Both the position numbers and the translations under genes were made by a program. Below are positions 1-64,000 of a stretch of 64,000 nt of DNA, piece by piece. The notes below the pieces were generated by a model. That model did no database searches and was not told where the DNA came from. It worked only from the letters and a program-made list of their open reading frames with translations. The stretch's first letter is position 1. Each line of letters begins with the position of its first letter. The stretch covers positions 1 to 64,000 of the forward strand of contig JAMFSR010000003.1 in assembly GCA_026225395.1 (NCBI GenBank), in the 5' to 3' direction. Source of the DNA: Granulicella sapmiensis. GTDB taxonomy: Bacteria; Acidobacteriota; Terriglobia; Terriglobales; Acidobacteriaceae.

Positions 1-1
1 G

Positions 2-328
2 GTCACCGTCGACGAGCACGACTACCAGACCAAGAAAAACATGGCGATCCGCTTCCTCAATGAAGGCGACAAGGTCAAGGCATCGCTGCGCTTCAAGGGC
101 CGCCAGATGGCGCATCGTGACCTGGGCTACAAGATCATCAACCGCCTGATCCAGGATCTCGGCGATGCTGCTGTGGTCGAGTTCATGCCCCGCATGGAAG
201 GCACCACGCTGCACGCGATTCTGGCTCCGAGCAAGAAGGCTCCTGTGCCGGTGGCGAAGCCGAAGGAAGCTGCCCCTGCGGGAGTTCCTGCGGCGGCGGT
301 TGCTGTGGCAGAGACGACGGAAGCGTAA
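2..328 (+). CDS. infC: Translation initiation factor IF-3, C-terminal part (cut by window start)
   Basis: This is the last 108 codons of IF-3, which binds the 30S subunit and controls start-codon selection. The frame is open from base 2, so the true start lies outside the window; the first ATG inside (41) is internal. The visible part is the IF-3 C-terminal domain, with the hallmark stretch FLNEGDKVKASLRFKGRQMAH. Beyond the normal end near LAPSKK it carries an alanine/proline-rich tail of about 30 residues. A strong terminator follows 18 bases after the stop. In many bacteria infC is followed by rpmI and rplT, but here hscA follows on the opposite strand. Confidence 0.93.
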   Translation, partial: VTVDEHDYQTKKNMAIRFLNEGDKVKASLRFKGRQMAHRDLGYKIINRLIQDLGDAAVVEFMPRMEGTTLHAILAPSKKAPVPVAKPKEAAPAGVPAAAVAVAETTEA

Positions 329-345
329 GTCGAGTACGAAATAAG

Positions 346-375
346 AAGGGCCGCGGAGTGATCCGCGGCCCTTTT
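346..375 (+). terminator. Rho-independent terminator of infC
   Basis: A 12-bp GC-rich inverted repeat (346-357 with 362-373), a four-base loop, and a run of T. It lies between the convergent infC and hscA genes and may serve both. Confidence 0.85.
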
Positions 376-392
376 GTTGTGCCGGTGGTGGG

Positions 393-2411
393 TTAGTCTT
401 CGGTCGATTCGCCCGGCGTGTCGGGGTTTTGCTCGATCAGGATGAGCGGATCGGCGGGCGCTTCGTCGCTGAACTGCGCGGAGGCGAAAGCGTGGGGCGC
501 CGACGTGGGGGCGCCGAGGTCGCCGCCGAGGTTGTCGCCAGCGGTGGCCATGGTTTTGCCGCCGAGCGCACCGGTGACGGCGGAGTCCATCATGAGCTCG
601 GCCATGCGGCGGGTGGCCTTATCGAGCGTGGCGATGGCGGCGCGGACGATCTTGTGGTCGTCGTCCTTGAGTGAGTTCTGCACCTCGACGATGGCGGCAG
701 TGATGGTTTCATGCTCGTCCGCAGTGAGCTGTTGCCAGACGGGGGATTTCTTGCCCTTGGCGACGGCGTCCAGGATGGTCTGGGCTTCGTTTTTGGCTTC
801 GATGAGCTGACGGGCGTTGATGTCTTCCTCGGCGTTGTCGAAGGAGTCAAGGATCATGGTTTCGACCTGCTCGTCGGTGAGGCCGTAGGTGGGTTTTACC
901 TCGATCTGTGCCTCGGTGCCGGAGCGCTGTTCGCGGGCGGATACCTGGAGGATGCCGTTGGCGTCGATGAGGAATTTCACTTCGATGCGCGGCAGACCGG
1001 CGACCATCGGCGGAATGCCTTTGAGGTCGAAGCGGGCGAGGGAGCGGCAGTCCTTGGCGAGTTCGCGCTCGCCCTGGACGACGTGGATAGCGACATTCGT
1101 TTGGCCGTCTACGCCGGTGGTGAAGTGCTCGGTGGCGCTGGCTGGGATGGTGCTGTTGCGTTGGATGATTTTGGCGACGACACCGCCGAGGGCTTCGATG
1201 CCGAGTGAGAGCGGTGTGACGTCGAGGAGTAGCAGGTCGTTGGTGGCGGCGTTCTCTGTGCCGGAAAGGATCTGTGCCTGCACGGCTGCGCCGAGGGCGA
1301 CGACTTCGTCGGGGTTGAGCTCAGTGTGGAGTTTCTTGCCGCGAGCTTCGAGGTTGAAGATGCTTGCGACGAGCGTGCGGACGGCGGGGATGCGCGTGGA
1401 GCCGCCGACCATGACGACTTCGTCGATCAGCTCGGGTGTGAGCTGCGCGTCTTTGAGGGCTTGGTTGACGGGGGCGGCGGTGCGTTCGATGACGCTTGCG
1501 ATGAGCTGCTCGAACTGCGTGCGGGTGATCTCGCGAGCGTAGATGCTGCCGTCGGGGAGGGTGAGCGCGAGGCGTGTGGAGTCGTTGGCGCTGAGGACGA
1601 TCTTGGCTTCGATGACGGCTTTGCGGAGTTGCTGGATGACCTCGGGGTTTTGCGTGACGTTGAGGTTGAGGTCGCCACGGATGTCGTCAAGAGCGACAGC
1701 GGTGAGGAGATTGTCGATGTCGTCGCCGCCGAGGTGTGTGTCGCCGCCGGTGGAGATGACTTCGAAGATGCCTTCGTGGAGCTTGAGGATGGAGATGTCG
1801 AAGGTGCCGCCGCCGAAGTCGTAGACGGCGATGATTCCGTCCTTCTGCTTGTCGAGGCCGTAGGCGAGCGCGGCTGCTGTGGGCTCGTTGACGAGGCGGA
1901 GGACGTCGAGGCCGGCGATGCGGCCGGCGTCTTTGGTGGCCTGGCGCTGAGCGTCGTTGAAGTAAGCCGGGACGGTGATGACGGCCTTGGTGACTTCGGC
2001 GCCGAAGAAGCGCTCGGCGTTTTTCTTGAGCTGGAGCAGGATGTAGGCGGAGATTTCGGGGGGGGTTAGGGTGAGGCCGCCTACGTTGAGCTTGAGGACT
2101 TCGCCGGGTTGGAGGCCTTCTGCTAACTGGAAAGGGAAGAGCTTCAACTCGGGCTCGACGTCGGTGAGGTCGCGGCCCATGAGACGCTTGACCGAGTAGA
2201 CCGCATTGGCGGAGTTGGTGAGCAGCACATTGCGTGCGGCGTTGCCGACTGAGAAGCCGGATGTCGTGTCCTGATCGAAGGCGACGACCGAGGGGACGAT
2301 GGGTGAGCCGTCTTCGCCGGGGATGACCGTGGGGGTGTCGCCCTGCATGAAGGCGATGAGAGAGTTGGTGGTGCCAAGATCGATGCCGACGACGCGCTGC
2401 TGTTCTGCCAA
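393..2411 (-). CDS. hscA: Hsp70-family Fe-S chaperone HscA (DnaK-like)
   Basis: ATP-dependent Hsp70 of 672 residues. The nucleotide-binding domain has GIDLGTTNS near residue 9, the phosphate-2 loop as [13 protein letters not shown] near 197, and the adenosine motif [12 protein letters not shown] near 328. It is followed by the substrate-binding domain. Several stretches are closer to E. coli HscA than to DnaK, such as SVKRLMGR and the [12 protein letters not shown] to LGGDD block. HscA with HscB drives cluster release from IscU; an IscU with the HscA-recognition LPPVK motif is encoded at 15334-15753. It is the last member of a dispersed isc set on this strand. A housekeeping-like DnaK role is the alternative. 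No ferredoxin gene follows it, only infC on the other strand. Confidence 0.82.
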
Positions 2412-2519
2412 AGCTTCCTCTTCCGAAGGCGCGGGATTGCTGGAAATGCGCCTGTTTCTATTGTCCTATAGGTGGGATGCGGAGAAGGGCGTAGGGATGC
2501 GGCTGATTTGGGTCATGGG

Positions 2520-3308
2520 CTAGTGGCTGGCGATGCGGCGCTTGCGAGCTCGGGCGCGAGCGATCGTCCCGGGAACCGCCATGGCGAGCATCATGGCCCA
2601 TCCAAAGAACAAAATGCGCAGGGTGCGGGCAGTGTACTTTTCGGTGGACGACAGGCTCTGGCCGGAAAGGACAAATCCTCCGGAGTTCAGCGGCCGACCC
2701 GTCAGGGCGACGCGGATGCCGGGCTGAGGCTGCCAGGTGACGCGAAATTCTCCGCGGCTTCGGATGGTGTCGAAGATGCCGTGAGGTGGTTGCGGCCAGG
2801 TGCCGTTCAGCGTGGCGTTGCCGCCTACGGCCCGGCCTGCGCTGTCGTAGAGGCCGATGAAGAGGCCCCCGCCGTTGAGCCATGATGAGGAGGTGATTTC
2901 CTGCCGGGGCTGCGATGCCAGCTTGTCTGCGCAGGATTGGATGCGTGCGGCGACCGAGCAGTCATTGCTGTACTGGCGGGCCGCCCAGGCCGGCATGACG
3001 TCAGCGGAGCCTCGTTCGGTGCGGCGAGTGGAAACCGCCTGGAAGAGGACGAGAACGGTGTAAATGGAGAGAGCCACGATGCCGAGGACAGGACTTTTCG
3101 GCTTGGCATAATCCCAGTGGGCGCGGGGCAGAGAGCGCACGTTGTCCCAGAGAAGGGATGCGGTGAGGTGAGGGAGGTTGTGCGATTGGGCGATTTCGAG
3201 GCTGGCGGCCTCCAGCATTTCGTCGGCGTAGCGCGCGTAGAAGGACTTGGGATAGAGGCGGAGAGCGATGGCGTAGAGCTTGAGGCACAGCTTCGCGGAG
3301 GTCCTCAT
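2520..3308 (-). CDS. Membrane protein co-expressed with PadR regulator
   Basis: A 262-residue protein. Its first 55 residues (LYPKSFYARYADEMLEA and following) resemble the short permease-prefix region found at the N-terminus of acidobacterial MacB/FtsX-type permeases. Here that region stands alone, followed by one hydrophobic segment near residues 73-92, an extracytoplasmic part of about 130 residues, and a second hydrophobic segment near 232-248 with a basic tail. Its start overlaps the end of padR by four bases (ATGA), so it is translationally coupled to it. The function is unknown; the coupling suggests it is a target of the PadR repressor. Confidence 0.75.
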   Translation of the reverse strand: MRTSAKLCLKLYAIALRLYPKSFYARYADEMLEAASLEIAQSHNLPHLTASLLWDNVRSLPRAHWDYAKPKSPVLGIVALSIYTVLVLFQAVSTRRTERGSADVMPAWAARQYSNDCSVAARIQSCADKLASQPRQEITSSSWLNGGGLFIGLYDSAGRAVGGNATLNGTWPQPPHGIFDTIRSRGEFRVTWQPQPGIRVALTGRPLNSGGFVLSGQSLSSTEKYTARTLRILFFGWAMMLAMAVPGTIARARARKRRIASH

Positions 3309-3655
3309 GCGCGGGCTCCGGCGGTGCGGCCCGTCAGCGGTTTCACGCCCTTGCGGCGGGCGAAGGCCGCGGCTTGTTCGAGGCGGGCGGTTTCGGCGGC
3401 GAGAGTTTGACGGCCTGAGGGGGTGAGGCGGTAGTAGCGGCGGCGTTCATCGTCGGTGAGGCCGGTTTCTTCGACCAGGCCCGCGGTAAGAAGACGGTCC
3501 AGCGAACCGTATAGCGTACCCGGACCCATCGGCGTGTGCTCGCGAGCCTCCTGCATGATGGCGTAACCGTGCTTCTCGCCGTCAGCCAGTGCCAGCAGGA
3601 TAGCGAAGACGGCTGGTGTGAGAGGGATGTGGTCTTTGAGGATGGAAGCGGCCAT
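3305..3655 (-). CDS. PadR family transcriptional regulator
   Basis: A 116-residue winged-helix repressor. The PadR domain spans about residues 8-90 and includes ILLALADGEKHGYAIMQE, the recognition helix region GPGTLYGSLDRLL, and the wing DDERRRYYRLT. It is the first gene of a two-gene operon with the membrane protein at 2520-3308. The promoter in front of it lies inside a near-perfect palindrome, so it is probably autoregulated. The predicted transcription start falls at or within two bases of the ATG at 3655. Confidence 0.9.
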   Translation of the reverse strand: MAASILKDHIPLTPAVFAILLALADGEKHGYAIMQEAREHTPMGPGTLYGSLDRLLTAGLVEETGLTDDERRRYYRLTPSGRQTLAAETARLEQAAAFARRKGVKPLTGRTAGARA

Positions 3656-3691
3656 GCAGAGACAATATATCCGTCACGGATGTATTGTCAA
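3656..3691 (-). promoter_or_regulatory. padR promoter overlapping a 29-bp palindromic operator
   Basis: Read on the minus strand there is TTGACA (3691-3686), a 16-base spacer, and TATATT (3669-3664), then eight bases to the padR ATG. The same DNA forms an inverted repeat with 14-base arms (3661-3674 and 3676-3689) around one central base, with one mismatch. A further half-site-like ACGGATAT follows at 3691-3698. A bound PadR dimer would cover the -10 and most of the spacer. There is no room for a Shine-Dalgarno sequence in the transcript. Confidence 0.75.
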
Positions 3692-3732
3692 CGGATATTG
3701 CGGCAAAGGATGACGGGATATGCACGAGCAAG

Positions 3733-3758
3733 CCCGGGTCCGAGAATCCGGACCCGGG
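3733..3758. terminator. GC-rich inverted repeat, possible terminator
   Basis: Perfect 10-bp arms (3733-3742 and 3749-3758) with a six-base loop, between the padR promoter and the 3' end of the aldo/keto reductase gene. No clear T run follows on either strand, so the terminator call is weak. Confidence 0.4.
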
Positions 3759-3792
3759 TACTCGTTTGTGGAACGACAGTACGGGTCTGCGG

Positions 3793-4854
3793 CTATTTCT
3801 TTGTTGCGGGGATGCCCGGGCGGGCTACCTTTGGGTCGATGCGGTTGGCGCTCTGGAAGGGCAGCATCCAGCCGGGGTACTCAGGTGGGAGGGTGCTGAC
3901 TTCGTCGAGCTGTTTGAGCTCGTCGGGCGTGAGCTTCAGATCGACCGCGGCGATGTTGTCTGTGAGCTGGTCCATGCGCTTGGCGCCGATGATGATCGAC
4001 GTGACGACGGGCTTGGCGAGTAACCAGGAGAGCGAGACGCGAGCAGCGGAGCAGTTGTGGGCCTTGGCGATGGGCGCGATGACGTCGAGGATGCGCCAGG
4101 CGCGTTCCTTGTCGACCAGCGGGAAGTCGAACTCGGAGCGGCGGGAGTCGGCGGGCTTCTGATTTTCGCGGCTGAACTTGCCGGAGAGCAGGCCGCCGGC
4201 AAGCGGGCTCCAGACGAGCAGGCCGGTCTTTTCGGCTTCGAGCAGAGGGACGATTTCGCGCTCGAGATCGCGGCCGGCTATGGAGTAGTAGGCCTGCAGG
4301 GTGTCGAAGCGGGCGATGTTCTGGAACTTCGAGATGGTGAGGGCCTTCGCTATCTTCCACGCCTGCCAGTTGGAGACGCCGATGTAGCGGACTTTGCCGG
4401 AACGCACGAGCGTGTCGAGGGCGTTGAGGGTTTCTTCGACGGGTGTGAGGATGTCGTTGCCGTGGATTTGGTAGAGGTCGATGTGGTCGGTCTGGAGGCG
4501 CTTGAGGCTGGCGTCAACGGCGTCCATGATGTGGCCGCGGGAGGCGCCGACGTCGTTGCGTCCGGGGCCGGTGCGGCTGTAGACCTTGGTGGCGATGACG
4601 ACGTCTTTGCGGGCGATGTTGAGGTTTCTGAGCGACTGGCCGAAGGTCTTTTCGGATTCGCCTTCGGAGTAGACATCGGCGGTGTCGAAGAAGTTGATGC
4701 CGGCGTCGATGGAGCCCTTGATGAGGTCGTCGGCTCCTGCCTGATCGACCTTGCCGATGGCCTGGAACATGCCGGTGCCGCCGTGGAAGGTCATGGTGCC
4801 GAAACAGAGAGTAGAGACGAGAAGACCGGTGTTGCCGAGTGTTTTGTATTCCAT
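3793..4854 (-). CDS. Aldo/keto reductase
   Basis: A 353-residue NAD(P)H-dependent oxidoreductase with an (alpha/beta)8 barrel. The catalytic tetrad can be read as Asp and Tyr in FFDTADVYSEGESE, Lys in VIATKVYS and His in LYQIHGND. The C-terminal cofactor region is SIIIGAKRMDQLTDN. The N-terminus MEYKTLGNTGLLVSTLCFGTM is typical of the YajO/YhdN-like branch. Its natural substrate cannot be told from sequence. It appears to be transcribed alone. Confidence 0.92.
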   Translation of the reverse strand: MEYKTLGNTGLLVSTLCFGTMTFHGGTGMFQAIGKVDQAGADDLIKGSIDAGINFFDTADVYSEGESEKTFGQSLRNLNIARKDVVIATKVYSRTGPGRNDVGASRGHIMDAVDASLKRLQTDHIDLYQIHGNDILTPVEETLNALDTLVRSGKVRYIGVSNWQAWKIAKALTISKFQNIARFDTLQAYYSIAGRDLEREIVPLLEAEKTGLLVWSPLAGGLLSGKFSRENQKPADSRRSEFDFPLVDKERAWRILDVIAPIAKAHNCSAARVSLSWLLAKPVVTSIIIGAKRMDQLTDNIAAVDLKLTPDELKQLDEVSTLPPEYPGWMLPFQSANRIDPKVARPGIPATKK

Positions 4855-4952
4855 GGAACGGCTGATCCTTTGCCGAGAGTTCGGCGATGAGGATTGGATG
4901 CGGAGGGTGAGGGTTGGTGGCAGAAAGGGATGAAGCAGTTGACTCGCAGCGT

Positions 4953-5744
4953 TCAGTTTTCCGTAGGCTGTTCCACGTGGTCGACCACCAGAGTCTCTAC
5001 CGGCCCCTTTGCGGGTTGCAGCTTTAATCCAAGCTGCTCCTCGATCGCTGTAAAGAGATTCGGTGGAGCGTCAGCCGCACTGTTATCGGCGGCCCCGTTC
5101 ACGACATTATCCGCAGTCCATTGCAGTCGAAAATCGTATCGACCCGTGAGGCCCGTCTTGTCGATTACCGTGCGATCCAGTGGGAAAGACAGGTTTCCCG
5201 CCAGATCCGATAGAGTCACTCCTGTGGCAGTCATATCCGTATTGTGTACATTCATGTTTCCGGGAGCTGTCGAATCGGCCGCAACTGCGCTGGCCGTGAG
5301 CTTCGGGCCGTCTTTTGCGACCACCAGCTCGTATACAGGAAGCGTCTTGAGATCGATATGGGTCTTGAGATGAAAGCGATCGATAAGGATGGCGGCAATC
5401 ATCGCCTGCCGCTGCTCGCGCGAAAGATGGCTCACGACCTTCATGTCCGGATCAGTCACCTTGGCGGAAACGTCGTACCGCAATGAATCGGCCCATGCGG
5501 GCAGGCCAAACATCAGCCCTTCGCGAATCCCAAACGCATTGACCAGCAAATGTTTGAGTGGCACGTTCGTCGCGCGAAATGTGGTGTCATCCATATCCAC
5601 GTGAGTGCCACGCCCAAGGCCATTGTTCAGCTTGATCACAACAGCGTCATAGGCCGGCATAGGAGGAGTGAGCTGTTGGGCTGCACCGTTCCTACAGCAA
5701 CCCAGAGAGGCAACCAGCGTGAGGGAAAGCAAGAACTTCGCCAT
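4953..5744 (-). CDS. TIGR03435 family (DUF3738) secreted protein
   Basis: A 263-residue protein of the soil-acidobacterial TIGR03435 family, which is often present in many copies per genome and has no known function. The start at 5744 is preferred because AAGG precedes it by five bases; an upstream in-frame ATG exists at 5762. The N-terminus is a signal peptide ending near LVASLGCC, possibly lipoprotein-like. Family features visible are the YDAVVIKLNNG start, FRATNVPLKHLLVNAFGI, a central LSREQRQAMIAAILIDRFHLK, and the FDFRL-like block YDFRLQWT followed by LFTAIEEQLGLKL. Confidence 0.88.
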   Translation of the reverse strand: MAKFLLSLTLVASLGCCRNGAAQQLTPPMPAYDAVVIKLNNGLGRGTHVDMDDTTFRATNVPLKHLLVNAFGIREGLMFGLPAWADSLRYDVSAKVTDPDMKVVSHLSREQRQAMIAAILIDRFHLKTHIDLKTLPVYELVVAKDGPKLTASAVAADSTAPGNMNVHNTDMTATGVTLSDLAGNLSFPLDRTVIDKTGLTGRYDFRLQWTADNVVNGAADNSAADAPPNLFTAIEEQLGLKLQPAKGPVETLVVDHVEQPTEN

Positions 5745-5814
5745 ACCGACCTTACGCTGCAAAGAATCAGAAAGTTCCTGCCAGCAAGTGCAAGCGTTCA
5801 GTTTCGCGAAGTTG

Positions 5815-6777
5815 TTATGGGAGGAAGACCAGCCGAGTTGCCTGGTCTTTCTCGTTCCAGAGCGCGTTGACCTCGGAGAGCGGTGCGGTCTTCAGGCTGA
5901 ACTCGAAGGGCGACTGCGCGCATTCGTTGAAGAACTCGGCGACGGCTTTGAGGATCTGGTCAAGCGAAGCAGAGCCGAAGCCCGAGCCGAGCAGTTCCAG
6001 ACCGGAGCTGCGGAGTGTAGCGGCGGCTATGGAGATAGTAGGACCGGCGGTCGAGCCGATGTTGATATAGCGGACGCGGCCGTCGCTGTTTGTAAGGCCC
6101 TTTTGTGCGATCGCGCCGATGAGGGTCTCAGCGGGTGAGCCCCAGATGTAGTCGAGCACGATGTCTATGCCGTGGTCCTTGATGAGGTTGCGAAAGGTAG
6201 CGGTGAGGGCCTCGTGCGACTGGTCGAGCGAGATGACGGTGTCTGCGCCGAGAGAGCTGAGTTTCGCGAGTGCTTCCGGGTTGCGGCCGACGGCGGCGAT
6301 ATGCCGCGCGCCGCGGCGCTTTGCGATCTGGACGGCGAGCTGACCGGAGGTTCCGGTGGCGCCGAGGATCAGGACGCTTTCGCCCGCGACAAACTTAGCG
6401 CGTGCGCTGAGAGCGACCCAGGAAGACATCGCGGGGTTGGCGATGGCGGCGGCAAGCTCGCTGGGTAGGCCGTCGGGGAGCGGGACGATCATCTGGCCAC
6501 GGATGACGGTCTGCTCGCACATGGTGCCGTAGGGGAAGCGTGCGCCGCCGAAGTAAACGCGGGAGCCGTCAGCGAGCAGGCCGACGCCGTCGACGCCGGG
6601 GATGAATGGGAGCTCACCGTTCGAGCCGTAGTGCGTGCCGTTGGCGAGGGATTTGACGATCTGGTGGAGGGCGGCAGCCTTGACGGTGATGAGCTGTTCG
6701 CCTTCCTTCGCGATGGGCGCGTCGAAGGTTGTGTAGATGGGTGGGGCGGTGAAGGATTGGACGAGTGCGGCGTTCAT
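5815..6777 (-). CDS. Zinc-independent MDR-family NADPH oxidoreductase (quinone oxidoreductase-like)
   Basis: A 320-residue medium-chain dehydrogenase/reductase. The N-terminal GroES-like domain includes FIPGVDGVGLLADGSRVYF, and the Rossmann fold carries LILGATGTSGQLAVQIAKRRGA, with cofactor contact near AVGRNPEAL. No cysteine/histidine set for structural or catalytic zinc is present, which points to the quinone oxidoreductase/zeta-crystallin branch. It stands alone between the DsbD-N-like gene and the TIGR03435 gene. Confidence 0.87.
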   Translation of the reverse strand: MNAALVQSFTAPPIYTTFDAPIAKEGEQLITVKAAALHQIVKSLANGTHYGSNGELPFIPGVDGVGLLADGSRVYFGGARFPYGTMCEQTVIRGQMIVPLPDGLPSELAAAIANPAMSSWVALSARAKFVAGESVLILGATGTSGQLAVQIAKRRGARHIAAVGRNPEALAKLSSLGADTVISLDQSHEALTATFRNLIKDHGIDIVLDYIWGSPAETLIGAIAQKGLTNSDGRVRYINIGSTAGPTISIAAATLRSSGLELLGSGFGSASLDQILKAVAEFFNECAQSPFEFSLKTAPLSEVNALWNEKDQATRLVFLP

Positions 6778-6819
6778 AGTTCCAAAGTGTACCTCTGATG
6801 GAGCGAAGAAGTTTGTGCG

Positions 6820-7299
6820 CTAGCGGGTGACGTTGAGCGGTACTTCGACGGTATCGGTGTGGGGCGGCAGGCAGACCTGGTCGTTGCAGGACTGGAAGCG
6901 GATGAGGACGTGCAGCGGGTTAGTGCCAGGCTTGGCAGAGGGGTCGACGCGGAGATGCAGGGTGAAGTCGACCGAGGAGCGGAAGAAGCCGGTGCGCAGA
7001 TGGAAAAGCGGATCGTCGATGACGATGGGCTTGCTTTCGTCGACGCTCAGCAAATCGGCCGGGTCGCCTTCGGTGAGGCCGACGACGGTGGCGATGGGAC
7101 CGCCATCGGGCTCTTCGAGCGCATAGAGATGCCAGCCCGGATCGATCTGTCCGGAGACGGTGATGGCGATTTTTGTGTTTGCTTTTGCAGCAACTGGAAG
7201 AGCCTTGACGTGCCACTGCGCGGGAGACTTTGGTGCGGCGTAGGCGGTTGCGGAGAAAAGAAGGAGCGCGGCGGCGTAGCGGCGGGGTGTCGGGATCAT
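6820..7299 (-). CDS. DsbD N-terminal-domain-like periplasmic protein
   Basis: A 159-residue secreted protein with a signal peptide ending about AAPKSP and a single immunoglobulin-like DsbD-alpha domain. The redox cysteines of that domain are visible as CNDQVCLPP close to the C-terminus. The DsbD membrane and thioredoxin domains are missing, so it is a stand-alone alpha domain. It overlaps the preceding thioredoxin-like gene by four bases (ATGA), which suggests the two act together in periplasmic thiol chemistry. Confidence 0.85.
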   Translation of the reverse strand: MIPTPRRYAAALLLFSATAYAAPKSPAQWHVKALPVAAKANTKIAITVSGQIDPGWHLYALEEPDGGPIATVVGLTEGDPADLLSVDESKPIVIDDPLFHLRTGFFRSSVDFTLHLRVDPSAKPGTNPLHVLIRFQSCNDQVCLPPHTDTVEVPLNVTR

Positions 7300-9098
7300 T
7301 CTGATTCTCCGGTGCTCTTTGCGGGAGCGAGTGAGACGAAGGCGGCTTGCAGGACGCGATGGTCTGCGGTGTTCTCAACCCAGGCAACAACCTTCAGGTG
7401 AGCAGGGTTGATGGTGGTGTCCTTGGCGAGGAAGTGGGTGTTCTCGAAGCGCTCGTTGTGCTTCTCATAGCCATCGAGATAGATACTGAGTTGCTTGCCG
7501 ATCTCCGTGGGCTGGAAGGCGGCATCGAGCGTGGCGGATGAGTTCGATGTGAGCGCGAAGCCTTCGCCTGCGGGCTTTGCGAGAGCGCGAACGACCATGC
7601 GGTGGAAGCGAATGCCGTTCTCGCCGGCGTAGCGCACTTCATCTTCGACGAGGGCGAAGTTGAGCGTGAGAGAAGGAGCGGCGAGTGGCAGTGGGGTAAC
7701 GGCAGCGGGTGCAGGCGCGGTTGTGGCAACGGCTTTCGCGTCAGGCTTTGGAGGTGCGGGTGGAGGAACGGGAAGGACGGCGATTTCTTTCTGGAGTTGC
7801 TCGTCTCCAGCCAGCGTTACGTGCGCCTGTGCGGTGACACTGCCCTCAGGAGTGAGAGCGGCTGTTAGCTGAAGCTCCACGCCACTGGGTCGGGCAGCAT
7901 CGGCGTCGAGGGTTTTTGTCACGTCTTTGTAGAGCTCTTCGCTATCATTGCGGTCGCCGCCCGCGGCTTCGAGAACCTGTCCGTCGATGGCGAAGTTGGG
8001 CGTGTGAATGACGCCATACTGCGTGGCGCGGGCCAGCGAGTCAGGGTTGGCCAGCGGGTCGGGCAGCGGGATGTGTTGATCGAAGGCCAGGGTCACGAGC
8101 TCCGTGCGAGGGAAGGCTTCGAGCATGGCCTCCATCGCAAGATCGGCGCCTACGCAGGGTTCGCATCCGGAGCCGGTGAATAGCTCGACGAGAACGGTAT
8201 GGCCGTTGGCCGGCGGAGTGTGCGGCGCGGGCTTGAAAGGCGGCGGAAATAGCTGGGCGTAGCGCGCGTCCTGGTCGGCCTGGAAGTTGGCGTCGCTGCC
8301 GTTATGCGCGTCGCGATAGAGGGCGAGCGTCTTCTGCTGCAGCACGGGGCGAAGTCCACCGTAGAGCTGTGCGCGTTCGAAGGCGTCGAGGGCGTCGGCG
8401 TCGCGGTGATCGGCGAGGGCGATCTCGCCGCGGATGGAGTTGGTGTCGTCAACGGCGGGGTCTGTGGCGAAGGCCAGTTCCGCGAACTTGCTGGCCTCGC
8501 TGAGATTGCCCTGATGGAAGGCGACTTCGGCGACGATGCTGAGGCCTTCGGACTTCTCCTGCACGAAGTGCGCATGCACTTCAGCAGAGGAGGGAAGTGG
8601 GAGCTTGGCCTCGCTGTAGGAGGCGTCAATCTCCTTGGCGAAGGAACGTTCCTGCAAGTCGTCGTTGGCCTGTTTGGCGAGTTTGGCGGCGAGCGTAAGG
8701 TCGATGCCGTTGGGCCCGGCTTCAGCGAGCTTCTGGGCGACGCTCTGTTCTTCGTTAATGTGGGAGTTGCTCTTGCTGGTTCCTTTGACGAGCAGTGTGG
8801 CCTGGGAGTCGATTTCGGCGGCGCGGTCGGGGAAGTAAGCGAGCAGGAGATCGAGGATGGCATTCTCGGCGCGTGAGGCGCTGTTGCTCTTTGGGTAGTC
8901 GATGAGGAACTGGCGCATGGCCGCCAGGCGCGCTGCGGGATCGAGCTGGGCGCGAGCGGAGGTGTAGGCGCGGCGATCGGCGGGAAGCTGCATCTTGGGT
9001 GCGGTTTGCTGCGCGGGTGCGGCGGCCTGCTGTGCGAAAGCGCCGGCGACAGCCGCCGAAAGCGTGAGGATCGTAAGAGTGCGAAACGGGATGATCAG
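7296..9098 (-). CDS. Secreted TPR-like protein with thioredoxin-fold (CEPC) domain
   Basis: From the first ATG (8993) the product has 565 residues but begins mid-domain with no signal sequence. The frame is open upstream, and a CTG at 9098 follows GGAGGAAG with good spacing. It adds 35 residues that form a convincing signal peptide (LTILTLSAAVAGAFAQ), so CTG is proposed as the start. Counting from CTG, residues 40-285 are helical and repeat-like. Residues about 300-400 form a thioredoxin-like domain with GSGCEPC and a cis-Pro loop (VIHTPNFAIDG). The C-terminal part is beta-rich and includes a proline/alanine linker. The downstream DsbD-alpha-like gene overlaps it by four bases. Confidence 0.78.
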   Translation of the reverse strand: MIIPFRTLTILTLSAAVAGAFAQQAAAPAQQTAPKMQLPADRRAYTSARAQLDPAARLAAMRQFLIDYPKSNSASRAENAILDLLLAYFPDRAAEIDSQATLLVKGTSKSNSHINEEQSVAQKLAEAGPNGIDLTLAAKLAKQANDDLQERSFAKEIDASYSEAKLPLPSSAEVHAHFVQEKSEGLSIVAEVAFHQGNLSEASKFAELAFATDPAVDDTNSIRGEIALADHRDADALDAFERAQLYGGLRPVLQQKTLALYRDAHNGSDANFQADQDARYAQLFPPPFKPAPHTPPANGHTVLVELFTGSGCEPCVGADLAMEAMLEAFPRTELVTLAFDQHIPLPDPLANPDSLARATQYGVIHTPNFAIDGQVLEAAGGDRNDSEELYKDVTKTLDADAARPSGVELQLTAALTPEGSVTAQAHVTLAGDEQLQKEIAVLPVPPPAPPKPDAKAVATTAPAPAAVTPLPLAAPSLTLNFALVEDEVRYAGENGIRFHRMVVRALAKPAGEGFALTSNSSATLDAAFQPTEIGKQLSIYLDGYEKHNERFENTHFLAKDTTINPAHLKVVAWVENTADHRVLQAAFVSLAPAKSTGESE

Positions 9099-9256
9099 GA
9101 CTTCCTCCAGAAACGGCGAGTGCGGCGACGGGGTTCGTATGTCTATCCAGTTTAGGCGGCGACGGCGCGAGTTTACATGTTGTTGCGGGAAATTCGTAGG
9201 CGAGGCTCTTGTGCAGATGCGCGTTCGAGCGCGATGATTCTTGTGAGGAGAGCGTC

Positions 9257-9700
9257 ATGGCTATCTCGGGTTCAAGGATTATCCCCAGCCTGCGCTACAA
9301 GGACGCGCACGCGGCGATTGCGTGGCTGGCGACGGCGTTCGGGTTTGTGCGGCATGCCGTGTATGACGGACCGGAGGGCACGGTCGCGCATGCGGAGCTG
9401 CGGTTTGGGACCGGCATGATCATGCTTGGGTCGAGCTCGAACGCGAGTCCTCATGGTCATTTGTATGCGATACCGTCGGAGATTGGCGGACGGGTGACCT
9501 CGCCGCTGTACCTCATAGCAGAAGAGTGCGAGGCGATGTATGCGAGCGCGAAGGCAGCGGGAGCGGAGATCGTGATGGAGCTCAAGACAATGGACTATGG
9601 CGGGCAGGCGTTCACGGTGCGCGATCCGGAAGGATATTTGTGGTCGGTGGGTCAGTATGATCCATGGGCAGGTGCAGAGGCGCCCGAAGGAGAAGCATGA
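9257..9700 (+). CDS. VOC family protein (glyoxalase/bleomycin resistance-like)
   Basis: A 147-residue single-domain VOC protein: IIPSLRYKDAHAAIAWLATAFGF at the N-terminus and FTVRDPEGYLWSVGQYDPW at the C-terminus. The start at 9257 is preferred for GAGGAGAG just upstream. It is of the YCCC/PhnB-like type whose substrate cannot be predicted. It overlaps the DinB-like gene by four bases (ATGA), forming an operon. Confidence 0.88.
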   Translation: MAISGSRIIPSLRYKDAHAAIAWLATAFGFVRHAVYDGPEGTVAHAELRFGTGMIMLGSSSNASPHGHLYAIPSEIGGRVTSPLYLIAEECEAMYASAKAAGAEIVMELKTMDYGGQAFTVRDPEGYLWSVGQYDPWAGAEAPEGEA

Positions 9701-10161
9701 GTGTTCCGTATGCAGGTGCCTTGGGCGGACGCGATCCGCAGGCCGTGATTGCCGAAACCCCCGCGCGATGGGCTGTCGTGTTGGATCGGTATACAGCGGA
9801 GATGGCGAATGTGCCGACGGCTCCGGGCAAGTGGAGCGTGCGCGAGATTCTGGCGCACATGGCCGACTGCGAGATCGCGTGGAGTTGGCGGTTGCGGCAG
9901 GCGTATGGCGAGGCGCACTCGGTGATCCAGCCGTTCGATCAGGATGCGTGGTCGGGCGTGTATAAGGCGTATTCCTTTGCTGAGGCGCGGGCGACCTTCT
10001 TTGCGCTGCGGGCGTGGAATGTGGCGTTTGTCGGGGCATTGAACGAGGCGGATAAGCGGAAGCCGGTTACGCATCCGGAGCGTGGGGAAGAGACGCTGTG
10101 GACGATCGTGGAGATTATGGGCGGTCACGATTTGCACCACCTGACAAAGCTGGAAAACTAG
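9697..10161 (+). CDS. DinB-like four-helix protein
   Basis: A 154-residue protein of the DinB/YfiT superfamily. The presumed metal-binding histidines lie in ILAHMADCE near residue 50 and in GHDLHHL close to the C-terminus. The early WSVREILAHMADCE motif is typical. The start at 9697 overlaps the stop of the VOC gene. Members include thiol-dependent transferases of low-molecular-weight thiol metabolism; the specific reaction is not known here. Confidence 0.87.
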   Translation: MSVPYAGALGGRDPQAVIAETPARWAVVLDRYTAEMANVPTAPGKWSVREILAHMADCEIAWSWRLRQAYGEAHSVIQPFDQDAWSGVYKAYSFAEARATFFALRAWNVAFVGALNEADKRKPVTHPERGEETLWTIVEIMGGHDLHHLTKLEN

Positions 10162-10163
10162 CG

Positions 10164-10210
10164 CGGGCTCTCCCGGTGCGCGGCTATGACGTTGCGCACC
10201 GGGAAGCCCG
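10164..10210. terminator. Inverted repeat between convergent genes (possible bidirectional terminator)
   Basis: Arms 10164-10181 and 10194-10210 pair with a single bulged base over about 17 bp, with a 12-base loop. It starts three bases after the DinB-like stop and ends nine bases before the stop of the gene on the other strand. There is no T run, so it is structural evidence only. Confidence 0.5.
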
Positions 10211-10219
10211 GGCTGGCCG

Positions 10220-10702
10220 CTACTCCGTGGTATCGAGCTTGACGATGTGGATGGGGAGATCCCAGTGGTTGGTTGTGAGCTCCCAGCGGCGGTTTTCGTC
10301 GCGCGTGAAAGCTGCCTGGTCGGGGAAGAGTTGTTTGGCGACTTCGCCTTCGGATTGACCGGGAGGCGCATCGGCGGAGGCACGGACGATGATGATGCGG
10401 TAGTCCCAGCGGGAGTCTTCACTGGTATGCAGGCTCGGCGCCCATACGGTGTACTCCTTTACGTAACCGAGCTGCTTCTGACGCTCCAGAATGGCGATCT
10501 GGTACTTCTTGAAGATCCGCCACCACTCATCCTTGTAGCCGTACCTGGTGCGATAAACCCACTCGACCACGCTTGGTTTTGGAGCCGATGTGGTCGCAGC
10601 CGGTTGTTGTGCGGAGGCGAGTGAGGGCGATGCGAGTGATGAAGAGAAGAGGACAGCAGCGAAGAGGAAGGCTTTGAAAAAGTTGCGGGTGTATAGCTTC
10701 AT
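10220..10702 (-). CDS. Secreted protein of unknown function
   Basis: A 160-residue protein with a signal peptide ending near SLASAQQ. The start at 10702 is chosen because GGAGAA lies just upstream; an in-frame start 51 bases earlier lacks this. The mature part (VEWVYRTRYGYKDEWWRIFKKYQ, then RWDYRIIIVRA) is charged and aromatic-rich. It looks like a small NIPSNAP- or EthD-like alpha/beta protein, but I cannot assign a family. The 272 bases upstream hold no gene I can support. Confidence 0.72.
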   Translation of the reverse strand: MKLYTRNFFKAFLFAAVLFSSSLASPSLASAQQPAATTSAPKPSVVEWVYRTRYGYKDEWWRIFKKYQIAILERQKQLGYVKEYTVWAPSLHTSEDSRWDYRIIIVRASADAPPGQSEGEVAKQLFPDQAAFTRDENRRWELTTNHWDLPIHIVKLDTTE

Positions 10703-10974
10703 AGAGCGTTCTCCTGGGGTTGTGGAGACATCCTTGCCTGGGACGACAGGCATGAGAGCGGCCAGCGCTTGTCCTGGTATCAGACGAACGGGCGCAGCAT
10801 CGGGGAGATCGCTGGATGGGCTTTTCGGGACAGTAGAGAGAGTGTGTTCGAGCCGCGACGCCGCTTAACCAGCGAGTGGATGCTGGCGGCAACAACAACG
10901 GCGAAGAGCAAAGCTCGACATGAATTAGACCTTATCGAAGCTTGGGCGGACCGTCAAATGGAAGGCAGGGGCTT

Positions 10975-11868
10975 TCAGTTTGCCATGCCCTGCTCTTTGC
11001 TTAGCGTGGCTTCGTAGACTTGCTGGTACTTGTCGACGAACTGCTTGTATCCTTCAGGATCGATGAAGACGGCGGGGCCTTCTGTTTGCAGGCGGGGCAG
11101 TTTGGCGAGCAGGTTGAAGTAGCTGCCGTGCTCACCGAGGAAGACATCGCAGGGAAGGGCGTGGAGCGTGCGGAAGGTTTGCGTAAAGTCCTTCGCGATG
11201 CCGGGATAGCTGGCGGGATGGCCCGGACGGTCGACGAAGTGGAAGTCCGACCAGAAGCTGACGCCCCCGACGATGACGACGTTGCGCATTTGGCCGGCTG
11301 GTTCACCTGGCAGGTGAACACGGAAGGTCCAGGTGGTGCAGCCACGCGTGTGGCCGGCGGTTTTGTGCGCGGTGAGGGTCATGTTGCCCAACGTGACGGT
11401 GTCACCGTCGTGCAGGACGCGATCGACGTGTGCCGGCGGGTAGTTTTGGAGCGAGCCGGTGGAGGCGAGGAAGTCGGTGCGGCCACCGGACTCAACTACG
11501 CCGACATCGCCATCCATGACCATGTTGCGTGCGTGAGTTTCGCGCAGGACCTCCGCACTGCCGGCCATGTGGTCGAAGTGAGCCTGGCCATTGAGCAGTA
11601 TCTTGGTGTCGGCATACTTGAAGCCGAGCCTCTCGATGCTGCTGCGGATTTGTGGAGGCGAGGTCTCGAGATTGGCGTTGATGAGGATGTTGCCCTTTGG
11701 TGTGACGATCAAGTAGCTAGCGAGGTCGCGGCTGCCGACGTAGTAGAGGTTGTCGGCGATCTGGAAGGGCGGCAGCGGCGTGGTCCAGTCGGAGTTGGTG
11801 TCCGCGTGAGCAGAGCCGATGAAGGGTGTGAGACAGGCGAAGACGAGAAGGAAACGAAACGAGCGCAT
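10975..11868 (-). CDS. Subclass B3 metallo-beta-lactamase, GOB-like Gln variant
   Basis: A 297-residue protein with a signal peptide ending at GSAHA. It closely follows the FEZ-1/L1-type B3 pattern: VMDGDVGVVESGG, VDRVLHDGD, and HKTAGHTRGCTTW. The zinc-binding motif reads GQAHFDH (Gln95, His97, Asp99, His100), where most B3 enzymes have His in the first position. The remaining ligands are His173 and His247 (LGEHGSYF). The Gln codon is CAG in the DNA. Gln at this site is known from GOB enzymes, which remain active. The protein is probably periplasmic and may hydrolyse beta-lactams or a related lactone. Confidence 0.88.
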   Translation of the reverse strand: MRSFRFLLVFACLTPFIGSAHADTNSDWTTPLPPFQIADNLYYVGSRDLASYLIVTPKGNILINANLETSPPQIRSSIERLGFKYADTKILLNGQAHFDHMAGSAEVLRETHARNMVMDGDVGVVESGGRTDFLASTGSLQNYPPAHVDRVLHDGDTVTLGNMTLTAHKTAGHTRGCTTWTFRVHLPGEPAGQMRNVVIVGGVSFWSDFHFVDRPGHPASYPGIAKDFTQTFRTLHALPCDVFLGEHGSYFNLLAKLPRLQTEGPAVFIDPEGYKQFVDKYQQVYEATLSKEQGMAN

Positions 11869-11944
11869 CTATGTTGAGTAACAGGTGCGCGCGTGTGGAG
11901 TGCTGTGAATCGCTGGTGGGAACTCGATTCGTTACTCGTCGAAG

Positions 11945-12538
11945 CTACTCGAGGGCGGTGTTGACGTCGCGGACCAGGTTGCGAATGTAGCTGCGGCGGT
12001 TGAGGAGGGCGACCATAGCTTGCTTGGCGGTGTCCTTCGCGGCTTCGTCATTGCTATCGATCGCGGCGTCCCAGTTGGTCCAGAGGCTTTCTAGCTGGCT
12101 TTGTGACTCGGCGAGCATGGCGGTGAACTTCTCTCGGGCCGCTTCGAGGTCCTTGCGCGTGTTGGGATCGGGGTCCAGGCGCATCTCTTCGAGAGCCATA
12201 TTGAGCTCGAAGGCTTCTTCGAGCAGATCGGGCGGTGCAACCTGTTTCTTCTCGGTGCCGGTGGACTTGGCGAGATCGGTGGCGGCGCGGGACTGCTCTT
12301 CAAGCTGGATGCCTTCGAGCGAGAGCAGGTACTCGGTACGGGTGATGGGGTCGCGGAGGGTGCGGTAGGCATCATTGAGCGCGGAGCTGGCTGCCAGAGC
12401 GGCATCCTGCTCAACTTGCGGTTTGGCGGCGAAGCGGTCCGGGTGCAGCTTGCGGGACTGCGCGTAGAAAGACTTTTCAAGCGCGGACAAATTCAGGTGC
12501 AGCTTTCGTGGGAGTGAAAAGACAGTGAAAAAATCCAT
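11945..12538 (-). CDS. hscB: Fe-S assembly co-chaperone HscB (J-domain)
   Basis: A 197-residue J-protein that stimulates the HscA ATPase and delivers IscU. It begins MDFFTVFSLP, very like E. coli HscB (MDYFTLFGLP). It has the J-domain HPD as HPDRFA near residue 32, the YRTLRDP and EYLLSLEG segment, and a C-terminal three-helix domain. A longer in-frame start at 12628 exists, but the HscB N-terminus fits 12538. It is divergent from the GGDEF gene with 88 bases between starts. Partner genes hscA, iscA and iscU lie nearby on the same strand. Confidence 0.92.
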   Translation of the reverse strand: MDFFTVFSLPRKLHLNLSALEKSFYAQSRKLHPDRFAAKPQVEQDAALAASSALNDAYRTLRDPITRTEYLLSLEGIQLEEQSRAATDLAKSTGTEKKQVAPPDLLEEAFELNMALEEMRLDPDPNTRKDLEAAREKFTAMLAESQSQLESLWTNWDAAIDSNDEAAKDTAKQAMVALLNRRSYIRNLVRDVNTALE

Positions 12539-12626
12539 ATCTGATTCTAATGTTCGGTCTATGATTCTCCTACGGACACCTACTGAGAGTCTTATTGTTT
12601 CCCTTTGCCGCCTTGTTCCTCTCCCC

Positions 12627-13982
12627 ATGATTGCTATGGATCAAATTGCTGTGCATTATTCTTACGGGTTGATCGCCGTTTCCGTTTTGACGTCGATGAT
12701 CGCAGCTTACGCTGCGTTCTCGCTGGCGGAGCGCATGCGGCGCTCTGTGACTGCGCAGCATAGGCGTGGCTGGCTGCTGGGTGGGTCGGCAGCGATGGGC
12801 ATTGGCATCTGGTCGATGCACTACCTGGGTATGCTGGCGGTGGTGCTGCCGGTGGCTGTGGCGTACTTTGTGCCGACGGTACTGCTTTCGCTGGCGTTGG
12901 CAGTGGTGGCATCGGCGGTGGTGCTGTCGGTTGTGAGCGCGACGAAACTGGGCTGGCGGCACCTGGCGATCGGCGGGTTGCTGATGGCAGCCGGCATCGG
13001 CGGAATGCACTATACGGGCATGGCCGCGATGCGGTCCACGGTGATGCATCACTACGATATGCGGATTGTGGCGCTGTCGCTGCTGGTTGCGGTGGTGTTT
13101 TCGACCATGGCACTGTGGATCGGCTTCTCGGTGCGGGATAGATCATGGCATGGGGAGTGGCTGAAGATTGCCGCCGGCGCGGTAATGGGCCTGGGGATCG
13201 CTGCGATGCACTATACGGCCATGGCCGCCGTGCGGTATATCCCGGACTCGATGCCGATGTCCACGGTGTGGACGGTAAAGGTGACTGCGTTGGGGCAGGC
13301 GGCGGTTGCGGTTGCGGCGGGCGTCATTCTGGCGGCCGCCCTGGGGTCGGCTGCGCTGGAGAAGCGGCGCAACAGGGAGCTGGAGGTTTCGCAGGCTTCA
13401 TTGCTGGACACACAGGAGCAGTTGCGCGAAGCCAATGCGATGCTGAGCGAGCTCTCGTTTCGCGATGGGTTGACGGGTTTGTACAACCGGCGGCACTTCG
13501 ATGCAGTGGTCGAGACCGAATTTCGGCGGGCGGCGCGGGCCAGGCAGCCGCTCGGGTTGCTGATGATCGATGTCGACCACTTCAAGGCGTACAACGATAC
13601 CTATGGTCACCAGCAGGGCGATGAGTGCTTGCGCGAGGTCGCGCGGGTACTCGAGACAGAGCCCCGGCCGCGGCGAGGGCATGACACCGTAGCACGGTAT
13701 GGCGGGGAAGAGTTCGCGGTGGTGCTGCCAGGGGCGGATGCGACTGCGGCGACGGGAATTGCGGAGTTGCTACGGGAAGCTGTGCTGGCGTTGCGGCTGG
13801 AGCATACCGGATCGGGCACGGGACGATTCGTGACCGTGAGTATTGGCGTGTGCAGCCGAAAGCCTGAGATCGGTGAGACGACGGAGAACATGCTGCGGGA
13901 CGCCGATACGGCGCTGTATGTGGCCAAGGGTATGGGGCGGAATCGCGTGGCAGTGGCGGGAACTGTCGAGGTCGGGGCGTAG
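12627..13982 (+). CDS. MHYT-domain membrane diguanylate cyclase
   Basis: About 451 residues. The N-terminal half has seven hydrophobic segments with the repeated MHYT sensor motifs (MHYLGM, MHYTGM, MHYTAM), thought to bind a metal and sense a diatomic gas. A short coiled coil (ELEVSQASLLDTQEQLREANAMLSEL region) leads to a GGDEF domain. The active site reads GGEEF near residue 359, which is catalytically competent. RGHD lies exactly five residues upstream, the position of the RxxD product-inhibition site. No EAL domain follows. Start 12627 is an estimate; 12636 and 12525 are also in frame. Confidence 0.93.
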   Translation: MIAMDQIAVHYSYGLIAVSVLTSMIAAYAAFSLAERMRRSVTAQHRRGWLLGGSAAMGIGIWSMHYLGMLAVVLPVAVAYFVPTVLLSLALAVVASAVVLSVVSATKLGWRHLAIGGLLMAAGIGGMHYTGMAAMRSTVMHHYDMRIVALSLLVAVVFSTMALWIGFSVRDRSWHGEWLKIAAGAVMGLGIAAMHYTAMAAVRYIPDSMPMSTVWTVKVTALGQAAVAVAAGVILAAALGSAALEKRRNRELEVSQASLLDTQEQLREANAMLSELSFRDGLTGLYNRRHFDAVVETEFRRAARARQPLGLLMIDVDHFKAYNDTYGHQQGDECLREVARVLETEPRPRRGHDTVARYGGEEFAVVLPGADATAATGIAELLREAVLALRLEHTGSGTGRFVTVSIGVCSRKPEIGETTENMLRDADTALYVAKGMGRNRVAVAGTVEVGA

Positions 13983-14004
13983 AGATCCCCGGTACACTGC
14001 ATGT

Positions 14005-14718
14005 ATGTATAGGCCCCGGGTATTGCTGGCGTTTCTTCTTTTGAATGGCTGTTTGGGTGTATTGGCGCAGCAGGCGCAAACGCCTGTGTCTCCGTGGGCG
14101 GCCGACGCCGCAAAGCGGCGACAGGAGCTGATCGAAAAGAACGGGCAGGGAACAGACTTAGGCTTGCAGGCGCGGCTGCTGGCGATGCGCGATGCGGATG
14201 AGGGTGCGCGCGGAGTCTCGCACGGTGAGGCGAAGAACAAAGAGAAGCTGCAGATGGCCACCAATATTACGGAGATCGATGCGCAGCTGACCGCGGGGTT
14301 GAAGGAGATCGTGGCGAAGAGTGGGTGGCCGACAATTACGACTGTCGGATTTGATGCTTCGAACGCAGCGATGCTGGTGCTGGGGCATACGCGGGATCAT
14401 GCGTGGCAGCTTTCGCTTTTGCCGCTGCTGACCAGGCTGGCGGATGAGGGCAGGATCGACGGCGCACCGCTGGCACTGGTGATCGATAAAGAACTCGTCA
14501 GCAAAGGGAAGCTGCAGCGCTATGGGACGCAGTTCACGCGGGTCGCCGATGGGATGGCAATGTACGGCGTGGAGAATCCGGGTGAGCTGGATGCCGAGAG
14601 GGCGAAGGTTGGTCTGCCGCCGATGGATGTGTACAAAGGGCAGCTGGAGGCGATGTTCCACCTGAAGGCTACGGGGAAGATTGTGACGGCACCTGCTCCT
14701 GTGCCTGCTGCTAAGTAG
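14005..14718 (+). CDS. Secreted DUF6624-like protein
   Basis: A 237-residue protein with a signal peptide ending LGVLAQ. The core resembles DUF6624: GWPTITTVGFDASNAAMLVLGH, followed by LPLLTRL and the RYGTQF block near the C-terminus. The start at 14005 is chosen because the ATG at 14001 is out of frame. The end ALPAAK-like tail is proline/alanine-rich. Function unknown. Its stop codon abuts the stop codon of iscA on the other strand with no base between. Confidence 0.8.
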   Translation: MYRPRVLLAFLLLNGCLGVLAQQAQTPVSPWAADAAKRRQELIEKNGQGTDLGLQARLLAMRDADEGARGVSHGEAKNKEKLQMATNITEIDAQLTAGLKEIVAKSGWPTITTVGFDASNAAMLVLGHTRDHAWQLSLLPLLTRLADEGRIDGAPLALVIDKELVSKGKLQRYGTQFTRVADGMAMYGVENPGELDAERAKVGLPPMDVYKGQLEAMFHLKATGKIVTAPAPVPAAK

Positions 14719-15216
14719 CTAGGCCGAGAAGCTTGAACCGCAGCCGCAGCTCTTGGTGGAGTTGGGGTTGATGAAGTTGAAGCCCTGGCGCATGAGGGTT
14801 TCTTCGAAGTCGAGGACCATGCCGGCGAGGTAGAGGAAGCTTTTGGGATCAACGAAGAGCTTTACGGGCTTGGCGCCGGAAGGGTCATTCGGAGTTTCGA
14901 GACCTTCGCCGAAGATGAAAGTACGATCGCGCTCGCGGGGCTGAGTGTCGAAGCGGATGTTGTAGCTGAGGCCGGAGCAGCCGCCGCCCTGGATGCCTAC
15001 GCGGAGACCGCCGGCATCGGGTGAGATGCCTTCCTTGGCCATGGCGACGCGGATGCGCTTGAGGGCGTTCTTGGTGATCTCGATGGCGGCTTTGGCGCGG
15101 GGCTGCTGGCCTTCGGCGGTGAGGAGGGTCATGCCCGCGAGGGGGTCTTTGTTCAGCTCGGGCGCAGGAGCGCTCATCGAGGTCGAGGTGGTAGTCGAGA
15201 TGGAGACGGTGGACAT
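14719..15216 (-). CDS. iscA: A-type iron-sulfur carrier protein IscA
   Basis: About 165 residues. The C-terminal 110 residues form the HesB/IscA domain with the three conserved cysteines: GGGCSGLSY and the C-terminal CGCGSSF. The N-terminal extension of about 50 residues is low-complexity (Ser/Thr/Ala-rich) and longer than in standard 107-residue IscA. None of the candidate starts (15294, 15216, 15177) has a good ribosome-binding site. It probably takes clusters from IscU and delivers them to apoproteins. It lies 117 bases downstream of iscU. SufA or ErpA are alternative names. Confidence 0.88.
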   Translation of the reverse strand: MSTVSISTTTSTSMSAPAPELNKDPLAGMTLLTAEGQQPRAKAAIEITKNALKRIRVAMAKEGISPDAGGLRVGIQGGGCSGLSYNIRFDTQPRERDRTFIFGEGLETPNDPSGAKPVKLFVDPKSFLYLAGMVLDFEETLMRQGFNFINPNSTKSCGCGSSFSA

Positions 15217-15279
15217 AAGAGAGTGAATGGGGATTAGTGAACAGTGAATAAGTACAAATGCAAGGTCGCAGAGTAAAGC

Positions 15280-15318
15280 GCCCCATCCGGCCACGGTGGT
15301 TGGTGGCGAGGATGGGGC
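15280..15318 (-). terminator. Inverted repeat after iscU
   Basis: Nine-bp arms (15280-15288 and 15310-15318) with a 21-base loop, between iscU and iscA. On the minus strand only a short T run follows, so it may attenuate rather than end transcription. Confidence 0.4.
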
Positions 15319-15333
15319 TGGGTTCGAGCTTGA

Positions 15334-15753
15334 TTAGTGAGCGGCTACGGCTACGCCGGCTTCTTCGGTTACGCCGTTCTTCTTCTTCCAGTCGCCGATG
15401 GCGGCGCGGATGGCGTCTTCTGCCAGGACCGAGCAGTGAATCTTGACTGGGGGAAGCGCAAGCTCCTTGACGATGTCGGTGTTCGAGATCGTGAGAGCTT
15501 CGGCTACTGTTTTGCCCTTGACCCACTCGGTGGCGAGTGAGCTGGAGGCGATGGCCGAACCGCAGCCGAATGTTTTGAACTTCGCGTCTTCGATGACCTG
15601 GGTCTCGGGGTTCACCTTGATCTGGAGGCGCATGACGTCGCCGCACTCGGGGGCGCCGACGAGACCGGTGCCAACTTCGGAGCTCGATTTGTCGAGTGTG
15701 CCGACGTTGCGGGGATTTTCGTAGTGATCAACAACCTTATCGCTATATGCCAT
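15334..15753 (-). CDS. iscU: Fe-S cluster scaffold protein IscU
   Basis: A 139-residue scaffold on which [2Fe-2S] clusters are built. It starts MAYSDKVVDHYENPRNVG at 15753, preceded by GAGGAAA. Conserved ligands are Cys37 with Asp39 (ECGD), Cys64 (FGCGSAIA), and His106-Cys107. The HscA-recognition motif LPPVK is intact at 100-104, followed by IHCSVLAEDAI. The Asp39 and the LPPVK motif mark it as ISC-type IscU rather than SufU or NifU. An upstream in-frame ATG at 15852 would add 33 non-conserved residues. Confidence 0.95.
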   Translation of the reverse strand: MAYSDKVVDHYENPRNVGTLDKSSSEVGTGLVGAPECGDVMRLQIKVNPETQVIEDAKFKTFGCGSAIASSSLATEWVKGKTVAEALTISNTDIVKELALPPVKIHCSVLAEDAIRAAIGDWKKKNGVTEEAGVAVAAH

Positions 15754-15916
15754 GATGTGTTTCCTCGTAAATAAGATGATACTCCGCGCTGTTTCGGTTC
15801 GCGGAAAAATCTGGTTGGGAGGCCTACCCCCTTCCCCCGGTTTTTGGTGCAAAGTCCGCAGCCGATTGGGGTTAGCGGTGGACTTGGACTTCTTACGCCG
15901 GGAAGCGAAGGCTTTG

Positions 15917-15952
15917 ACGCGGAGTACGCAGAGAGAAACGCGGAGTTCGCAG
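15917..15952. repeat. Two 15-bp direct repeats in an intergenic region
   Basis: ACGCGGAGTACGCAG (15917-15931) recurs as ACGCGGAGTTCGCAG (15938-15952), one mismatch, 21 bases apart. It lies in the 225-base space between iscU and the phospholipase-like gene. It resembles short extragenic repeats seen scattered in some genomes; only this copy is recognised in the window. Confidence 0.45.
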
Positions 15953-15978
15953 CGTAAGACCCAGGCGAAACGCTGGTT

Positions 15979-17448
15979 TTAGTTTATCGCGGCTGTCAAG
16001 GGGGGTGGGGTGGGGTCGGTGCCATCGCCGTAGGTGGGGTAGGGGGTGGGGTCGGTGCTGGTGGGCATAGTTTGGAGGGTGGTGAGGTCCTTTTGGACCT
16101 GCATCCAGACGTCGGGGAGTTTTTTGGAAGAGAACGGGAGACTCAGGTTGGCGTAGTAGACGAGGATGTCGTCCTTGATGCCGGGTGGGATAGGAGCGGT
16201 GGGAGTGAGGGTGAGGCGGTGGAGGAGCGTGGCGTAGGTGTCGTCGGTGAGGCGGTAACCTGCCGGCTGGACTGGGTTTCCGGTGTCGAGATCGCGGTTG
16301 ACTAAGGGATGGCGGGGGTCGAGGGTGCCGCGAGGAGTGTCTTGCGAGGCTCCGGGTTTGGCCGGGACGGTGTCGGAGGAGGCGGGAGACTTGCGGCTGT
16401 CGACGGCGGCGGCTTCTCCGGCAGTGGCGTTGAGCGTAGGTGGAGGGGTGAAGCGGCGGAGAGCGAGGGTGAGGTCGTCCGTGGAGGTGAGTACGGAGCG
16501 GATGTAGTCAGCCTCGGTCTGCGGTGTGGGGCCTTTGACGGCGGCGAGTTTGATGGGCCCGATCTTGGGAATGATGTAGATGACGCCGGCGAGCATGTAG
16601 GTGCCGATGCCGGCGTGCTTGCGGTAGTCGTCCCAGTGGTTTTCGGCGGCTACCTTGGCGATTTCTGCCGTGAGGCGCTGGAGGTCAGGGTTGTCGGCAG
16701 GGTCGGCGGGCTCGTGCCTCCGGTGTAGCAGTGTGGTGGCGTAGGCGATGCGGGGGATGAAGCGATGCACGGCGAAGCGATAGGCGTTGACGTTGATGCG
16801 CTGATGACGGGTGGTGGAGAAGTCTTCGCGAAGGCCGTAGGTCTGGTAGAAGGCTAGCGATAGCTGCTTGGTGGGGACTTCGAGGCCGACGTGGCGGAGG
16901 TAGTGGACGGGGGCGAAGCGGCCCTTGGCTATTTCATTGATGTCGAAGGCGAACTCGGTCTGGACGTGCTGGTGTTCGCCTTCGGCGTAGTTGACGCTGG
17001 AGCCGTAGCGGGCTTCGAGTTTGGGGAACTCGATGGGGACGGCGCGGTTGGTGGCGGTGGAGTGGCCGACGGAGTCGCCGATGTAGTGAGAGAGAGCGCC
17101 GACGGCGAAGGCGAGCTCGTCGACGTTGCCGGCGTTGCGGAAGAGGTTGACCACGAAATCTCCCGATCGGACGTAGTGGGTGAGGTCGGAGAAGAAGGCG
17201 TCGCCGAGGGGGTAGTAGCCGATGTCCTGGATGACGCAGCCGCCGTAGGCGAAGGCGCGGGCGTGTTCGATTTCGGCGTCGGTGAGGGTGGGGTAGCGGC
17301 TGCGGAGGAGCGGGACGATGGAGGTGTCCCAGGTGAGGTCGATGAGCTGCTCGTGGGTGAGGACGGAATAGGCGCGCGCGGGGCGCGGGGACGTGAGCGT
17401 GAGACAGACGAGGAGGGTGGTCAGGGCGAGACGGAGTCGTGCAGGCAT
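15979..17448 (-). CDS. Secreted zinc-dependent phospholipase C-like protein
   Basis: A 489-residue protein with a signal peptide ending at ARAYSVLTH. The N-terminal 250 residues match the zinc-dependent phospholipase C fold: THEQLIDLTWD, DLTHYVRSGDFV and ALSHYIGDSVGHS give the expected His/Asp zinc ligands. The C-terminal half is a less conserved extension with proline-rich linkers. It may be a phospholipase or only a structural relative. It is monocistronic. Confidence 0.82.
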   Translation of the reverse strand: MPARLRLALTTLLVCLTLTSPRPARAYSVLTHEQLIDLTWDTSIVPLLRSRYPTLTDAEIEHARAFAYGGCVIQDIGYYPLGDAFFSDLTHYVRSGDFVVNLFRNAGNVDELAFAVGALSHYIGDSVGHSTATNRAVPIEFPKLEARYGSSVNYAEGEHQHVQTEFAFDINEIAKGRFAPVHYLRHVGLEVPTKQLSLAFYQTYGLREDFSTTRHQRINVNAYRFAVHRFIPRIAYATTLLHRRHEPADPADNPDLQRLTAEIAKVAAENHWDDYRKHAGIGTYMLAGVIYIIPKIGPIKLAAVKGPTPQTEADYIRSVLTSTDDLTLALRRFTPPPTLNATAGEAAAVDSRKSPASSDTVPAKPGASQDTPRGTLDPRHPLVNRDLDTGNPVQPAGYRLTDDTYATLLHRLTLTPTAPIPPGIKDDILVYYANLSLPFSSKKLPDVWMQVQKDLTTLQTMPTSTDPTPYPTYGDGTDPTPPPLTAAIN

Positions 17449-17698
17449 CGAGTCTGTTCAGAGGGTTGCGGGGGTGGGGTGGGTTGCATGGGGGCGTGAG
17501 ATGAAGGAAATGTCATTTTTGTGGCGATGAGTCCACGATGCAACATACGGGGTCCTTCCAGCTTTGCTCGGGGTCTCTGATGATGGCTAGAGACGGGCAA
17601 TGACAAGGCTGGTTAGTTGGTCTGCTGGTGTTCCCCACTCATGCCCCAAGTGCGAGGGCATGAATGGGCCACCCGAGCTTAGGTGGTTTGAGCTGGGT

Positions 17699-20029
17699 TT
17701 AGTTGGCGTTGACGCGCCATTTGCCAGCCAGGGCGGCTAGTTTGTCGTTCATCGAGACGGGCTCGGGAGTGGGCTTGCGTGGGGTTTGGGGGCGTGGGGT
17801 GTGGGTTGCGGCTACGGGTGAAAGAAGCGCTTTGATGGAGAGGGAGATGCGCTTGGATTTGGCGTCGACCGTTAGGACTTTGACTTTGACGATCTGGCCG
17901 GCTTTGAGGGCTTCGGCGGGGTCCTTGATGAAGCGGTTGGAGATTTCGGAGACGTGGACCAGGCCGTCCTGGTGGACGCCTACGTCGACGAAGGCGCCGA
18001 ACTTGGTGACGTTGGTGACGACGCCTTCGAGCACCATGCCGGGCTGGACGTCGGAGAGTTCGCGGACGGATTCGTTGAAGCTGGGGGCGACGAACTTGTC
18101 GCGGGGGTCGCGGCCGGGTTTGCGGAGTTCTTCGAGGATGTCGTTGAGGGTGAAGGCGCCGGCGGCGAGGTCTTTGGTGTTGAGGTTGGAGAGTAGCGCG
18201 GGGTTGCGGATGAGGTCGGGCACGGGCGTGGAGAGCGAGCGGGCGATTTGCTCGACGAGGGCGTAGGACTCGGGATGGACGGCGGTGGAGTCGAGGGGCT
18301 CGATGCCGTCGCGGATGCGGAGGAAGCCGGCGGCCTGCTCGAAGGCTTTGGCGCCGATGCCGGAGACTTCCTTGAGCTGGGCGCGGGACTGGAAGCGTCC
18401 GTTGGCGTCGCGGAAGCTGACGATGTTGAGGGCGATGCGTTCGGTGATGCCGGCGACGTAGCGGAGAAGCGTCCAGGAGGCGGTGTTGAGGTCGACACCA
18501 ACGCGGTTCACGCAGGACTCGATGGTGGCGCCGAGCGATTGCTGGAGCTGGCGCTGGTCGACATCATGCTGATACTGGCCGACGCCGATGGATTTGGGGT
18601 CGACCTTGACGAGTTCGGAGAGTGGGTCCTGCAAGCGGCGGGCGATCGAGATGGCCCCGCGGACGGTGAGGTCGAGGTCGGGGAACTCCTGGCGGGCGAT
18701 GTCGGAGGCGGAGTAGATGCTGGCGCCGGATTCGGAGACGGTGACCTTGAAGATGTTGGGAAGGGATTTTTCGTGGAGGAAGTCGCGGACGAAGGCGTCG
18801 GTTTCGCGCGAGGCGGTGCCGTTGCCGATGGCGATCGCACGGACGTTGTGCTGCTGGACGAGCGCGGCGAGTTTGTTGGTCGCCTCGGTGGTGCGGCCGG
18901 TGTGCGGGTAGATGACGTCGTGGGCGAGGAACTTTCCGGTTTCGTCGACGATGGCGATCTTGCAGCCGGTGCGCAGACCGGGGTCGATGCCCAGGACGGA
19001 GATGGGACCGGCGGGTGCGGCGAGCAGTAGGTGGTGCAGGTTGTCGCGGAAGACCTCGATAGCGGCGGTGTCGGAGCGGCGCTTGAGCTCGAGGCGGATT
19101 TCGCCCTGGAGGCTGGAGTTGAGGAGGCGTTTCCAGGAGTCTTCGATGGCTAGCTGGAGGTGGGGTGTCCAGTCGCCAGGTGTTTTGAGGATGCGGGAGG
19201 CGATGAGTGAGAGTGTGCGTGCGTCTTTGTCGGCGGCGCTGGCGGTGGATGCGAGTGTGCTGGCTTCGGCGCTTTCGATGAGCCAGTAGAGGACGCCTTC
19301 GGCTTCTCCGCGGCGGATGGCGAGCATGCGGTGCGAGGGGATGTTCTTTACCGGCTCGCGGAAGTCGTAGTACATCTTGAATTTTTCTTCGGGGTCTTTG
19401 GGCTTTTCGCCTTCGGCTTCGTAGGACTTGCGGGAGACGATGACGCCTTCGTCGAACATGAGGGCGCGGGCGGCTTTACGGACGTCGGCGTCGTCGGCGA
19501 TGCGCTCGGCGACGATGTGGCGGGCGCCTTCGAAGGCGTCGTCGGTGGTGGGGACTTCTTTCTCTGGGTCGACTAAGGATGTTGCGAGGTCGAGTGCGGA
19601 GGTAGTGGTGAGTGTTTGGTTCCAGAGGTAGTCGGCGAGGGGTTCGAGGCCGCGCTCGCGGGCGATGGTGGCCTTGGTGCGGCGCTTGGGTTTGTAGGGG
19701 AGATAGAGATCTTCGAGCTCGGAACGGTCGAGGGTTTTGAGGATGCGGGCCTTGAGCTCGTCGGTGAGCTTGCCTTGTTCTTCGATGGAGGCAAGGATCG
19801 TTGCTCGGCGGTCGGTAAGCTCGCGGAAGTAGGCGAGCTTGTCTGCGATGTCGCGGATCTGGACCTCGTCGAGATTGCCGGTGGCTTCCTTGCGATAGCG
19901 CGCGATGAAGGGGACGGTAGAGCCTTCGTCAAGCAGCGCCATGACGGCTTTTATGCCGGGGAGCGGGAGGTTGAGGGCCTGGGCGATGTGCAGAAGGAGG
20001 GACGGGTCGAGCAGTGTTGGGACAGACAT
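17699..20029 (-). CDS. tex: RNA-binding transcription accessory protein Tex
   Basis: A 776-residue Tex protein of full length. The order is the Tex N-terminal helical domain (PFIARYRKEATGNLDEVQIRDI near 38), a YqgF-like RNase H-fold domain (VLGIDPGLRTGCKIAIVDETG near 345), helix-hairpin-helix repeats (NTASWTLLRYVAGI and VSGIGAKAFEQAAGFLRIRDG), and a C-terminal S1 RNA-binding domain (GMVLEGVVTNVTKFGAFVDVG, about 665-735). Tex acts on RNA and RNA polymerase in many bacteria. It appears monocistronic, 250 bases from the next gene upstream of its 3' end. Confidence 0.96.
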   Translation of the reverse strand: MSVPTLLDPSLLLHIAQALNLPLPGIKAVMALLDEGSTVPFIARYRKEATGNLDEVQIRDIADKLAYFRELTDRRATILASIEEQGKLTDELKARILKTLDRSELEDLYLPYKPKRRTKATIARERGLEPLADYLWNQTLTTTSALDLATSLVDPEKEVPTTDDAFEGARHIVAERIADDADVRKAARALMFDEGVIVSRKSYEAEGEKPKDPEEKFKMYYDFREPVKNIPSHRMLAIRRGEAEGVLYWLIESAEASTLASTASAADKDARTLSLIASRILKTPGDWTPHLQLAIEDSWKRLLNSSLQGEIRLELKRRSDTAAIEVFRDNLHHLLLAAPAGPISVLGIDPGLRTGCKIAIVDETGKFLAHDVIYPHTGRTTEATNKLAALVQQHNVRAIAIGNGTASRETDAFVRDFLHEKSLPNIFKVTVSESGASIYSASDIARQEFPDLDLTVRGAISIARRLQDPLSELVKVDPKSIGVGQYQHDVDQRQLQQSLGATIESCVNRVGVDLNTASWTLLRYVAGITERIALNIVSFRDANGRFQSRAQLKEVSGIGAKAFEQAAGFLRIRDGIEPLDSTAVHPESYALVEQIARSLSTPVPDLIRNPALLSNLNTKDLAAGAFTLNDILEELRKPGRDPRDKFVAPSFNESVRELSDVQPGMVLEGVVTNVTKFGAFVDVGVHQDGLVHVSEISNRFIKDPAEALKAGQIVKVKVLTVDAKSKRISLSIKALLSPVAATHTPRPQTPRKPTPEPVSMNDKLAALAGKWRVNAN

Positions 20030-20111
20030 TCCTCGCTAGGATAGCGGGTGCGAGGGAGGAAAACGCGGGCGCTATGGTTGCGCTGCACCGCGCGTTTGCT
20101 GATGGCTTGTA

Positions 20112-20279
20112 TTAGTGGCCGGGATGGCCTGAGAAGGCTTTGTAGAACATGTAAAGCAGACCGATGGCTACGAGCCAGAAGACGATCTGGGCGGGGATGC
20201 TCTTTTTGCGGACTATCTTTTCGTCGAGCGTTACTTTGTTGGGGTTGGAGGAGGATACTTCGAGCGGGGTTTTATCCAT
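20112..20279 (-). CDS. Small single-pass membrane protein, 55 residues
   Basis: A reading frame of 55 codons with a polar N-terminus (MDKTPLEVSSSNPNKVTLDE), a basic patch KIVRKKS, one membrane segment (QIVFWLVAIGLLYMFY) and a short GHPGH tail. Lysine-rich cytoplasmic side before the segment suggests N-in topology. There is no clear ribosome-binding site. It follows the HepT/MntA operon by about 50 bases on the same strand and may be part of it. Confidence 0.55.
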   Translation of the reverse strand: MDKTPLEVSSSNPNKVTLDEKIVRKKSIPAQIVFWLVAIGLLYMFYKAFSGHPGH

Positions 20280-20332
20280 AAGTGTGCGATGCAGTCTGGC
20301 GGGATGACGTTACTTCGTTCGTCGAGATTGGG

Positions 20333-20533
20333 TTAGAAGATGCTGTCGGAGCGAGACCATTTGCGGAGGGCAAAGAGCCAGGTGAGAATAGCGGCGAAGA
20401 TTGAGCCGGCGAGGGATTCCGGGAGTTGCGACCACGATAGGTGGCCGCGGAAGGCGTACTCGAAGAGGAGATCGAGGATGAGGTAGGCGAGGAGCCAGGC
20501 GAGGAAGAGGGGCCAGCCGGGTTTGCGGGTCAT
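20333..20533 (-). CDS. Small two-pass membrane protein coupled to hepT
   Basis: A 66-residue protein with two hydrophobic segments (about 8-26 and 40-55), a short polar loop and a basic C-terminus. Its ATG overlaps the hepT stop as ATGA, so it should be made with the toxin-antitoxin pair. I do not recognise a family. It could be an extra component of the system or a passenger. Confidence 0.68.
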   Translation of the reverse strand: MTRKPGWPLFLAWLLAYLILDLLFEYAFRGHLSWSQLPESLAGSIFAAILTWLFALRKWSRSDSIF

Positions 20534-20889
20534 GGGTGTTGAGCGGCGTCCAGCTCAGCGGCCCAGGCTTCGATTTGTTGTTTGAGAATGGGGACGGACT
20601 CTTGGATGACCTTCCAGACGTAGGCATCATCGACATACATGTATCCATGGACAATGATGTTGCGGAAGTTTGCGATGTCTCGCACGTGGTCCACTCGCGA
20701 ATGAAGTTCAGGCGAAATCTGCCCAATGTGTGACAGCGCTTCAGCGATGATGATGAAGTCACGTTCGCATCCGCGGCGGAGCAGGAAGACCTCCTGGTAT
20801 GTTTCGAAGCCTAAGCCACCGACTGTGAGTTCGATCTCAAGGATGCATTGCAGGATGTCTTCTAGATATTTTCTAGGATCACGCCGCAT
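20530..20889 (-). CDS. hepT: HepT-like toxin (DUF86, HEPN domain)
   Basis: A 119-residue all-helical HEPN protein. The RNase-type motif R-x4-H-x-Y is intact as RNIIVHGY near residue 76-83. HepT is the toxin of MntA/HepT systems and is silenced by AMPylation of the motif tyrosine by MntA. It overlaps mntA by 11 bases upstream and the small membrane gene by four bases downstream. Confidence 0.88.
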   Translation of the reverse strand: MRRDPRKYLEDILQCILEIELTVGGLGFETYQEVFLLRRGCERDFIIIAEALSHIGQISPELHSRVDHVRDIANFRNIIVHGYMYVDDAYVWKVIQESVPILKQQIEAWAAELDAAQHP

Positions 20890-21187
20890 AAAGAGTGACC
20901 TGAGTGTCTTCGATTTCTTTTCGAAAGAACCTGTTGGGTATAGTTTCCCCGGTAATCATGTCTACCTTGCGGCCGAACAGGGTGACCAGCTCGTCATGCA
21001 ATGCGTGAATATGCCTCACATAGTTATCCAAAGCTTCCGGGGCAAATTCGACGCGCACGTCGACATCGCTGGTGGACGGGTCAAAGTCATCGCGAGTAGC
21101 TGAACCGAAGACGGAGAAGCGGCGCACATGGTGGGTGCGGCAGAGTTCAACGATTTCACTTTGTTTCGCAGTGATGAAGTCCTGCAT
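20879..21187 (-). CDS. mntA: MntA-type nucleotidyltransferase antitoxin
   Basis: A 102-residue minimal nucleotidyltransferase. The active-site pattern is FGSATRDDFDPSTSDVDV, with GS followed after 11 residues by D-x-D, and a third acidic position near VDMIT. In characterised pairs MntA transfers AMP to HepT. It is first in the operon. The stop overlaps hepT by 11 bases. Confidence 0.88.
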   Translation of the reverse strand: MQDFITAKQSEIVELCRTHHVRRFSVFGSATRDDFDPSTSDVDVRVEFAPEALDNYVRHIHALHDELVTLFGRKVDMITGETIPNRFFRKEIEDTQVTLYAA

Positions 21188-21240
21188 GGCGCTTCTCCTT
21201 TCGTGGGTAGTTTAGCGCGAATCATAGCGTGTTGCATGAA

Positions 21241-21264
21241 GAAAGGCACGGCCGAAGCCGTGCC
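21241..21264 (-). terminator. Terminator of iscRS
   Basis: Perfect 8-bp stem (21245-21252 with 21257-21264) and a four-base loop, 25 bases after the iscS stop. On the minus strand it is followed by TTTCTTC. Confidence 0.75.
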
Positions 21265-21289
21265 CCTTGTGGCTGTGATGCGTGGAGTT

Positions 21290-22561
21290 TTAGTGAGCGG
21301 CCCACTCGATTTTCGAGAGGTCGATGCCTTCTTTGACCATCTCGTAGAGCGGGGAGAGCTCGCGGAGGTGGAGGACTACGTCGATGAGCTTGTCGGACAC
21401 GTAGTCGACTTCCGCCTTGGTGTTGAAGCGGCCGAGGCCGAAGCGGATCGAGCTGTGGGCGACGTCGTCGCCGAGGCCGAGGGCCTTGAGGACGTAGCTA
21501 GGTTCGAGCGTGGCTGAGGTGCAGGCCGAGCCGGAGCTTACGGCGATGTCGTTGATGCCCATGAGGAGCGACTCACCTTCGACATAGACGAAGCTCATGT
21601 TCAGGTTGCCGGGGAGGTGGTGGTCCATGTTGCCGTTGACCTGGGTGTAGTCGAGCGCCTTTTCGAGCTTGGCGCGAAGGTAGTCGCGAAGCTCGATTTC
21701 GCGCTTGGCCTCGGATTCCATCTCGTTCATCGCGATCTCGCAGGCTGCGCCGAGGCCGACGATGCCGGGGACGTTGAGTGTGCCGGAACGCATGCCGCGT
21801 TCGTGGCCTCCACCGTTCTGCTGTTCGGAGATCTGGACGCGAGGGTTGCGGCGGCGAACGTAGAGCGCGCCGACGCCCTTGGGGCCATAGAGCTTGTGGC
21901 CGGAGAGCGAGAGGACGTCGATGTTGTCGTTGATGACGTTGACGGGGATCTTGCCCACGGCCTGTACGGCGTCGGTGTGGAAGAGGACCTTCTTCTCGTG
22001 GCAGAGCGCACCGATTTCCTTGATGGGCTGGACGACGCCGATTTCGTTATTGGCGTACATGATGGAGACGAGGATGGTCTGGTCGTCGATGGCGTTGCGA
22101 AGGTCTTCGAGATCGATGAGGCCGTCAGCTTTTACGGGCAGGTAGGTGATGCGGAAGCCCTGCTTTTCGAGCTTCTTGCAGGTGTCGAGGACGGCCTTGT
22201 GCTCGGTGACCTCGGTGATGATGTGGTTGCCGCGCTCCTTGTACATCTCGGCGATGCCCTTGATGGCGAGGTTGTTGGACTCAGTGGCACCGGAGGTGAA
22301 GATGATCTCCTTGGCGGTGCAACCGATGAGGGCGGCGATCTGTTCGCGGGCCTTTTCGACGCCGGCTTCGGCTTCCCAGCCGAAGGAGTGGTTGCGGCTG
22401 GCGGCGTTGCCGAAGATGCCGGTGAGGTAGGGCATCATGGCCTCGAGCACGCGGGGGTCAAGCGGCGTGGTGGCGTGGTTGTCCATGTAGATGGGCAGCT
22501 TGACGCCTGCAGGAAGAGGCTCTTTGGACTGAGTTACGTTGACTCCGATGGTTTCAGGCAT
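21290..22561 (-). CDS. iscS: Cysteine desulfurase IscS
   Basis: A 423-residue PLP enzyme that supplies sulfur from cysteine for Fe-S assembly. The PLP lysine is Lys223 in [12 protein letters not shown], with His121 stacking on the cofactor. The sulfur-carrying Cys347 lies on the loop [13 protein letters not shown]. The C-terminus [18 protein letters not shown] matches the E. coli IscS tail that docks IscU. Group I, long active-site loop. It lies 78 bases after iscR and forms an operon with it, ending at a terminator. Confidence 0.96.
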
Positions 22562-22639
22562 GATGTGTACTCCTTGAACGTGCTTGCTGAGGCGGGCGAG
22601 AAGCAGATCCTTCGCTCCGCTCAGGATGACAAAAATTGG

Positions 22640-23125
22640 CTAAAGGCCGATGCTGACCAAGCCGCCGGCTAATGCTGCGGAGGGATTGGTTTCGGCCGGG
22701 TCGATGAGATCCGAGATGCGAATACCGTTGAGCAGGTCCTTGATGCTGTCATTGACCTTGCGCAGCGGTTCTTTGATGGTGCAATGGCCTGCGAGGTCGC
22801 AGGTTCCGTGAATCGTGATGCAACTGGTGATGAAAAGCGGGCCGTCGATGGCGCGAATGACCTCGAAGGCGGTGATGTCGTGCGCGGATCGGGCGAGCGA
22901 ATATCCACCGTTGGTGCCGGCGTGGGAGACGAGCAGGCCGGCTTTGGCCAGGGTCTGGAGGATTTTCGCCAGCAGCTGCGGAGGGATGTGGTACGCCTCA
23001 GCTATATCTTTGGCGGATTGGGCAGGGTTCGCACCATTGCGGATGGAGGCAGCGAGGGTCTGCTGCTCGGCGAGATACTTTAGCGCCATCAGTCCGTAGT
23101 CCGCTTTTTTTGTGAGCCTGAGCAT
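22640..23125 (-). CDS. iscR: Rrf2-family Fe-S regulator IscR
   Basis: A 161-residue winged-helix regulator. The N-terminus MLRLTKKADYGLMALKYLAE and GGYSLARSAHDIT are Rrf2 hallmarks. Three cysteines in CITIHGTCDLAGHC fit [2Fe-2S] ligation, spaced C-x6-C-x5-C, close to IscR. Position directly before iscS supports IscR, which would sense cluster supply and control the operon. I could not identify a clear operator upstream. Confidence 0.9.
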   Translation of the reverse strand: MLRLTKKADYGLMALKYLAEQQTLAASIRNGANPAQSAKDIAEAYHIPPQLLAKILQTLAKAGLLVSHAGTNGGYSLARSAHDITAFEVIRAIDGPLFITSCITIHGTCDLAGHCTIKEPLRKVNDSIKDLLNGIRISDLIDPAETNPSAALAGGLVSIGL

Positions 23126-23250
23126 GGTTTCGGGGGCGATTGGACGCTCGCGCGAGCTCGAATTCCGCCACCTTCAGTTTACGGCTGGAATCGACGCGAA
23201 GCAAGACCAAAGCGGTCGGAGATGTGCCTCCGACCCGTAACGGCTGGATA

Positions 23251-23697
23251 ATGGTGTACATGGAAAAGATGAAAGTACGGCCCATGGCGCTGGCCGATGT
23301 GGCGGCGGTTGCCGAATTGGTGGAGCAGCTTTCCTATCAGCGAACGGTAGAGGATGTGGCGGCGTGGATCGCTGGTGTTCGCCCGGAGACGCAGGCGGCG
23401 TTTGTGGCGTGTGTGGCGGACGAGGTTGTGGGGTGGATTGAGGTTTCGATGGAACGGAGGTTGCAATACGCTCCGTATGCGCTGATCGGCGGGCTGGTGG
23501 TGCGGGAAGGGATGCGCAGCCTGGGGATTGGGCGGCGGCTTTGTGAGGAGGCTGAACGCTGGTGCGTGGAGCGCGGGGCGGCCAGCGTCAGGGTGACTTC
23601 GCGCAGCACGCGTGAAGCGGCGCACCGGTTCTATCTGCGCGATGGCTACACGCTAGTGAAGACCTCGATGGTGTTCGAGAAGCAGGTTGGCGAGTAA
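23251..23697 (+). CDS. GNAT family N-acetyltransferase
   Basis: About 148 residues. The acetyl-CoA binding motif A is IGGLVVREGMRSLGIGRRLCEEAE, followed by the C-terminal RVTSRSTREAAHRFYLRDGY typical of GNAT. ATGs at 23251, 23260 and 23269 are all possible starts; none has a strong ribosome-binding site. The substrate is unknown. It is divergent from iscR. Confidence 0.85.
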   Translation: MVYMEKMKVRPMALADVAAVAELVEQLSYQRTVEDVAAWIAGVRPETQAAFVACVADEVVGWIEVSMERRLQYAPYALIGGLVVREGMRSLGIGRRLCEEAERWCVERGAASVRVTSRSTREAAHRFYLRDGYTLVKTSMVFEKQVGE

Positions 23698-23752
23698 TGC
23701 GGCGTAGAGGGACAGCGCATCCACCGGGCGAAATCGGCTACCATGCGGTATC

Positions 23753-23782
23753 CATGAAGTTGCGATTTTCTGAGCTACTGTG
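23753..23782 (+). other. Possible nine-codon leader overlapping the pgsA-like start
   Basis: ATG at 23753 opens MKLRFSELL and ends in TGA at 23780-23782, which overlaps the GTG start of the next gene as GTGA. This arrangement would couple translation of the synthase to the leader. Whether it is translated is unknown. Confidence 0.3.
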
Positions 23783-24370
23783 ACTGCCTTCCGACAAGTT
23801 CGAGCTGTGCCTAATCTTTTGACCATGGCGCGGCTTTTTGTGTTGCCCTATCTGGTGATCACGATTCTGGACGGACACTGGCGGCTGGCATTTGCGCTGC
23901 TGTGGCTGGCCGGCGTAAGCGATGGCTTCGACGGGCTTCTGGCGCGCAAGCTGCATCAGCGCACTACGCTTGGGCTGTATCTGGATCCCATTGCCGACAA
24001 GCTGCTGATGAGCACGATGTTTCTGGTGCTGACGCATGTCGGGGTCATCCCGCGGTACGTGACGGTGCTGGTGTTCAGCCGCGACCTGGGGATTCTGCTG
24101 ATTGCTACGCTGCTGTTTGCGACCAACACGCTGCGGGACTTCCGGCCAAGCCTGCTGGGCAAGATCAATACGGTGATCCAGATTCTCGGAGTGCTGACGG
24201 TGATGACCTGCCAGGTGATTCCTCGGGCGGGTTTGAACGACTTGAAGGCGCTGCTGTTGTGGTCGATTGCACTGCTGGCGCCGGTTTCCGCGGCGGAGTA
24301 CGCGTGGATCGTGCTGAAGCGGATGCAAACGCCGCATACGCCTCAAGGGCCTACCGTAACGGCGGATTGA
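23780..24370 (+). CDS. CDP-alcohol phosphatidyltransferase, PgsA-like
   Basis: A 196-residue membrane enzyme with a GTG start. The CDP-alcohol phosphotransferase signature is complete: D-G-F-D-G-L-L-A-R, then G-x3-D-x3-D (GLYLDPIADK). N-terminal VPNLLTMARLFVLPYLV is typical of phosphatidylglycerophosphate synthase (makes PGP from CDP-diacylglycerol and glycerol-3-phosphate). Cardiolipin synthase of the CDP type is an alternative. It precedes tRNA-Val. Confidence 0.88.
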   Translation: MTAFRQVRAVPNLLTMARLFVLPYLVITILDGHWRLAFALLWLAGVSDGFDGLLARKLHQRTTLGLYLDPIADKLLMSTMFLVLTHVGVIPRYVTVLVFSRDLGILLIATLLFATNTLRDFRPSLLGKINTVIQILGVLTVMTCQVIPRAGLNDLKALLLWSIALLAPVSAAEYAWIVLKRMQTPHTPQGPTVTAD

Positions 24371-24425
24371 CCCAGGAAGAATTGCAGCCAGGGGTCGCTT
24401 GCGGTAAGCTGAATAGACGCAGTAC

Positions 24426-24502
24426 AGGCGCGTAGCTCAGTTGGTTAGAGCGCTACCTTGACACGGTAGAGGTCTCCGGTTCGAATCCGGACGTGCCTAC
24501 CA
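24426..24502 (+). tRNA. tRNA-Val (anticodon GAC)
   Basis: A 77-base tRNA with CCA encoded. The acceptor arms AGGCGCG/CGTGCCT pair with one G-T. The D stem is GCTC/GAGC. The anticodon stem CTACC/GGTAG encloses TTGACAC, giving anticodon GAC. The T arm contains GGTTCGAATCC. Confidence 0.95.
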
Positions 24503-24542
24503 TCCTTTCCCCACTACAAAAGCATTCTCGCTGGCCAGGGCT

Positions 24543-26108
24543 CTACGTTCCGCAGAAGGTTTGCGTCACGGACTCTTCAGGGCGAGCCGGTGTGGCATAA
24601 CGTTCGAGGTGCGGACGGTCCTCGTAGGGGTGCGACGTCACGCTCAACAGCTCCTCAAACGGCTGGAAGTCCTGCCGCTCAATGGCGGCGTCGAGCGCTG
24701 CTTCAACCACATGGTTGCGTGGAATGAATGCCGGGTTTGCCAGTCGCATCGCCGCAGTGCGTGCTTCTCCAGAGAGAGGTTCTGCTTCAAGGCGTCTGCG
24801 CCATCCAGCAGCCCACGCGTCAAACGCTGCGGGATCTGCAAACAGGTTGCGAACTCCTGCGTCGCCATGCGGTTGAGCAGCGGCATCGCACAGGCGGCGG
24901 AAGGTCAGCGTGAAGTCGGCACGGTTGGCCGCCATGCGGTCCAGCAGGTCCTGGGCCAGCGCTTCATCGCCTTCCTGCTCGGTGAAGAGACCGAGTTTGT
25001 GGCGCAGGCCGGTAAGTCGCGTTGTTTCATACTGCGTTGCGAAGGTCTCCAGCGCTTCGTACGCCGACGCCAGCGCAGCTTCCTGACTACCGGCCTCCTG
25101 CTCCAGTATGGGAAGCAGTGCTTCCGCGAGACGTGTGAGGTTCCAGTGCGCAGCGTGAGGTTGGTTGCTGTACGAGTAACGGCCCTGGCGATCAATGGAG
25201 CTGAACACTTTGTCTGGGTCGTAGGCTTCCATAAACGCGCACGGACCGTAATCGATCGTCTCACCGAAGATGGAACTATTATCCGTGTTCATCACACCGT
25301 GGATGAAGCCAAGCAGCGTCCACTGGGCGATCAGGCGAGCCTGCCTGCCGACCACGCTCTTCAGCAGCGTTTGATACGGCTGCTTCGCTTGAGCAGCTTC
25401 AGGATAGTGACGGCCAATGGCGTAGTCCGCAAGAATTTGCAGGCCTTCCACATCGTTTCTTGCGGCGAAGTACTGGAACGTGCCGACACGGAGATGGCTT
25501 GCTGCAACGCGAGTCAACACGGCCCCGGGCAACACGGATTCGCGAAACACCTCTTCCCCTGTGGTGACTGCGGCAAGTGCGCGCGTGGTCGGCACACCGA
25601 GTGAATGCATTGCCTCGCTCACGATGTACTCGCGCAACACCGGACCGAGTGCTGCTCTGCCATCGCCACGGCGCGAAAAAGGAGTTGGACCGGAACCTTT
25701 GAGCTGGATGTCGTAGCGGGAAGCATCGCACCCTACTACCTCGCCCAACAGGTTCGCACGGCCATCGCCGAGTTGAGGCACAAAGTGGCCGAACTGGTGT
25801 CCGGCGTAGGCAAGCGCTATGGGCTCAGAACCGGTGGCCACCTGGTTGCCGGATAGGATCTCTATGCCTTCGGCGCTTGCGAGCGCTTCGGGATTGAGTC
25901 CCAGCTTATGGGCAAGTTCCACATTGATCTTGATCAAGCGAGGAGCCGCTACCGGTACCGGATTCGTACGAGAGTAGAAGCGTTCCGGTAAGCGTGCGTA
26001 GCTGTTATCAAAGCCAAAGAGAACGGGCTGGCGTACGAGATTGGAAAGCGACGGGCTTGTCATTACGGGAGCATCTGGAGAATTCATGATCGGATCAAAG
26101 TCTCGCAC
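24543..26108 (-). CDS. selO: SelO family protein AMPylase (YdiU)
   Basis: About 521 residues, or 514 from an alternative start at 26087. SelO is a pseudokinase that transfers AMP to protein Ser/Thr/Tyr and protects against oxidative stress. Typical stretches are [42 protein letters not shown], the nucleotide-binding [18 protein letters not shown], and [21 protein letters not shown]. The C-terminus ends in FCGT, a Cys in the position where some SelO proteins carry selenocysteine. Confidence 0.95.
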
Positions 26109-26199
26109 GGGGATGATGAAATGACCTCATGCCCCATCCCTGATTCTATGCTTCGGCGATTCGTGAATGCGGGACCTCGCAGCCGCTTAAGGCAGAAGC

Positions 26200-27573
26200 T
26201 TAGACGAGGATTTCCTTAATCACATTGCCCGACACATCCGTTAGCCGGTAATCCCGACCGGCGTGCTGGTAGGTTAGCTTCGTGTGATCGATCCCCAGCT
26301 GGTTGAGCATCGTAGCGTGCAGATCGTGAACGTGGCACTGGTTTTCGGCGATCTCATATCCGTAGTCGTCGGACTTTCCATAAGTAATGCCGCCCTTGAT
26401 GCCACCGCCTGCCATCCAGGAGCTGTAGCATTTCGAGTGATGCGCTCGCCCCTTGGCTTGCGGATCTTTATCGCCTGGGGTGCGGCCGAACTCGGTCGAC
26501 CATACAACGAGGGTGTCCTCCAACATGCAACGCGACTTCAGGTCTTTCAGCAACGCTGCAATTGGTTGATCCACATTCTTCGCCAGCGGAATATGCGTCT
26601 TCATGTCCGCATGCGCGTCCCAGTTCACAAGCTGCAGCGACCCGATGTCGATCAACTCAATAAAGCGCACGCCACGCTCCGCCAGACGGCGCGCCATGAG
26701 GCATTGCCAGGCGAAACCTTTGGTGCTGCCGCGCTCCAGGCCATAGAGAGCCAAAGTGGCATCGGTCTCCTTCGTCAGGTCGAAAGCCTCAGGAGCCTGC
26801 ACCTGCATACCGTGAGCGGTCTCAAAGCTCTTGATGCGAGCCGCCAGCATGCGATCGCCTTCGCGCGTATCGGCGTGCCGCTTGTTGAAGTAGTTGATCA
26901 GGCCGAGCTCTTTGTCCTGCACGTCCCCCAGGTCGGTGCGAAGCATGTTCGGGATCGGCACTGCGGGGTTGTCGACATGCACACCTTCATGGCAGGCAGG
27001 AAGGAAGTTCGCATCCCACACCAGCGATCCGCCGTAGGGCATTTCCGGCGCCAGCACCATGAACGATGGCAGGTTCTGGTTCTCCGTGCCAAGTCCGTAG
27101 CTCACCCACGAGCCCATGCTGGGCCGTTGCTGGACGACCGAGCCACCGTGCAGGCCCATGACGGCCTGTACATGGTTGGGGAAGTCATTCTTCATGGAGT
27201 TGATGACGCAGATATCGTCCATCATGGCGCCAACATGCGGGAACAGCGAGCTGACCATGGTGTCGCATTTGGCGTAGCGCTTGAAGTCCCAGCGTGGAGC
27301 AGAAAGGTAATCGCCCTTGTAGGCCTTGCCGGTATCGGCAATGAGCTTGGGTTTGTAGTCGAATGTGTCCACGTGTGACGCGCCGCCGGACATGTAGAGG
27401 AAGATCACACGTTTGGCTTTGGCCGGAAACATGGGCGGCTTGGGTGCGAGTGGGTTGGCAGCATCGGCAACATGCGCGGTGGACTGTGCCATGAGCTCAT
27501 GCAGCACGCCGGGGAGAAATAGCGAAGCACTGGCGAGGGATTTTACGAAGCCACGGCGGGATGGAGGTGTCAT
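26200..27573 (-). CDS. DUF1501 protein with Tat-type signal
   Basis: A 457-residue protein with a twin-arginine-like leader (SRRGFVKSLASASLFLPG). The DUF1501 fold (alkaline phosphatase/sulfatase-related) is shown by RVIFLYMSGGASHVDTFDYKP near residue 54, WSTEFGRTPG, and HDLHATMLNQLGIDHTKLT at the C-terminus. It is 13 bases downstream of the PSD1 cytochrome gene. Such pairs are typical of Planctomycetes, Verrucomicrobia and Acidobacteria and are exported. The role is unproven. Confidence 0.92.
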   Translation of the reverse strand: MTPPSRRGFVKSLASASLFLPGVLHELMAQSTAHVADAANPLAPKPPMFPAKAKRVIFLYMSGGASHVDTFDYKPKLIADTGKAYKGDYLSAPRWDFKRYAKCDTMVSSLFPHVGAMMDDICVINSMKNDFPNHVQAVMGLHGGSVVQQRPSMGSWVSYGLGTENQNLPSFMVLAPEMPYGGSLVWDANFLPACHEGVHVDNPAVPIPNMLRTDLGDVQDKELGLINYFNKRHADTREGDRMLAARIKSFETAHGMQVQAPEAFDLTKETDATLALYGLERGSTKGFAWQCLMARRLAERGVRFIELIDIGSLQLVNWDAHADMKTHIPLAKNVDQPIAALLKDLKSRCMLEDTLVVWSTEFGRTPGDKDPQAKGRAHHSKCYSSWMAGGGIKGGITYGKSDDYGYEIAENQCHVHDLHATMLNQLGIDHTKLTYQHAGRDYRLTDVSGNVIKEILV

Positions 27574-27586
27574 GAGAGACTCCGGT

Positions 27587-30364
27587 CTAGTCGATGAACA
27601 TGAATTCGTTGCTGGCGTAAAGCGCCTGGATGAAGTTGCCGAGTGCCAGCTTGTGGGCTGCTTCCGAGGTCAGAGGCTGCTGTGTTGTGCTTGGTTGCTG
27701 TGCAGGAAACGAAGCTTTCTGCAACAGGGTCGCGGTTGCCGGTTTCTCCGGAGCATCCGTGCCCTGCGTCTTATAGATTTCAGTGACTGAATTCAGGAAC
27801 TCCTCGGCATGCGCGATCTCATCCTTCTCGGCAGGCCGTCCATAGATCAACAAGAACGCACGATTGATCTCTTCATGCTGCGTCACATGCGCGGCCTCAA
27901 GCTCTGTCGCGAGCGAAGCGGCGCACTCCTTGGGAAATTCACCGTTCATGAAGTAGAGCGTCTGCAGCGGTGTAATGCTGGAGTCGCGTTGCGCGACCGA
28001 CATCGTGGCATCGGGCCCGTCGAAGATGCCAAGATACGGATGCCGCCGTGTGCGTTGCGTCATCACGTACAACGTACGGCGATTGGTTTCATACAATGCA
28101 TGGAACGGTGCGTGGCCGGAGTAGTTCCACTGCGCCTGCGTGGGGAAGGGATGCGGACCGGCGGGCGTTGTGTCAAGCATGCCGGAGCTCGCGAGCATGG
28201 CGTCGCGGATCTCTTCCGCATCCATGCGGCTACGCGCGTGACGCCACAGATCGATGGCATCTGGATCGATCTTCTCCGCTTGCTCGGAGCTGTCGCTCGA
28301 AAGCTGATACGTGTGCGAGAGCAGAATCTCCCGCTGTATTGCCTTGATCGACCATCCCTTCGAGACGAAGTCCGTGGCCAGGTAATCGAGCAGCGGTTGG
28401 TTGCTCGGTGTCGCTCCACGCTTGCCGTAATCGTTTGGCGTAGCGACGATGCCTCGTCCAAAGTGTCCCTGCCATAACCGGTTCACCATCACGCGCGCGG
28501 TCAGGGGATTGTCCGGATTGGCAATCCAGTTTGCCAGCTCCATGCGTCCACTGCCGGTGGTGTTTGCGGGCAGCTTCCAGTTACCTGCCAGCTGCAGAAA
28601 GTGCCGCGGAACAAGATCGCCAAGGTTCTTCTTATCGCCCAAGTGCTGAATATGCTCATCGCGCGGGGTGCTTTCGCGAACGCCATAAGCAGACTCAAAG
28701 TGCGGCGCGTTCTCAAACAGCGCCATGCGCCTTGCTTCGAGCGCCGGAAGAATATCGTCGAAGTAGGGAAGCTCATGGGCGGCGTGGATGGTATCGGCCA
28801 CCGGTTTCAGCTGCGCTTCAAAATCAAGATACTGCTGGCTCTTCACGACGCTGGGGTCGCGATAGATCATGTTGCGTTCGTAGCGAACATCTTCCCACCC
28901 GCTGGTGGAGTACTGCGTGCTCGCAAGGATGCCATAGATGCCGTAGTAGTCCGCCGTTGGAATGGGATCGAACTTGTGATCGTGGCAGCGCGCGCAGGCA
29001 ATCGACGTGCCGAGGTAGGCGTAGCCGATGTTATCGACCGCATCCGAAACGTTGTCCTCGTAGCGGTTCGAGTTCGCGAGATATCCCGTCGCGATGATGT
29101 TGTTCCAGTGCTCCGGCTCGGAGGTTGAAGGTAACAGATCGCCTGCGATCTGCTCCTTGATGAAGCGGTCGTATGGCTTGTCCGCGGCAAACGATGCGAC
29201 CACGTAGTCGCGATACTTGTACATCTCTGGAACGGGGAAGTCCGCACCTTCTCCGGTTGTATCGGAGTAGCGAACCACATCGAGCCACATGCGTCCCCAG
29301 CGCTCGGCATAGGCTTTTGACGCAAGCAGCCGATCGACAAGCTTCGCGTAGGCATCCGGCGATTTATCTGCAAGATAGGCGTTGATCTCAGCCGGCGTCG
29401 GCGGCAGGCCCGTTACGTCATAGGTGATGCGGCGAATCATGGTGCGTTTGTCGGCATCGTGAACCGGAGTGATCTTCTGCTGGTCCAGCTTGGCGAGCAC
29501 AAAGCGGTCGATGTCGTTGTAAGCCCACTTCGAGTTCATCACAGCCGGGATCGCGGACTTCACCGGTTTCGTGTAAGCCCACCACGAGCGGTCGGCGTCC
29601 GTTACGACGGGGTTCACGACCGCAGTTGAACCAGCAGGCCACGCCAGCCCATCCTTCACCCATTGCTCCAGGATGGCGACATCGCCCGGATCGAGAGGCC
29701 CTTTGGGCGGCATCTGGAGCGCCTGGTCGTCGTAATGCACGGCCTTGAGCAGCAGGCTGTTTTCGGGATGATCCAGGTCGACGACGGGGCCGTCCATGCC
29801 ACCCGCCAGAATGTCCTTGCGAGAGTCCAAGCGCAGGCCACCGGCCTGCCTGCCTGTGTGGCAGCCGTAGCACTTGGCGGAGAGAAGGGGGCGAACCTTG
29901 GTTTCGAAGAACTGTTCCTGCGCGGAGGCAATGTTTGGCGGCAAAGAAGCAGCAGGTGCCGTGCTGCCGGCGATCGGCGTTGCACCTGGCGTCAGATCCG
30001 GTGCACCGGCCTTGATCCAGGCTTCCACGGTCGAGATATCCGCGTCCGGCAGCTTGCCCTTGGGCGGCATCTTCAGGTCGTCATCCTGATAGTGCATCGC
30101 TTTGATGATCAGGCTGGATTCGGGATGCCCGGGTACGATGGCTGCGCCGCTGTCGCCGCCTTTCAGCATGTTTGGCACGGAGTCGAGCCGCAGCCCGCCC
30201 TTCATGCGCGCCGTGTGACACGTATAACAGTTCGCTGCGAGGACAGCTTGTCCGTCCGGCGTCTTTTCCTGGGCGGCCAGCGGGAGCGTCAACGCGAGGG
30301 CGCCGAGGACCGTGATCCGCGAGATGAAAGAGCTTGAAAGCAACCGGATACACCTTTCCTGCAA
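27587..30364 (-). CDS. PSD1/DUF1553 protein with two c-type cytochrome domains
   Basis: A 925-residue exported protein. After a signal peptide ending PLAAQ come two Planctomycete-type cytochrome c domains with CYTCH (about 44) and CYGCH (about 165). A DUF1549 domain (about 270-480) contains another CARCH heme motif. DUF1553 (about 600-870) follows, with NPLTARVMVNRLWQ and YGKRGATPSNQPLLDYLA. The listed start is TTG at 30364; TTG at 30343 is also possible. It forms an operon with the DUF1501 gene and may be a secreted electron carrier for polymer breakdown. Confidence 0.92.
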   Translation of the reverse strand: MQERCIRLLSSSFISRITVLGALALTLPLAAQEKTPDGQAVLAANCYTCHTARMKGGLRLDSVPNMLKGGDSGAAIVPGHPESSLIIKAMHYQDDDLKMPPKGKLPDADISTVEAWIKAGAPDLTPGATPIAGSTAPAASLPPNIASAQEQFFETKVRPLLSAKCYGCHTGRQAGGLRLDSRKDILAGGMDGPVVDLDHPENSLLLKAVHYDDQALQMPPKGPLDPGDVAILEQWVKDGLAWPAGSTAVVNPVVTDADRSWWAYTKPVKSAIPAVMNSKWAYNDIDRFVLAKLDQQKITPVHDADKRTMIRRITYDVTGLPPTPAEINAYLADKSPDAYAKLVDRLLASKAYAERWGRMWLDVVRYSDTTGEGADFPVPEMYKYRDYVVASFAADKPYDRFIKEQIAGDLLPSTSEPEHWNNIIATGYLANSNRYEDNVSDAVDNIGYAYLGTSIACARCHDHKFDPIPTADYYGIYGILASTQYSTSGWEDVRYERNMIYRDPSVVKSQQYLDFEAQLKPVADTIHAAHELPYFDDILPALEARRMALFENAPHFESAYGVRESTPRDEHIQHLGDKKNLGDLVPRHFLQLAGNWKLPANTTGSGRMELANWIANPDNPLTARVMVNRLWQGHFGRGIVATPNDYGKRGATPSNQPLLDYLATDFVSKGWSIKAIQREILLSHTYQLSSDSSEQAEKIDPDAIDLWRHARSRMDAEEIRDAMLASSGMLDTTPAGPHPFPTQAQWNYSGHAPFHALYETNRRTLYVMTQRTRRHPYLGIFDGPDATMSVAQRDSSITPLQTLYFMNGEFPKECAASLATELEAAHVTQHEEINRAFLLIYGRPAEKDEIAHAEEFLNSVTEIYKTQGTDAPEKPATATLLQKASFPAQQPSTTQQPLTSEAAHKLALGNFIQALYASNEFMFID

Positions 30365-30563
30365 GAAAAATTCCTGTGAATCAACTGCGGAAGTACCGCT
30401 GGTGACGAAAAATCCGGTAAAAATGTGAAGATTGAGACAGTTATAGGGTGACGCGATTTGGGGGTGGTGTCAATCGCGGAGACTCGTTCTCCTGGAATCA
30501 AAAAAGCAGCGGGGAGCTGCATGTCTTGGCCCTCATGGCCATTTCGAGTAAACTTGGAGAGCT

Positions 30564-30655
30564 GGAGAGTTGGCAGAGCCCGGTTGAATGCACCTGACTC
30601 GAAATCAGACATCGTCGCAAGGCGATCGGGGGTTCGAATCCCTCACTCTCCGCCA
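30564..30655 (+). tRNA. tRNA-Ser (anticodon CGA)
   Basis: A 92-base class II tRNA with CCA encoded. Acceptor arms GGAGAGT/ACTCTCC pair fully with discriminator G. The anticodon stem CTGA/TCAG encloses CTCGAAA, giving CGA. It has a long variable arm (CATCGTCGCAAGGCGATCG region) as serine tRNAs do. Confidence 0.95.
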
Positions 30656-30936
30656 TATTTCCCCTCTTGGTGTTTTGGTGTAAAGACCGGAGGGGATGCC
30701 GAGCCAAGGTCTCCTAAGGGACCGCATCCTTCTACGTGAGGCGCCTCAATGCATGGTGGCGCTCCAGCAGTCCTCTCATATAGACAGATGCGCGTGGATA
30801 TCGGCTAAGGATCGGCTGTCCGGTCGAACTGGCGGTGTCCGTAGCGCGACAATTGGATTCGGCTGCGCGTAGAGTGTTGCACGGTGTAGAACCGGTCGTC
30901 ACAGGTGCCGTTACGAGCTGGTGTTGGAGGGATGTC

Positions 30937-32073
30937 ATGGCCACCGTAGCCAATGCTTTGCGACCCCGGGCCGAAGATGCGGCAGTCGATTTTCTGCCAC
31001 TTCGCGGAACGGACCACGTTGAGTTCTTTGTAGGCAACGCACGCCAGTCTGCCTACTTCTATCGTGTGGCTTTTGGCATGTCCCTGGTTGCGTATGCGGG
31101 ACCGGAGACGGGATGCCGCGACCGTGTCAGCTATGTTTTGCAGCAGGGCAAGGTACGCTTTGTTCTCACGACGCCCCTTCGGCCCGGGAATCCCATAGCA
31201 GAGCACATTGCCCGTCATGGTGACGGCGTGCGTTCCATCGCGTTGTGGGTGGACGATGCAAGCAAAAGCTGGATGGAAACCACGCAGCGTGGTGCGCGAA
31301 GCGTCCTTGAGCCCACGGAAACTTCTGATGAGTATGGGAAGGCTGTGGTTTCGGCGATCGCCGCTTATGGCGACACGCTGCACACGTTTATTGAGCGAAA
31401 GGATTACTCCGGGCCGTTCCTTCCTGGCTACCGGAGTGTTGCGGAAGACCTACTTGCTCGCCCGGTGGGGCTGCTGCATATCGACCATTGTGTAGGGAAT
31501 GTCGGTTGGAATGCGATGAACGAGTGGGTCGGGTTCTATGAGAAGGTGATGGGTTTTGGCCTGTATCAACACTTCGACGACAACGATATCTCCACCGAGT
31601 ACTCCGCACTGATGTCGAAGGTGATGGCGAACGGAAACGGTTACGTCAAGTTTCCGATCAATGAACCGGCAGAGGGAAAGCGCAAGTCGCAGATCGAAGA
31701 GTATCTCGAGTTCTATGGTGGCCCGGGTGTGCAGCACATCGCCCTTGCGACCAACGATATCCTTCACACCGTTTCGCGCATGCAGGCGCAGGGCGTCGAT
31801 TTCCTCACCGTCCCGCATTCTTATTACACGGAACTGCAGCATCGCATTGGCAAGATTGACGAACCGATCGAAGAGCTCGAAAAGCTGGGGATACTCGTGG
31901 ACCGCGATGATGAAGGCTATATGCTGCAGATATTTACCCGGCCGGTGGAAGACCGTCCCACGCTGTTCTTTGAAATCATTCAGCGAAAAGGCAGCCGCAG
32001 CTTTGGTAAAGGCAACTTCAAGGCTCTGTTTGAAGCTATCGAACGAGAGCAGGCGGAACGCGGCAACTTGTAG
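30937..32073 (+). CDS. hpd: 4-hydroxyphenylpyruvate dioxygenase
   Basis: A 378-residue enzyme that converts 4-hydroxyphenylpyruvate to homogentisate using O2 and Fe(II). The start at 30937 follows GGAGGGATGTC; upstream in-frame starts would add an unrelated extension. Metal ligands are His in LLHIDHCVGNV, His in GVQHIALATNDI and Glu in FFEIIQRKG. Two VOC-type modules are visible. It is the first gene of the hpd-hmgA-fahA operon, with 26 bases before hmgA. Confidence 0.96.
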   Translation: MATVANALRPRAEDAAVDFLPLRGTDHVEFFVGNARQSAYFYRVAFGMSLVAYAGPETGCRDRVSYVLQQGKVRFVLTTPLRPGNPIAEHIARHGDGVRSIALWVDDASKSWMETTQRGARSVLEPTETSDEYGKAVVSAIAAYGDTLHTFIERKDYSGPFLPGYRSVAEDLLARPVGLLHIDHCVGNVGWNAMNEWVGFYEKVMGFGLYQHFDDNDISTEYSALMSKVMANGNGYVKFPINEPAEGKRKSQIEEYLEFYGGPGVQHIALATNDILHTVSRMQAQGVDFLTVPHSYYTELQHRIGKIDEPIEELEKLGILVDRDDEGYMLQIFTRPVEDRPTLFFEIIQRKGSRSFGKGNFKALFEAIEREQAERGNL

Positions 32074-32099
32074 CTTGCGATAAGTAGAAGGACGCTTCG

Positions 32100-33410
32100 A
32101 TGGGAACGAACACGATCTACAACTCCGGCTTCGGAAACGGTTTCGAGACGGAAGCGCTTCCCGGTGCGCTTCCAGTGGGTCGTAACTCTCCGCAACGCTG
32201 CGCCTATGGCTTGTATGCGGAACAACTTTCCGGATCGCCTTTTACCGCGCCTCGCGCTGCTAACGAAAGAAGCTGGCTGTATCGCATCCGTCCTACGGTG
32301 CAGCACTGGGGACGCATGGAGAAGTGCGATCCGCTATGGTGGCGCACAGCGTCCTGTCTTGAAGTGGAGTTGCCCCCGGCACCCATGCGTTGGGATCCAA
32401 TCCCCATCCCTGACTCTTCCGCTTCTTTCATCGAAGGAATGCACACCATCACAACCGCAGGCGATGCCGGTGCGATGGCAGGCATGGCGGCACATATTTA
32501 TTGCGCCACTCGATCCATGGAGAAGGAGACGTTCTACAACGCGGATGGAGAACTATTGATCGTGCCGCAACAGGGTGAGCTTCGCCTGCGCACGGAGTTC
32601 GGCGTCATCGACATTGAGCCGGGTGAGATCGCCGTCATTCCGCGCGGTGTTAAGTTCCGTGCTGAGCTGCTGGGTGGCCCGGCCCGTGGATACATCTGCG
32701 AAAACTATGGTGGCAAGTTCACGTTGCCGGAGCGGGGACCGATTGGCGCAAACTGCCTTGCCAATCCTCGTGACTTTCTCACGCCCGTTGCGGCCTACGA
32801 AGATAAAGACGAGCCCACGGAGTTGATCGTGAAGTGGGCTGGAGCGTTGTGGAAGACCACGCTCCAGCACTCTCCGCTCGACGTTGTAGCGTGGCATGGA
32901 AACTACGCTCCCTACAAATACGATCTCCGCAGGTTTTCACCGGTGGGTCCGCTTCTTTTCGATCATGCCGATCCGAGTATCTTCACCGTGCTCACCTCGC
33001 CCTCTGAGACGCCAGGTACCGCGAACGTAGACTTCGTCTGTTTCCCAGATCGCTGGCTCGTTGCAGAGGATACGTTTCGTCCACCCTGGTACCACATGAA
33101 TGTGATGAGTGAATTTATGGGACTCGTTTATGGGAAATACGATGCCAAGCCGCAGGGCTTCGTGCCTGGTGGATTTTCGCTGCACAACACCATGCTTCCG
33201 CATGGGCCCGACGTGGATGCTTTTGAAGGGGCGAGCCTGGCGGACCTGAAACCAACGAAGCTTACGAATACGCTTGCGTTTATGTTTGAGACGCGCTTCC
33301 TCCAGCGAGTGACCCGCTATGCGGCGGAGTCTCCGTTCCTACAGAAGGAGTATGCGGACTACGGCCAGAAGCTGCAGAAACACTTCTGTCCGCCCGCAGC
33401 AAAATCCTGA
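32100..33410 (+). CDS. hmgA: Homogentisate 1,2-dioxygenase
   Basis: A 436-residue Fe(II) ring-cleaving enzyme that makes maleylacetoacetate. The N-terminus has [19 protein letters not shown]. The ferric-site region [15 protein letters not shown] supplies His and Glu ligands, and a downstream His lies in [12 protein letters not shown]. It overlaps the next gene by one base (TGATG). Confidence 0.96.
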
Positions 33411-34714
33411 TGACACCTATGCTCGATCACACGCATGACCCCGAGCTTCGATCCTGGGTGCAGGATGCAAATGGACCTTCCGATTTTCCGATACAGAACC
33501 TCCCCCTGGGCATATTCCGGCCGCCCAATGAAAGACCCCAGAGCGGCATCGCCATTGGGGATCACATTCTTTCGTTGAAGGCATTGGCCGAGCGCGGAGG
33601 TCTCGACGAAGAGGCATCAATGGCTTGCCGGGCAGCTGCGGGAGAAACGCTCAATCAGCTGCTCAGCCTAGGGACGCCGTATAGAATTGCGCTTCGCAGA
33701 GCGGCTTCCGCGTTTCTAGCACAAGGTGCAAGGGAGCATCACGAACTTCTCTATCCCGCTGTTGCATGTGAGCTGATGCTTCCAGTCAACGTGGGCGACT
33801 ATACCGATTTTTATGCTGGGATTGCGCATGCGGAGAACGTCGGTAAGCTCTTCAGGCCTGAGTCTCCCTTGTTGCCCAACTATAAATGGGTTCCCATCGG
33901 GTATCACGGTCGAAGCTCATCGGTTCGCGTATCGGGCCATCCTGTCCGCCGTCCCAGTGGTCAACGTAGGCTGGCCGAAGAAACAGTCCCCACGTTCGGG
34001 CCCACGCGCAGCTTGGACTTTGAGCTTGAGCTGGGTATCTGGATTGGCCCCGGCAATCAGCCGGGAGAGCCGATCCCCATCGAAGATGCTGCAAAGAGCA
34101 TCGCCGGCTATTGTTTGCTCAATGACTGGTCCGCTCGAGATATTCAGTCGTGGGAGTATCAGCCGCTCGGTCCGTTCCTAGCCAAGAGTTTCCATACGAC
34201 CGTCTCCGGCTGGATCGTCACGCCGGAAGCGCTTGCTCCATTTCGACAGCGGCAGCCGCTGAGGCCTGCGAGCGATCCGCAACCGCTCTCGTATCTCTAT
34301 TCGGATGCCGATCAAACAACCGGTGCGCTCAACATCGAGCTTGACGTATTTCTTGCGACCGCGCTGATGCGCGACCGTCGTCTCGCTCCCCACCGCCTAA
34401 CGCGCAGCAGCGCCGAATACCTATTTTGGACTCCCGCTCAATTAGTGGCCCACCACGCCTCTAACGGATGCAACCTCGTAGCGGGCGATCTTCTCGGGAC
34501 GGGAACCATCTCCGCGCCGACACCTGACGGCTTCGGCTCCTTACTGGAAGGGACGAAAGGAGGACTCGAAGACATCGCACTACCTTCGGGAGAAGCGCGG
34601 CGCTTTCTCCAGGACGGCGATGAGGTGATTTTCCGGGCACGTGCCGCCCGCGACGGTTATGTCCCGATCGGTTTTGGGGAGTGCAGGGCTTGCATCACTT
34701 CGGCGGAGTCCTGA
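33410..34714 (+). CDS. fahA: Fumarylacetoacetase
   Basis: A 434-residue hydrolase that splits fumarylacetoacetate into fumarate and acetoacetate, the last step of tyrosine breakdown. Metal and catalytic regions visible are DYTDFYAGIAHAENVG, IGYHGRSSSVRVSG (catalytic His) and LDFELELGIWIG; the C-terminal lid GDEVIFRARA follows. No maleylacetoacetate isomerase gene is seen in this operon, so that step must be encoded elsewhere or be spontaneous. Confidence 0.96.
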   Translation: MTPMLDHTHDPELRSWVQDANGPSDFPIQNLPLGIFRPPNERPQSGIAIGDHILSLKALAERGGLDEEASMACRAAAGETLNQLLSLGTPYRIALRRAASAFLAQGAREHHELLYPAVACELMLPVNVGDYTDFYAGIAHAENVGKLFRPESPLLPNYKWVPIGYHGRSSSVRVSGHPVRRPSGQRRLAEETVPTFGPTRSLDFELELGIWIGPGNQPGEPIPIEDAAKSIAGYCLLNDWSARDIQSWEYQPLGPFLAKSFHTTVSGWIVTPEALAPFRQRQPLRPASDPQPLSYLYSDADQTTGALNIELDVFLATALMRDRRLAPHRLTRSSAEYLFWTPAQLVAHHASNGCNLVAGDLLGTGTISAPTPDGFGSLLEGTKGGLEDIALPSGEARRFLQDGDEVIFRARAARDGYVPIGFGECRACITSAES

Positions 34715-34901
34715 GTCGCAGGCCGATGCAATTTGTGGCGTTAAATGCCCGTGTGGTGGTAAACTTACGAGATGCAGTTCAGGTAGCCGCAGCGGCAGTT
34801 CCGCTGGCACGGGCTTCCTTCGAGCTCCCCCCGCACAAGTCCAGCCGGACCCGAGCGCCTGAGGGAGAGTCTGCGACCTCAAGTTTGTTTGGAGATACGT
34901 T

Positions 34902-35096
34902 ATGGCACAGGTATGTGAGCTTTGCGGCAAGGGGCCGCAGTTTGGTAACAACATTTCGCACGCGCACAACGTTACGCGTCGCCGCTGGAACCCGAATCTT
35001 CAGTCGGTCAAGACTGCTGGCGGCGGTGGTAACACCAAGCGCGTCAAGGCCTGCACCAGCTGCATCAAGAGTGGCAAGGTCACCAAAGCCGCGTAG
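34902..35096 (+). CDS. rpmB: 50S ribosomal protein L28 (zinc-binding form)
   Basis: A 64-residue L28. It carries two CxxC pairs, CELC near the start and CTSC near residue 51, the C+ type that binds zinc. Typical [24 protein letters not shown] follows the first pair. A terminator follows at 35131. The 187 bases before it hold its promoter region. Confidence 0.96.
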
Positions 35097-35130
35097 CTCT
35101 TAGCGGTTTCCAGCTCTAGTTAAAAGGACG

Positions 35131-35162
35131 AAGCCCCGGCTACCAAGGTAGCCGGGGCTTTT
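35131..35162 (+). terminator. Terminator of rpmB
   Basis: Stem AAGCCCCGGCTACC with its complement over 14 bp and a two-to-four-base loop, then TTTT. It also lies 25 bases from the 3' end of the convergent msrB gene. Confidence 0.88.
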
Positions 35163-35186
35163 CGTGTTTGTCTCGCAGGCTGGAGG

Positions 35187-35606
35187 CTACTTCCCTTCAA
35201 AAGCCAGCGATGCCGAGTTAATGCAGAACCGTTCCCCGGTGGGCTTTGGGCCGTCCGGGAATACGTGTCCAAGGTGCGCTCCGCAGCGGGCACAGGTCAC
35301 TTCAACGCGATGCATCCCGAAGCTGTTGTCCTCGTGCGAGTCAACCGCCTTCGAATCGATCGGGGCATAAAAGCTGGGCCAGCCGCAGCCGGAGTCGAAC
35401 TTCGTCTCCGAAGTAAAGAGCGGGGCGTCGCAGGCACCGCAGTGATACATGCCGTCGGCGTGGTTGTTGGTGAGCACGCCGGTGAAGGCCCGCTCCGTGC
35501 CTTTTTCGCGCATCACGTGGTACTGTTCCGGGGTCAAAAGTTCGCGCCACTCGGCGTCGGTTTTCTGGATCTTCTGCGTGCCGCTCGTTTGAGGGGTATC
35601 GGACAT
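35187..35606 (-). CDS. msrB: Peptide methionine (R)-S-oxide reductase
   Basis: A 139-residue enzyme repairing methionine-R-sulfoxide. Structural zinc CxxC pairs are CGAC and CARC, and the catalytic segment near the C-terminus reads [11 protein letters not shown]. The motif [11 protein letters not shown] is characteristic. Confidence 0.95.
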
Positions 35607-35766
35607 GATGCTCTCCTTATCGTATGAGATGCGGTCTGCGGATATTGGACTCCTGTAGGGTCGGGCAGTGCAAGATGCCAGCGGAACCGCGGCTGAAATG
35701 GGGTCATGGGTTACAAAAGAACGGGCAGCGAGATACTCTCACCGCCTGTTCTATTTGCTACAGCAA

Positions 35767-36174
35767 TTATTCAGCGGGCGATTCTTTGGCAATGCACTCG
35801 ATCTCCACGAGCGCATCCTTGGGCAGTCCGGCGACGGCCACGGTCGAGCGCGCCGGTGGCACAACGCCTTCGGGCGCAAAGTACTTCGCATAGATTTCGT
35901 TCATCGCCGCAAAGTCCTTCATATCCTTCAGGAAAACGGTCGTCTTCACCACGTGGATCATGTCGATCCCTGCCGCCGACAGCACGGCTTTCAGGTTCTC
36001 CAGCACACGCGTGGTCTGCTCCACGATCCCGCCCGTTACCAGCGCGCCGGTGTGCGGATCGAGGGCAACCTGTCCGGAGGTAAAAAGCATGTCGCCCACG
36101 CGAACAGCCTGCGAATAAGGGCCGATGGCGGTCGGAGCGTCTTTGGTTGAAATAGCGGTCTTATTCTGTGACAT
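35767..36174 (-). CDS. ridA: RidA family reactive imine/enamine deaminase
   Basis: A 135-residue trimeric deaminase. The start at 36174 gives the normal length (MSQNKTAISTKDAPTAIGPY); the upstream in-frame extension is not conserved. The catalytic Arg lies in VPPARSTVAVAGLP, with C-terminal VEIECIA. It follows the GH39 gene by 38 bases on the same strand. No good ribosome-binding site is visible. Confidence 0.93.
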   Translation of the reverse strand: MSQNKTAISTKDAPTAIGPYSQAVRVGDMLFTSGQVALDPHTGALVTGGIVEQTTRVLENLKAVLSAAGIDMIHVVKTTVFLKDMKDFAAMNEIYAKYFAPEGVVPPARSTVAVAGLPKDALVEIECIAKESPAE

Positions 36175-36212
36175 AGCTAGATTGTGCGCTCCAGCAAGCC
36201 GGGCCCGCAAGG

Positions 36213-37880
36213 CTACCAGCGCAGTACAACTAATGACGTCGCCTGTCGCGGCAGTGAGAACGGCAGCGTCACTCCACCATTCTTCGCTGCAGTTGCGGTC
36301 TCCGGGGTCAGTGTCTCCAGCTGCCCTGCTTTCTTCAACGCAGCTATCTGCACTGTCGTTGGCTGTTGCGGCGAGCCCATCGCCTTCCATGCACTGTAAG
36401 CATTGCTGTGGGTCTCGTCGATCCGGAAGTGTTCCACGCGAACGCGTCGCGCGCCGGGCGGCAATCCATTCACATGCAGTTCCACCGCAGCCGCGGAAGC
36501 CGGCACGTCGTCGTCATGGTAATTCCACACCAGCACCGCAGCCGAGTGCTGCCCAGCCGTAGCCAGCGCATCCACATCCGGCGCCTGTCGAACGCCCGAT
36601 GCAAGAATACTGTCGAGCGGCACTTGCCCGCTGCTCGTCGTGGCAACACGGTTGGCCTTTCCATCAAGGCCCATCTTGCCCGCCATCCGAAACACGTTCA
36701 ACACCGGCTTATCGATTCCATTGGTCGCCAACGTTCGAAAGCCCTGGAAGTAGTCCTTGCCCTCGAACTCAAACGACCACGTCAGCATACCGAGCAGGTT
36801 TAACTGGTGCCGGTCCTGCAACTCAAACAGGGCCTTGATGCTCGCCGCCGTATACACCGGATAGAGCGGCCCATTGCGATAGTTGTTCGCCGGTTGCTCG
36901 CGCGCAGAGCAGGCAGCACATCCCTCCGGATCAGCTTCGCTCAGGATGATGGGCAGCTTGCGAAACTGAGGGAATGACGCAACAATGGCAAACCCCTTGT
37001 CCGTGTCTCCCAACTCTTTGTCAAGCCCCATCTGCACATGCCCCGCAATCACCTTCGGCTGTCCTTTCACGTGGAAGGAGATGAAGTCCAGTGGTATAGG
37101 GTCGTTGTTCGCAAGCGACTTGTCATTGGCAACATGGTGCAGAAATGACTCGAGAAACGCAGCGGCTTGTTCACCATGCGGTCCCGTAGTCGCAGGCCCA
37201 CCAACACGCGCTTCGGGAAGCGCCGCACGGATTCCGGCTACTGCATAGTCATAGAGCTTCTCGTACTGCTGCTCAGTCCCATGCCAGTACGTAATGTTGG
37301 GTTCATTCCAAACTTCCCAGTACCAGCTCGCCGCGGCATCATGCCCATAGCGCGCCACCATATGCGCTGTAAATACTCGGCAAAGCTCACCCCACGCAGC
37401 ATAGTCTTTCGGCGGCGACTGCACGCTGCCATCGAGCGTATGTGGATAGTGCACTTCATAAAGTCCCACGCCCGAAGCCAACGCTTCCGGCATAAAGCCA
37501 AACTCCACCATCGGCCTCACGCCTGCATCGCGATACGCGTCGAAGATCTGATCGACAATCTTGAAGTCATACACAGGCTTGCCATTTGCATCGACTGTAT
37601 ACACATTCGTCGAGCTCCACTTTAGGTCCGGCATGCCATTACCGGAGGTCAGCAAATGATGCGCACGTATATATACCGGCACAGGATAGGCATCGTGCAA
37701 CTCATGCAGAAGCTCGCGCCCATGGGGCGCAGTCGTATAGTTGGCTTCGTCATACCCGAACCACGAGGTAAACGGCTTCCAAGCTCCCACCGAATGCTGA
37801 AGATCCACCGTAATCTTCACCGGCGCCTGCGCTGTGGCGCCCGCCGTAAGTGCCAATAAAAGTGCAAAGCTGCGAAGCAT
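36213..37880 (-). CDS. Secreted glycoside hydrolase family 39 (beta-xylosidase-like)
   Basis: A 555-residue protein with a signal peptide ending TAGATAQ. The acid/base Glu is in the motif WEVWNEPNI near residue 192, and the nucleophile Glu in IILSEADPEG near 313. A C-terminal beta-sandwich of about 150 residues follows. Likely substrate is xylan-derived or another plant-type oligosaccharide. Confidence 0.9.
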   Translation of the reverse strand: MLRSFALLLALTAGATAQAPVKITVDLQHSVGAWKPFTSWFGYDEANYTTAPHGRELLHELHDAYPVPVYIRAHHLLTSGNGMPDLKWSSTNVYTVDANGKPVYDFKIVDQIFDAYRDAGVRPMVEFGFMPEALASGVGLYEVHYPHTLDGSVQSPPKDYAAWGELCRVFTAHMVARYGHDAAASWYWEVWNEPNITYWHGTEQQYEKLYDYAVAGIRAALPEARVGGPATTGPHGEQAAAFLESFLHHVANDKSLANNDPIPLDFISFHVKGQPKVIAGHVQMGLDKELGDTDKGFAIVASFPQFRKLPIILSEADPEGCAACSAREQPANNYRNGPLYPVYTAASIKALFELQDRHQLNLLGMLTWSFEFEGKDYFQGFRTLATNGIDKPVLNVFRMAGKMGLDGKANRVATTSSGQVPLDSILASGVRQAPDVDALATAGQHSAAVLVWNYHDDDVPASAAAVELHVNGLPPGARRVRVEHFRIDETHSNAYSAWKAMGSPQQPTTVQIAALKKAGQLETLTPETATAAKNGGVTLPFSLPRQATSLVVLRW

Positions 37881-37922
37881 GTTTTATCCCCCGTGCATCG
37901 AGGGCCATCATACAGCCGCAAG

Positions 37923-38333
37923 CTAAACCGCAGCCACACTGCTTAGTCGGCGGAGCACTGCGAACGCCGTCTCCCAATCAGCGCCAAGCGCCTCGCGCAT
38001 TTGCTGCTGCGCGCGGTTCCAGTGGGGCGCCGCCGTCTGTCGTACTTCAAGCCCGGCAGGCGTAACCGCATAGCAGGTCAACCGCCGGTCCTCCTTCGAA
38101 CGTGTTCCCTTGATCCACTTGTTCTCAATCAACAGCCGCAGATTCCGCGACAGGGTCGTCTGATCCAGGTCGAGCATATCCGCTAGTCCCTGCTGCGAAA
38201 GCCCCGGACATTCGGCCAAAACAGAGAGCAGGCCAAACTGTGGTGGCGTCAGGCTGCAGGGCCGAAGGTGCTCTTCATACAGCCGCGTCAGCGTGCGCGC
38301 AGCGTGTCGCGTATTCAGGCAAAGGCAGTTCAT
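37923..38333 (-). CDS. MarR family transcriptional regulator
   Basis: A 136-residue winged-helix regulator. It has LSQQGLADMLDLDQTTLSRNLRLLIENKWI as the recognition region and RRLTCYAVTPAGLEV as the wing. It is the third gene of an operon with two secreted-protein genes, starting four bases after the muconolactone-isomerase-like gene. A palindrome lies before the first gene of this operon. Confidence 0.9.
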   Translation of the reverse strand: MNCLCLNTRHAARTLTRLYEEHLRPCSLTPPQFGLLSVLAECPGLSQQGLADMLDLDQTTLSRNLRLLIENKWIKGTRSKEDRRLTCYAVTPAGLEVRQTAAPHWNRAQQQMREALGADWETAFAVLRRLSSVAAV

Positions 38334-38337
38334 CCAG

Positions 38338-38754
38338 TTATTTTGCCGCAGGCGCAGGATTTGCTTTCAGCAGCGCACTGAGAGGCGCCAGCGGCCCCAG
38401 CGGAATCAGATCAAACTCCATCATCTTGTGCTGCCCCAGCGGAAGCTTCTCCAGGATCGTGTGTGCCTCCTCCACTGTTGAGCAGTTCATGATGAACACA
38501 ACGCCGTTGACATCGGTGCGGAAGTACCACTGGTCTATCTTGCCATCGAGATACAGCTGTAGCGTGGCAGGGACTTCATCCTTCATCACCGGCGCGATAT
38601 CGGCGCGGCTCGTCCCCGGTGTCAAATGCCCCATAGCAAGGATGCGTGTGGTCGGCACCGCCGCCGGCTGGAACGGAGTTTGCGCAACCGCGAAGGCAGC
38701 GGAGAAGAGAGCAACAACAAGTAGCATAGGTTTCTTAGCGAAGAGTGACATCAA
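38338..38754 (-). CDS. Secreted muconolactone isomerase-like protein
   Basis: A 138-residue protein with a signal peptide ending AFAVAQ. The mature part resembles a small ferredoxin-fold dimer of the muconolactone isomerase/YCII type (LQLYLDGKIDQWYFRTDVNGVVFIMNCSTVEEAHTILE). Its function is unknown. It is the middle gene of the MarR operon. Confidence 0.72.
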   Translation of the reverse strand: MMSLFAKKPMLLVVALFSAAFAVAQTPFQPAAVPTTRILAMGHLTPGTSRADIAPVMKDEVPATLQLYLDGKIDQWYFRTDVNGVVFIMNCSTVEEAHTILEKLPLGQHKMMEFDLIPLGPLAPLSALLKANPAPAAK

Positions 38755-38779
38755 AAGTTCCTTTCAATGCAAAAGTTTG

Positions 38780-39469
38780 TCAGCGAAGTCCAATTGCTTT
38801 TTCCACCTCATTCACCAGCGCCTGAGAATCGGTAACTAGTTTCTCGCGCTCCTTCGCTCCTGCCAGCACGATGAACTGCCCGTGCGGTCCAGGCCGGTCG
38901 ATGAACGGAGTCTTGCCCATCACGCCGCCGACATCCGTATCGGTAAGGAATGGTGCATAGAACATTGTGTGCGGCGGCACGGCCTTCAGTTTGCCTTCTT
39001 CAAACATGTACGTACAGGGCGAAAGCATATAGGCAATCCCCGGCCGAGCAGGCGGACGATATTTCCCATCGGCAAAGCCTTTCGCCAGCGCCAGCTCTAC
39101 ATCCTGGTCAGACGCCCCCTTCAGCCGCATGATCGCATCATCCTCGTAGGCCGGGAGAATCGTTCGCGTGCCTTCCTGGTCAAAGCACACAGGATAAAAA
39201 TTGCCTCCGCGACGGCTCACAATGCACGTAAAAGGATTCGTGCCATGCCGTGCCTCCACATATCCATCCGCCTCCATCACGCGAATCGTGGCACCGTCGC
39301 GCAACAAAGCAGGCAGGGCATTTACCGCCAGCCGAAGCTCAAGATCTCGAGAAATCGCGACGACCTTACCACCTGTAGCGTCGTGGTTATGAACCTCGGG
39401 AAGCTGCGCCTGCACTTCCGGGCAGAGAATGGCGAGCGCGGCAGCGAAGAGAACAAGTTGAAAACGCAT
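38780..39469 (-). CDS. Secreted protein of unknown function
   Basis: A 229-residue protein with a signal peptide (MRFQLVLFAAALAILCPEVQAQ). The start at 39469 is chosen over a TTG at 39505 because the latter would prefix the signal peptide. The mature part has two cysteine-bearing segments (NPFTCIVSRRGGNFYPVCFD, SPCTYMFEEGK). No family recognised. First gene of the MarR operon. Confidence 0.72.
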   Translation of the reverse strand: MRFQLVLFAAALAILCPEVQAQLPEVHNHDATGGKVVAISRDLELRLAVNALPALLRDGATIRVMEADGYVEARHGTNPFTCIVSRRGGNFYPVCFDQEGTRTILPAYEDDAIMRLKGASDQDVELALAKGFADGKYRPPARPGIAYMLSPCTYMFEEGKLKAVPPHTMFYAPFLTDTDVGGVMGKTPFIDRPGPHGQFIVLAGAKEREKLVTDSQALVNEVEKAIGLR

Positions 39470-39473
39470 ATAA

Positions 39474-39485
39474 ATGTATATACAT
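39474..39485. promoter_or_regulatory. Palindromic site, candidate MarR operator
   Basis: A perfect 12-bp palindrome ATGTATATACAT, four bases before the start codon at 39469 of the operon that ends in a MarR gene. Position and AT-rich symmetry fit an operator; no test is possible here. Confidence 0.45.
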
Positions 39486-39508
39486 GGATATAAGCGCTTC
39501 AGCAATAG

Positions 39509-39543
39509 AAAAAGGTCCGACTCTCTCGAGCCAGACCCTTTTC
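39509..39543 (-). terminator. Terminator of the dipeptidase gene
   Basis: Inverted repeat with arms AAAAAGGTC and GACCCTTTT (one mismatch) and a CTCGAG-centred inner part, 22 bases after the dipeptidase stop. On the minus strand it is followed by TTTTTC. Confidence 0.5.
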
Positions 39544-39565
39544 CTGCGAGCAGGGAACAGCAAAA

Positions 39566-40825
39566 CTAAGGCTTTTCGATCGTTGCCTCAATCGCCGGTG
39601 TACCCTTTAGCGCCGCCGCACGTTGCTCGACCGCGCGCATCACGCGCAACAGGTTTCCGCCGTAAATCTTCTTGATGTCCTCCGCGGAGTAACCCTTTTC
39701 CAGCAGAGCCCGCGTCAGTGCCGGGAACTTGTCGTAGCTGCTCAGTTCCGTGGGGACGCAGCCTACGCCGTCGAAGTCGGTGCCGATACCTACGTGGTCG
39801 ATGCCACCGATCTTGACGGCGTGGTCAATCTGAGCGACGACTTCGGCGAGCGTAGCGGGCGGGAGTTTGGCGGCGGACTCCATGTAAATCTTCTCCATGG
39901 CAGCGTCACGTTCGGCGGGGTCGGCGATCTTGCGGGCCTCCTGCATCTTTGGGCGCATCTCAGCCTGCAAGGGCTTGGAGGCGTCTTCGTAGCGTTGCGA
40001 GAGGTAGGCGCAATCGAAGTTGATCTGCATGGTGCCACCGTTGGCGGCAAGCGCGCGAATCATGTCGTCGGTCATGTTGCGTGTGTTGGCGGATACAGCC
40101 CGGCACGAAGAGTGCGACGCAATGATTGGAGCCGAAGACGCCTTGATCGCCGCATAGAACGTATCGTCGGCCGTGTGCGAAATGTCGACCATCATGCCGA
40201 GCCGGTTCATCTCATGTACGACGTCCACGCCGAACGGCGTCAGGCCGCCATGGTGCGTCACCTTGGTGTCGGTGATGTCACCCTGTGCATCGGCCCAGTT
40301 ATTGGTGTTGAAGTGCGTCAGCGTCATGTAGCGAATGCCCAGCGCATAGTAGTCACGCAGCAGCCGTAGCGAGTCTTCAATCGCATGGCCGCCTTCAATA
40401 CCCATCAACGCGGCGATCTTGTGGTCCTTATGCGCCTTCTCTATATCGGCCGCGGTCGTCGCGAACTCAAAATCATTTGGGTGTGCTGCGATCACATCGG
40501 TCTTCACCGTGTCGATCATCTGCAGCGTGCGGTTCGCCGAGTGGTTCCCATTCACATACTCCGCCGAAACAAACACCGCAAAGAACTCCGCACCCAGAAA
40601 GCCCTTCATGCGCGGAAGATCCGTCTGCCCACGCTTGTTCGGCGTAGCAATGTCGTAGCCGTCGACGGTTTTTGAAGGCACGTCGTCATGTGTGTCGATC
40701 AGGATGGCCTCGCGCGTAATCTTGTCTACCTCGGCCTGCGTCACGGGTTTCGTGTGTGAAGTCTGGGCGGCCAGAGGAAGGGCGATAAGGCAAAGAACAG
40801 CAGTGTTGCGGAGAGCGTTTGTCAT
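39566..40825 (-). CDS. Secreted membrane dipeptidase family M19
   Basis: A 419-residue metallopeptidase with a signal peptide (ALPLAAQ). The start at 40825 is chosen because the upstream extension is not conserved. Zinc ligands are the pattern LIDTHDD near the start, MGIEGGHAI, VDISHTADD and PIIASHSSCRA. It hydrolyses dipeptides, possibly also D-amino-acid dipeptides or beta-lactams. Confidence 0.93.
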   Translation of the reverse strand: MTNALRNTAVLCLIALPLAAQTSHTKPVTQAEVDKITREAILIDTHDDVPSKTVDGYDIATPNKRGQTDLPRMKGFLGAEFFAVFVSAEYVNGNHSANRTLQMIDTVKTDVIAAHPNDFEFATTAADIEKAHKDHKIAALMGIEGGHAIEDSLRLLRDYYALGIRYMTLTHFNTNNWADAQGDITDTKVTHHGGLTPFGVDVVHEMNRLGMMVDISHTADDTFYAAIKASSAPIIASHSSCRAVSANTRNMTDDMIRALAANGGTMQINFDCAYLSQRYEDASKPLQAEMRPKMQEARKIADPAERDAAMEKIYMESAAKLPPATLAEVVAQIDHAVKIGGIDHVGIGTDFDGVGCVPTELSSYDKFPALTRALLEKGYSAEDIKKIYGGNLLRVMRAVEQRAAALKGTPAIEATIEKP

Positions 40826-40925
40826 TGGTGCCTTTCGTAAACGTACGTTAGTAAATGCTTGCACAATCCAGACACAATCGGCAGCCAATAGCGGCTGCCG
40901 ATTGCAATCAAGAGGTACGACTCTT

Positions 40926-41576
40926 TTACACCCCGGAAGCCGGGCGGCGGAAGCGCAGCATCGCGAAGCCGACCAGCAGCATTGCAAAACCAACCACGCC
41001 ATAAAGCGGGAGGTTGGTGCCGGCAGAGGGCAGGTCGTCGGTCTTCACCACCAGCAGTGCGCCGGCCAACGGTGGGGTGTCGGGAGCTGCAGCAACTTCT
41101 TCGCCTTCCGCGGCAGGCGTAATCACCGTGGCGTCAATCGTCACATCGGAAGCCAGGTCGCCCAGCCCAAGTGCCTTGCCGCCGACCATAAACGTCGTAC
41201 CCGCGGGCACGGTGAAGTCCTTCGCGCCCTGTGGCGTGGTCAGGGTGATGCCGTCAGGCGGAGCGGTGGCATATACCTTGGCCTTCATAATCATCACGCT
41301 GGCAACTACCTGCGGATCGGTGCCGGTGGCAACCGGTGCGGTCAGCTTATCGCCAGGCTTCAACTGGCCCAGCGTGGCGGGCTTGCCACCATCGGTGAAG
41401 CTATAGCCTGCGGGAACGGTGTAGTTCAACACTTTGCCGTCGGAGGCTTTGATTACCAGATCATTGCCACCCACATACACAACCGTGGAGCTGGGGCCGG
41501 ACGTAATGGCAAACGAAGCAGCGGCGGACGCTGCAACAACGAAAAGAGTCGCGAGTTTAAGACAGCGGGTCTGCAT
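40926..41576 (-). CDS. Repeat-containing surface protein with LPSAG sorting signal
   Basis: A 216-residue protein with a signal peptide (LFVVAASAAASFA). Two repeats of about 60 residues are visible: one contains LNYTVPAGYSFTDGGK and the other KDFTVPAGTTFMVGGK. A proline/alanine linker follows. The C-terminus is a textbook sorting signal: LPSAG at 182-186, a hydrophobic segment 189-207 and the basic tail RFRRP. It starts two bases after the sortase gene stop. Confidence 0.82.
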   Translation of the reverse strand: MQTRCLKLATLFVVAASAAASFAITSGPSSTVVYVGGNDLVIKASDGKVLNYTVPAGYSFTDGGKPATLGQLKPGDKLTAPVATGTDPQVVASVMIMKAKVYATAPPDGITLTTPQGAKDFTVPAGTTFMVGGKALGLGDLASDVTIDATVITPAAEGEEVAAAPDTPPLAGALLVVKTDDLPSAGTNLPLYGVVGFAMLLVGFAMLRFRRPASGV

Positions 41577-41578
41577 AG

Positions 41579-42187
41579 TTAATCTCCTGAAGAGGTTGTT
41601 GCTGGCAGTAACGAGGCCTGAATGATGTATCGCTGCGGCGCTGCACCGACGTAATAGAACGGATAGCACGTGACGAGGGTGAGGGTGGAATCGGTTGTTG
41701 GGTTAAGGACGCTTGTATCCGACGGAAAGACGACCTTTATTTTGCGAACGACATAGCGGTCCGTCTGCGACTGCCGCTGCACTTCAATCACGTCGCCAAT
41801 CGAGGCGTCCTTCAGCGGACGGAAAAAGCCGTCACGGTGTCCCGTGATGGCAAGGTTGCCGGGTTCACCCGGACGTGCGGTGCCCGGAATATGCCCAACC
41901 CCGCGGTTGAGCGTAAGGTCGGAAGTGCCTTCCAGCACGGGAACTTCGATGCCCAGGCGTGGAACGCGCAGCACAGCTTCAGGCGCAGGGAAGTTCACAT
42001 CCAGTGTGCGCTGGTAGGCATGAATGCGCGCGCTGTCCCAAAGGCTGTTCGGTTTACTTGATGACCGAAACCGCGCCACCGCAAGGTGCGACATCGCGGA
42101 GCCATACACGGTCGGCACAATATACATGCCAAGCAGTATCGCGCCAGTGGCGATCAGGGACACTCCGATCTTGCGCGACAGGGTCAT
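41579..42187 (-). CDS. Sortase (class D-like transpeptidase)
   Basis: A 202-residue sortase with an N-terminal membrane anchor (about 8-30). The catalytic triad is His117 in AITGHRDG, Cys174 in TLTLVTCYPF and Arg186 in APQRYIIQA. Sortases cut a sorting signal and join the protein to an amine acceptor. The adjacent gene encodes a protein with the LPSAG signal. Start 42187 is chosen because the upstream extension is not conserved. Confidence 0.9.
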   Translation of the reverse strand: MTLSRKIGVSLIATGAILLGMYIVPTVYGSAMSHLAVARFRSSSKPNSLWDSARIHAYQRTLDVNFPAPEAVLRVPRLGIEVPVLEGTSDLTLNRGVGHIPGTARPGEPGNLAITGHRDGFFRPLKDASIGDVIEVQRQSQTDRYVVRKIKVVFPSDTSVLNPTTDSTLTLVTCYPFYYVGAAPQRYIIQASLLPATTSSGD

Positions 42188-42321
42188 GCAGCGGCTGCTC
42201 CGAAAACTGGAAATGCGTGGAGTCACCAGTCTACGACACGCCACCGCAAAGCTCGTTTAGAGGGGCACCTTCGACAGAATTTCGCCCATCAATTTTTGAA
42301 TCACGTGATATCGCCTTTGAA

Positions 42322-43458
42322 TCAGGCAGCCTTCTCCAGCAGCAGCCGCTGCTTCAGCAGGTCCAGCAGCGCCCGCTCCTCCCGCCGCAGCGCCTCCGCA
42401 TGCTCGGCAATCTCCTCATCAAGCTTGTGCTGCGCCGCCCGCGCCGTAATGCCGCCCATATACGCCTCAAGTACCGCCGGATGCACATAGCACTTCCTGC
42501 AGACCGAAGGCGTATTGCCCAGCCGCGCCGCCACGGCCGCAATCGCCTGCACCACATTCCGCTTGGCTTCGGCTTCCGAGCTGAACGGCCCAAACTCCCG
42601 CAGCATATCGCTTGCCAGCACGCTTCCCGCCCATGTCCGGAAGTCCTTGGCCGTGAAGTCCTGCCCCGTAATCTCATGCAGATACGCATTCACATCCGAC
42701 GAGTCCACCGAGTGCCGCTCGCCCACATCATCCAGGTACTGAAACAGCTCATACCCCGGGATATCCGCACACCGCTTGATGATTCCCGCCAGCCGTCGGT
42801 CATGCAGGTTGATCGTATGGTGTACGCGACTCTTGCCCTGGAAGCTGAACGTGATGTTCGCTCCATGCACCTCCACATGTTTATTGCGCATTGTCGTCAG
42901 CCCGTAGGAGTGATTCTCGCGCGCATAGGCCTCATTCCCTACACGAATCAGCGTCGTCTCCATCAGGCGCACCAGCGTGGCCAGAATCTTTTCGCGCGGT
43001 AATCCCGCCAGCGCAAGGTCATGGGCAATCCGCGTACGAATCACCGGCAGCGCCGCCGCGAACGTCGTCATCCGCTCATACTTAGTCTCATCACGCACCT
43101 CGCGCCACCGGGGATGATACCGGCTCTGCTTCCGTCCCCGGGCATCGCGCCCAGTCACCTGCAGATGTCCCAGCGGATTCGCGCAAATCCACACATCGGT
43201 CCACGCCGGCGGAATCACCAACGACTTGATCCGCCCCAAAGTCTCTTTGTCGCGCACGGGTTTGCCATCGGGCCCGGTATAGGCAAACCCATCGCCCTTC
43301 TTGTGCCGATGGATTCCCGGCTTCTGATCGGACACATAGCGCAACCCCGCCGCGCGGGCGGAGTCGGCTGGATCGGGCTTGGTCATGGCGGAAGCAAATC
43401 GTGCAGCTTTGTTGCGGAGTTTCGGAGCGGAGGCGGCGCGCATGGCATTGGGATGCAC
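42322..43458 (-). CDS. DNA topoisomerase IB (poxvirus-like)
   Basis: A 378-residue enzyme that relaxes supercoils through a 3'-phosphotyrosyl intermediate. The N-terminal DNA-clamp domain has LRYVSDQKPGI and RIKSLVIPPAWTDVWI. Catalytic-core residues lie in RYHPRWREVRDETKYERM, LMETTLIRVGNEAYARENHSYG and, for the nucleophile Tyr, CRKCYVHPAVLEAY. Start 43386 is possible instead of 43458. Confidence 0.93.
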   Translation of the reverse strand: MHPNAMRAASAPKLRNKAARFASAMTKPDPADSARAAGLRYVSDQKPGIHRHKKGDGFAYTGPDGKPVRDKETLGRIKSLVIPPAWTDVWICANPLGHLQVTGRDARGRKQSRYHPRWREVRDETKYERMTTFAAALPVIRTRIAHDLALAGLPREKILATLVRLMETTLIRVGNEAYARENHSYGLTTMRNKHVEVHGANITFSFQGKSRVHHTINLHDRRLAGIIKRCADIPGYELFQYLDDVGERHSVDSSDVNAYLHEITGQDFTAKDFRTWAGSVLASDMLREFGPFSSEAEAKRNVVQAIAAVAARLGNTPSVCRKCYVHPAVLEAYMGGITARAAQHKLDEEIAEHAEALRREERALLDLLKQRLLLEKAA

Positions 43459-43511
43459 CTTCGCCGCTCCGCGTCATCTTGCTACTTGCACGTCATCAAA
43501 TCTAGACGCAA

Positions 43512-43547
43512 AAAAGGAGGGCAGGAAATCATCCCCGCCCTCCTTTT
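43512..43547 (-). terminator. Terminator of the helicase gene
   Basis: Arms AAAAGGAGGGC and its complement GCCCTCCTTTT over 11 bp with a 14-base loop. On the minus strand it is followed by a run of T. It lies just downstream of the helicase stop. Confidence 0.85.
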
Positions 43548-43570
43548 GCATTTCTTATTGAACCGAAGCG

Positions 43571-45073
43571 TTACCGCCCGCGGTTGCTGCCACCGGGACG
43601 ACGTCCCGCCGGCCGGCCAGCATTCCCGCCATGGGGGCGACCGCCGCCGCCGCCAGGACGTCCGCCGTTGCCGCCACGGAAACCGCCGCCGCCCGATCCG
43701 CTGCGCGAACGCTGCGGCGTAGACGAAGGTGCAGCCTCAGAGATCGTCCCATCGGCATTCTTCCAGCTGCGCGTTTCCATCTGCAGCAGGTCGGAGATTC
43801 CGTTCATCGGCTTGGTCGCCAGGTCGATCGGCTGATTGCGCAGCTCTTTCTCCAGGCTCTTGTCAGCTTCGTGCCATTGGAACTTGATCTTCAGCTCGCG
43901 CTCCAGCTTGCGGGCGTCGCCCTTTTCGAGCGGCGTCACAAACGTGCTGGCGACGCCATTTGCGCCCGCGCGTCCGGTACGGCCAATACGGTGAACAAAG
44001 TCGTCCGAGCCATTCGGCAGGTCGTAGTTCACCACGTGCGCAATGTGCGATACATCGATGCCGCGAGCAGCAACGTCGGTGGCTACCAGAATGCGGCACT
44101 TGCCAACGGTGAAGTTGCGCAGAGCAGCCGTACGCTGCGACTGCGACCGGTCGCCATGGATCACCTCGGTCAGGTGGCCAAGTCGTTCCAGCTTCGTCGC
44201 AATGCGGTCCGCGCCATGCTTGGTGCGCGCGAAGACCAGGTACGTTCCTTCTTCTTCCTGCAGCATCTTGTTCAGCTGCGAAAGCTTCTGGTCCTGCATC
44301 ACGGTGTATACGCGAAGTTCAACGCGGTCGCTCGGCTTAGAGGTAGAGCCGATCTCCACGCGAACCGGATTCTGTACGTAGTCGCGAACGATCTCGCGGA
44401 TGTTGCCGTCCAGTGTGGCCGAGTAGCACATCGTCTGGCGATCTTTAGGCAGGGCCTGCACGATGCGCTTGATGGCCGGCAGAAAGCCCATGTCGAGCAT
44501 GCGATCCACTTCGTCCAGCACGAGCATGTCGACGTCCTTCAAGGACACCGCACGACGGCGCAGATAATCTTCCAGGCGTCCGGGAGTAGCCACAAGCAAC
44601 CGGGGTCCGCGGCCGATCTGGTCCAGCTGCGTGTGCTCGGAAAGCCCACCGCACACCAGCACGGCATCGTTCTTCAGGTTCGGGCAGATGCGGTGATAAG
44701 CCTCGAGCACCTGCATCGCGAGCTCACGCGTCGGCAACAGGATCAGCGCCAGGATCGGCGTCTTCGCGCCGCGGACCGAAGGCTTCGAAATCTCCTCGAG
44801 GCGATCGATCATCGGGATCAGGAAGCTCAGCGTCTTGCCGGTGCCGGTTGAGGCCGTAGCAAGAATGTCGTCGCCTTCAAGCGCCGGCGGAATGGCCTTC
44901 GCCTGTACGGGCGTCGGGATCACGAACTTCGCGGCTGCGAGGCGATCCTTCAAGGACTGTGAAATGTTGAAGTCAGCAAAGGTGAGAGTGGAAGCGTCGT
45001 CGCTGGCGGTAATGGTGCGGGGAGTTTCAATTGGTTCAGGGTTCAAAATCGATTCAAGCGTAAGTGTAGACAA
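43571..45073 (-). CDS. DEAD-box type RNA helicase with RGG-like tail, motif II DEVD
   Basis: A 500-residue RNA helicase of the RhlE/DeaD type. Motifs visible: Q motif before PTPVQAKAIP, motif I ASTGTGKT, motif Ia PTRELAMQ, TPGRLEDYL, motif II DEVD (usual DEAD), SAT as YSATLDG, motif V ARGIDVS, motif VI HRIGRTGRAG. The C-terminal 60 residues are Gly/Arg-rich repeats (GGGGFRGG, GGGGGRPHGG), an RNA-binding tail. A 324-base non-coding region lies before it. Confidence 0.93.
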   Translation of the reverse strand: MSTLTLESILNPEPIETPRTITASDDASTLTFADFNISQSLKDRLAAAKFVIPTPVQAKAIPPALEGDDILATASTGTGKTLSFLIPMIDRLEEISKPSVRGAKTPILALILLPTRELAMQVLEAYHRICPNLKNDAVLVCGGLSEHTQLDQIGRGPRLLVATPGRLEDYLRRRAVSLKDVDMLVLDEVDRMLDMGFLPAIKRIVQALPKDRQTMCYSATLDGNIREIVRDYVQNPVRVEIGSTSKPSDRVELRVYTVMQDQKLSQLNKMLQEEEGTYLVFARTKHGADRIATKLERLGHLTEVIHGDRSQSQRTAALRNFTVGKCRILVATDVAARGIDVSHIAHVVNYDLPNGSDDFVHRIGRTGRAGANGVASTFVTPLEKGDARKLERELKIKFQWHEADKSLEKELRNQPIDLATKPMNGISDLLQMETRSWKNADGTISEAAPSSTPQRSRSGSGGGGFRGGNGGRPGGGGGRPHGGNAGRPAGRRPGGSNRGR

Positions 45074-45397
45074 GGTTTTCCTTCGTATGGGTTAGGTCAA
45101 AAAGCGGCGGACAAATGCAGAGACACACGAGTGCGCAAGCGCACGAACTGCGTCATGGATTCCGGTTCAGCATTGCCTTGGCTTAAATCCAACATCGAAG
45201 CACTGCTGCTGCACGGCGAGGCATGTCCCAATGGACGGCCTGCTAGCCAGAGCAACCAACACGCCCGTGGGCGGTGGAGGAGGGGAACTGTGTTACTGCG
45301 GTCGCGGTCTCTGGCCAGACTCGAATCCATAGGGAGTCATCTGCCCGCGGCGCTTTGCGCAATTTTCATACGCACAACCAGAATAGCACGAATTGCC
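45074..45397 (-). other. 324-base non-coding region before the helicase
   Basis: No reading frame here looks real. It presumably holds the helicase promoter and a long leader, as is common for cold-shock helicases. A small hairpin with a GTGCG/CGCAC stem and CAAG loop lies at 45131-45144. No riboswitch or RNA gene is recognised. Confidence 0.5.
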
Positions 45398-46462
45398 TTA
45401 CGTTTGCCGCCGCCAGAACCCAGGTAGATGCGCCACGTAGATCAGCTTGCTCACCGCCGCCGTCACGCTCGCATACAGCCGCGCCAGCGGCAGCGGTAGC
45501 CGCAGCACCGGGTACACGAACACCCAGTACCGCGCATTGCCGCCCAATACCTCCCGCAGCGTGGCGTGCGCCTCCTCAATGCCCATCGTGGTGTTGCCTG
45601 AGGACCGAATCTCCAGGATTGCCGCAGGAAACCACCGCCGCACCGTAAAGTTCACAATCGGATCGCTCAGGTCAGGCCGGTTGGGCAGCAGCCGCAGCAC
45701 ATTCGCCACCAGGTTGCGCCCAAACACCAATCCCACTGAGTACCCATTCGCATTCCCCACACGCCCCGCCAGCGGACGGTCCCAAAGCACCACCGACCGC
45801 CGGTGATGCAGCAGCAGCGGCAACGACCAGGCCAGCTGCACGAGGTTCGTTCCCACGAACGCCCGCGGCGCCTCATGCGGCAGCGACTCCAGCCGCTCTT
45901 TGTTTACGATCAACCCGCTGATGAACGTGAACATGATGTTCACCGTCGTCGCGAACGTCCGCGCATCCCTCACCGTATGGAATCTCCGCCCCAACGGATC
46001 GCCATGGGCCTCCGTACGATAGTCATTCCGAAACGGATAGCTGGTCACGTACACCATATCGATCTCAGCCGGAGCACCGTCCGCTGCCTGCAGGTGCGAC
46101 ACCACCTTCGCCAGCGTCCCAGGCAGTATCAGGTCATCGTCTCCGCACAGCCAGAAGAAGCTCCCCTTCGCCTGCTCATAGCTGAACGCAAAGTTCGCGT
46201 CTGACCCAATGTTTGCCGCATGCCGCTGATAGTCGACCGCAATACCAGCCTTGGCCAACCGCTCGCGAACCCCGGCAACCAACTGTGGCGTGTCGTCTTC
46301 AGAAGCGTTGTCGCACACCAGCAATTCCACCTGTGGAAACGCCAACAGCTGCGGTTCCAACGAGCCGAGAAGCTCCGCTAGATACTCCGCCCGGTTATAG
46401 GTCGGTATAGCGATGGTCAACAACGGCCTCGCGCCGGTGTTCGGCAGTCCGTCAAACCTCAT
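45398..46462 (-). CDS. Glycosyltransferase family 2
   Basis: A 354-residue inverting GT-A glycosyltransferase. LLTIAIPTYNRAEYLAELLGSLEPQL and the DxD-like metal site LCGDDDLILPG are visible. A hydrophobic region follows at the C-terminus. Start 46462 is taken because MRFDGLPNTG leads directly into the fold. It overlaps the flippase gene by 11 bases and belongs to its operon. Confidence 0.9.
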   Translation of the reverse strand: MRFDGLPNTGARPLLTIAIPTYNRAEYLAELLGSLEPQLLAFPQVELLVCDNASEDDTPQLVAGVRERLAKAGIAVDYQRHAANIGSDANFAFSYEQAKGSFFWLCGDDDLILPGTLAKVVSHLQAADGAPAEIDMVYVTSYPFRNDYRTEAHGDPLGRRFHTVRDARTFATTVNIMFTFISGLIVNKERLESLPHEAPRAFVGTNLVQLAWSLPLLLHHRRSVVLWDRPLAGRVGNANGYSVGLVFGRNLVANVLRLLPNRPDLSDPIVNFTVRRWFPAAILEIRSSGNTTMGIEEAHATLREVLGGNARYWVFVYPVLRLPLPLARLYASVTAAVSKLIYVAHLPGFWRRQT

Positions 46463-47903
46463 GCCAAACCCTCCGGTAGTGGACAAACAGATACCAGCCC
46501 CAGCCCACGCCCAGCACCATTCCAATCGCCAACTGCCCGGACGTCATCCCCAAGGCTCCATACCGTCGCCCCAGGAAGTACGTCGACATCGTAAGACAGA
46601 CCGCGGAAACCACCGAAGGCAGCAGGAACTTCTCTTGCTTGTGCGCCCTCAGGTAAAGCGCCCAGGAGCTCACCAGCTGGTTCAGCACCATGCAGATCAG
46701 CAAAAACGCCAACGGCAACGGCGGCAGCATGCGCTGTGCAAACGGCAGATGGTGGAGGTTCAGCAGCACCACCCCTGTCCAAACTACCAACGCACCCAGC
46801 ACGGCCAGCGACACGCTCTGCCACACCGATCGGAAGAACAGCCGGTCGAGTATTCCATACTCCTTGCGGGCAATCATCGCCCCAAACGGCGCCGCTTTCG
46901 TATTGATCCACGCAATGGCCACCGAAGCCACGGCATTCGATAGGTTCATCGACATACCCATGCGCCCCGCCGCCGCTGGCCCCCAGTACTTGAACAGCAC
47001 CGGATTGAACAACTGGAAGATGAAAAAGCCGCACGCATAGCTCACGGCAATCCGCCACTGGAACGGCCAAACCTCGGTCCACCAGTCGATCGCATGTTCC
47101 CCGACCGGATGCCGCAGCAGATGAAACAGCAGCCGCCGCCGGCTTGCAAGCCACACAATGCCGGCCAGCGCCTGGCCTGCAATCAGCAACGCCGGCGCGA
47201 ATAAGCCATGGTGCATCAGCAGCGCGCCCCACGCCAGCAATCCGCCTGTCATGGACTGCGCCAGCCGCGTCCGCGCCACCCGCGCCACAAACCCGCAACC
47301 CTCCAGGAACGAAAAGATCGGATCGATCTGAAACGTAAGGCTCGAAGCCAGCACAACGCAAACCCACGGCAGTCGCCACGCAATCGCCTGATGCACATCC
47401 GGGGTTGAAGCAAAGAAGTGCCATCCCACCGGCACCAGGAAGCAAGCCATCAACACCGCCGCCACGGTATACCACTTCAGCGCCTTCCTCAGAATCGAAG
47501 CCAGCCGCGAGTGCGCCGCCTCCGGCCCCGTGATGCGGTCGTAGGCGTCAATCGTCAGATGTGCCACTTCATGGGTCGCCAGCTGCAGGATCACCACCGA
47601 AAATCCCAGCTCGAACACGATCTGCAGCGCCACCAGCGAACCGAACGTGTAGTAGTACCCCTGCTCCGCAGGCGACAGCTTGCGGGCGATCAACGCCACC
47701 GTAATCAGCCCGGAAATACCCGACCATCCCCGCGCCAACACTGTATAAGCAATCGCGCGATCCAATCCGACAGCATGCGCAATCCGTCCCAGCGGCCCTT
47801 TGCGCCATCCGCTCGGTGAGGGAGACGGTGCAGCCTGGGCGTCGCTGCCGTCACCGGGAACGAGAAGAGAGACGGGCGTTTCGGTTTCGGGCAACTTGGA
47901 CAT
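46452..47903 (-). CDS. Polysaccharide flippase (Wzx-like)
   Basis: A 483-residue membrane protein with 12 or so hydrophobic segments, in the polysaccharide-transporter/MATE-like fold. It flips lipid-linked glycan repeat units. IAYTVLARGWSGISGLITVALIARKLSPAEQGYYY near the start is typical. It overlaps the GT2 gene by 11 bases. Confidence 0.85.
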   Translation of the reverse strand: MSKLPETETPVSLLVPGDGSDAQAAPSPSPSGWRKGPLGRIAHAVGLDRAIAYTVLARGWSGISGLITVALIARKLSPAEQGYYYTFGSLVALQIVFELGFSVVILQLATHEVAHLTIDAYDRITGPEAAHSRLASILRKALKWYTVAAVLMACFLVPVGWHFFASTPDVHQAIAWRLPWVCVVLASSLTFQIDPIFSFLEGCGFVARVARTRLAQSMTGGLLAWGALLMHHGLFAPALLIAGQALAGIVWLASRRRLLFHLLRHPVGEHAIDWWTEVWPFQWRIAVSYACGFFIFQLFNPVLFKYWGPAAAGRMGMSMNLSNAVASVAIAWINTKAAPFGAMIARKEYGILDRLFFRSVWQSVSLAVLGALVVWTGVVLLNLHHLPFAQRMLPPLPLAFLLICMVLNQLVSSWALYLRAHKQEKFLLPSVVSAVCLTMSTYFLGRRYGALGMTSGQLAIGMVLGVGWGWYLFVHYRRVWHEV

Positions 47904-47945
47904 TCTTTAATCGGGGGTTGGGCGACTCGGCCTGCCCAAAGTTTA

Positions 47946-49115
47946 TCAGCGCGTGGTAGGCGACAGAGGGCGCGCCCACGTTGCCATCAGCGGCTTCGCT
48001 TCGGACGCCGCTTCGTACCCATAGCTTCGGAAAAGCGTTTCGATGTCCGTATGCGTCGACTCTCCATCCGGCTTCAGGTGGCATGTATCGAGCGCAAAGT
48101 TTGTTTTGTTCGCCCGCAAAAGGTCAGCAGACTTCGCAATCACTTCAATCTCGGAGCCTTCAATATCCACCTTGCAGAAAGCAGGCACGCACCATCGCTC
48201 GAATCTGTCTGTAAGCGTGATGGCGTCGACGGTCACAACATTGCTCGCTGGGGCGCGGTCCAGCACGGACATCAGCATCGATCCCACCGTTCCTTCGGAA
48301 CTGAACGCCATCTTGCCCGCCGTGCCGGCTACTGCCGCGTTTACCAGTTCGACATTAGTCAGGTTGTAGCGCGCCATGTTGCGCTTGAGAATCTCGAAAT
48401 TCACTGGATCGGGCTCAAACGCAATCACCTTGCCCTCCGGTCCAACCATCTGTGCAAAGTGATATGTGGAGACCCCACAGTGTGCGCCTATCTCAAACAC
48501 CAGATCGCCGCTCTTAGGCCGGTACCAGCGAAATGACTCTTCCAGTTCGTCCTCTTCTTCCGGAAACGAAGCCATCTCAAACTGCAATCCCGATCCCCGG
48601 TAGGTCTGTAGCTGTCCCGGTTCCGAGTAATCCACCACCTCGATCCCATCCCGCAGCTCCGGCACCAATGGAGAAAAGAGCCGGTCGAACGTCTCAGCAT
48701 TGTCCGCCGCATACACAAAATGATCTTTGGCAAGGATCATCGCCTGCTTGCCTTTCAGCAGCCAAACCTTACCGTTCCTAGACTCAATCACGACACCCGC
48801 GCGCAGGCTCCTCCTGCAGATATTGAAATCCGCCGGAGCCGCGGAAAAATCCACAACGCTCACTCCGTCTTCCACCCTGGCCGGCAGCGCATAAGCATAG
48901 CCATTGAAGTTCCGTGCCACCTCCGGCGCAAAAAAAGCATGCTTCGACGCCAGTACGATAGCCCGGTCGTCTTTACGCAACTTCAGACCGTTCGTCACGC
49001 GTTGCGCCTGCACCCCGAATTTGCGGCATTTTCTTTGAGCCCACAACGCAACCAGCCAACTTCCACCGGCTGCGGTCAATAGTTTGGTACGTAACTCCTG
49101 CTTAGCCAATCTCAT
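47946..49115 (-). CDS. FkbM family SAM methyltransferase
   Basis: A 389-residue protein. The C-terminal 200 residues are an FkbM methyltransferase: GDLVFEIGAHCGVSTYHFAQMVG binds SAM, followed by VIAFEPDPVNFEILKRN and FCKVDIEGSEIEVI. The N-terminal 190 residues are a separate, less conserved domain. It probably methylates a sugar of an extracellular glycan. It is 42 bases upstream of the flippase in the operon. Confidence 0.88.
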   Translation of the reverse strand: MRLAKQELRTKLLTAAGGSWLVALWAQRKCRKFGVQAQRVTNGLKLRKDDRAIVLASKHAFFAPEVARNFNGYAYALPARVEDGVSVVDFSAAPADFNICRRSLRAGVVIESRNGKVWLLKGKQAMILAKDHFVYAADNAETFDRLFSPLVPELRDGIEVVDYSEPGQLQTYRGSGLQFEMASFPEEEDELEESFRWYRPKSGDLVFEIGAHCGVSTYHFAQMVGPEGKVIAFEPDPVNFEILKRNMARYNLTNVELVNAAVAGTAGKMAFSSEGTVGSMLMSVLDRAPASNVVTVDAITLTDRFERWCVPAFCKVDIEGSEIEVIAKSADLLRANKTNFALDTCHLKPDGESTHTDIETLFRSYGYEAASEAKPLMATWARPLSPTTR

Positions 49116-49350
49116 CTCCGTAATCGTGCTTCTTCGCTGAACAAGGAAAGTCTGCCGGGCTGTTTCAGCGTGAAAGAGTCACACCATGACACCTTCGCCT
49201 CACAGGCATATCTCTTCAATTGAAGGCGCTACAAATTCGATCCATACCCGGCCCGAGGGGTTGTGTCGAGATAGCCCGCAAACTGCATCTAAAGACACAG
49301 TACAATCGACCTGCTTCGCTTACGCCTCCAGGAGTTTCCTGACGACCATA

Positions 49351-50568
49351 ATGAAACGTGCCTGGGCTTCTATACCGTCTCACGAATCTCCGAATTCCGC
49401 TGCCAACCACTCCCGCCATCAGCCAGAACTGGATGGCATCCGCGGCATCGCCATCCTAGCGGTACTACTTTCGCACACCATCCTCTCCCTTGGGGTGTTT
49501 CCCATCAAACATCCCCATACCACGGCAGGCGGCCTCTTGGTCTACGTCCTGGTTCCGGGCTGGGGAGGCGTCGATCTCTTCTTCGCGCTTTCCGGGTTTC
49601 TCATCACTGGAATTCTTCTCCGCGCCCGTACCAAAGCCACGTACTTCCGCTCCTTCTATGCCCGTCGCGTGCTTCGCATCTTTCCCATCTACTATCTAAC
49701 CTTGGCCGTCTCACTGCTAGCGGGTATCCTTTGGCCCACATTCGGCGTACATTTGCCGGCCACTAACCTCGAGCGCATTTCCTTCTTCCTTTATCTCCAG
49801 AACTGGCCCATCTTCTGGCAAGGGTGGCTCGGCCTCACTTCCATATGGGGGGGAGTCTTCTGGTCGCTCGCCGTGGAAGAGCAGTTCTACCTCATCTGGC
49901 CCACGCTCGTCCGCTTTTGCACCCTTCGTTTCATGCTCGGCATCTGCATCGTAGGCTTCCTGTTCGGAGCCCCGCTGCGCTGGTGGCTCATCGAACACCT
50001 TACCGGTGCTAGCCTCGGCCTTGTGCAGTTTCCCGTCTCCCGCCTTGACGGCCTTTTCATCGGGGCCGGCATCGCGCTTTATCGCGAGATCCGCGGCCGA
50101 ATCGTCTCCCTCGCGGCAGCCAAAATGGCTTTGACCGCGGGAGCACTCATGATCCTCTACATCGCCGCTCTTCACCGCGAGGAGCTGTCCACAACAGGCG
50201 TTCGCATGGGCACCTTCGGCATCACAGCCTTCGCCCTGTTCGGTGGTGGTCTGATCGCAGCATCGCAACATCATCTACCGCGCCTTAGCCGTCTTCTCAC
50301 GCTCCGCCCGTTGATCTTCGCTGGCAAGTACAGCTACGGCATGTACGTCTACCACCTGTTTGTCTATCTCGGCTTCCAAACGCTGGCACACCACCTCTGG
50401 CCCGCCACCGAAGGAGAAATCTCCTTTATCCCGGCACTCCTCTACACTGCTGCTACCATCGCCGTGAGTGCTGCCATTGCCATGCTCAGCTTCCACTTCG
50501 TCGAGGAGCCCTTCCTTCGTATGAAGCGATTCTTCCCATCGCCTAGCGCCCCCACCACATCTGAATAG
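49351..50568 (+). CDS. Acyltransferase 3 family membrane protein
   Basis: A 405-residue integral membrane acyltransferase (OafA-like) that acylates extracytoplasmic sugars. The N-terminal motif is ELDGIRGIAILAVLLSH with the conserved His, then SGFLITGILL and RRVLRIFPIYYL, and VEEQFYLIWP. The start at 49351 gives this core directly; an upstream in-frame start at 49186 is less likely. It is the first gene of the divergent cluster. Confidence 0.9.
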   Translation: MKRAWASIPSHESPNSAANHSRHQPELDGIRGIAILAVLLSHTILSLGVFPIKHPHTTAGGLLVYVLVPGWGGVDLFFALSGFLITGILLRARTKATYFRSFYARRVLRIFPIYYLTLAVSLLAGILWPTFGVHLPATNLERISFFLYLQNWPIFWQGWLGLTSIWGGVFWSLAVEEQFYLIWPTLVRFCTLRFMLGICIVGFLFGAPLRWWLIEHLTGASLGLVQFPVSRLDGLFIGAGIALYREIRGRIVSLAAAKMALTAGALMILYIAALHREELSTTGVRMGTFGITAFALFGGGLIAASQHHLPRLSRLLTLRPLIFAGKYSYGMYVYHLFVYLGFQTLAHHLWPATEGEISFIPALLYTAATIAVSAAIAMLSFHFVEEPFLRMKRFFPSPSAPTTSE

Positions 50569-50772
50569 CCCATCCATCACGGCATTTCCGGTACCGTAAC
50601 GAAGTTGGTTCGCCCGCCAAAATGATTCTGGCCGCATCTCCATTCGCGCTACAGTTTGCTTCACCCAGCCGCTATCCGCGGCGCGAAAGACTCCCGTTTC
50701 CGCTATCTTCCGCGCCTTTGGCACCGTAAGCTGGACTTCACCCCAAACCTTTCGCCAGAGTGTACGACCGCC

Positions 50773-52212
50773 ATGCTCTTCCCGACCGTCGAATACGCCG
50801 TCTTCTTTCTCATTGTGCTCGCGGCCGCCTGGGCGCTCGAATCCCGCCCGCAAGCGCACAAGCTCTTTCTGCTTGCCGCAAGCTACGTCTTCTACGGCTT
50901 CTGGAGCTGGCGCTACGTCCCACTGCTCATCCTCATCTCACTCTTCGCCGGCCTCATCGCACAGTCCATCCAGCACACCGAAGACCCCACCCGCCGCAAG
51001 CAGCTTCTCATCGTCGGCGTAACAGTCTGCCTCGCCGTCCTCATCTACTACAAGTACGCCAGCTTCGTGCTGCTAACCGCTCTTGGCCTTTGGGGCTACG
51101 TCGGCCGCACTCCCGTCTGGAACCTACCCGCCCCGTTCCTCCCGCTCGGCATTTCGTTCTTCGTCTTCCACGCCATCTCGCTGATGGGCGACATCTACCG
51201 CCGCAAACTCCGCGAACCCCTCTACCTCACCGACGCTCTCCTCTACGTCGCCTTCTTCCCGCAACTCATCGCCGGCCCCATCCTCCGCGCCTCGCACTTT
51301 ATCCCGCAGCTCATGAAGCCCCGCTACAAAGCCATCTCCGACGCGCATCATATCCGTGTCAACCGAGCCTTCCTGCTCATCCTCGCGGGCCTCTTCAAAA
51401 AAGTAATCGTATCGAACACCCTCTCAACACGCCTCGTTGAACCCGTCTTCGCCGCTCCAGCCAGCTTCCATAGCGGCGACGTCCTGCTCGCCATCTACGG
51501 CTACGCTGCCCAGATCTACTGCGACTTCTCCGGCTATACCGACATCGCCATCGGTTGCGCCATGCTTCTCGGCTACCACTTCCCGCGCAACTTCAACGCT
51601 CCTTACACGGCCACTGATCCGCAGGACTTCTGGCAACGCTGGCACATCTCGCTCTCCAGCTGGCTCCGCGACTACCTCTACATCCCCCTCGGCGGCTCGA
51701 GGTCAGGCGCCGCCCGCACGTACGTAAACCTCATGCTCACCATGCTCCTCGGCGGCCTCTGGCATGGCGCTTCATGGACGTTCGTCATGTGGGGTGGCTT
51801 GCAAGGCCTCTACCTCATCATGCACCGTCTCTGGTCCACAAGCTCCTCGCAACAAATCCAACACCTCCGCACCCGCACATGGTGGCCGTGGGTCGCACGA
51901 ATCCTCATGTTCCACGCCGTCTGCATCGGCTGGGTCTTCTTTCGCTCTCCCACCTTCAACGTCGCCGCAACAGTCTTCCATCAACTAGCCACCAGCCGTG
52001 GAGCCCTTACCATGGCGACCTGGCCCGTCCTTCTCACGCTGGTCCTCGGCATCTTCGGTCAATACGCCCCCAGGCTCTGGCGCCGCACAGCAGAGTCCAC
52101 CATGTCCCGTCTCCCCATCTTCGCCAGCGGCATCACCTTAGCCTTCGTCATCTTCCTCATTGAACTCCTCGGCCCCACCGGCGTAGCTCCCTTCATCTAC
52201 TTCCAGTTCTAG
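50773..52212 (+). CDS. MBOAT family O-acyltransferase (AlgI-like)
   Basis: A 479-residue multi-pass protein. YIPLGGSRSG, GGLWHGASWTFVMWGGLQG (catalytic His) and PRNFNAPYTATDPQDFWQRWHISLSSWLRDY are MBOAT/AlgI hallmarks. Such proteins pass acetyl groups across the membrane for glycan O-acetylation. The start at 50773 is chosen for the typical MLFPTVEYAVFFL. The SGNH gene begins within six bases after its stop. Confidence 0.93.
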   Translation: MLFPTVEYAVFFLIVLAAAWALESRPQAHKLFLLAASYVFYGFWSWRYVPLLILISLFAGLIAQSIQHTEDPTRRKQLLIVGVTVCLAVLIYYKYASFVLLTALGLWGYVGRTPVWNLPAPFLPLGISFFVFHAISLMGDIYRRKLREPLYLTDALLYVAFFPQLIAGPILRASHFIPQLMKPRYKAISDAHHIRVNRAFLLILAGLFKKVIVSNTLSTRLVEPVFAAPASFHSGDVLLAIYGYAAQIYCDFSGYTDIAIGCAMLLGYHFPRNFNAPYTATDPQDFWQRWHISLSSWLRDYLYIPLGGSRSGAARTYVNLMLTMLLGGLWHGASWTFVMWGGLQGLYLIMHRLWSTSSSQQIQHLRTRTWWPWVARILMFHAVCIGWVFFRSPTFNVAATVFHQLATSRGALTMATWPVLLTLVLGIFGQYAPRLWRRTAESTMSRLPIFASGITLAFVIFLIELLGPTGVAPFIYFQF

Positions 52213-52217
52213 TGACC

Positions 52218-53360
52218 ATGAAACCTTACCGCCGATTCTCGACGCTACCCCAACTCACACTGAGTCTCGCCACCTTCGTCGCGCTCATCCTCGTGCTTGA
52301 GTCCGGGGGCCTCTACGACTGGGCCCAACGCCTCGATCTCGGTCCCGAGCGAACTATCGCCCTACCCACCTTCACGCTCCTCCACCGAGCGCTCACACCA
52401 CTCCGCATTGAAAAGCAACGCACCCACGCCCTCATAGCACTAGCCCGCATCGGCTGGTCCGACGACCCCGCACTTCTTGCGACCCTCAACCCACCCACAC
52501 CAATCATTCCAATCACAAAAGCGGGTGCCCCCGATCTCTCGCACTTGGAGATCGAGGTTCCCACAGCGACCCCCATTAGCACCAACCCCACACCTCAACC
52601 CCCAACCCCCACCACCCCAATCCCCAAACCCCGTCCCATCCCACTCAACCTCACTGAGCCACCCATCTTCACCAAACTCCCATCCATCCCCGCGATGGAA
52701 TCCGGGGAAACCCGCACCATCGCCATGGCCGGCGACTCCATGATGGCCGTCGGTCTCTCCTCGGCCATGATGCGCGAAGCCCCGCGCTACCCCGCGCTCA
52801 CCTTCCTCAGTCTTTTCAAGTCCGGCACCGGCCTCGCCCGCCCGGATGTTTTCAACTGGCAGCTCGAGTATCCCGCGATGCTCAAGCAATCCCGCCCCGA
52901 CTTCATCATCGTCGCCATCGGCGCCAACGACGGCCAGGGCTTCGTCGACAACGGCACCGTCTATCCGTTCGTCTCGCCCGGCTGGCAACGCATCTACCAG
53001 CACCGCGTCGAGGCCTACCTCGACATGCTCCAATCACACGGAGCCACCGTCATCTGGCTCGGCCTTCCCCCCATGAAAGACGAAACCTTCGACGCCCGCA
53101 TCGACGCCATCAACCGCATCGACTACGACGTCGTCACCTCCACGCCCCATGCCATCTGGTTCAGCACCGCCGGCGTCATCGGAGACACCACCGGCCACTT
53201 CCGCGACTTCGGCGAAGTCCACGGCCACACCGAAAAGCTCCGCCAATCCGACGGCATCCATCTCTCCGACGACGGCGCCGCCCTCATCGTCGCCAAACTC
53301 CTCCCCTGGCTCTCCGCTCAATGCGCAACCCAGACGGAAAACCCCTGCGCAGCTCATTGA
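52218..53360 (+). CDS. SGNH hydrolase-like protein, likely acetyltransferase partner
   Basis: About 380 residues. A signal anchor (LTLSLATFVALILVL) and a long proline-rich linker precede an SGNH domain: block I IAMAGDSMMAVG, block III IVAIGANDGQG, and the C-terminal DGIHLSDDGA with Asp and His. It sits directly after the MBOAT gene, the usual partner for O-acetylation of exopolysaccharide. GTG at 52212 is an alternative start. Confidence 0.85.
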   Translation: MKPYRRFSTLPQLTLSLATFVALILVLESGGLYDWAQRLDLGPERTIALPTFTLLHRALTPLRIEKQRTHALIALARIGWSDDPALLATLNPPTPIIPITKAGAPDLSHLEIEVPTATPISTNPTPQPPTPTTPIPKPRPIPLNLTEPPIFTKLPSIPAMESGETRTIAMAGDSMMAVGLSSAMMREAPRYPALTFLSLFKSGTGLARPDVFNWQLEYPAMLKQSRPDFIIVAIGANDGQGFVDNGTVYPFVSPGWQRIYQHRVEAYLDMLQSHGATVIWLGLPPMKDETFDARIDAINRIDYDVVTSTPHAIWFSTAGVIGDTTGHFRDFGEVHGHTEKLRQSDGIHLSDDGAALIVAKLLPWLSAQCATQTENPCAAH

Positions 53361-53439
53361 GCGCTACGCAGGGGGAGTGGGTGTTACTTTTCTTTCTGTC
53401 TTTGCAGAAGGAATGTGTTTTCCGGACTAGCTCCGGGCG

Positions 53440-53868
53440 TTAGCGGTGGCCGCCGTTGACGTACCCACCGTGCTGCGCTTCGGTGTGGTAATGCCCACCC
53501 GGATCGCTGTAGTGGCTCGCATGGAAGCTCTGGAAGTGGTCCGGATGCTCCTGGTAGGGGCCATGCTGCGGATAGCCGCCGCGATACCCGTAATGAGGAT
53601 CATAAGAGCGGTTCACGTGGCCGTAGAAGCCGGGACCACCGTGGTACCAGCGGCCTGCACCGCGAAAATGCCCACCCTCGAACCACTCCGGTCCATAGTA
53701 GCCATACGGTGCGCAGCGATAGGGAGCAAAACCGTAGTACCCATATGGGCAAGCCGGTTCGCCAACGCCAATGCCGATCGAAATTTGAGCCTGAGCTGGT
53801 TTAGGTGCAGCTGCCGCAAACACAAACATCATGGCTGCCGCGAGAAGGACGTACTTGATACTGCGCAT
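53440..53868 (-). CDS. Secreted Tyr/Gly/His-rich protein
   Basis: A 142-residue protein with a signal peptide (KPAQAQ). After it come CPYGYYGFAPYRCAPYGYYGPEWFEGG and a tail rich in His, Gly and Tyr. Two cysteines are conserved with the paralogue at 54012-54389. Family function unknown. Confidence 0.78.
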   Translation of the reverse strand: MRSIKYVLLAAAMMFVFAAAAPKPAQAQISIGIGVGEPACPYGYYGFAPYRCAPYGYYGPEWFEGGHFRGAGRWYHGGPGFYGHVNRSYDPHYGYRGGYPQHGPYQEHPDHFQSFHASHYSDPGGHYHTEAQHGGYVNGGHR

Positions 53869-53935
53869 GGGGGAACCTCAGGCTATCTGAGTGCCCACCT
53901 CTGCACTAAGTTGCACACGCGGCAGAAATACTCAA

Positions 53936-53966
53936 AGAAAAAGCCCCGCAACTTAGCAAGGGGCTT
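53936..53966 (-). terminator. Terminator of the paralogue gene
   Basis: Seven-bp arms AAGCCCC (53941-53947) and GGGGCTT (53960-53966), followed on the minus strand by TTTTTC. It lies 45 bases after the stop of the gene at 54012. Confidence 0.75.
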
Positions 53967-54011
53967 CTTCAGCGCTTCAAATCTTAGCGATGGTGAAACT
54001 CGAATATTACT

Positions 54012-54389
54012 CTACCGGTGCGGCTTGTCTGCATGTCCCTGTCCATCGCGACTTTCATTCGCCTGGAACTTCGCATGCGGGGCCTGCGGCGCGCCATGCT
54101 CCGGAGCCGGTCCCTTATACCCGTGCTGCGGATCGAAGTGGTTGTTTACATTGCCGTGGAAGTTCGCCGGCCCATGGAACCACTTGCCCGCACCAACAAA
54201 GTGGCCGCCGGCAAACCACTCCGGCCCATAGTAGCCATCCGGCGCACAGTTATACGGAGCGTAATCGTAGTAGCCGTAAGGGCAGCTTGGCTCGGGGCCA
54301 ATCTGAATGGAAATCTGCGCCTGCGCCGCGGGTACAGCGCCTGCAAGGGTCAAAGCGGAAAGAGCAAGAATCGTCTTGATACCACGCAT
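54012..54389 (-). CDS. Secreted Tyr/Gly/His-rich protein, paralogue
   Basis: A 125-residue protein with a signal peptide (GAVPAAQAQ). It shares with the neighbour at 53440 the run CPYGYYDYAPYNCAPDGYYGPEWF and the following GGHFVGAGKWFHG, so the two arose by tandem duplication. The tails differ and are His-rich. Function unknown. Confidence 0.78.
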   Translation of the reverse strand: MRGIKTILALSALTLAGAVPAAQAQISIQIGPEPSCPYGYYDYAPYNCAPDGYYGPEWFAGGHFVGAGKWFHGPANFHGNVNNHFDPQHGYKGPAPEHGAPQAPHAKFQANESRDGQGHADKPHR

Positions 54390-54590
54390 GAAAAGTCTCC
54401 TCTAGAAACAAGAGACGGTCGCCTCGCGACGGAAGTTTGCCGCATGCATGGAAATTTCAAGCTCAATTCAAAGCGCCAAATTGGTTGCTTCTCTTGCAGC
54501 TTTTTGCGCATGATGCAGGCGTGCGATGAGGGTAAAATCCTCCAAACCTCAAGCTCTCAATCCTTATCCCTCTTCAGAACAAGGGCAACC

Positions 54591-55526
54591 TTACCCGCGC
54601 CCACGCCTCGGAGCCCCAAACGACTTCCGCTTCGGCGGCACGGGCTTTTTCAACTGCGCTGCCTCCGGCATCGTCTTCTTCCGCTCCACCTTCTTACCTG
54701 CGGCAGCACGTCCCAGCGCCTGCACCTCACCCGTCGTCAGCTCACGGAACGCCCCCGGTGGAACATCCAGCACCAGCGCTCCATACCCAATGCGCCGGAT
54801 CTTCTCCACATGGTGTCCGATCTCTTCAAACATCTTGCGCAGCTGCCGATTGCGGCCCTCGGTCAGCGTCACTTCAAACCACGGATTCTCCCCACGCCGT
54901 ACCTTCTCCACCTTCGCCGGCTGCGTCAGCACACGGTCCCGACGTCCACTGCGCACTTCATTCAGCCGCCCACGATCGATCATGATCCCACGCCGCAGTT
55001 GATCCACAGCCTCTGCCGTAGGCGCACCCGAAACCTTCACCAGGTACGTCTTCTCAACGCCCGCGGCAGCCTTCGACAGCTTATTCGCCAGCTCTCCATC
55101 ATTGGTCATCAACAGCAGACCCTCCGACAGGTAATCCAACCGCCCCACCGGATACAGCCGTGGCATCTTCGAGTGCTCACCCACCGTCTTCTTCTGCGAA
55201 TCCTGACCCAGCAACTGCATCACCGTAGGCCGATGCTCCGGGTCATCGGTCGTCGTCACATACCCACGCGGCTTGTTCACCATAAAGTACCGCTGCAGTT
55301 CCGGCCCATGCAGCAGCTTGCCATCGACGCGTATATGGTCCTTGCTCGCATCGGCCCGCGTGCCCAGCTCGGTAACCACCTTGCCGTTCACAATCACGCG
55401 GCCTTCGAGGATGATCGCCTCAGCCGCTCTGCGACTCGCAATCCCGGCCTGAGCCAGAATTTTTTGCAACCGGTCGCCGCGGGGCTCGTCGCCGACCGCG
55501 GTCTTCTCTATCGGGGTCTTGCTCAT
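54591..55526 (-). CDS. rluB: Pseudouridine synthase RluB/RsuA family
   Basis: A 311-residue enzyme that isomerises uridine in rRNA. The N-terminal S4 domain is RLQKILAQAGIASRRAAEAIILEGRVIVNGK. The catalytic Asp lies in VGRLDYLSEGLLLMTND. The C-terminal basic tail (VERKKTMPEAAQLKK, RRGRG) is variable. RluB (23S U2605) is the likely assignment. Confidence 0.9.
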   Translation of the reverse strand: MSKTPIEKTAVGDEPRGDRLQKILAQAGIASRRAAEAIILEGRVIVNGKVVTELGTRADASKDHIRVDGKLLHGPELQRYFMVNKPRGYVTTTDDPEHRPTVMQLLGQDSQKKTVGEHSKMPRLYPVGRLDYLSEGLLLMTNDGELANKLSKAAAGVEKTYLVKVSGAPTAEAVDQLRRGIMIDRGRLNEVRSGRRDRVLTQPAKVEKVRRGENPWFEVTLTEGRNRQLRKMFEEIGHHVEKIRRIGYGALVLDVPPGAFRELTTGEVQALGRAAAGKKVERKKTMPEAAQLKKPVPPKRKSFGAPRRGRG

Positions 55527-55586
55527 GTTATCTATCTTTCTGACTGCGGTACGTGCTCGTCGCGGTCGCTGCGCTCAAAGTTGGCG

Positions 55587-56039
55587 CTACTTCAGTGTAG
55601 CCGCCTTCGCCGCCCGCGCCTTGCCATCGGTATGGATCGTCACCCCATACTCCTCGCTGATACTGGCAATCTGCTTCATCTCGCTCGCCGGGGAAAGCCC
55701 ATTCACTTCCTCAAACCACTGCTCGAACCCCGCCGGCGCATAAATCGTCGCCAGCCTCCCGGCTGTCTTCCCCGTATTCCGATAGCTATGGGTCGTCCCG
55801 CGAGGCGAAAACACCGGCTCATCGATCGGCAGCGGCGTCCACTCGCCATCCTGCTGTAGCTCAAAGTCGCCTTCGAGCGCCATAAACATCTCGTCCTCAA
55901 ACTCGTGCGCGTGCGGCGGAAGCCCTCCACCCGGCGGCACGGTCAAAACCACAACCGAAGTCACGCCATGGCTCATCGCACCATCCACCGTAATTTCCAC
56001 GGAATTGCCAAACACCTTGAGTGATCGTACCGGGGGCAT
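55587..56039 (-). CDS. Small cupin-domain protein
   Basis: A 150-residue single cupin. Metal-type residues are in PPGGGLPPHAHEFEDEMFMALEGDFEL and the second cupin motif in FSPRGTTHSYRNTGKT. The C-terminal EEYGVTIHTDGKA is unassigned. Function unknown. Confidence 0.85.
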   Translation of the reverse strand: MPPVRSLKVFGNSVEITVDGAMSHGVTSVVVLTVPPGGGLPPHAHEFEDEMFMALEGDFELQQDGEWTPLPIDEPVFSPRGTTHSYRNTGKTAGRLATIYAPAGFEQWFEEVNGLSPASEMKQIASISEEYGVTIHTDGKARAAKAATLK

Positions 56040-56067
56040 CCATTCACCTCACGGGTAAGATGCGCCG

Positions 56068-56253
56068 TTACCCCAAAGCGTCGCGCAACGGCTCCACGCT
56101 ATGCGGCTCATCTCCCCGCGGACGCTCCACAACTGGCTCGTCAGGCGACAGCGGCTCGTCCGGCAAACCCTCGTTATCACCCTCCGGTGTAGCCAGCGTA
56201 TCCGGCTCGTTATCTTCTGGAGAATCAAACGCTTCGGTAGGGAACTCAGCCAT
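56068..56253 (-). CDS. Small acidic protein, 61 residues
   Basis: A very acidic, proline-rich protein (EPDTLATPEGDNEGLPDEPLSPDEP) starting two bases after the scpB stop. No family recognised. Because scpB itself ends in a long acidic tail, this could also be a former extension split off by a stop codon. Confidence 0.5.
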   Translation of the reverse strand: MAEFPTEAFDSPEDNEPDTLATPEGDNEGLPDEPLSPDEPVVERPRGDEPHSVEPLRDALG

Positions 56254-56255
56254 CG

Positions 56256-57428
56256 CTACGCCCCTCCGGTCTTGCCGTCATGCTCCGCTTCGCTGTCCAC
56301 AGAGGGATCATCACTATTCCCATCCGCCTGCGGCTCATGCTGTTCCGCCATCGGCTCAACCTCGCTCGGGTCCGCATGCTCCGTGTTGTGCCCTTCAGGC
56401 GCCGTCGAGCGATCCGACAGCATCTCTTCCACATCCTCATGCACCACGTTCGTCGGCTCAGGCGCTGCGTTCAACTCGTCCACACTCGTCGGCGTCCCAC
56501 CGGCTGCGGCATCCTCTTCTGAAGTATTGTGTGGCGACATCGGAATCTCCTCCTGCACCGGCTCCGCATCAGCAAGCTCGCCGGCCATCTTCTCAAACTC
56601 TTCGATGCTCGGAAGCTCGTTGATATCTTTCAACCCGAACCGCAGCAGAAAATCCTTCGTCGTTTTGTACAAAATCGGCCGCCCGATCACCTGCTTCCGC
56701 CCGGCCGTCGTAATCAGCTTCCGCGCCATCAGCGACCCCAGCACGCCGCCCGAATCCACCCCGCGAATCTCCGAGATCTCCGGCGCCGTCACCGGCTGCT
56801 TGTATGCCACTACCGCCAGCGTCTCCAGCGCCTGCAGGGTCAACTTCAGCGGCGGTTTCAAACTCTTCACGAACCCGCGCACGGCATCGTGATACTCCGG
56901 CTTGGTTGCCAGCCTGTACCCACCCGCTACCTCGCGAACCTCCAACCCCCGCGCATCCCCGGCATAGTCGGAAATCAGCTCATCCAGCAGCGACCGGAAG
57001 TACTCCCGCAGCTTCCGCTCCCGTTCCCGCGCCACCTTCTTCTCATCCCCACCCGAAGCCGCAACCTCAACCGACGCAACAGCTTCGCCCTCAACCGGTA
57101 CCTCTGCAGCCTCGCTCTCAACCGCATCCACAACCATCTCCGGCTCGGACGTCGGCGCATCTGGCTCAACCGCCACAGCTTCCAGCTCTGCCGTAGACTC
57201 ACCCGGCTCCAGCACCTCGCCATTCAGCGGATCCGGATCATTCGCCTCGGCCTCGGCGACAGGCTCCTCTGACACGCCGTCTTCCTCCAGCGGAAGCGAC
57301 TGCTGCTGCGCATCCAACGCATCCAGTTCGGCCTGGCCTTCTTCGCCCAGCAATCCGGTAAGTTGAGCAAGCGTGACAGGTTCTTCTGACGCGTAGATGA
57401 CGGCTTCGATCTTGGCTTTAAGACTCAT
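56256..57428 (-). CDS. scpB: Segregation and condensation protein ScpB with acidic insertion
   Basis: A 390-residue ScpB, about twice the usual 180-200. The first winged helix begins KAKIEAVIYASEEPVTLAQL and its last part is LEVREVAGGYRLATKPEYHDAVRG (about 162-185). Between them lies an acidic insertion of about 100 residues (about 30-135). The second winged helix is ALETLAVVAYKQPVTAPEISEIRG. A further acidic tail covers about 285-390. ScpB with ScpA bridges SMC; no scpA is seen next to it. Confidence 0.9.
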   Translation of the reverse strand: MSLKAKIEAVIYASEEPVTLAQLTGLLGEEGQAELDALDAQQQSLPLEEDGVSEEPVAEAEANDPDPLNGEVLEPGESTAELEAVAVEPDAPTSEPEMVVDAVESEAAEVPVEGEAVASVEVAASGGDEKKVARERERKLREYFRSLLDELISDYAGDARGLEVREVAGGYRLATKPEYHDAVRGFVKSLKPPLKLTLQALETLAVVAYKQPVTAPEISEIRGVDSGGVLGSLMARKLITTAGRKQVIGRPILYKTTKDFLLRFGLKDINELPSIEEFEKMAGELADAEPVQEEIPMSPHNTSEEDAAAGGTPTSVDELNAAPEPTNVVHEDVEEMLSDRSTAPEGHNTEHADPSEVEPMAEQHEPQADGNSDDPSVDSEAEHDGKTGGA

Positions 57429-57494
57429 AGTGGCAGCGTTGAGTGTATAAGACTCCCCACCGTGGATTTCTGGCTCTTATCTGCTGGAAACGCA

Positions 57495-57530
57495 AAAGAA
57501 AAGCCCCACCCGTCTCTTCGGGTGGGGCTT
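57495..57530 (-). terminator. Terminator of the phosphate transporter gene
   Basis: Perfect 12-bp stem (57501-57512 and 57519-57530) with a six-base loop, followed on the minus strand by TTTTCTTTT. It is 17 bases after the stop of the gene at 57548. Confidence 0.9.
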
Positions 57531-57547
57531 CACGGGGCCTTCTGCGC

Positions 57548-59182
57548 CTACCCCGCGATCTTATTGAACAGAAAGAACAGCAACCCCGAAAGCACCGCCG
57601 CCGCCGGCAGCGTGAACACCCACGCGAGCGCGATATTCCGAACCGTGCTCATCTGCAACCCGCTCCCGTTCGTCGCCATGGTCCCGGCTACGCCCGAACT
57701 CAGCACATGCGTTGTGCTTACCGGCAGCCCAAACCCATCCGCCAGCCCGATCGTCACCATCGCCGTAATCTCAGCCGAAGCTCCCTGCGCATACGTCAGG
57801 TGCGTCTTGCCGATCTTCTCGCCCACGGTGATGACGATCCGCTTCCAGCCCACCATCGTTCCCAGTCCGAGCGCCAGCGCTACCGCTACCTTCACCCACG
57901 ACGGAATGTACTTCGTCGACTTGTCCAGGAACTTCCTGTAGTTAGCGAACACAGCCGTGTCATCCGCATTGAACTTCGGCGCACCCACCGCCTTCGGCAG
58001 CAGAGCGAACGCCGACGATGTCAGGTACATCTGGTTCCTCACGTTCGCCTGCATCTCCGCCGGCACGTTTCCCAGCGACCCATAGCTCACCGCCTCGTTG
58101 CGAATGTCGGTCACCATCTCGCCCAGCGCCGTCAGCACCTGCGGCTCATAATGCTTGGTCGCAATAAACTGTTCCAGCTCCGGCTGCGACTCACCCAGAA
58201 CCACATTCGGATCCTCATAGTTATGCAGCGCACCGGCCACCTGCGTCGAAACCGCCGCAAACGTCGTCACCGACCCCTTATCCACCGTGTGGTTCAGCGC
58301 ATACGCCGTCGGCACCGTGCCCACGAGGATCAGCATGATCAGTCCCATGCCCTTCTGTCCATCGTTCGATCCATGAAAGTAGCTCACACCGCCACAGGTC
58401 AGGATCAGCAGGCAGCGGATATAGAACGGAGGAGGCGCCGTACCTTCCGGCGCTTCATACAGCCGCTTGTCCTTGGCCAGCAGCTTGAACAGTAGGAACA
58501 ACAACCCGGCTAGCAGAAAACCAACCACCGGCGAAACCAGCAGTGCCGTGAACACCTTCTTCACCTGCTCCATGTCCACGCCACTCACACCGGACCGTCC
58601 CCGTATTAGCTGGTTCGCAATGCCCACCCCGATCACCGACCCGATCATCGTATGCGAGCTCGAAGCCGGCAATCCCTTCCACCACGTCGCCAGGTTCCAC
58701 AGGATCGCCGCAATCAGCAGCGCGAACACCATCGCAAATCCTGACCCCGAACTCACCTTCAAAATCAGCTCCACTGGCAGCAGGTTAACAATCGAGTAAG
58801 CCACCGCGCCCGAGCTCAGCAGCACACCCACAAAGTTCATCGCGCCCGAGTACACCACCGCCACATGCGGCGCCAGCGAGTTCGTATAGATCACCGTCGC
58901 CACGGCATTGGCCGTGTCATGGAACCCGTTCACAAACTCAAATCCCAGCGCAATCAGCAGCGCCACACCCAGTAGCACGTACGGAAATACCGAAGCCGAA
59001 TGCACAATCGAAAGGTCGGCGGCCAGTTTGCTGCCAATGTAGATCAGCCCACCCACCAGCATGACCCCAAACACCGCCGCACCCCAAATCCCGGCCGAGC
59101 TTTGAGAGAAGCGGTCGGCAGCCTTTGCGTCCGAACTTTGTGCGTGAAGAACAGGAGGAGGAGTAGCAGCGGAAGAAGCCAT
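57548..59182 (-). CDS. pit: Low-affinity inorganic phosphate transporter, PiT family
   Basis: A 544-residue membrane carrier for metal-phosphate. The two inverted PiT motifs are FEFVNGFHDTANAVATVIYTNSL near 80 and SYFHGSNDGQKGMGL near 270; a C-terminal GLPVSTTHVLSSGVAG repeats SSSHTMIGSVIGVG. A large polar loop separates the halves. It is monocistronic here. Confidence 0.95.
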   Translation of the reverse strand: MASSAATPPPVLHAQSSDAKAADRFSQSSAGIWGAAVFGVMLVGGLIYIGSKLAADLSIVHSASVFPYVLLGVALLIALGFEFVNGFHDTANAVATVIYTNSLAPHVAVVYSGAMNFVGVLLSSGAVAYSIVNLLPVELILKVSSGSGFAMVFALLIAAILWNLATWWKGLPASSSHTMIGSVIGVGIANQLIRGRSGVSGVDMEQVKKVFTALLVSPVVGFLLAGLLFLLFKLLAKDKRLYEAPEGTAPPPFYIRCLLILTCGGVSYFHGSNDGQKGMGLIMLILVGTVPTAYALNHTVDKGSVTTFAAVSTQVAGALHNYEDPNVVLGESQPELEQFIATKHYEPQVLTALGEMVTDIRNEAVSYGSLGNVPAEMQANVRNQMYLTSSAFALLPKAVGAPKFNADDTAVFANYRKFLDKSTKYIPSWVKVAVALALGLGTMVGWKRIVITVGEKIGKTHLTYAQGASAEITAMVTIGLADGFGLPVSTTHVLSSGVAGTMATNGSGLQMSTVRNIALAWVFTLPAAAVLSGLLFFLFNKIAG

Positions 59183-59322
59183 CGTTTGGGTTCACCTTAC
59201 AGAGCTGGTTTGATTTGCCAGCCCAGCCTAGAACCCCACGCCAAACCTTAATGTGAACGGCATGTGAACATCCGAAGAAATCCCCACACTATGCACTCAC
59301 CTAACATGGCGCCAACCACGCC

Positions 59323-60207
59323 CTACCGCAACCCCCGCAGACTCTCCACCGAAGGCACAAAGTAATACGACCCCGTCAGGGGCTCCGTATACCGTGTCAA
59401 CGCATCGCGCTTCCCGTTCACCAACCCCGCCATGCTATCGAGCATCTTCGAAAGCCGCTTCTGCTCCGCGCTAAATCCCACAAACACAGTCCCATGATCG
59501 TCGACGTTTCCATAGGGCATATTCCGTCGGAAGATGTTCCCAAACTCGTCCTGGTCCGTGCGCGCCACATGCGAGTCCTCGGGCTTATCCTCCAACTCCA
59601 CGCTGTCCGCCTTCGTCCTTCCCATGATCAACTCCTGCTTCTCCACCGGCAGCGCTTCCCACTCCGCCGTCCTGTGCTTCCATTTCTGCAGTAGCAGCAC
59701 GGACCCCGCAGCTCCCGGCCCACCCTCCGGCACCAGCGCATCTGTGGGAGCATCCAGCAGCGTCGGATTCTCCGACCCATCCACGAACCCCGTCAAATCT
59801 CGGTCATGCCGGTAAGGCCAGCTCGAAGTCTCTTCCCCCAGCTTTGCCGTCGCCGCCAGGTCATGCAGCACGGACCGCGCCATATCGAACACCACGTCAT
59901 ACGCACTGCCTGACATCCACACCAGCGCATCATGCTGCGTGGCCGGCATCACAAATCCCTCCACACCCTCAATGCTCTTGTTGAATCCCTCCACGCCTAC
60001 CGGCATATCTCCCGGAACAATCTCCCCCCACAGCTCCGGCCGAAACCCGATCACAAAGTTCACGCCGCCCGTCGTAGTCCGCGGCTCACGGATCGCGGAG
60101 ATGGCCGAAGCAAACTCCTTGCATTTACTTGCATCCAGCAGATCAAACTCCAGATACACATGCGACGAAGTTCCAAGAGCAAAAATTCCAGCCTGAGGCG
60201 TATACAT
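59323..60207 (-). CDS. Dyp-type heme peroxidase
   Basis: A 294-residue dye-decolorising peroxidase. The GxxDG motif reads GFVDGSENP near 140. The proximal heme His is likely in SHVARTDQDEFGNIFRRNMPYGN near 220, as in YfeX. No Tat or signal peptide is visible, so it is cytoplasmic or encapsulated. It is divergent from the MarR/S41 gene. Confidence 0.93.
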   Translation of the reverse strand: MYTPQAGIFALGTSSHVYLEFDLLDASKCKEFASAISAIREPRTTTGGVNFVIGFRPELWGEIVPGDMPVGVEGFNKSIEGVEGFVMPATQHDALVWMSGSAYDVVFDMARSVLHDLAATAKLGEETSSWPYRHDRDLTGFVDGSENPTLLDAPTDALVPEGGPGAAGSVLLLQKWKHRTAEWEALPVEKQELIMGRTKADSVELEDKPEDSHVARTDQDEFGNIFRRNMPYGNVDDHGTVFVGFSAEQKRLSKMLDSMAGLVNGKRDALTRYTEPLTGSYYFVPSVESLRGLR

Positions 60208-60338
60208 GCGGAAATTATATCGAGCGCTGCCTTAGCCAACGCAACTGGCTTGAGCGCTCTGCCACATTCCCATAGGACACCTCTTATTACCGCTGCAGCG
60301 GTTCAGTCAGCCAATTATGTGATCCAAAGATTCACATC

Positions 60339-60363
60339 TAACAGTGCTGTTATATTTACAGTG
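60339..60363. promoter_or_regulatory. Inverted and direct repeats before the MarR/S41 gene
   Basis: TAACAG-TG-CTGTTA (60339-60352) is a perfect inverted repeat. ACAGTG at 60341-60346 is repeated at 60358-60363, 17 bases apart, ending just before the ATG at 60365. The site lies in the divergent space shared with the Dyp peroxidase gene and may be bound by the MarR domain. Confidence 0.45.
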
Positions 60364-60364
60364 T

Positions 60365-62149
60365 ATGCCTTCGAATCGCACTCTCGGAACATTGCTTCGT
60401 CATCTCATTGAGCACCTCGACGACGCTGTCGAACATCGTTATCGTGCGGCCGGATTCGGCTACAAACCGCGGTACACGCCTGTCGTTCGCGCGCTTCTGG
60501 ATCTGCATGAGGCGTCGCTGCGTCAGATTGCGCACCACGCTCAAATCACTCACTCCGCTGTAAGCCAAACCATCGCCCAGATGGGAGACTCCGGCCTTGT
60601 GGAGACGGTGCAGGGTACCGACGCACGCCAACATGTTGTGCGTCTGACCTCGAAGGCTAATCGCATGGTGCCTGAGCTGCGCAGCATCTGGCTTGCGACC
60701 AACACCGCTGCCGATCGGCTCGATACGGAGCTCCCATACTCCCTGTCCTCGCTCCTTGCCGACACGATTTCCACGTTGGAGAAGCGCTCTTTTGAAGAGC
60801 GCATCCGCAGTGAACAAGAGCAGCTTCAAAACCCCGAGGAAATCCACGTGAAGCATTCAAAACACCCCTCCCGCAAACGGCTCTCCGCAAAGCCCGCGAT
60901 CCGAAGCATTCTTCTCACGCTTACCGCTTATGCGGCGATTCATGCTGCGTGTCTGGGACAGAACACCAGTCCCACGCCTATGCTCGATGCGGCTACCCGC
61001 CGTGCCGTGGTTCAGCAGATGGAGGCTGATATCAACAGCACCTATGTCTTTCGGGAGATGCGTCCCGCTCTTGTCTCGATGTTGGAGCAGGCATTCAAGG
61101 CAGGCCGTTATGACGTCAGCGATCCGAATATCTTTGCGGAAAAGGTAACAGAGGATCTGGAGGCGGCAAGCCATGATGGGCATCTGTATCTCAATAGCGA
61201 TCCCGAGCAGTACGCAGCCACCATTGCTCCGCCTCGCAGTGATGTCGGCCTGGACGCCTATCGCAGGCGGCTTGCTATCCGGACGCACAGCGGCTTGACG
61301 AAGCTCGAGATTCTGCCCGGGAATCTCCGCTACCTTCAGGTCGAAGCATTCCATTGGACACCCGTACTCACGCCCGCAGCGTACGATGACGCGTTGAAAT
61401 TTTTAAGCGATGGCGACGCGCTCATCCTGGACCTTCGGGAAAATGGCGGTGGCAACAGCGATGCTGTGGACTATCTGGCCAGGTTGCTCCGTCCCCTGGC
61501 AAAGCGCAAGCCTCTCTACATCCTCGTCGATGCCCATGTCGCTTCCGCGGCAGAGGCCATTTCGTATGGATTCCAACAGGAAAAGCTGGCGACCATCGTA
61601 GGCGGCACCACCTATGGGGCGGCAAACAACAACAAGAAGCTTCCCATCGCCCCACAATTCATCTTGAGCGTGTCGTACAACAGGCCCGTCAATCCCATCA
61701 GCGGGACGAACTGGGAAGGTGTAGGCGTCGTTCCAGACCTCAAGGTGCCGTCCACGCAAGCGCTTGCCGCCGCGGAACTCGACGCATATCGTCGCTTACG
61801 TTCAACTCCCGGCCTCGCCGCTGAGCGAGCGGCGGAGTACACATGGGCAGCCGTAGCTACTGACGCGCAGTTGCATCCGGTTGTCATCGCAGCAACTCAT
61901 CTGCAAACACTCGCGGGAGACTATGGCACGATCTCTGTCCGTTACGCGGACGGCGCATTGCGGTTAAATCGCTCGGATCGCCCTAAGTGGCAGAAGAACC
62001 TCCTTCTCGCGCCATTAAGTGCGGATGACACCTTCCAGGTCGAGGGTTCCGAGGATCTTCGTCTACGGTTCACAAAGAGTGGTCTCGATTTGCTTCATGG
62101 CAGCGAAGACGAACGCGAACCCTTCACGCGCTCAACGGTTCAACGTTAG
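60365..62149 (+). CDS. MarR domain fused through a membrane segment to an S41 peptidase domain
   Basis: A 594-residue single frame. Residues about 6-153 form a MarR winged helix (IAHHAQITHSAVSQTIAQMGDSGLVETV, then GTDARQHVVRLT). About 180-198 is one hydrophobic segment after a basic stretch (HSKHPSRKRLSAKP). About 205-480 is an S41/IRBP-like domain: DALILDLRENGGG and the nucleophile Ser394 in HVASAAEAISYGF, then GGTTYGAANNN. An in-frame GTG at 60848 could start the S41 half separately with a signal peptide. GTG at 60344 is an alternative start. Confidence 0.85.
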   Translation: MPSNRTLGTLLRHLIEHLDDAVEHRYRAAGFGYKPRYTPVVRALLDLHEASLRQIAHHAQITHSAVSQTIAQMGDSGLVETVQGTDARQHVVRLTSKANRMVPELRSIWLATNTAADRLDTELPYSLSSLLADTISTLEKRSFEERIRSEQEQLQNPEEIHVKHSKHPSRKRLSAKPAIRSILLTLTAYAAIHAACLGQNTSPTPMLDAATRRAVVQQMEADINSTYVFREMRPALVSMLEQAFKAGRYDVSDPNIFAEKVTEDLEAASHDGHLYLNSDPEQYAATIAPPRSDVGLDAYRRRLAIRTHSGLTKLEILPGNLRYLQVEAFHWTPVLTPAAYDDALKFLSDGDALILDLRENGGGNSDAVDYLARLLRPLAKRKPLYILVDAHVASAAEAISYGFQQEKLATIVGGTTYGAANNNKKLPIAPQFILSVSYNRPVNPISGTNWEGVGVVPDLKVPSTQALAAAELDAYRRLRSTPGLAAERAAEYTWAAVATDAQLHPVVIAATHLQTLAGDYGTISVRYADGALRLNRSDRPKWQKNLLLAPLSADDTFQVEGSEDLRLRFTKSGLDLLHGSEDEREPFTRSTVQR

Positions 62150-62294
62150 TAGAAATCCTGAAAAGAAGATTTCTCCCCAGCCGGGTATCCATGTTCCTCG
62201 CCTTCGTCCTTGACCCCTAAAGCGTCGCAGGGAAGGATCTCCGTATTTCCCGGCGGTCATGCAACCGTCATCTTCACTAGGTATCATCGCTTCC

Positions 62295-63317
62295 ATGCGA
62301 TCCTCGACGCTCCCCATGCTCTTCGCTTCCTGCGCGGCCATCCTTCTCGCCGGCCCCTCGCTCCTCGCGCAGTCCGACGGTCCCTACAAGATCACCCACA
62401 CCAGCGTCCTCGGCGGCGAAGGCGGCTGGGACTACGTCGTCCCCGACCCCACCACGCACCGCATCTTTATCGCCCGCGGCACGCACCTCATGGTCGTCGA
62501 TGAAGACTCCGGCAAGCTCATCGGCCAGGTCGACGACATCCACGGCGCCCACGGCACCGCCATCGCCCCCAACTACGGTTTCGCCTCTTCCGCGCAGGAC
62601 AAGACCGTCGCCATGTTCGACCTCAAGACCCTCAAGGTCATCAGCCGCTCCCCGGCCCAGGAAGACACCGACGCCGCCCTCTACGACGCCCCTTCCAACC
62701 GCGTCTTCACCATGAACGGCGACGCCGCATCCGCCACCGTCGTTGACGCGGCCACCGGAAAGACCATCACCAACATCCCCCTCGGCGGCAAGCCCGAGTA
62801 CGCCGTCTCCGCCGGCGACGGCAAAGTCTACGCCGACATCGCCGACAAGGACGAAATCGTCGAAGTCGACGCCCGCAAAGCTACCGTCCTCCGCCGCTGG
62901 CCCACCGCCCCCTGCAAGCAGCCCACGTCGCTCACCATCGACTCCGCCCACCACCGCCTTTTCACCGGCTGCCGCAGCGGCGTCCTCGCCGTTTCCGACA
63001 CTACTACCGGCAAGGTCATCACTACCGTCCCCATCGGCAAAGGCGTCGACGCCTCCGGCTTCGATCCCTCCACCGGCGACATCTTCTCCTCCTGCGGCGA
63101 CGGCACACTGACCATCATCCACGAGGACACCCCCGACCAGTACCACGTCCTCCAGACCCTCGCCACGCCGATCGGCTCCCGCAACCTCGGCGTCGATCCC
63201 TCAACCCACAAAATCTTCGTAGTCGCCGCCGACTTCGGCCCCATCCCTGCCGGTGGACGCAGAGGTCCCGTCCTCCCCGGCTCTTTCAAACTCCTCACCA
63301 TCGAACGCCAGCCCTGA
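62295..63317 (+). CDS. Secreted beta-propeller protein (YncE-like)
   Basis: A 340-residue protein with a signal peptide (PSLLAQ). Repeated blocks such as HGTAIAPNYGFASSAQDKTVAMFDLKTLKVI and SLTIDSAHHRLFTGC give a seven-bladed YVTN-type propeller. The ligand is unknown. The gene is convergent with the CDO-rhodanese gene. Confidence 0.85.
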   Translation: MRSSTLPMLFASCAAILLAGPSLLAQSDGPYKITHTSVLGGEGGWDYVVPDPTTHRIFIARGTHLMVVDEDSGKLIGQVDDIHGAHGTAIAPNYGFASSAQDKTVAMFDLKTLKVISRSPAQEDTDAALYDAPSNRVFTMNGDAASATVVDAATGKTITNIPLGGKPEYAVSAGDGKVYADIADKDEIVEVDARKATVLRRWPTAPCKQPTSLTIDSAHHRLFTGCRSGVLAVSDTTTGKVITTVPIGKGVDASGFDPSTGDIFSSCGDGTLTIIHEDTPDQYHVLQTLATPIGSRNLGVDPSTHKIFVVAADFGPIPAGGRRGPVLPGSFKLLTIERQP

Positions 63318-63331
63318 CCCTGCTCGTCGTC

Positions 63332-64000
63332 TCAGGAAGCCTTGTTTGGCAGCACAATCGGCAGACCCGCCGCGCTCCACGCGTGAAATCCACCCACAAC
63401 GTCGGTAGCGCGCCACAGCCCGAGATCCTGCAGACACGCCGCCGCGAGGCTTGAGGTGTAACCTTCCGAGCAAAACACGACCACCTGCACATCGTGATCG
63501 GTCGCGACCGGCAGCCGCGCGCTGGATGTAGGATCGAACCGCCACTCCAGCACGTTCCGCTCCACAACCAACGCGCCCGCTATGCTGCCCTCGACCGCGC
63601 GCTGGCCTTCGGGGCGAATATCCACGAGGACCGCTCCCGTCTCCGTCACCGCTTCATAAGCCTCAACCGGCGACAGTCGCCGCAGCCGCGCACGCGCTGC
63701 CGCAAGCATCTGCTCAATGCCCACGGCACCGGCCGGCTTTTCGGGTTTCTGCCCTTCCGCGTTCCTCTCCTGACCAAGCGCCTCAACCCGCTCCGACGCA
63801 TGTTCGCGCGGAACCAGTTGGCCCCCATCCAGTTCGTACTCGTTCATCTCGTTGAGCGGCGGCGAGTAAGCATGAATGCTCACAGCCGGCGCAACCGAGG
63901 CATTACGCACATCATGCGCGTAATCGAGACCGAAGGCCCGCGTCTCGCCCGGACGTATTGCAAGGGGCTGCTCTTCAGGACGATGCTCCTCAAGCACACC
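63332..64000 (-). CDS. Cysteine dioxygenase-like cupin fused to rhodanese domain (cut by window end)
   Basis: The frame is open to the last base, so the N-terminus is missing. The visible first part (AFGLDYAHDVRNASVAPAVSIHAYSPPL) matches the end of a cysteine dioxygenase cupin. After a charged linker of about 60 residues comes a rhodanese domain with VLVDIRPEGQRAVEGSI and the active-site loop VVFCSEGYTSSLAA. A fusion would link cysteine oxidation with sulfane sulfur handling. Confidence 0.82.
   Translation of the reverse strand, partial: GVLEEHRPEEQPLAIRPGETRAFGLDYAHDVRNASVAPAVSIHAYSPPLNEMNEYELDGGQLVPREHASERVEALGQERNAEGQKPEKPAGAVGIEQMLAAARARLRRLSPVEAYEAVTETGAVLVDIRPEGQRAVEGSIAGALVVERNVLEWRFDPTSSARLPVATDHDVQVVVFCSEGYTSSLAAACLQDLGLWRATDVVGGFHAWSAAGLPIVLPNKAS

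Follow-up and report, generated by a model that had tools for sequence, protein, structure and literature searches.

In the transmembrane regulators ToxR, CadC and TcpP, an N-terminal DNA-binding head of the OmpR type is followed by one hydrophobic segment and a periplasmic part. Over a hundred types of DNA-binding domain have been described in transmembrane regulators, and the word MarR is absent from the available portion of the main text of that survey (PMC10269533). For MarR autorepressors, palindromes of 16-20 bp across the -10 and -35 elements are described as typical in the accessible text of PMC5401885, where crtR of Corynebacterium glutamicum is also reported to be leaderless. In vertebrate IRBP, the nucleophile serine is described as lost three times (PMC10450429). 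No description of a MarR-S41 gene pair was found in the open-access literature, in the text that was available, material returned there on membrane-bound MarR was unrelated, and nothing came up on fusion of neighboring genes.

A stretch of 64,000 nucleotides from Granulicella sapmiensis (contig JAMFSR010000003.1, hereafter the window) harbors a gene in which a MarR-like and an S41 part share one frame. A single open frame of 594 codons extends on the forward strand from ATG 60365 to TAG 62147-62149 and encodes, within 594 amino acids, a winged helix resembling that of MarR, followed by a short hydrophobic stretch and then by an S41 domain of the IRBP type (Table 1), so that the unbroken frame described in the sequence-only reading was recovered. 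The mechanical ORF list places the start at GTG 60344, within a palindrome. Among three frames, the fused one scored best in 31 of 32 codon-usage windows, which covered 60365-61354 only, and the lone exception (60845-60904) is located at the junction. Since this codon usage is accompanied by relatives of up to 58% identity for the MarR half and 47% for the S41 half, the open frame is more than a product of chance. In this assembly the fused frame does exist, and no other pair that was read has one; the parent two-gene operon is widespread. We regard the locus, at a probability of roughly 0.6, as a lineage-specific in-frame fusion by stop loss of an otherwise separate operon of a MarR autorepressor and an exported IRBP-like S41 protein.

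Table 1. Features of the MarR-S41 locus, in positions of the window
Feature	Position	Strand	Remark
Operator-like palindrome TCTAACAGTGCTGTTATA	60337-60354	.	core TAACAGTGCTGTTA at 60339-60352
MarR-like winged-helix part, aa 1-161	60365-60847	+	ATG without Shine-Dalgarno match
GAGGA, possible weak Shine-Dalgarno	60836-60840	+	7 bases before GTG 60848; 4-base exact match to the consensus used
GTG at the homologous start site of relatives' separate S41 genes	60848-60850	+	
Hydrophobic stretch, aa 179-197	60899-60955	+	signal-peptide-like; preceded by basic residues
IRBP-type S41 domain and C-terminal beta-rich part	60962-62146	+	mean pLDDT of 91.7 in an AF2 model confined to these positions
His 273	61181-61183	+	invariant in 46/46 aligned S41 sequences
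S41 shortfall site	61475-61513	+	in frame, just before the nucleophile strand
Ser 394, S41 nucleophile position (VASAAE)	61544-61546	+	invariant in 46/46

From Pfam alone, the assignment of the N-terminal part to the MarR DNA-binding domains, as proposed in the sequence-only reading, would be weak: MarR_2 scored 23.2 bits on the fused protein and 25.8 bits on aa 1-161 alone, both below the cutoff of 27. The relatives speak for it, as 62 loci with related MarR genes were obtained and as MarR proteins of relatives passed the cutoff, that of L022 (52% identical to the window's) at 28.9 bits and that of L064 at 29.4 bits. The helix-turn-helix is retained. A single PADLOC match to the winged helix only (E 0.00079) was disregarded as a link to anti-phage functions.

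The S41 assignment with its serine nucleophile was borne out. Peptidase_S41 (PF03572) matched at E 2.3e-19 (70 bits, cutoff 24) and the IRBP-type Peptidase_S41_N at E 6.6e-06, where 26.7 bits on the whole protein and 26.5 bits on the S41 part alone lie on either side of the cutoff of 26.6. As well as the invariant residues listed in Table 1, Glu 397 and an Asp-x-Arg-x-Asn-x-Gly-Gly motif are retained in all 46 aligned sequences. His 273 and Glu 397 are presumably the companion residues of the nucleophile. Judged from domain score and residues, the protein is an S41 member with nucleophile and companions in place and with putative catalytic activity. In a PDB sequence search IRBP modules came first, and they also led the Foldseek results for models of the S41 parts of the window and L022, followed by other S41 proteins, at modest TM-scores of 0.36-0.48 (query length). 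The window's domain thus resembles IRBP modules in sequence, fold and its Peptidase_S41_N domain and differs from vertebrate IRBP in being bacterial and in having kept the nucleophile Ser.

At the same time the S41 part departs from its relatives. Beside the active site it falls short of every one of the 45 aligned relatives by 23-32 residues: the span Arg 358 to Ser 394 measures 36 residues instead of 59-68 (commonest 63). Two strands occupy the corresponding region in the L022 model (pLDDT 90.8), while the model of the window closes over the gap. Deviations were found at 7 of 50 columns that are conserved in at least 85% of the sequences, and the window's S41 part sits on an end branch of 0.96 (median 0.19), which is among the four flagged as long; its position in the tree is unsure. 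Each of the two halves is the most diverged of 15 compared. Divergence of both halves, long branch, shortened S41 part and departures at conserved columns together make an early decay of the locus possible.

To place the fusion among its relatives, species genomes were searched in a pattern scan based on an alignment of three MarR parts, which yielded the 62 loci and misses relatives that lack the two patterns. A distinct S41 partner was present within about 1.1 kb at 28 of the 62 MarR loci. Two more loci, L051 and L065, agree with L022 and L023 in their tails and upstream sites and were set aside as duplicates. Loci from one Myxococcota family were added (matches at E 1e-40 in 22 of its 96 genomes), so that 103 loci entered the pair count; L002-L021 and L024-L041 were left out. 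A close MarR-then-S41 gene pair recurs in Acidobacteriota, Pseudomonadota and Myxococcota, and among 46 distinct pairs only that of the window is fused. The search for the same domain order elsewhere, which had been named beforehand as a check on the sequence-only reading, found no second case (0 of 45). Judged by the nearest candidate start, the other 45 pairs comprise six in one frame with a stop retained (L022, L043, L091, L092, L165 and L166), 18 that overlap by four bases, five that overlap by one base and 16 with other spacings; in seven of the 45 the MarR protein is only 28-33% identical to the window's. The four-base overlaps that were spelled out (n=15) read ATGA in 12 cases, TTGA in two and GTGA in one. 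In L022, from genome G646 and the closest pair within the phylum, a TGA closes the MarR gene (1483-1974), and three bases on, without a change of frame, the S41 gene begins at GTG 1978; in L023 (genome G719) the two genes overlap by ATGA. Five pairs were compared with the window directly: L022 from an acidobacterium, L047 from Steroidobacter, L045 from Luteimonas, L046 from Caulobacter and L054 from Hyalangium. They resemble it in gene order, palindrome family and sequence (MarR 48-57%, S41 44-47% identical), and they differ in that they consist of two genes with a stop or an overlap of one or four bases and in that their S41 proteins are 23-27 residues longer between Arg and Ser.

As the fusion is known from one genome and one assembly, it may be asked whether a miscalled base or an erroneous length within the MarR tail hides a stop that truly separates two genes. 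The A that follows GTG 60848 creates a TGA in the next frame (60849-60851), so that, with the tail in that frame, GTGA would form an ordinary overlap, and 23 of 45 relatives do overlap by one or four bases; the neighboring-frame tail that ends at this TGA superficially resembles the basic tails of relatives, and runs of AAAA and CCCC are present at 60828-60835. Since this TGA is what an overlapping GTGA start would have, a length change, old or erroneous, is a possible and less likely origin of the frame. Codon usage across the whole MarR tail fits the fused frame instead. Using a codon table from 21 long window ORFs, which were picked by length and also served as control, the margin for the fused frame was small (1.7-5.4 bits) and all but disappeared when the frame was switched at 60809 (0.4 bits) or in the two final codons at 60842-60845 (0.7 and -0.4 bits). 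The margin observed over the last 7, 10, 14 and 20 codons ahead of GTG 60848 was reached in 0.9-2.8% of cases by false-frame windows of the training genes and in 67-94% by their true-frame windows. Up to GTG 60848, codon usage thus mildly favors the fused frame, and a frame shift in the MarR tail was not retained as the main reading. In a check against 1,672 ORFs of relatives, which covered 18.0 kb of homologous window sequence (12.3 kb of it beyond position 40000), four candidate frame breaks were flagged; three of them are antisense to or upstream of an intact helicase-like gene and the remaining one came from L146. The covered 18.0 kb are too little for a firm error rate. Furthermore, the six relatives with both genes in one frame and a stop in between demonstrate that a single stop change would suffice in nature too. 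We therefore hold an error in sequencing or assembly to be unlikely.

A further explanation is that only separate products matter, with the S41 protein made from GTG 60848 and the fused chain being a by-product, or the locus having started to decay. The GTG has retained GAGGA upstream and stands at the homologous start, and the shortened S41 part and its long branch would be in keeping with decay. A strong internal Shine-Dalgarno, expected by eye at this codon, was not borne out: the match comprises four bases only, and an equal one precedes 19% of 447 internal in-frame ATG and GTG codons. With the MarR stop absent, there would also be no terminating ribosome to restart, and palindrome, helix-turn-helix and invariant S41 residues have all been retained. 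That separate products alone account for the locus thus appears quite improbable, although with its weak Shine-Dalgarno kept at GTG 60848 some separate S41 protein may be made.

The single hydrophobic segment noted in the sequence-only reading is present, and it proved to be weak: its best 19-residue Kyte-Doolittle mean is 1.53, with 11 of 45 relatives lower and a median of 1.76, and its best 12-residue hydrophobicity mean is 1.86, with 4 of 45 relatives lower. In position it corresponds to the N-terminal signal region of the relatives' separate S41 proteins, and it would accordingly be described as signal-like but weak. No lipobox was seen in this stretch by eye. The fused chain would be built like ToxR, CadC and TcpP, with DNA binding at the N terminus, a single hydrophobic segment and a part in the periplasm; unlike theirs, its segment is signal-peptide-like and its sensor role putative. 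The earlier proposal of a membrane-bound regulator, taken here to mean a cytoplasmic MarR domain held by an uncleaved signal anchor and a periplasmic S41 sensor whose ligand or substrate changes DNA binding, stands as far as domain order and open frame are concerned, while the sensor role finds no support in conservation, given that none of the other 45 pairs is fused. The topology is possible in one open frame, the residues missing next to the active-site strand could reflect a change of role from enzyme to sensor, and such regulators are reported, in the accessible part of the survey, to be somewhat enriched in Acidobacteriae (PMC10269533). Against this stand the weak stretch, its location at the signal-region position of relatives, the lack of a second fused case among 46 pairs and the retention of the nucleophile and the other invariant residues. 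We consider such a regulator unlikely, although a ToxR-like topology would be possible in this one genome if the signal were left uncleaved. More improbable still is a fixed functional fusion in which the S41 domain, having lost a hairpin next to its active site, would report a periplasmic ligand to a tethered MarR domain that acts on its own promoter only. A chain that is read on and processed at an internal signal is more likely than a ToxR-like sensor.

Upstream of the gene, ten bases separate the palindrome from ATG 60365. Its core pattern TAACAGNNCTGTTA has a single exact occurrence in the genome of 4.98 Mb, and with up to two mismatches the window contains one match, the site itself with zero mismatches, where 0.62 are expected. 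One match is what chance allows, and the strength of the palindrome therefore lies in its conservation. Sites of the palindrome family (at most 3 of 16 mismatches) were found in 52 of 63 upstream regions, that of the window included, as compared to 0.04% of 2,520 shuffled regions, a figure that is a guide only because the family was drawn from the same loci. Among L042-L103, which come from several phyla, the family upstream of the MarR starts has the halves TATAACAG/CTGTTATA and TGTATAAG/CTTATACA. Site and start stand 8 bases apart in 29 of the 51 scored loci and 7-10 bases apart in 40 of them, loci with more than three mismatches being left out. Of the mechanically picked MarR starts, 60 of 64 (two duplicates among the loci) have a Shine-Dalgarno match of 0 or 3 bases. 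A sigma-70 scan of 60200-62300 scored no promoter. This spacing of 7-10 bases in 40 of 51 loci is best explained by an autorepressed operon that is perhaps leaderless. A palindrome over the -10 with a start just after it would fit such a gene, and the layout of the MarR subfamily is perhaps that of a conserved, leaderless autorepressor. The locus resembles CrtR-type autorepressors in carrying a palindrome near the start of the gene, with binding and dimerisation predicted here. It differs from them in that CrtR binding is described with a TTAA motif, unlike TAACAGNNCTGTTA, and in that crtR is divergent to the carotenoid genes, unlike the MarR-S41 order (accessible text of PMC5401885).

Under the reading that we favor, fusion by stop loss, the repressor would bind the palindrome over its own promoter and repress itself, and transcription would probably begin at ATG 60365 or immediately beside it, giving an mRNA with no leader or almost none. 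Ribosomes that reach the MarR stop could, in many relatives, restart at the S41 start that overlaps it. The window lacks this stop and ribosomes would read on, so that the locus is probably made as one chain whose S41 signal, now internal, would thread the S41 part through the membrane and export it. Cleavage there by signal peptidase, if any, would leave a MarR protein that keeps a stub in the membrane, and an S41 protein free in the periplasm; for that reason the fusion may be nearly silent. If real, the fused chain would be a natural snapshot of a repressor and a neighboring exported protein merging by stop loss, and regulators of the ToxR kind could conceivably arise in this way. Of possibly greater weight is the broader result, a multi-phylum MarR subfamily whose common palindrome keeps an almost constant distance from starts that mostly have no ribosome-binding site, and which often adjoins a hydrolase, most often an IRBP-like S41 protein.

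To follow the distribution of the locus, the whole protein and its parts were searched against sets of genomes. Of 61 genomes including its own, three matched the whole protein at E 1e-10, and both halves were found only in its own. In the family, with the parts searched separately, the MarR part was detected in 2 of 398 genomes (E 1e-6) and the S41 part in 15 of 398 (E 1e-20), its own included in both counts. No MarR-S41 pair was present in the 27 other genomes of the genus within the set of 61, where G010 has a distant S41 match only. Within the phylum 52 of 396 genomes matched, its own included; strong matches to the MarR part, among the matches listed, came besides its own from G646 and G719, and of the 77 genomes in the family of G646 only G646 matched at E 1e-40. 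In a plasmid collection 38 records matched, none of which spans 80% of the query, and among the 20 of these 38 matches listed all begin at residue 141 or later. The divergent gene that adjoins the operon (59323-60207, reverse strand), whose product we take by eye to be DyP-peroxidase-like, has 83-85% protein identity to stretches of three genomes of the genus, and no MarR-S41 gene was found beside the peroxidase-like gene in these three. A simple reading of this distribution would be that the MarR-S41 locus was acquired from elsewhere.

Other partners were observed beside the same MarR subfamily. These are an Rce1-like CAAX protease in Xanthomonas (L060, 3488-4414), a beta-lactamase-family serine hydrolase in Stakelama (L055, 3447-5045), a divergent alpha/beta hydrolase in Streptomyces (L083, 1944-2903, reverse strand) and an MFS transporter in Ornithinimicrobium (L102, 3522-4784). 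In L101, a palindrome-like half TATATAACAGCA is located after the MarR stop at about 3499-3522, ahead of BNR-repeat-like and S41 genes, and these downstream genes may have an operator of their own.
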